Shown here: positions 1 through 13,010 of the stretch, piece after piece
Layout of the letters: each line of letters begins with the position of its first letter
How positions within the stretch are numbered: the stretch's first letter is position 1
Source of the DNA: Flavobacterium psychrophilum
GTDB lineage: Bacteria; Bacteroidota; Bacteroidia; Flavobacteriales; Flavobacteriaceae
Direction: 5' to 3'
DNA: 13,010 nucleotides
Assembly: GCA_945861915.1 (NCBI GenBank)
Contig: CAMAWK010000048.1
Location: forward strand, 1 to 13,010
Notes under the pieces: generated by a model
The model's database searches: none
What the model saw: the letters and a program-made list of their open reading frames with translations, nothing else
What the model was told of the DNA's origin: nothing
Position numbers and translations under genes: made by a program

Positions 1-1380
1 AGTCGTTTGCAAAAAGTCCGCACCGATTCCGAAAAGTTGATAACCTTGTCTATTTCATTGATTTTTCAAACTATTGTGGGATTCGTTTTCGTTATTATTT
101 ATATCTCAAGAATTGATTATCGCATTTCATTTATCTTTTTGATTTCGGCACCTATAATTGCTATTTTGAGTTCTTTTTTGGGCAAAAAAATAAAAGTAAT
201 TTCACGTAGAATTGTAACTCAAACTAATTCTCTTGCGGGTTCAACCACCGAGAGTTTACGCAATATTGAACTCGTAAAAAGTTTGGGATTGACTCATCAA
301 GAAGAAAATAGGTTGAACAACAATACTCAAAAAATATTAGGTCTCGAATTGCAAAAAATTAGATTCATCCGAAGTTTGAGTTTTATTCAGGGAACAACTG
401 TTCATTTACTGCGAACTTGTGTGGTTTTTGCCTTGTATTATTTTTTGTTTGGAGACAAAATTTTAGTGGGTGATTTATTGACCATGGTGTTTTTTACATT
501 CTTTATTTTTGGTCCTTTACAAGAATTGAGTTCGTTTATTATTGTTAGAAATGAAACCAAAGTGTCGTTAGAAAATTTTCAAAATTTACTAAACGCAGAA
601 TCTGAATTTCGACCAGAACATCCGAAACCAATTTCAAAAATTGAATCCTTACAGTTTTCGAATGTGAGTTTCAAACATAAAACCGCTCATTTTCCAGCGG
701 TAGAAAATATCAATTTCACCATCAAAAAAGGGGAAACGGTTGCTTTTGTTGGTCCTTCGGGTTCTGGTAAAACGACTTTGGTTAAATTATTAGTGGGTTT
801 GTATCCGCCAGCACAAGGAGAAGTTTTGTATAATTCGATAAATTCAAAAAAAGTTGATTTATTAGAATTGCGTCAACAACTGGGTTTTGTAACCCAAGAT
901 GCCCAATTATTTTCGGGAACCATTCGCGAGAATTTATTGTTTGTAAAACCAGACTCAACTGACGAAGAATTGTTAGCAGTTTTAAAAAGAGCTAGTTGTG
1001 ATAAACTTTTGCAACGCGCTCAGGACGGATTAAATTCTACGATTGGCGAAGGTGGAATAAAAGTTTCGGGAGGCGAAAAACAACGATTATCGATTGCTCG
1101 CGCTATTTTGCGAAATCCAAATTTGTTAATTTTTGACGAAGCTACTTCGGCTTTGGATTCCATTACCGAAGAGGAAATCAATTCCACGATTCGAACCATT
1201 TCGGACTCAAATAGAATTACGGTACTTATTGCACACCGATTATCTACCATTATGCATGCCGATACAATTTTTGTTCTAGAACAAGGCAAAATTATTGAGC
1301 AAGGGAAACACTATGATTTACTTGTAGAAAAAGGTTTGTATTACGCCATGTGGCGACAACAAATAGGGGAGAGGAAGTAG
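1..1380 (+). CDS. ABC exporter, fused membrane and ATPase domains (5' end cut off by window)
   Basis: This is the C-terminal part of a half-size ABC exporter that would drive export of an unknown substrate across the inner membrane. The frame is open from base 1 and reads S-R-L-Q before a TTG at position 7. That matches the 'SRL..D' segment inside the membrane domain of such exporters, so the true start lies upstream and the TTG is not it. Counting from that TTG, hydrophobic segments lie near residues 13-33, 40-58, 128-148 and 157-180. The nucleotide-binding domain has Walker A GPSGSGKTT (249-257), a Q-loop glutamine at 297, the signature SGGEKQR (354-360), Walker B LLIFDE with catalytic Glu378, and the switch His410. 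All ATPase motifs are intact. Substrate (lipid, peptide or drug) cannot be told from sequence. It has no evident link to the nitrate genes. Confidence 0.93.
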   Translation, partial: SRLQKVRTDSEKLITLSISLIFQTIVGFVFVIIYISRIDYRISFIFLISAPIIAILSSFLGKKIKVISRRIVTQTNSLAGSTTESLRNIELVKSLGLTHQEENRLNNNTQKILGLELQKIRFIRSLSFIQGTTVHLLRTCVVFALYYFLFGDKILVGDLLTMVFFTFFIFGPLQELSSFIIVRNETKVSLENFQNLLNAESEFRPEHPKPISKIESLQFSNVSFKHKTAHFPAVENINFTIKKGETVAFVGPSGSGKTTLVKLLVGLYPPAQGEVLYNSINSKKVDLLELRQQLGFVTQDAQLFSGTIRENLLFVKPDSTDEELLAVLKRASCDKLLQRAQDGLNSTIGEGGIKVSGGEKQRLSIARAILRNPNLLIFDEATSALDSITEEEINSTIRTISDSNRITVLIAHRLSTIMHADTIFVLEQGKIIEQGKHYDLLVEKGLYYAMWRQQIGERK

Positions 1381-1468
1381 ATTATTTTTAGTAGTTGGAT
1401 ACAATATTCAATTTAAAATTGCTATTCAACTATCGAAAAATGAGATGAGCAGTAGTGATTAAAATTGG

Positions 1469-1476
1469 TAACTTTG
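1469..1476 (+). promoter_or_regulatory. Candidate -7 promoter box for the PEBP-like gene
   Basis: TAACTTTG matches the flavobacterial -7 consensus TAnnTTTG exactly and ends 24 bases before the ATG at 1501. No TTG at the usual -33 spacing was found. The box lies inside the longer open frame that begins with a TTG at 1465, which supports the ATG at 1501 as the real start. Confidence 0.45.
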
Positions 1477-1500
1477 AGAAAAATTTTAAAAAACATACAA

Positions 1501-2049
1501 ATGAAAAAAGTAAATTTAATACTAGCCTTGTCCTTGATTTTTTCGATCAGCCTTTTTGGTCAAAAAACATTTACATTGAGCAGTAAAGATTTGGGTGGTG
1601 AATTGACCAAAGTACAAGAATTTGGCGGTTTTGGTTGTACTGGCGAAAATCAATCGCCCCAATTATCATGGATAAATGCGCCCGAAGGAACCAAAAGTTT
1701 TGCCATAACGATGTACGATCCAGATGCGCCTACAGGAAGTGGATTTTGGCATTGGGTGGTTTTTGATATTCCTGCAAATAGCAATGAATTGGTAACCAAT
1801 GCAGGAAATGCTAGCTTGAATTTGATTCCAACGGGAGCTATTCAAAGCGTTACCGATTATGGAGTTAAGGGTTTTGGTGGGCCTTGTCCGCCTGTGGGAC
1901 ACGGATTGCATCAATACATTATTACAGTTCATGCCTTGAAAACGGATAAACTTGGACTTACAGACTCCACTAACCCAGCCGTAGTTGGCTTTTATCTTTG
2001 GAATCAGACTTTGGCAAAAGCCAGTATCGTAGCCTATTACAAACGATAA
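1501..2049 (+). CDS. Secreted YbhB/YbcL-type PEBP family protein (Raf kinase inhibitor-like)
   Basis: This 182-residue protein belongs to the phosphatidylethanolamine-binding protein family, bacterial YbhB/YbcL branch, whose biochemical role is poorly known. The ligand-site motifs are visible: DPDAPTGSGFWHW around residues 65-77, then GPCPPVGHGLHQY, both typical of the anion/phosphate pocket. The open frame extends to a TTG at 1465, but I chose the ATG at 1501. From there the protein begins with a good signal peptide (MKKVNLILALSLIFSISLFG-Q), and a promoter-like box lies upstream. The protein is therefore probably periplasmic or exported. The gene stands alone between the ABC exporter and a terminator. 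Confidence 0.9.
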   Translation: MKKVNLILALSLIFSISLFGQKTFTLSSKDLGGELTKVQEFGGFGCTGENQSPQLSWINAPEGTKSFAITMYDPDAPTGSGFWHWVVFDIPANSNELVTNAGNASLNLIPTGAIQSVTDYGVKGFGGPCPPVGHGLHQYIITVHALKTDKLGLTDSTNPAVVGFYLWNQTLAKASIVAYYKR

Positions 2050-2062
2050 GATTTGTATTCAT

Positions 2063-2104
2063 AAAAAAAACGGATTGAATTAAGTTTTCAATCCGTTTTT
2101 TTTT
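2063..2104. terminator. Bidirectional intrinsic terminator
   Basis: A perfect 9-bp stem (cggattgaa at 2071-2079 with ttcaatccg at 2087-2095) encloses a 7-base loop. It is flanked by a run of A at 2063-2070 and a run of T at 2096-2104. The signal works on both strands and sits between two convergent genes, overlapping the stop codon of the thioesterase at 2103-2105. Confidence 0.9.
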
Positions 2105-2651
2105 ACTCTAATTCTACTCTCACATTATATTTGTTTTCGCTCAAGATACTTTCTATAGAGCCAAAAGTAGCTATATTTCGTTGACTTTCTCTTTCTTTTT
2201 TCATGGCAATTTGTTTCAAGCAGTTTTGAAAACGACTTACTTCTTTTAAAGTAGTTAGAATTAATCCGGGCACTGGAGCGTTTTTCCCGTCTTTGTCTTT
2301 AGAAACCATCGTAAAATGCGATGAATTACAATGTTTGACTACGCCCGTTCTAATATTTTCGGCCTCCACTCGAATGCCCACAATCATCGAACTAGTTCCC
2401 ACATAATTGACGCTTGCTTTCATTGTAACCAATTCACCCACTTCTATCGGAAGCAAAAAATTGACTGTATCAACAGAGGCGGTTACGCAATAATTACCTG
2501 AATATTTGGAGGCACAAGCAAAGGCAATTTGGTCTAAAAGTGATAAAATGTACCCTCCATGAATTTTGCCACTGAAGTTGGTGTGCGAAGGCAACATCAA
2601 TTCCGAAATACTAATATGGGAAGAACCAACCGTTTTGAAAAGAATGTCCAT
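2103..2651 (-). CDS. Hotdog-fold acyl-CoA thioesterase (YciA-like)
   Basis: This 182-residue protein is predicted to hydrolyse acyl-CoA thioesters to free acid and CoA in the cytoplasm. The diagnostic hotdog stretch is N25-F-S-G-K-I-H31-G-G-Y followed by LLDQIAF. Asn25, the HGG turn and Asp40 are in the positions expected for the YciA/BFIT type active site. Downstream, 'SVDTVNFLLPIEVGELV' is the typical second strand region. The C-terminal ~50 residues are charged and likely helical, giving a protein longer than the compact YciA core. The ATG at 2651 is used. Its start is only 24 bases after the stop of the rubredoxin-tailed gene, so it is probably co-transcribed as the last gene of the minus-strand cluster. 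No functional link to nitrate use is evident. Confidence 0.87.
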   Translation of the reverse strand: MDILFKTVGSSHISISELMLPSHTNFSGKIHGGYILSLLDQIAFACASKYSGNYCVTASVDTVNFLLPIEVGELVTMKASVNYVGTSSMIVGIRVEAENIRTGVVKHCNSSHFTMVSKDKDGKNAPVPGLILTTLKEVSRFQNCLKQIAMKKERESQRNIATFGSIESILSENKYNVRVELE

Positions 2652-2675
2652 TTTTAAATAAATTTTAGCGTACTA

Positions 2676-4103
2676 TTATACATTAATAGTCATTTCTACA
2701 AAAATACTTTTCGGTGATTCGCACAACGAGCAACAATAATCATCTGGTAAATCTTGAAATAAAACATCCTTTTGAATCCCTTGAATGCTATCGCCAAATT
2801 CCGAATTGTAAATCGTTAAACAATCAGGACATTGATGCACTACTTGCTCTGTTTTTTCTTTTTTACGATTGGAACCACTCACTTCAAGTACTGAATTTCC
2901 TAAATCGCCAAAGTATTTTTTACTCAATTCAATTAAAATATTCGGTAATTCTAATTTATCTACATCTTGTGCCAAAACGAGGTATTCTCTGGTATTTGGA
3001 TCGAAGTTTTTGGCGTACAAAACATTAAAAGTAGCTCTAATTTTTAAGGATTCTAATGCGGCTGGTGTTTCGTTTCTTTCGATTACAATCGATGTAAAAT
3101 AATGCCCTTCTCGGTTATAATCCGAAATGCCAAAGGTTAGTCCGTAGGTACTAATGTCTGATTGATCGAGTGTTCGAACCAAAAAAGTTTTCAAATTCAA
3201 TGCCCATTCTTCAGAAACGGGTAAATGCCAATTGAGTTCCAAAAGCGAGTGGCGAACATTGATTCCTCGTTTTCCTAAAAATTTTTCCCAGTCTAATTTT
3301 CGTGGTTTTGGGATTCCTTTTATAATGAAAGATTTCCATGGTGTGATGCAAATTTTACCAATTTTACAATCAAAACACAAATCTATCATTTCCTTTAAAA
3401 AATTCAAATCATAGAGATTGTTTCTCCAATACAACCCTAACCAATACTGATCAATACCTAGTTTTTTCATTCCTTCGTAATACGGAAAAGGATAAAAAGG
3501 AATATTCAAAGGTTTGTCTATCGTTCTATTATTGGTATCTAATTCGTGGTTTACTAATTGAAAAATAGTCTCAACTGAATCAGGTTCTTCGTCTAATATT
3601 TTCTCGATGGCATAATATACTTCGGCAATGTTCCAGCTATAAATAAGCACGGGATATTGCTCCATTTTCCCCCATTTGGGTAATCGAATGTATACAAACC
3701 AATAATCCTCGTGATCAGAAGCTATAAAGTTAACATGACCCGTAAAAAGCGGTACTAACTGCTGCTTTGGGTCGGTAATATTTACTTTTAATGAAGGTTG
3801 TTGTTTGAATTGTTCTAAAACATACAACAATTTATTTCCGGTAAGCCAAGGAGTATTTCTAAATAAATCGGTCGAAACATAAGAACTAACAATGTTTTTA
3901 CCACTTTTTTCATTGGGATACACAATGATGTGTTTGCCAATTTTTTCAATTCCTGTAGTTTTGAACTCTTTGGGCAAAATTATATCTTGTCTAGAACCAA
4001 ACGAAATTTCTTTGAGTCCATTTTCAAGACAAGTATTCACAATTTCGAGTAATTCTCCCGGCGAAATAACGCCTCCTTTGATGATTAATCGTGTTAATTC
4101 CAT
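2676..4103 (-). CDS. Rubredoxin-tailed protein with nitrite/sulfite-reductase-like repeats
   Basis: This 475-residue cytoplasmic protein has no signal peptide. The C-terminal ~50 residues form a rubredoxin domain: C425-P-D-C428 followed by L-T-I-Y, then DLPDDY and C458-S-L-C461, the four iron ligands in standard spacing. The rest resembles a nitrite/sulfite reductase. Residues 7-46 (IKGGVISPGELLE...GSRQDIILP) look like a first ferredoxin-like half domain, and residues 245-295 (KIGKICITPWKSFIIKGI onward) like a second. The cysteine pattern that binds [4Fe-4S]-siroheme (C-x5-C ... C-x3-C) is absent: outside the rubredoxin only Cys24, 243, 246 and 252 are seen. It is therefore unlikely to reduce nitrite itself. 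It follows the nitrate reductase gene on the same strand after 130 bases, so a role as an electron carrier or assembly partner is inferred. The rubredoxin call is firm; the rest is inference. Confidence 0.85.
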   Translation of the reverse strand: MELTRLIIKGGVISPGELLEIVNTCLENGLKEISFGSRQDIILPKEFKTTGIEKIGKHIIVYPNEKSGKNIVSSYVSTDLFRNTPWLTGNKLLYVLEQFKQQPSLKVNITDPKQQLVPLFTGHVNFIASDHEDYWFVYIRLPKWGKMEQYPVLIYSWNIAEVYYAIEKILDEEPDSVETIFQLVNHELDTNNRTIDKPLNIPFYPFPYYEGMKKLGIDQYWLGLYWRNNLYDLNFLKEMIDLCFDCKIGKICITPWKSFIIKGIPKPRKLDWEKFLGKRGINVRHSLLELNWHLPVSEEWALNLKTFLVRTLDQSDISTYGLTFGISDYNREGHYFTSIVIERNETPAALESLKIRATFNVLYAKNFDPNTREYLVLAQDVDKLELPNILIELSKKYFGDLGNSVLEVSGSNRKKEKTEQVVHQCPDCLTIYNSEFGDSIQGIQKDVLFQDLPDDYCCSLCESPKSIFVEMTINV

Positions 4104-4110
4104 GTTTTAT

Positions 4111-4236
4111 GGGTTTTGAGTCTTGGGTTTAGGGTCTGTGGTTCTGGGTCTTGGGTTTAGGGCTAAGTTGCTAAAAAAATTTACCTAGTACATAAAACCT
4201 CAAACCCAATACCTAATACCTTACACCTAAAACCTA
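4111..4236. repeat. Intergenic GGGTTT-type repeat, partly inverted
   Basis: The spacer between the nitrate reductase and the rubredoxin-tailed gene is filled by short G/T-rich units on its left side and C/A-rich units on its right. A 15-base unit GTCTTGGGTTTAGGG occurs at 4120-4134 and 4148-4162. The right part (4193-4235) is made of AAACCT/ACCTAAT/ACCTAAAACCT units that are roughly the complement, with AAACCCAA at 4202-4209 able to pair with TTGGGTTT of either left unit. The transcript could fold into a long imperfect hairpin between the two cistrons. Confidence 0.6.
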
Positions 4237-7200
4237 TTTATTTTTTGCTAAAATTTCTTTCACTTCAGTTTTACAACTACCACAACCGAGTCCAGCTCCA
4301 GTTGTTTTACATAATTCGGTAAAATTGGTTACCCCGCTTTTGATACATTCTTCGATATTTCCAACGCCCACTTGGCTGCACGAACAAACCAATTTCCCTA
4401 GCACAGGTTTGGCATTCGAGCTTCCTCTTAAAAGTGTATTTCGTTTATCCGAAAGTTCGATTTTGCTCTCGATTAAGGTTTTGAATTCGGCAAATTCATT
4501 TTTATCACCCATCAAAATAGCGCCTACCAACAAGTCATTTTTTACAATACATTTTTTGTAATAACGCTGTCTTAAATCGGCAAAAATAATTTCTTCGTAG
4601 GAATCGTCATTTTTAGGAACTTCAATTTCGCCAATACTACACAAATTGATATCTTCCAATTTCAAGATATTCATCAAAACCGAACCTTTGTAAAAACTGC
4701 TAATATCGCCCGCTAAATAGTTAGCCAAAATATCCGCTTGTTCTTCAGCTGCAGACGTAATCCCGAATAATTGATTGTTAAATTCCGCAATTTCGCCAAT
4801 GGCATAAACAGACGGATTCGACGATTGCAAATATTGATTTACTTTCACGCCGCGTCCACAAGCAATACCCGATTCTTTGGCAAGTTCAATATTAGGAATC
4901 GTTCCAATTGTAAATACAATGGCATGGGCATGAATAATTTTGCCACTTTTTAATTCAATTTCTAATTCGTTGGGATTTTCAGTGTCAAAAACAGTACTGA
5001 CTTCATTATCAAAATAAATTTGAATGTCACGATTCTGAACTTCTTCGGCTAATATTTTACTCGAAATCAAATCCAATTGACGCTCCATTAATCGAGAAGC
5101 TCTTTGTACAATCGTGATTTTAACTTTTTTGTGTTTCAAAGCAGCGGCTAATTCTAACCCTAGCAATCCACCACCTACCAAAACAACGTGTTGTTCTTCG
5201 GGTGGTAAATTGGTATTGTCTAGATAATCTTTCAATCGATCAGCATCCGATTTTCTTCGCATGGTGAATCGTCCCGGCAAATGCAGTTGCGCATCTTCTG
5301 GAACAAAAGGACGACTTCCTGTAGCTAAAATCAAGGAATCAAATGAGTGACTTTCGCCATTACTATCCAGAATTATTTTGTCGTTTGTATTGACTTTATC
5401 AATCGGAACCTGCGTTTTTAACGTAATATCTAATTTTGATAAAGCTTCGTCTTTAATTTTTTGAAGTTGCTCCCACGACAATTCAGCCGTAACATATTCA
5501 GGCAACAAAACCCGATTGTAAAAAGGATTTTCTTCGTTTGAAAACACCACAATTTCATCTGTTGTATTGATTTCGCGATAATTTTGAATAAATCGGAAAG
5601 CAGCTGCACCAGCACCCACCACAGCTATTTTTTCAAAAGGTTTTACATATTTCGCTATCGAAACAGTGGTGTATTTAAAATCGGGTTCTTTAGAAATCGG
5701 GTCAACAATAGTGTTGGTTAAATTATTGGTTCGGTTGAGGTCATTTTCTAGTTGTTTGCCCCAATGCATAGGCAGGAAAACCACTTTTTCTCTAATCGTG
5801 TCCGATACTTTCGTTTTTACTCGAACAGTTCCGTTTTTGCTCGTTACGACCACAATATCGCCATTTTCTATTTTTAATTTATAGGCATCAATTGGGTTTA
5901 TTTCCAATACGGGACTCGGAATGTGAGTCATCAATCGAGATACTTTTCCTGTTTTGGTCATCGTATGCCATTGATCCCGAATTCGTCCTGTGGTTAAAAT
6001 AAAAGGAAACTCAGCATTCGGCGGTACCGAAGTGTTTTCTATGGAAGTTGGAATATTAAAAATGGCTTTTTGCGAAGGCGTAAAGAATTTTCTATCGGCA
6101 AATAAGCGTGGCGTTCCTGGATGTCCGTAATCAGGAACAGGCCATTGAAAAGTACCTTCGTTTTTTAAACGGTTATAATTCAAAAATGAAATATCGATGT
6201 TAGAGTTTTTGGTCATCAAGCAATATTCCTTATACACATCTTCGGCGGTATTGAAATTGAAACCGCTAAATTTCATTTTTTGGGCAAATTGAATCAAAAT
6301 TTCCACATCCGAAAGTGCTTCACCTGGAGGATTAATTCCTTTAGGTAAATACGAAATCCGTCTTTCGGAGTTGGTCATCGTTCCCTCTTTTTCTAACCAA
6401 CCAGCTGCTGGTAATAATAAATCGGCAAATTTTGCGGTGTCGGCATTGTGTGAAATGTCCTGAACTACAACAAATTTCGCATTTGCCAAGGCTTTTTCTA
6501 CTCTTCTAGAATCGGGTAAGCTCACCATTGGATTGGTACAAATAATCCAAATGGCTTTCATTTTTCCAGATTCCAGCGCATCAAACATTTCAGTAGCTGT
6601 GAGACCTGGTTTTTCGGAAATTTCAGGAACTCCCCAAAAATCAGCCACTTCCTGACGATGAGTTGGATTATTTAATTCCTTGTGAACAGCCAACAAATTC
6701 GCCATGCCGCCCACTTCTCTTCCGCCCATTGCGTTGGGTTGTCCTGTTAAAGAAAAAGGACCAGAACCAGGTTTTCCAACATGTCCTGTAAGTAACGAAA
6801 GGTTGAGTAAAGCGGTATTTTTGTCAACACCAATAGCACTCTGGTTGAGTCCCATTGCCCAAAGGGAAATAAATCCTTTGGCTTTTCCTATAATATCTGC
6901 AGCTAATTTTATTTCATCTACTGAAATACCGCACAATTTAGATGCTTTTTCAAATGAACTCGCAAGAACTAATTCTTTGTATTTTTCAAAATTTTCGGTG
7001 TGGTTTTTTATAAAGTCCTTGTCGGCATACCCTTTTTCAATCAGTCTTTTTGCCAAAGCATGATACAAAACAATATCGGTTCCGGGTATAATTTGCAAAT
7101 GTAAATCGGCTGCCAAAGCGGAATCGGTTTTGCGAGGATCAACTACAATTATTTTTACTTTCGGATTTTTTTCTTTGTGTTGTTCTAATCTTCTAAACAA

Positions 7201-7746
7201 AATAGGATGACACCAAGCCGGATTGGCTCCTGTGATTAAAAACGTATCTGCCAACTCGATGTCATCGTAAGCAATTGGTACAGAATCTTCCCCAAAGGTT
7301 TTTTTGTAACCCGCCACTGCCGAACTCATACACAAACGGGAGTTTGTGTCTATATTATTAGTTTTCAAAAATCCTTTTACTAATTTATTAACCAAATAAT
7401 ACTCTTCGGTAAGGCATTGTCCTGAAATATAAAAACCAACACTGTCTGGACCGTGTTTTTGAATCATCGCTGTAAATACTGCTGCAGCACGATCTAAACC
7501 AGTATCCCAACTCACGCGTTCTTTAGGATGCGATTTGCTCCAACGCATTTCTGGATATAGAATTCTATCTGATGTGTCATTCGCAACATAATGAAGATTC
7601 ATTCCTTTAGAACAAAGCATGCCTCGATTCACGGGGTGATTCGGGTCGCCGGCTACTGTTACTCCGTTTTTAGGGTCGGTTTTTACAATAATTCCACAGC
7701 CTACACCACAATAGGAACAGGTAGTTTTTATTTCTGGATGCTGCAT
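4234..7746 (-). CDS. nasC: Assimilatory nitrate reductase fused to NirB-like FAD/NAD module and BFD [2Fe-2S] domain
   Basis: This 1170-residue cytoplasmic enzyme is predicted to reduce nitrate to nitrite with NAD(P)H. Residues 1-700 are a molybdopterin nitrate reductase of the NasA/NasC/NapA type: [4Fe-4S] ligands C10, C13, C17 and C45 with K47 just after, and C139 in R-L-C-M-S-S as the expected Mo ligand. The dinucleotide-binding C-terminal part (TTGRIRDQWHTMTKTG onward) follows. Residues 704-1100 resemble the N-terminal half of NirB/NasB: FAD loop VGAGAAAF (710-717), PFYNRVLLPEY, ATGSRP, NAD loop VGGGLLGLE (857-865), and YAIGE (981-985) as in NirB. The C-terminus is a BFD-type [2Fe-2S] domain with C1121-x-C1123 and C1155-x2-C1158. 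No Tat or Sec signal is present. In Bacillus and Klebsiella the catalytic and electron-transfer parts are separate proteins; here they are one chain. The gene symbol refers to the catalytic part only. It is divergent from the Crp/Fnr gene and leads the minus-strand cluster. Confidence 0.93.
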   Translation of the reverse strand: MQHPEIKTTCSYCGVGCGIIVKTDPKNGVTVAGDPNHPVNRGMLCSKGMNLHYVANDTSDRILYPEMRWSKSHPKERVSWDTGLDRAAAVFTAMIQKHGPDSVGFYISGQCLTEEYYLVNKLVKGFLKTNNIDTNSRLCMSSAVAGYKKTFGEDSVPIAYDDIELADTFLITGANPAWCHPILFRRLEQHKEKNPKVKIIVVDPRKTDSALAADLHLQIIPGTDIVLYHALAKRLIEKGYADKDFIKNHTENFEKYKELVLASSFEKASKLCGISVDEIKLAADIIGKAKGFISLWAMGLNQSAIGVDKNTALLNLSLLTGHVGKPGSGPFSLTGQPNAMGGREVGGMANLLAVHKELNNPTHRQEVADFWGVPEISEKPGLTATEMFDALESGKMKAIWIICTNPMVSLPDSRRVEKALANAKFVVVQDISHNADTAKFADLLLPAAGWLEKEGTMTNSERRISYLPKGINPPGEALSDVEILIQFAQKMKFSGFNFNTAEDVYKEYCLMTKNSNIDISFLNYNRLKNEGTFQWPVPDYGHPGTPRLFADRKFFTPSQKAIFNIPTSIENTSVPPNAEFPFILTTGRIRDQWHTMTKTGKVSRLMTHIPSPVLEINPIDAYKLKIENGDIVVVTSKNGTVRVKTKVSDTIREKVVFLPMHWGKQLENDLNRTNNLTNTIVDPISKEPDFKYTTVSIAKYVKPFEKIAVVGAGAAAFRFIQNYREINTTDEIVVFSNEENPFYNRVLLPEYVTAELSWEQLQKIKDEALSKLDITLKTQVPIDKVNTNDKIILDSNGESHSFDSLILATGSRPFVPEDAQLHLPGRFTMRRKSDADRLKDYLDNTNLPPEEQHVVLVGGGLLGLELAAALKHKKVKITIVQRASRLMERQLDLISSKILAEEVQNRDIQIYFDNEVSTVFDTENPNELEIELKSGKIIHAHAIVFTIGTIPNIELAKESGIACGRGVKVNQYLQSSNPSVYAIGEIAEFNNQLFGITSAAEEQADILANYLAGDISSFYKGSVLMNILKLEDINLCSIGEIEVPKNDDSYEEIIFADLRQRYYKKCIVKNDLLVGAILMGDKNEFAEFKTLIESKIELSDKRNTLLRGSSNAKPVLGKLVCSCSQVGVGNIEECIKSGVTNFTELCKTTGAGLGCGSCKTEVKEILAKNK

Positions 7747-7814
7747 TTTCTTTAATTTAGAGTAACCCTCTGGTTAAAAATTAATTTATATTTTTTTAAA
7801 ACCGTCTTAGACAT

Positions 7815-7873
7815 ATTCTCGCAAAGTCACATTTTTAACTAAATACATAGCGACTTCGTGTCTTGGCGAGAAT
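7815..7873. repeat. Long imperfect hairpin in divergent spacer (CGCAAAG-type repeat)
   Basis: ATTCTCGC at 7815-7822 pairs perfectly with GCGAGAAT at 7866-7873. The stem continues inward (7823-7830 with 7858-7865) with two mismatches, giving about 14 pairs over 16 positions and a 27-base loop. There is no T-run directly after it. It lies in the 293-base spacer between the divergent nitrate reductase and regulator genes and resembles the CGCAAAG motifs seen again at 11799-11832, so it may belong to a dispersed repeat family. Confidence 0.6.
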
Positions 7874-7970
7874 AATAATATAACTGACTCAAACAGCTAT
7901 TTATTAAAAAGTAACATTATGTGTAAAAGAGTTTTATTAAACTCATTTTAAAATGTAAAAATAAGTATTT

Positions 7971-7988
7971 TTACGTATAAATACGTAA
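7971..7988. promoter_or_regulatory. Candidate Crp/Fnr-type operator, copy A
   Basis: TTACGTATAAATACGTAA is an inverted repeat with two perfect 8-base arms and a 2-base centre. Read as ACGTA-N4-TACGT it has the 5-4-5 geometry of FNR sites, with G five bases from the symmetry centre as in FNR and CRP sites. It lies 52 bases before the regulator's ATG and 26.5 bases (centre to first base) before a -7 box at 8006, where an activator could replace a -33 element. It is also 233 bases from the nitrate reductase start on the other strand. Autoregulation by the adjacent Crp/Fnr protein is inferred from position and symmetry. Confidence 0.65.
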
Positions 7989-8005
7989 TTTGTTGATTTT
8001 TTTTA

Positions 8006-8013
8006 TAAATTTG
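8006..8013 (+). promoter_or_regulatory. Candidate -7 promoter box for the Crp/Fnr gene
   Basis: TAAATTTG matches TAnnTTTG exactly and lies 26 bases before the ATG at 8040. No TTG is present at the normal -33 spacing. The palindrome at 7971-7988 occupies that position instead, which fits a promoter that needs an activator. Confidence 0.5.
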
Positions 8014-8039
8014 TTTCAATTCATTTTAAGAGATTCATT

Positions 8040-8744
8040 ATGAAAGAAAATCTAGCCCATTGCCATAGTTGTTTGAATGAAAATTGTTTTGTTAAAAAAC
8101 ACATTCATTTAGAGAAAATGAAAGTATATATCCAAAAAAAACGCAGTTTTGTTTGTAAAAAAGGACAGCAGTTTATCATTGAAGGTGCTCCAATTCAGGG
8201 ATTGTATTTTATTTTTGACGGAAAAGCAAAAACTGTAAAAACGGGAATTAATGGCAGGGAACAAATCGTTCGACTGACCAAAAGTGGCGACACGGTTGGC
8301 TTTAGAGGTTTTGGAACGAGTAATCGCTATTTGATTGGTGCTTATGCTTTAGAAGATACGCTTTTATGTAATTTTAGCAACGAAGATATGCTCGATATTC
8401 TTCATAATGTGCCAGAATTTACTTTTGATTTAATGCTTTTTTATGCTGAAGAATTAAATAAAAGTGAAAATAATATTCGAAAAATCGCCCAAATGAATGT
8501 AAGGGAACGGGTGATTGACACCTTATTATATATTCATCGAAAATTTGGACAAAACAATGGCATGATCGAATTGGATTTATCCAGAAAAGAAATTGCTGAT
8601 TTTGCTGGAACTACTGATGAGCAAGTGATTCGAGTGATTTCGAGTTTAAAAAAAGAATCGCTAATTACCTCTTCAGGAAAAAAAATAGGTCTTTTAAATA
8701 TCGATAAACTCAAGTCCGAAATCAAAGAGCACAAATATCTTTAG
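8040..8744 (+). CDS. Crp/Fnr-family transcription regulator with FNR-like cysteines
   Basis: This 234-residue protein has the standard layout: an N-terminal cysteine segment, a cyclic-nucleotide-type beta-roll sensor domain (about 30-120), a dimerisation helix (about 125-160) and a C-terminal winged helix-turn-helix (about 175-225). The N-terminus reads C8-H-S-C11-x4-C16, and a fourth cysteine, C110 in 'YALEDTLLC', aligns with the conserved internal cysteine of E. coli FNR (C122 in ALETSMVCEIPF). An oxygen- or NO-labile [4Fe-4S] cluster is therefore plausible, although FNR has a C-x2-C-x5-C spacing. C39 is an extra cysteine. The recognition helix reads D193-E194-Q-V-I197-R198: Glu and Arg, which contact the central G:C pair in CRP and FNR, are kept, while FNR's Ser is Ile. 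The gene is divergent from the nitrate reductase and precedes the porin-Nrt genes, so it is the likely local regulator of nitrate assimilation. Confidence 0.92.
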   Translation: MKENLAHCHSCLNENCFVKKHIHLEKMKVYIQKKRSFVCKKGQQFIIEGAPIQGLYFIFDGKAKTVKTGINGREQIVRLTKSGDTVGFRGFGTSNRYLIGAYALEDTLLCNFSNEDMLDILHNVPEFTFDLMLFYAEELNKSENNIRKIAQMNVRERVIDTLLYIHRKFGQNNGMIELDLSRKEIADFAGTTDEQVIRVISSLKKESLITSSGKKIGLLNIDKLKSEIKEHKYL

Positions 8745-8797
8745 TTTTTATAAACTTTCCATAATTACAATAGGTTCTACTTTTGTATATATATTTT

Positions 8798-8843
8798 GCC
8801 ACGAATTCACGAATATAAAAATTAGTGAATTGGTGGCTTTTTC
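8798..8843 (+). terminator. Hairpin followed by T-run, probable terminator of the regulator gene
   Basis: GCCACGAATTCAC (8798-8810) pairs with GTGAATTGGTGGC (8825-8837) with one mismatch (8803 with 8832), leaving a 14-base AT-rich loop and followed by T-rich sequence from 8838. It would separate the regulator transcript from the porin-nrt transcript. Hairpins built on 'GCCACGAATTCAC' also look like a dispersed repeat, so this could be a mobile repeat serving as a terminator. Confidence 0.6.
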
Positions 8844-8873
8844 TTTAAAAGCATTTTTTCAATTCCTTATCTT

Positions 8874-8890
8874 TTAGTTATAAATACGTA
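8874..8890. promoter_or_regulatory. Candidate Crp/Fnr-type operator, copy B (degenerate left arm)
   Basis: TTAGTTATAAATACGTA shares the 12 bases TATAAATACGTA with copy A, and its left half-site is AGTTA instead of ACGTA, so one arm is intact. It lies about 195 bases upstream of the porin ATG. No good -7 box follows at the spacing seen for copy A, so it may be an auxiliary site. Confidence 0.45.
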
Positions 8891-9032
8891 TTTTTTTAAA
8901 AATGCCTATTTCGCTATTTATTGATTATCAAATTATTAAAAATTTAATCTGCTATAAAACAGTTTTTAAACTGCTATTCATTGCTTTTTTTGAGTATTAA
9001 AAAGATATTTATCGGTGGTAAAATCCATAAAC

Positions 9033-9048
9033 TACGTACAAATACGTA
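9033..9048. promoter_or_regulatory. Candidate Crp/Fnr-type operator, copy C
   Basis: TACGTACAAATACGTA has two perfect 6-base inverted arms around CAAA, the same ACGTA-N4-TACGT core as copy A. It ends 28 bases before the porin ATG at 9077. Depending on which -7 element is used, it either overlaps the promoter (box at 9051) or sits 26.5 bases (centre to first base) upstream of a weaker TAATTTAA at 9067, the same spacing as copy A. Confidence 0.6.
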
Positions 9049-9050
9049 CT

Positions 9051-9058
9051 TACATTTG
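9051..9058 (+). promoter_or_regulatory. Candidate -7 promoter box for the porin-nrt operon
   Basis: TACATTTG matches TAnnTTTG exactly, 18 bases before the ATG at 9077, and directly follows operator copy C. No TTG lies at the -33 spacing. The close contact with the palindrome would suit repression; the alternative box at 9067-9074 would suit activation but leaves almost no leader. Confidence 0.4.
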
Positions 9059-9076
9059 CTTCATACTAATTTAAAT

Positions 9077-10519
9077 ATGAAGATTATGTTAAACATTACT
9101 AAGCAATTACAAAAAATCGAAGGATTCAAAAAAGGAAAAACAGCATCAATTCGTTTTTCAAAATCAATTTTTTTAGGAATAACAGCAATCATTTTTGGTC
9201 AAAATGTTGCGAATGCTCAGTTGACAGCCACTGGACAAATTAGAGAAAGAACCGAGGCGAGAGGCGGACAAGGAACTTTGCTTCAAGATGGAAAAAGAGG
9301 TTCGTTATTTAACACTCAACGAACCAGATTAAATGTTGGTTTTACAGGTTATAGATACAAGGTGTATGCTTCGTTACAAGATGTACGTGTTTGGGGACAA
9401 GACGCTTCTACTATAAACAGAAATACTATTGATGCTAATGATGGAATTATGTTTCATGAAGCTTGGGGTGAAATTATGTTGATTGATACCATTAGTACCA
9501 TTCAAAATTTATCCTTAAAAATTGGGCGTCAAGAAATTGCTTATGATGATCAAAAAGTTCTTGGAAGTTTAGATTGGTTGCAACAAGCCAGAAGACATGA
9601 TGCGATTGTTTTAAAATATGCCAATAAAGGTTGGACTGCCGATTTTGGGGTGGCTTTTAATCAAAGAAAAGAGTTGAATTCTGGTACAACTTATGAGGGT
9701 TGGGCAGGACCAGCTGCTACCGTTTATCCAGCTGGAACAAACGGAATAGGTCATGCATACAAATCGTTTCAATATGCATATATAGGTAAGAAATTTTTCT
9801 TTGGTGATATGTCATTTTTATTCTTCAAAGATGATTTTAGTAAATTTACTGGACCTGCAAATGCTCCAACAGCATTTATAGAAGGTGTAAATGCAAGAAC
9901 CACTACTGGTTTTTATTACAACCTAAACCCAACTAGAAAATTAAACTTGAATGGTAGTTTATATTACCAAGGAGGAAAAGACAAACTAGGGAAAACTATT
10001 AGTGCAAAATTGGGTTCACTAACCGCAACCTATCAAGTAAGCCGAAAATTATTCTTAGGAGCTGGTGCCGATTATTTGTCAGGAACAGATGGAACAACGG
10101 CGGCTTCTCAAAACAATCAATTTGATCCTTTGTACGGAACACCACACAAATTCTGGGGATACATGGATTATTTTTATGTAGCTAGTCCGTTTGGTGCTCA
10201 AGGATTGCTAAATTATTTTGTTAAAGCCAAATACAATGCAAATGATAATTTGAGTTTATTTTTAGATGTTCACGGATTTGAATCAGCGGCAGATCTTGCT
10301 GGAAATTTAGATAAATATCTTGGTACTGAGGTAGATTTAAGAGTCAATTATAAATTCACCAAATTGATCAATATCGAAGGGGGTTATTCTGTTATGGCAG
10401 CTAAAAACACTATGGCTTCTGCAGCGGTTAAAAATGTTGTAAACCCAAAATTGACAGCTCAATGGGCGTATGTCATGTTGAATATTACACCTAATTTCTT
10501 GAATACTAAAAAAATGTAA
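9077..10519 (+). CDS. Outer-membrane porin, alginate-export family, in nitrate uptake operon
   Basis: This 480-residue protein is predicted to be an outer-membrane beta-barrel of the alginate-export (AlgE-like) family. The start at ATG 9077 gives a long signal peptide with a basic n-region, a hydrophobic run (SIFLGITAIIFG) and cleavage after NVANAQ (residue 48). A second ATG at 9086 is also possible. Family-typical segments follow the signal: QRTRLNVGFTGY, SLQDVRVWGQDAST, LKIGRQEIAYDD and DWLQQARRHDAIVLKY. The remainder is alternating aromatic/polar strands with glycine-rich turns, as in a barrel. It lies 57 bases before nrtA on the same strand, with no terminator between them. A role in passing nitrate or nitrite across the outer membrane is therefore inferred; family members elsewhere export alginate or take up other small anions and molecules. 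Confidence 0.85.
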   Translation: MKIMLNITKQLQKIEGFKKGKTASIRFSKSIFLGITAIIFGQNVANAQLTATGQIRERTEARGGQGTLLQDGKRGSLFNTQRTRLNVGFTGYRYKVYASLQDVRVWGQDASTINRNTIDANDGIMFHEAWGEIMLIDTISTIQNLSLKIGRQEIAYDDQKVLGSLDWLQQARRHDAIVLKYANKGWTADFGVAFNQRKELNSGTTYEGWAGPAATVYPAGTNGIGHAYKSFQYAYIGKKFFFGDMSFLFFKDDFSKFTGPANAPTAFIEGVNARTTTGFYYNLNPTRKLNLNGSLYYQGGKDKLGKTISAKLGSLTATYQVSRKLFLGAGADYLSGTDGTTAASQNNQFDPLYGTPHKFWGYMDYFYVASPFGAQGLLNYFVKAKYNANDNLSLFLDVHGFESAADLAGNLDKYLGTEVDLRVNYKFTKLINIEGGYSVMAAKNTMASAAVKNVVNPKLTAQWAYVMLNITPNFLNTKKM

Positions 10520-10528
10520 TTCAATTAG

Positions 10529-10560
10529 ATTTAAAGATTAAAAAATTTAAAGATTAAAAA
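10529..10560. repeat. 16-base perfect tandem duplication before nrtA
   Basis: ATTTAAAGATTAAAAA occurs twice back to back (10529-10544 and 10545-10560), followed by a partial third unit, in the 57-base spacer between the porin and nrtA. It is very AT-rich and probably a slippage product. It gives a long unstructured leader just before the nrtA start. Confidence 0.75.
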
Positions 10561-10576
10561 TTTAAAAAATATAAAA

Positions 10577-11791
10577 ATGAAAAAAATATCAATAAAATTT
10601 AAAAATTTGCTTGTAGCTTTTATGCTAACAATTGCAACTGGTTTTACTGCAATAAATGCTCAAGAACCTGTAAAATTAGGATTCATTCCCTTAACCGATT
10701 GTTCGCCTTTAGTAATGGCAAAGGAACTCGGATTGTTCAAAAAATATGGGGTTGAAGTGGTTTTAACCAAAGAAACTTCTTGGGCTAATGTTCGTGATAA
10801 AATCTTAACAGGTGAATTAGATGGTGCGCACTGCTTGTATTCTATGCCGTTTTCAGTGTATACTGGTGTGGGTGGAAAAGAAGGTTCTTTGATGAAAATT
10901 GCGATGATGCTCAACGTAAATGGTCAAGCAATTACGCTTTCAAAGGATTTTTGTGGTAAAGTAGGTTTCAAACAAATGAATAAAGTAACGCCTGTAGTTT
11001 CTGCAAAATTAAAAGCCGAGAAAGAAGTTACTTTTGCCATGACTTTCCCAGGAGGTACGCACGATTTATGGTTGCGTAACTGGATGTCACTAGCGGGATT
11101 AAACCAAAAAGCGGTAAAAATTATCACGATTCCTCCTCCGCAAATGGTAGCCAATATGAAAGTAGGAAATATGGACGGATACTGTGTGGGGGAACCTTGG
11201 GGTGGTGTTGCTGCTAAACAAGGAATTGGTTTTACTCAAATTGCCACGCAGGATATTTGGAAAGATCACCCAGAAAAAGCATTGGTTATTAATAACGAAT
11301 TCAGTACCAAACACAAGGCTGATTTGGTTAAAGTTATGAAAGCCGTAATGGAAGCCTGCAAATGGTTAGACTCTCCTGCCAATCGGAAAAAAGCTGCCGC
11401 CATTATCGGAAAAGCACCTTATGTAAATGCGCCTGCCGAAGTAATAGAAAACAGGTTAATGGGTAATTATGACTTGGGTTGTAGCCTCGGAACCGAAATT
11501 TACGACAACGATTATATGTTATTTCACAAAGGAGGAGCCGTTAATTTTCCTCGCAAATCGCACGGAATTTGGGCAATGGCACAATTTGTACGATTTGGTT
11601 ATTTGAAAGAAGAACCAAATTACAAAGCAATTGCAGAAAAAATTGTAATGGATGATTTGTACAAAGAAGTAGCTGCTAGTATGAAAATAAAAGTACCAGC
11701 AGATGATATGAAACCCTTTTCTCTTACAATGGATAAAACGGTTTTTGATCCAAACAACCCGTCGGCTTATTTAAAAGTAGTTAAAAAGTAA
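10577..11791 (+). CDS. nrtA: Nitrate ABC transporter, periplasmic substrate-binding protein NrtA
   Basis: This 404-residue protein would bind nitrate (possibly nitrite) in the periplasm and deliver it to NrtB. A Sec signal peptide ends at A-I-N-A-Q29. There is no lipobox cysteine at the cleavage site, so unlike the lipid-anchored cyanobacterial NrtA it should be soluble. Family signatures are clear: LGFIPLTDCSPLVMAKELGL (about 35-54), PGGTHDLWLRNW (158-169), PPPQMVANMKVGNMDGY (186-202), GEPW (205-208) and HPEKAL (230-235). His162 and Lys233 lie in the segments that supply nitrate contacts in cyanobacterial NrtA; I infer their equivalence from motif context. The protein is slightly shorter than cyanobacterial NrtA. 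It sits between the porin and nrtB. A cyanate or bicarbonate-binding homologue (CynA/CmpA) is the main alternative, but the adjacent nitrate reductase favours nitrate. Confidence 0.92.
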   Translation: MKKISIKFKNLLVAFMLTIATGFTAINAQEPVKLGFIPLTDCSPLVMAKELGLFKKYGVEVVLTKETSWANVRDKILTGELDGAHCLYSMPFSVYTGVGGKEGSLMKIAMMLNVNGQAITLSKDFCGKVGFKQMNKVTPVVSAKLKAEKEVTFAMTFPGGTHDLWLRNWMSLAGLNQKAVKIITIPPPQMVANMKVGNMDGYCVGEPWGGVAAKQGIGFTQIATQDIWKDHPEKALVINNEFSTKHKADLVKVMKAVMEACKWLDSPANRKKAAAIIGKAPYVNAPAEVIENRLMGNYDLGCSLGTEIYDNDYMLFHKGGAVNFPRKSHGIWAMAQFVRFGYLKEEPNYKAIAEKIVMDDLYKEVAASMKIKVPADDMKPFSLTMDKTVFDPNNPSAYLKVVKK

Positions 11792-11794
11792 CTT

Positions 11795-11904
11795 TAACCG
11801 CAAAGGTTACAAAGATTTCGCAAAGTTCGCAGAGTAAAAACTTTTTTGACCTTTTATAGTTCAAAAAATCTGTGTTAATCCGTTTAATCCGTGTCATCTG
11901 CGGC
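11795..11904. repeat. CGCAAAG- and ATCCGT-type intergenic repeats between nrtA and nrtB
   Basis: The 161-base spacer between nrtA and nrtB holds two repeat blocks. The first (11799-11834) has CAAAG at 11801, 11810 and 11821, spaced about 10 bases, plus CAGAG at 11830. The second (11873-11903) has ATCCGT at 11878 and 11887 followed by ATCTGC at 11896, spaced 9 bases. I see no gene and no hairpin-plus-T-run terminator, so the operon can read through. Both blocks resemble dispersed intergenic repeats; copy number in the genome is unknown. Confidence 0.55.
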
Positions 11905-11952
11905 AAAAAAAATATGCGACACTTCACTAATACAAAACTAAACTAGAATATC

Positions 11953-12831
11953 ATGTCAAATAACACACTAACAATAAATGATTTAGAACAAAATACAGCC
12001 GTAGTTTCTGACGCGAATGTAGCGAGTTCTAAAAACAACGAAAAAACTACAGCATTTCTAAATGGAATACTCGAAAAATCGAAATCGATTCTTTTTGCAG
12101 GGCTGGGATTATTTATTTTTGGCGGTTTATGGGAAGCGTTGAGTGCTTATACCGAAAACGCTTTGCCAACTCCTATAGCTACGCTCACTGTTTTGAAAGA
12201 AATGATTTTAGATCCTTTCTATGATTATGGACCCAATGATAAAGGAATTGGATTGCAATTGTTCAGCTCGTTAAAAACGGTTTTAAGCGGATTTTTATTT
12301 GGTTCATTAGTCGCTATTCCGCTTGGAATTTTGATTGGAGCCAACAAAATTTGCAAACTTGTATTTTATCCTATCGTTCAATTATTGAAACCTGTTTCGC
12401 CTTTGGCTTGGTTTCCAATTGGATTAGTGGTTTTTAAAGATACAGGAATGGCAACAGTTTTCATTGTATTTATTACATCGTTATGGTCTACTTTAATCAA
12501 CACTTCTTTTGGTGTTGCTTCGATTCCACAAGATCATAAGAATGTTGCCAAAGCCTTTGGATTCTCGAAAAAAAGGTATTTAACTAAGATTTTAATTCCG
12601 TATAGTTTACCACATATCATAACAGGTTTGCGTTTGAGTATCAGCGTAGCTTGGTTGGTAATTGTAGCAGGCGAAATGCTTTCTGGTGGATCAGGAATTG
12701 GATTTTTTGTTTGGGACAGTTGGAATGCATTAAGCCTCGAAAGAGTAATATCGGCAATTATCATCATTGGAGTAGTAGGTTTATTATTAGATAGACTATT
12801 CACTTATTTTGAAAACAAAGTAGCGTACTGA
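11953..12831 (+). CDS. nrtB: Nitrate ABC transporter permease NrtB
   Basis: This 292-residue inner-membrane protein would form the nitrate channel of the importer as a homodimer. It has a polar ~40-residue N-terminal tail, then hydrophobic segments near 45-65, 104-130, 136-160, 165-190, 228-242 and 262-285, the usual six for this family. The cytoplasmic EAA loop that docks the ATPase is visible as AKAFGFSKKRYLTKILIPYSLP (199-220), with the conserved G at 203. 'LKPVSPLAWFPIGLVVF' (145-161) and 'GEMLSGGSGIGFFVWDSWN' (240-258) are typical of NrtB/CynB/SsuC-type permeases. The ATG at 11953 gives a normal family length. It follows nrtA and precedes the ATPase. Confidence 0.93.
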   Translation: MSNNTLTINDLEQNTAVVSDANVASSKNNEKTTAFLNGILEKSKSILFAGLGLFIFGGLWEALSAYTENALPTPIATLTVLKEMILDPFYDYGPNDKGIGLQLFSSLKTVLSGFLFGSLVAIPLGILIGANKICKLVFYPIVQLLKPVSPLAWFPIGLVVFKDTGMATVFIVFITSLWSTLINTSFGVASIPQDHKNVAKAFGFSKKRYLTKILIPYSLPHIITGLRLSISVAWLVIVAGEMLSGGSGIGFFVWDSWNALSLERVISAIIIIGVVGLLLDRLFTYFENKVAY

Positions 12832-12834
12832 GAA

Positions 12835-12910
12835 TTTAAAGTTTAAAGTTTAAAAGTTTAAAGTTGTTGTATTGCAAAATACTTTTAGTCAACCTTAAAC
12901 AACTTTAAAC
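12835..12910. repeat. TTTAAAG tandem repeat forming a branched hairpin before the ATPase gene
   Basis: Four TTTAAAG-type units run from 12835 to 12863. The last, extended to GTTTAAAGTTGTT (12856-12868), pairs perfectly over 13 bases with AACAACTTTAAAC (12898-12910). Inside the loop a second stem GTATT/AATAC (12869-12873 with 12878-12882) closes over four bases. The structure stands in the 117-base spacer between nrtB and the ATPase gene. No T-run follows, so it is not an obvious terminator; it may stabilise the upstream message. Confidence 0.65.
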
Positions 12911-12948
12911 CTTAAACCATATTAAACAATCCTAAACCCAAAAAAAAC

Positions 12949-13010
12949 ATGAGTTATTTAGAAATAAAAAATTTAGAAATATCCTTTCCAACTCCAAAAG
13001 GAAAATACAT
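12949..13010 (+). CDS. NrtC/NrtD-like nitrate transporter ATPase (N-terminus only, cut by window)
   Basis: Only about 20 codons are present, reading MSYLEIKNLEISFPTPKGKY. 'LEIKNL..SF' is the standard first strand of an ABC ATPase domain, and 'F-P-T-P-K-G-x-Y' resembles the start of NrtC/NrtD. Position directly after nrtA and nrtB supports the call. The Walker and signature motifs lie outside the window, so whether it is NrtD-like (ATPase alone) or NrtC-like (with a binding domain) cannot be told. Confidence 0.75.
   Translation, partial: MSYLEIKNLEISFPTPKGKY

Follow-up and report, generated by a model that had tools for sequence, protein, structure and literature searches.

The palindrome ACGTA-N4-TACGT, found on either side of a Crp/Fnr-family gene in a nitrate assimilation cluster, is associated with genes for nitrate use across the Flavobacterium family and is a real, conserved operator of a nitrate regulon. 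Its occurrence follows that of a NarL/FixJ-type response regulator, NarRR, and not that of the Crp/Fnr protein. From these sequence comparisons we consider it very likely that the palindrome is the operator of the Bacteroidetes NarHK/NarRR nitrate two-component system, with the Crp/Fnr gene lying downstream in a cascade that resembles FixLJ-FixK.

The window (the whole stretch of DNA that was analysed, 13,010 nt) carries a gene for a Crp/Fnr-family regulator of 234 aa (8040..8744, + strand), whose nearest named relatives are Flavobacterium proteins with 88–89% identity. Divergent from it is a gene (4234..7746, − strand) whose 1170-aa product combines a NasA-like nitrate reductase with a NirB-like NAD(P)H/BFD region. 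The gene after nasA encodes a rubredoxin domain and a weak NIR_SIR_ferr half domain that falls below the Pfam cut-off (2676..4103, − strand). The porin-nrt operon starts with an outer-membrane porin of the Alginate_exp family (9077..10519, + strand; start codon uncertain), and the genes for an NrtA-like substrate-binding protein of a nitrate ABC transporter (NMT1_2; 10577..11791, + strand) and for a nitrate ABC transporter permease (NtrB equivalog, 228 bits against a cut-off of 209; 11953..12831, + strand) lie behind it. ORF starts were set mechanically, and distances to start codons are approximate. No NarRR gene was found within the window; in three family genomes compared by coordinates (G001, G140 and G283) it is located ∼6–10 kb from the Crp/Fnr gene, and narRR and its kinase gene are predicted to be found several kilobases past position 13,010.

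Two perfect copies of ACGTA-N4-TACGT are present in the window, with cores at 7973–7986 and 9034–9047, whereas 2000 dinucleotide shuffles of the window gave a mean of 0.0045 copies and never two per shuffle. The first of them, with its flanks, reads TTACGTATAAATACGTAA (7971–7988). Both are where the preliminary description of this DNA had placed them (7971–7988 and 9033–9048). As one arm is often TAAGTA, the consensus was widened to TAMGTA-N4-TACKTA, which occurs three times in the window against a mean of 0.001 in dinucleotide shuffles. We refer to these as copies A, B and C. Copy B (TACGTATAAATACGTA, 7972..7987) lies between the divergent nasA-like and Crp/Fnr genes, and copy C (TACGTACAAATACGTA, 9033..9048) is upstream of the porin-nrt operon. 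Copy A (TAAGTATTTTTACGTA, 7962..7977) had been overlooked in the preliminary description, in which no other copy was seen in the window. Its right half-site is common with copy B, so that the two overlap and make three half-sites with a 10-bp period. Such an overlapping pair is found upstream of the Crp/Fnr gene in 18 of the 19 loci from Flavobacterium and close MAGs (L001–L019), and the remaining locus, L015, has one copy. When the window was aligned with 16 relatives (L013, L014 and L019 were left out), the position of copy C at 9033 was kept in 16/16, with a TAnnTTTG sequence after it.

A further copy had been proposed at 8874–8890. This element (TAGTTATAAATACGTA, 8875..8890) has one intact half-site and two mismatches to ACGTA-N4-TACGT, and matches of this quality are near chance, as 7 were found in the window with up to two mismatches against 3.41 expected. 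In the 16 aligned relatives, lone TACGTA half-sites are seen here again, and the dyad is not. Judged by this lack of conservation, the element alone is probably no operator, and we rejected it; of the three copies first claimed, the two perfect ones stand.

In the window and 80 loci collected by one scan for the Crp/Fnr regulator, which are mutually related so that their counts are not independent, ACGTA-N4-TACGT with at most one mismatch was found 146 times in 168 kb of intergenic sequence and 26 times in 1376 kb of genes. When all 5-bp dyads with spacers of 2–8 bp, except AT-only dyads, were ranked over the 80 loci, the top rank was taken by registers of this palindrome. The exact form of the wider consensus was intergenic in 295 of 300 copies (window and 97 loci), mostly upstream of nitrate genes. 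The genes that follow the sites are Crp/Fnr, nasA, nrtA, porin, nirB, a siroheme-type methylase and narK-type transporters, as well as moeA, a globin operon, the NarL/FixJ-type response regulator and some unnamed genes. Of 81 sequences (window and 80 loci), 59 have an exact site directly upstream of the Crp/Fnr gene. Seventeen exact sites were assigned to the NarRR gene itself, 13 of them 43–52 bp upstream of it. Half-site arrays of three with a 10-bp period occur upstream of the Crp/Fnr gene, nrtA and narK.

The profile of the 300 sites is TAMGTAW-N2-WTACKTA; as the sites were picked by 12 fixed positions, variation was possible at the inner and outer bases only. They form two inverted heptamer half-sites with a 2-bp spacer, having TAC-N10-GTA over 16 bp. 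The 5-4-5 symmetry that was originally read as fitting a Crp/Fnr dimer is correct, but it fits a 7-2-7 NarL-type site equally well.

We compared the occurrence of the site with that of the two regulators in 249 genomes of the family and 296 of the class (groups around G001, Flavobacterium gawalongense; minimum completeness 95), where orthologues were called from the best 3–12 candidate matches scored per genome. NarRR was present in all 41 genomes examined from the 80 Crp/Fnr loci, the orthologues having 53–100% identity and paralogues 43% at most. Among the family genomes, 65 have NarRR and the same 65 have nirB. A Crp/Fnr orthologue (E below 1e-75) was found in 48 of the 249, all inside this set of 65, and seven further family genomes gave only paralogue-level matches (E about 1e-41). 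In the 400 bp upstream of nirB, taken in all the 65 genomes, an exact site was observed in 47/48 genomes with Crp/Fnr and in 17/17 genomes without it. The exception, G215, has no exact site in these 400 bp and carries TAGGTATTACTACGTA at −49 instead. With spacers of 0–12 bp as controls, N4 was found upstream of nirB in 64 of the 65 genomes and any other spacer in two at most; the mean from 200 mononucleotide shuffles was 0.035. All 17 stretches around NarRR in the family genomes lacking Crp/Fnr contained exact sites (at nirB, nasA, nrtA, narK or NarRR itself), and three-half-site arrays upstream of nrtA or narK were also seen in genomes without Crp/Fnr (L088, L091, L092, L093 and L094).

None of the 249 family genomes had nirB in the absence of NarRR. 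Because of this perfect co-occurrence, the site could there track nirB for another reason, and the separation of NarRR from nirB rests on 18 class-level genomes, those of the 296 in which nirB was detected (E ≤1e-200). NarRR orthologues were defined here by at least 46% identity to the Reichenbachiella protein and an E-value of 2e-56 or better. Eight of these genomes have NarRR, three of which (G001, G140 and G283) also belong to the family sample; an exact site upstream of nirB was found in five, a site with one mismatch in one and sites with two mismatches in two (the inexact ones being in G452, G567 and G477). Among the 10 genomes with nirB and without NarRR, an exact site was found upstream of nirB in none; one of them, G414, has a one-mismatch site 231 bp upstream of nirB, and the best sites in the other nine have 3–4 mismatches. 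In G512 the absence of NarRR is a borderline call, given a 42% match (E 1.7e-52) located away from nirB. An exact site upstream of nirB was thus found only where NarRR is present, in 64/65 family genomes and, at the level of class, in 5/8 genomes with NarRR vs 0/10 without it (G512 being borderline).

The class sample separates the site from the Crp/Fnr gene as well. No Crp/Fnr match at E 1e-35 was found in G452, G477, G495 and G567, all of which have NarRR. Around NarRR, two exact sites each were observed in G452 and G495, and none in G477, G567 and Reichenbachiella (L165); upstream of Reichenbachiella nirB, a one-mismatch site abutting TAgtTTTG was read by eye. Three genomes, G365, G414 and G435, show the opposite combination. 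Their Crp/Fnr relatives (45–51% identity; kinship judged by similarity) adjoin nrt/nasA/nirB, keep the N-terminal cysteine layout and have an SEQxIR helix. No NarRR orthologue was found in these genomes, nor any exact site in the stretches examined.

Genome-wide counts showed no more than a modest excess in genomes with NarRR and no Crp/Fnr and were too noisy to be used as proof; NarRR-positive and -negative genomes were not cleanly separated by them. The median number of TAMGTA-N4-TACKTA matches per genome was 8 (control 3) with NarRR and Crp/Fnr, 5 (control 3) with NarRR alone and 1 (control 2) where both are missing. At least three matches were found in each of the 48 family genomes that have Crp/Fnr, and in 63 of the 184 genomes having neither regulator. 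The five NarRR-negative genomes with the most matches contain many repeat-like TACGTA-N4-TACGTA copies. The TACGTAG-N2-CTACGTA clusters of NarRR-negative genomes were once taken as support and have been withdrawn, since the two arrays examined are 145–147 bp repeats between convergent gene ends.

The protein encoded by narRR is a response regulator by its domains (one representative: Response_reg, 108.8 bits; GerE, 70.6 bits). Its best PDB match is Escherichia coli NarL (138.8 bits), and its DNA-binding domain is closest to that of EsrB, with FixJ next. The recognition helix KRTAEVHRFNLMKK and close variants of it occur in 46 sequences, with the form [AVIT]E[VT]HR[FY]N, compared to VEVHRAN in FixJ and VKVHVKH in NarL. 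The NarRR and FixJ helices have E-V-H-R-x-N in common, and the lysines of NarL are absent from NarRR. The residues K188 and K192, which we take to be the DNA-contact lysines of NarL, are replaced by E and by F/Y, respectively, and because they are not conserved, the recognition code of E. coli NarL does not transfer to NarRR.

A histidine kinase encoded near NarRR has PilJ (51.2 bits), HisKA_3, HATPase_c and PAS domains (one representative). The motif N-x-[AS]-G-x-Q-R was found in 31 of 38 such kinases and not in the other seven; a G-x-x-R motif is named for nitrate-sensing kinases in the part of PMC8199190 available to us. The kinase thus fits a PilJ/NarX-type nitrate sensor with a G-x-x-R motif, and is predicted to bind nitrate. 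The Crp/Fnr protein carries the four cluster-ligand cysteines of the FNR-type oxygen-sensor set, C8-C11-C16 plus C110 (conserved in 79, 81, 82 and 72 of 82 aligned sequences, respectively), and is predicted to bind an iron-sulphur cluster.

In the preliminary description, the Crp/Fnr protein was proposed as the binder of ACGTA-N4-TACGT and as the regulator of its own gene. In favour of this are the sites directly upstream of the Crp/Fnr gene in all of L001–L019 and in the 59 sequences mentioned above, the 5-4-5 symmetry with a G five bases from the centre, as for an FNR-type dimer, and the minimum of three pattern matches in every one of the 48 family genomes with the orthologue. We rejected it on the two-way comparison, as the nirB site is kept in 17/17 genomes without Crp/Fnr and no exact site was seen, in the stretches examined, beside the Crp/Fnr relatives of G365, G414 and G435, where a Crp/Fnr gene adjoins nas/nrt without the motif, the very situation named beforehand as telling against it. 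The protein also does not suit the sequence. Its recognition helix is [ED]EQVIR, and by the specificity rule in the excerpt of PMC1274295 that we had, the helix glutamate pairs with A after the G, whereas the palindrome has T in this place in spite of the conserved glutamate. We therefore regard binding and autoregulation by the Crp/Fnr protein as very improbable; the operator does not go with its gene. Of the proposed 'autoregulated nitrate regulon', the nitrate regulon holds, with sites upstream of nasA, nirB, narK and porin-nrt, and 'regulated by NarRR' describes it better than 'autoregulated'. A compromise, in which NarRR would use the element everywhere and a Crp/Fnr dimer would use some of the copies, in competition or cooperation with NarRR at the Crp/Fnr promoter and at nrt, could account for the higher median copy number with Crp/Fnr (8 vs 5 for NarRR alone) and for the three-half-site arrays upstream of the Crp/Fnr gene, nrtA and narK. 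Yet the triple arrays occur at nrtA/narK in genomes without Crp/Fnr, the Crp/Fnr helix does not fit, and the gap in copy number may in part be the sites of the Crp/Fnr gene itself, all of which make shared use improbable.

We also considered a non-regulatory repeat or a promoter element of an alternative sigma factor, which we judge extremely unlikely. The last TA of the palindrome does overlap TAnnTTTG in 50/65 nirB promoters, as in a promoter element, and some NarRR-negative genomes do have TACGTA-N4-TACGTA repeats 145–147 bp apart; the 16-bp palindromic symmetry, the strict 4-bp spacer, the concentration at nitrate genes and a distance to TAnnTTTG that differs by gene class speak against both, and the two repeat arrays examined sit between convergent gene ends. 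The Crp/Fnr gene is predicted to be a target of the NarRR operator and not the source of its binder. Another dyad, ATGA-N6-TCAT, is a lead only for the Crp/Fnr protein's own operator. It was found 36 times in intergenic and 27 times in genic sequence of the window and 80 loci, and 3 and 12 times, respectively, in 17 loci without Crp/Fnr; no intergenic copy was found in the window. In genome scans it exceeded the reversed-pattern control in six of eight genomes and not in the other two. No shared dyad was seen in the three genomes with Crp/Fnr only (G365, G414 and G435; the region upstream of nirB in G365 is outside the stretch).

The position of the operator in the promoters differs from gene to gene. 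The −7 box of Bacteroidetes promoters is TAnnTTTG. In the window, TAAATTTG (8006..8013, + strand) is a candidate −7 box of the Crp/Fnr gene, 34 bp from the start of copy B, and TACATTTG (9051..9058, + strand) is that of the porin-nrt operon, 18 bp from the start of copy C. From the start of the site to the box, 18 bp was the distance at 17/19 Flavobacterium porin genes, and 35 bp (19/78, one being L080) and 45 bp (18/78) were the distances at Flavobacterium Crp/Fnr genes, the window having 34 and 44 bp; for the response regulator gene it was 23–25 bp (12/17). The operator and TAnnTTTG share a TA, the final one of the operator, in 17/25 site entries at nirB, 13/32 at narK and 29/78 at non-Flavobacterium Crp/Fnr genes. 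At nrtA (53/71) and globin (16/20), the TAnnTTTG starts 15–17 bp upstream of the site. Overlapping sites are counted separately in these tallies. Counted by promoter, nirB shows the site-box register in 50 of 65 genomes, and TTG is present at the −33 place in five of those 50.

With several placements relative to TAnnTTTG, no single mode of action fits all the genes; the placements allow activation at some and blocking at others. It is possible, and we put it forward tentatively, that the operator is built into the Bacteroidetes promoter. NarRR, sitting within the promoter spacer, would then replace the −33 contact at nirB, because the box begins with the operator's final TA and the −33 TTG is mostly missing. 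At nrtA and globin, where the site lies just behind the box, it would block. The phase of the operator would decide which nitrate genes are induced and which repressed, and NarRR would feed the FNR-type protein for oxygen control.

We infer the following sequence of events for the regulon. Nitrate would be detected by a membrane histidine kinase through its PilJ/NarX-type sensor domain, and the kinase would phosphorylate the NarL/FixJ-family regulator NarRR. A NarRR dimer would bind TAMGTAW-N2-WTACKTA, in a 7-2-7 layout with the FixJ-like half-site TAAGTA/TACGTA, at nirB, nasA, narK, the nrt/porin operon, siroheme and molybdopterin genes, narRR itself and the Crp/Fnr gene. Of the copies in the window, A/B would act on the Crp/Fnr gene, the divergent nasA or both, and C on the porin-nrt operon. 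As an FNR-type regulator, the Crp/Fnr protein would stand below NarRR, as FixK does below FixLJ.

The available part of PMC8199190 describes Bacteroidetes narHK/narRR as nitrate sensors that lack HAMP and GAF and in some cases have PAS, together with a NarL-like partner regulator, and gives no operator or regulon for them. Our searches of the open-licence PMC literature gave no report of the present motif or of any operator of the Bacteroidetes NarHK/NarRR. In the genomes studied here, narHK/narRR often adjoin nirB, a Rieske-type (NirD-like) gene and a DUF4202 gene. Nitrate sensing in the Bacteroidetes, for which sensors and regulators had been catalogued (PMC8199190, as far as available to us), thereby gains a testable operator and a list of targets, and nitrate regulons become predictable from sequence in a group that is dominant in the sea and in fresh water. 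The case also cautions against crediting a motif to the nearest regulator by default.

Among the known systems, the FNR-like ones of the Crp/Fnr operators compared in the excerpt of PMC1274295 (FNR, CRP, HcpR2 and NssR) share the 5-4-5 layout, and FNR the G five bases from the centre, but here this G has T and not A beside it, and the sites do not track the Crp/Fnr gene. The operator of the NarL/NarP system of E. coli is a 7-2-7 element, TACYYMT-N2-AKRRGTA. Common to both systems are TAC-N10-GTA over 16 bp and a nitrate-sensing kinase, and NarL is the best structural match of NarRR. Unlike in E. coli, the present targets are mainly assimilation genes, and the heptamer does not follow TACYYMT: position 4 is G and not a pyrimidine (G by the search pattern, and conserved at the nirB promoters), and position 3 is A or C.

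There is also a likeness to FixLJ-FixK, in which a NarL/FixJ-family regulator with an E-V-H-R-x-N helix has sites upstream of a Crp/Fnr gene, as here. The sensor of FixL is a haem sensor, unlike the PilJ-type sensor of the present kinase. The FixJ site at fixK is TAAGTAATTTCCCTTA, and in vitro selection gave GTAMGTAG (PMC4999443, seen in excerpt). The alphaproteobacterial FixJ box has the half-site TAAGTA/GTAMGTAG and the 16-bp 6-4-6 layout in common with the element described here (same excerpt of PMC4999443). The proposal of a new operator class for Crp/Fnr is not supported; FixJ was already known from that source to use the half-site TAAGTA. Unlike the FixJ box, the present operator is a near-perfect palindrome and serves many nitrate-assimilation genes. 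These likenesses suggest that a second phylum has a nitrate-sensing counterpart to the FixLJ-to-FixK logic, in which a two-component system feeds a Crp/Fnr protein.

At the nrtA and globin promoters of the relatives (e.g. position 10958 of locus L024 and 10900 of L029), the operator TAMGTA-N4-TACKTA, the predicted site of the response regulator NarRR, lies immediately downstream of a TAnnTTTG box, the candidate -7 promoter element of Bacteroidetes. Many nrtA promoters carry an extra half-site (TACTTA, TACGTA or TAGGTA) immediately 5' of this box, and an operator on its 3' side together with a half-site on its 5' side is a possible blocking arrangement. Half-site triplets with a 10-bp period were observed at 7962-7987 of the window and in L010, L088 and L091-L094. 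Their middle TACGTA is self-palindromic and can pair with either outer half-site; the triplet may represent two alternative dimer positions or a chain of regulators.

The palindrome TACGTA-N4-TACGTA was also present in genomes devoid of NarRR (L185, L190, L192, L195 and L197), once in each unit of non-coding tandem repeats of 145-147 bp, lying between an odhB-like gene (name assigned by eye) and a NarL-family regulator gene that converge on each other. These repeats, whose arrays were read out in L195 and L197, are REP-like.

Some class-level genomes (loci L217, L219, L220 and L221) have the nas/nrt/nir set together with two Crp/Fnr paralogues; no NarRR orthologue was found there, nor exact operator sites within the stretches read. 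Such genomes may regulate nas/nrt/nir by an alternative route.

In the window, 4234-7746 encodes one 1170-aa protein combining a NasA-like reductase with a NirB-like flavin/BFD region. The gene after it codes for a rubredoxin protein that also has a weakly matching nitrite-reductase half domain. A DUF4202 protein (e.g. L077, 979-1560) adjoins the nitrate sensor kinase NarHK in many clusters seen, and could be a member of the nitrate pathway.

Crp/Fnr-bearing loci contain YATGA-N6-TCATR dyads (L024:15360, L028:431, L031:3254, L032:15203, L060:19911 and others) upstream of porin, moeA, NapD-like, molybdoenzyme and cytochrome genes. This dyad is a candidate for the FNR-type protein's own operator, and it agrees with the published glutamate-to-A rule of Crp/Fnr helix-operator specificity.
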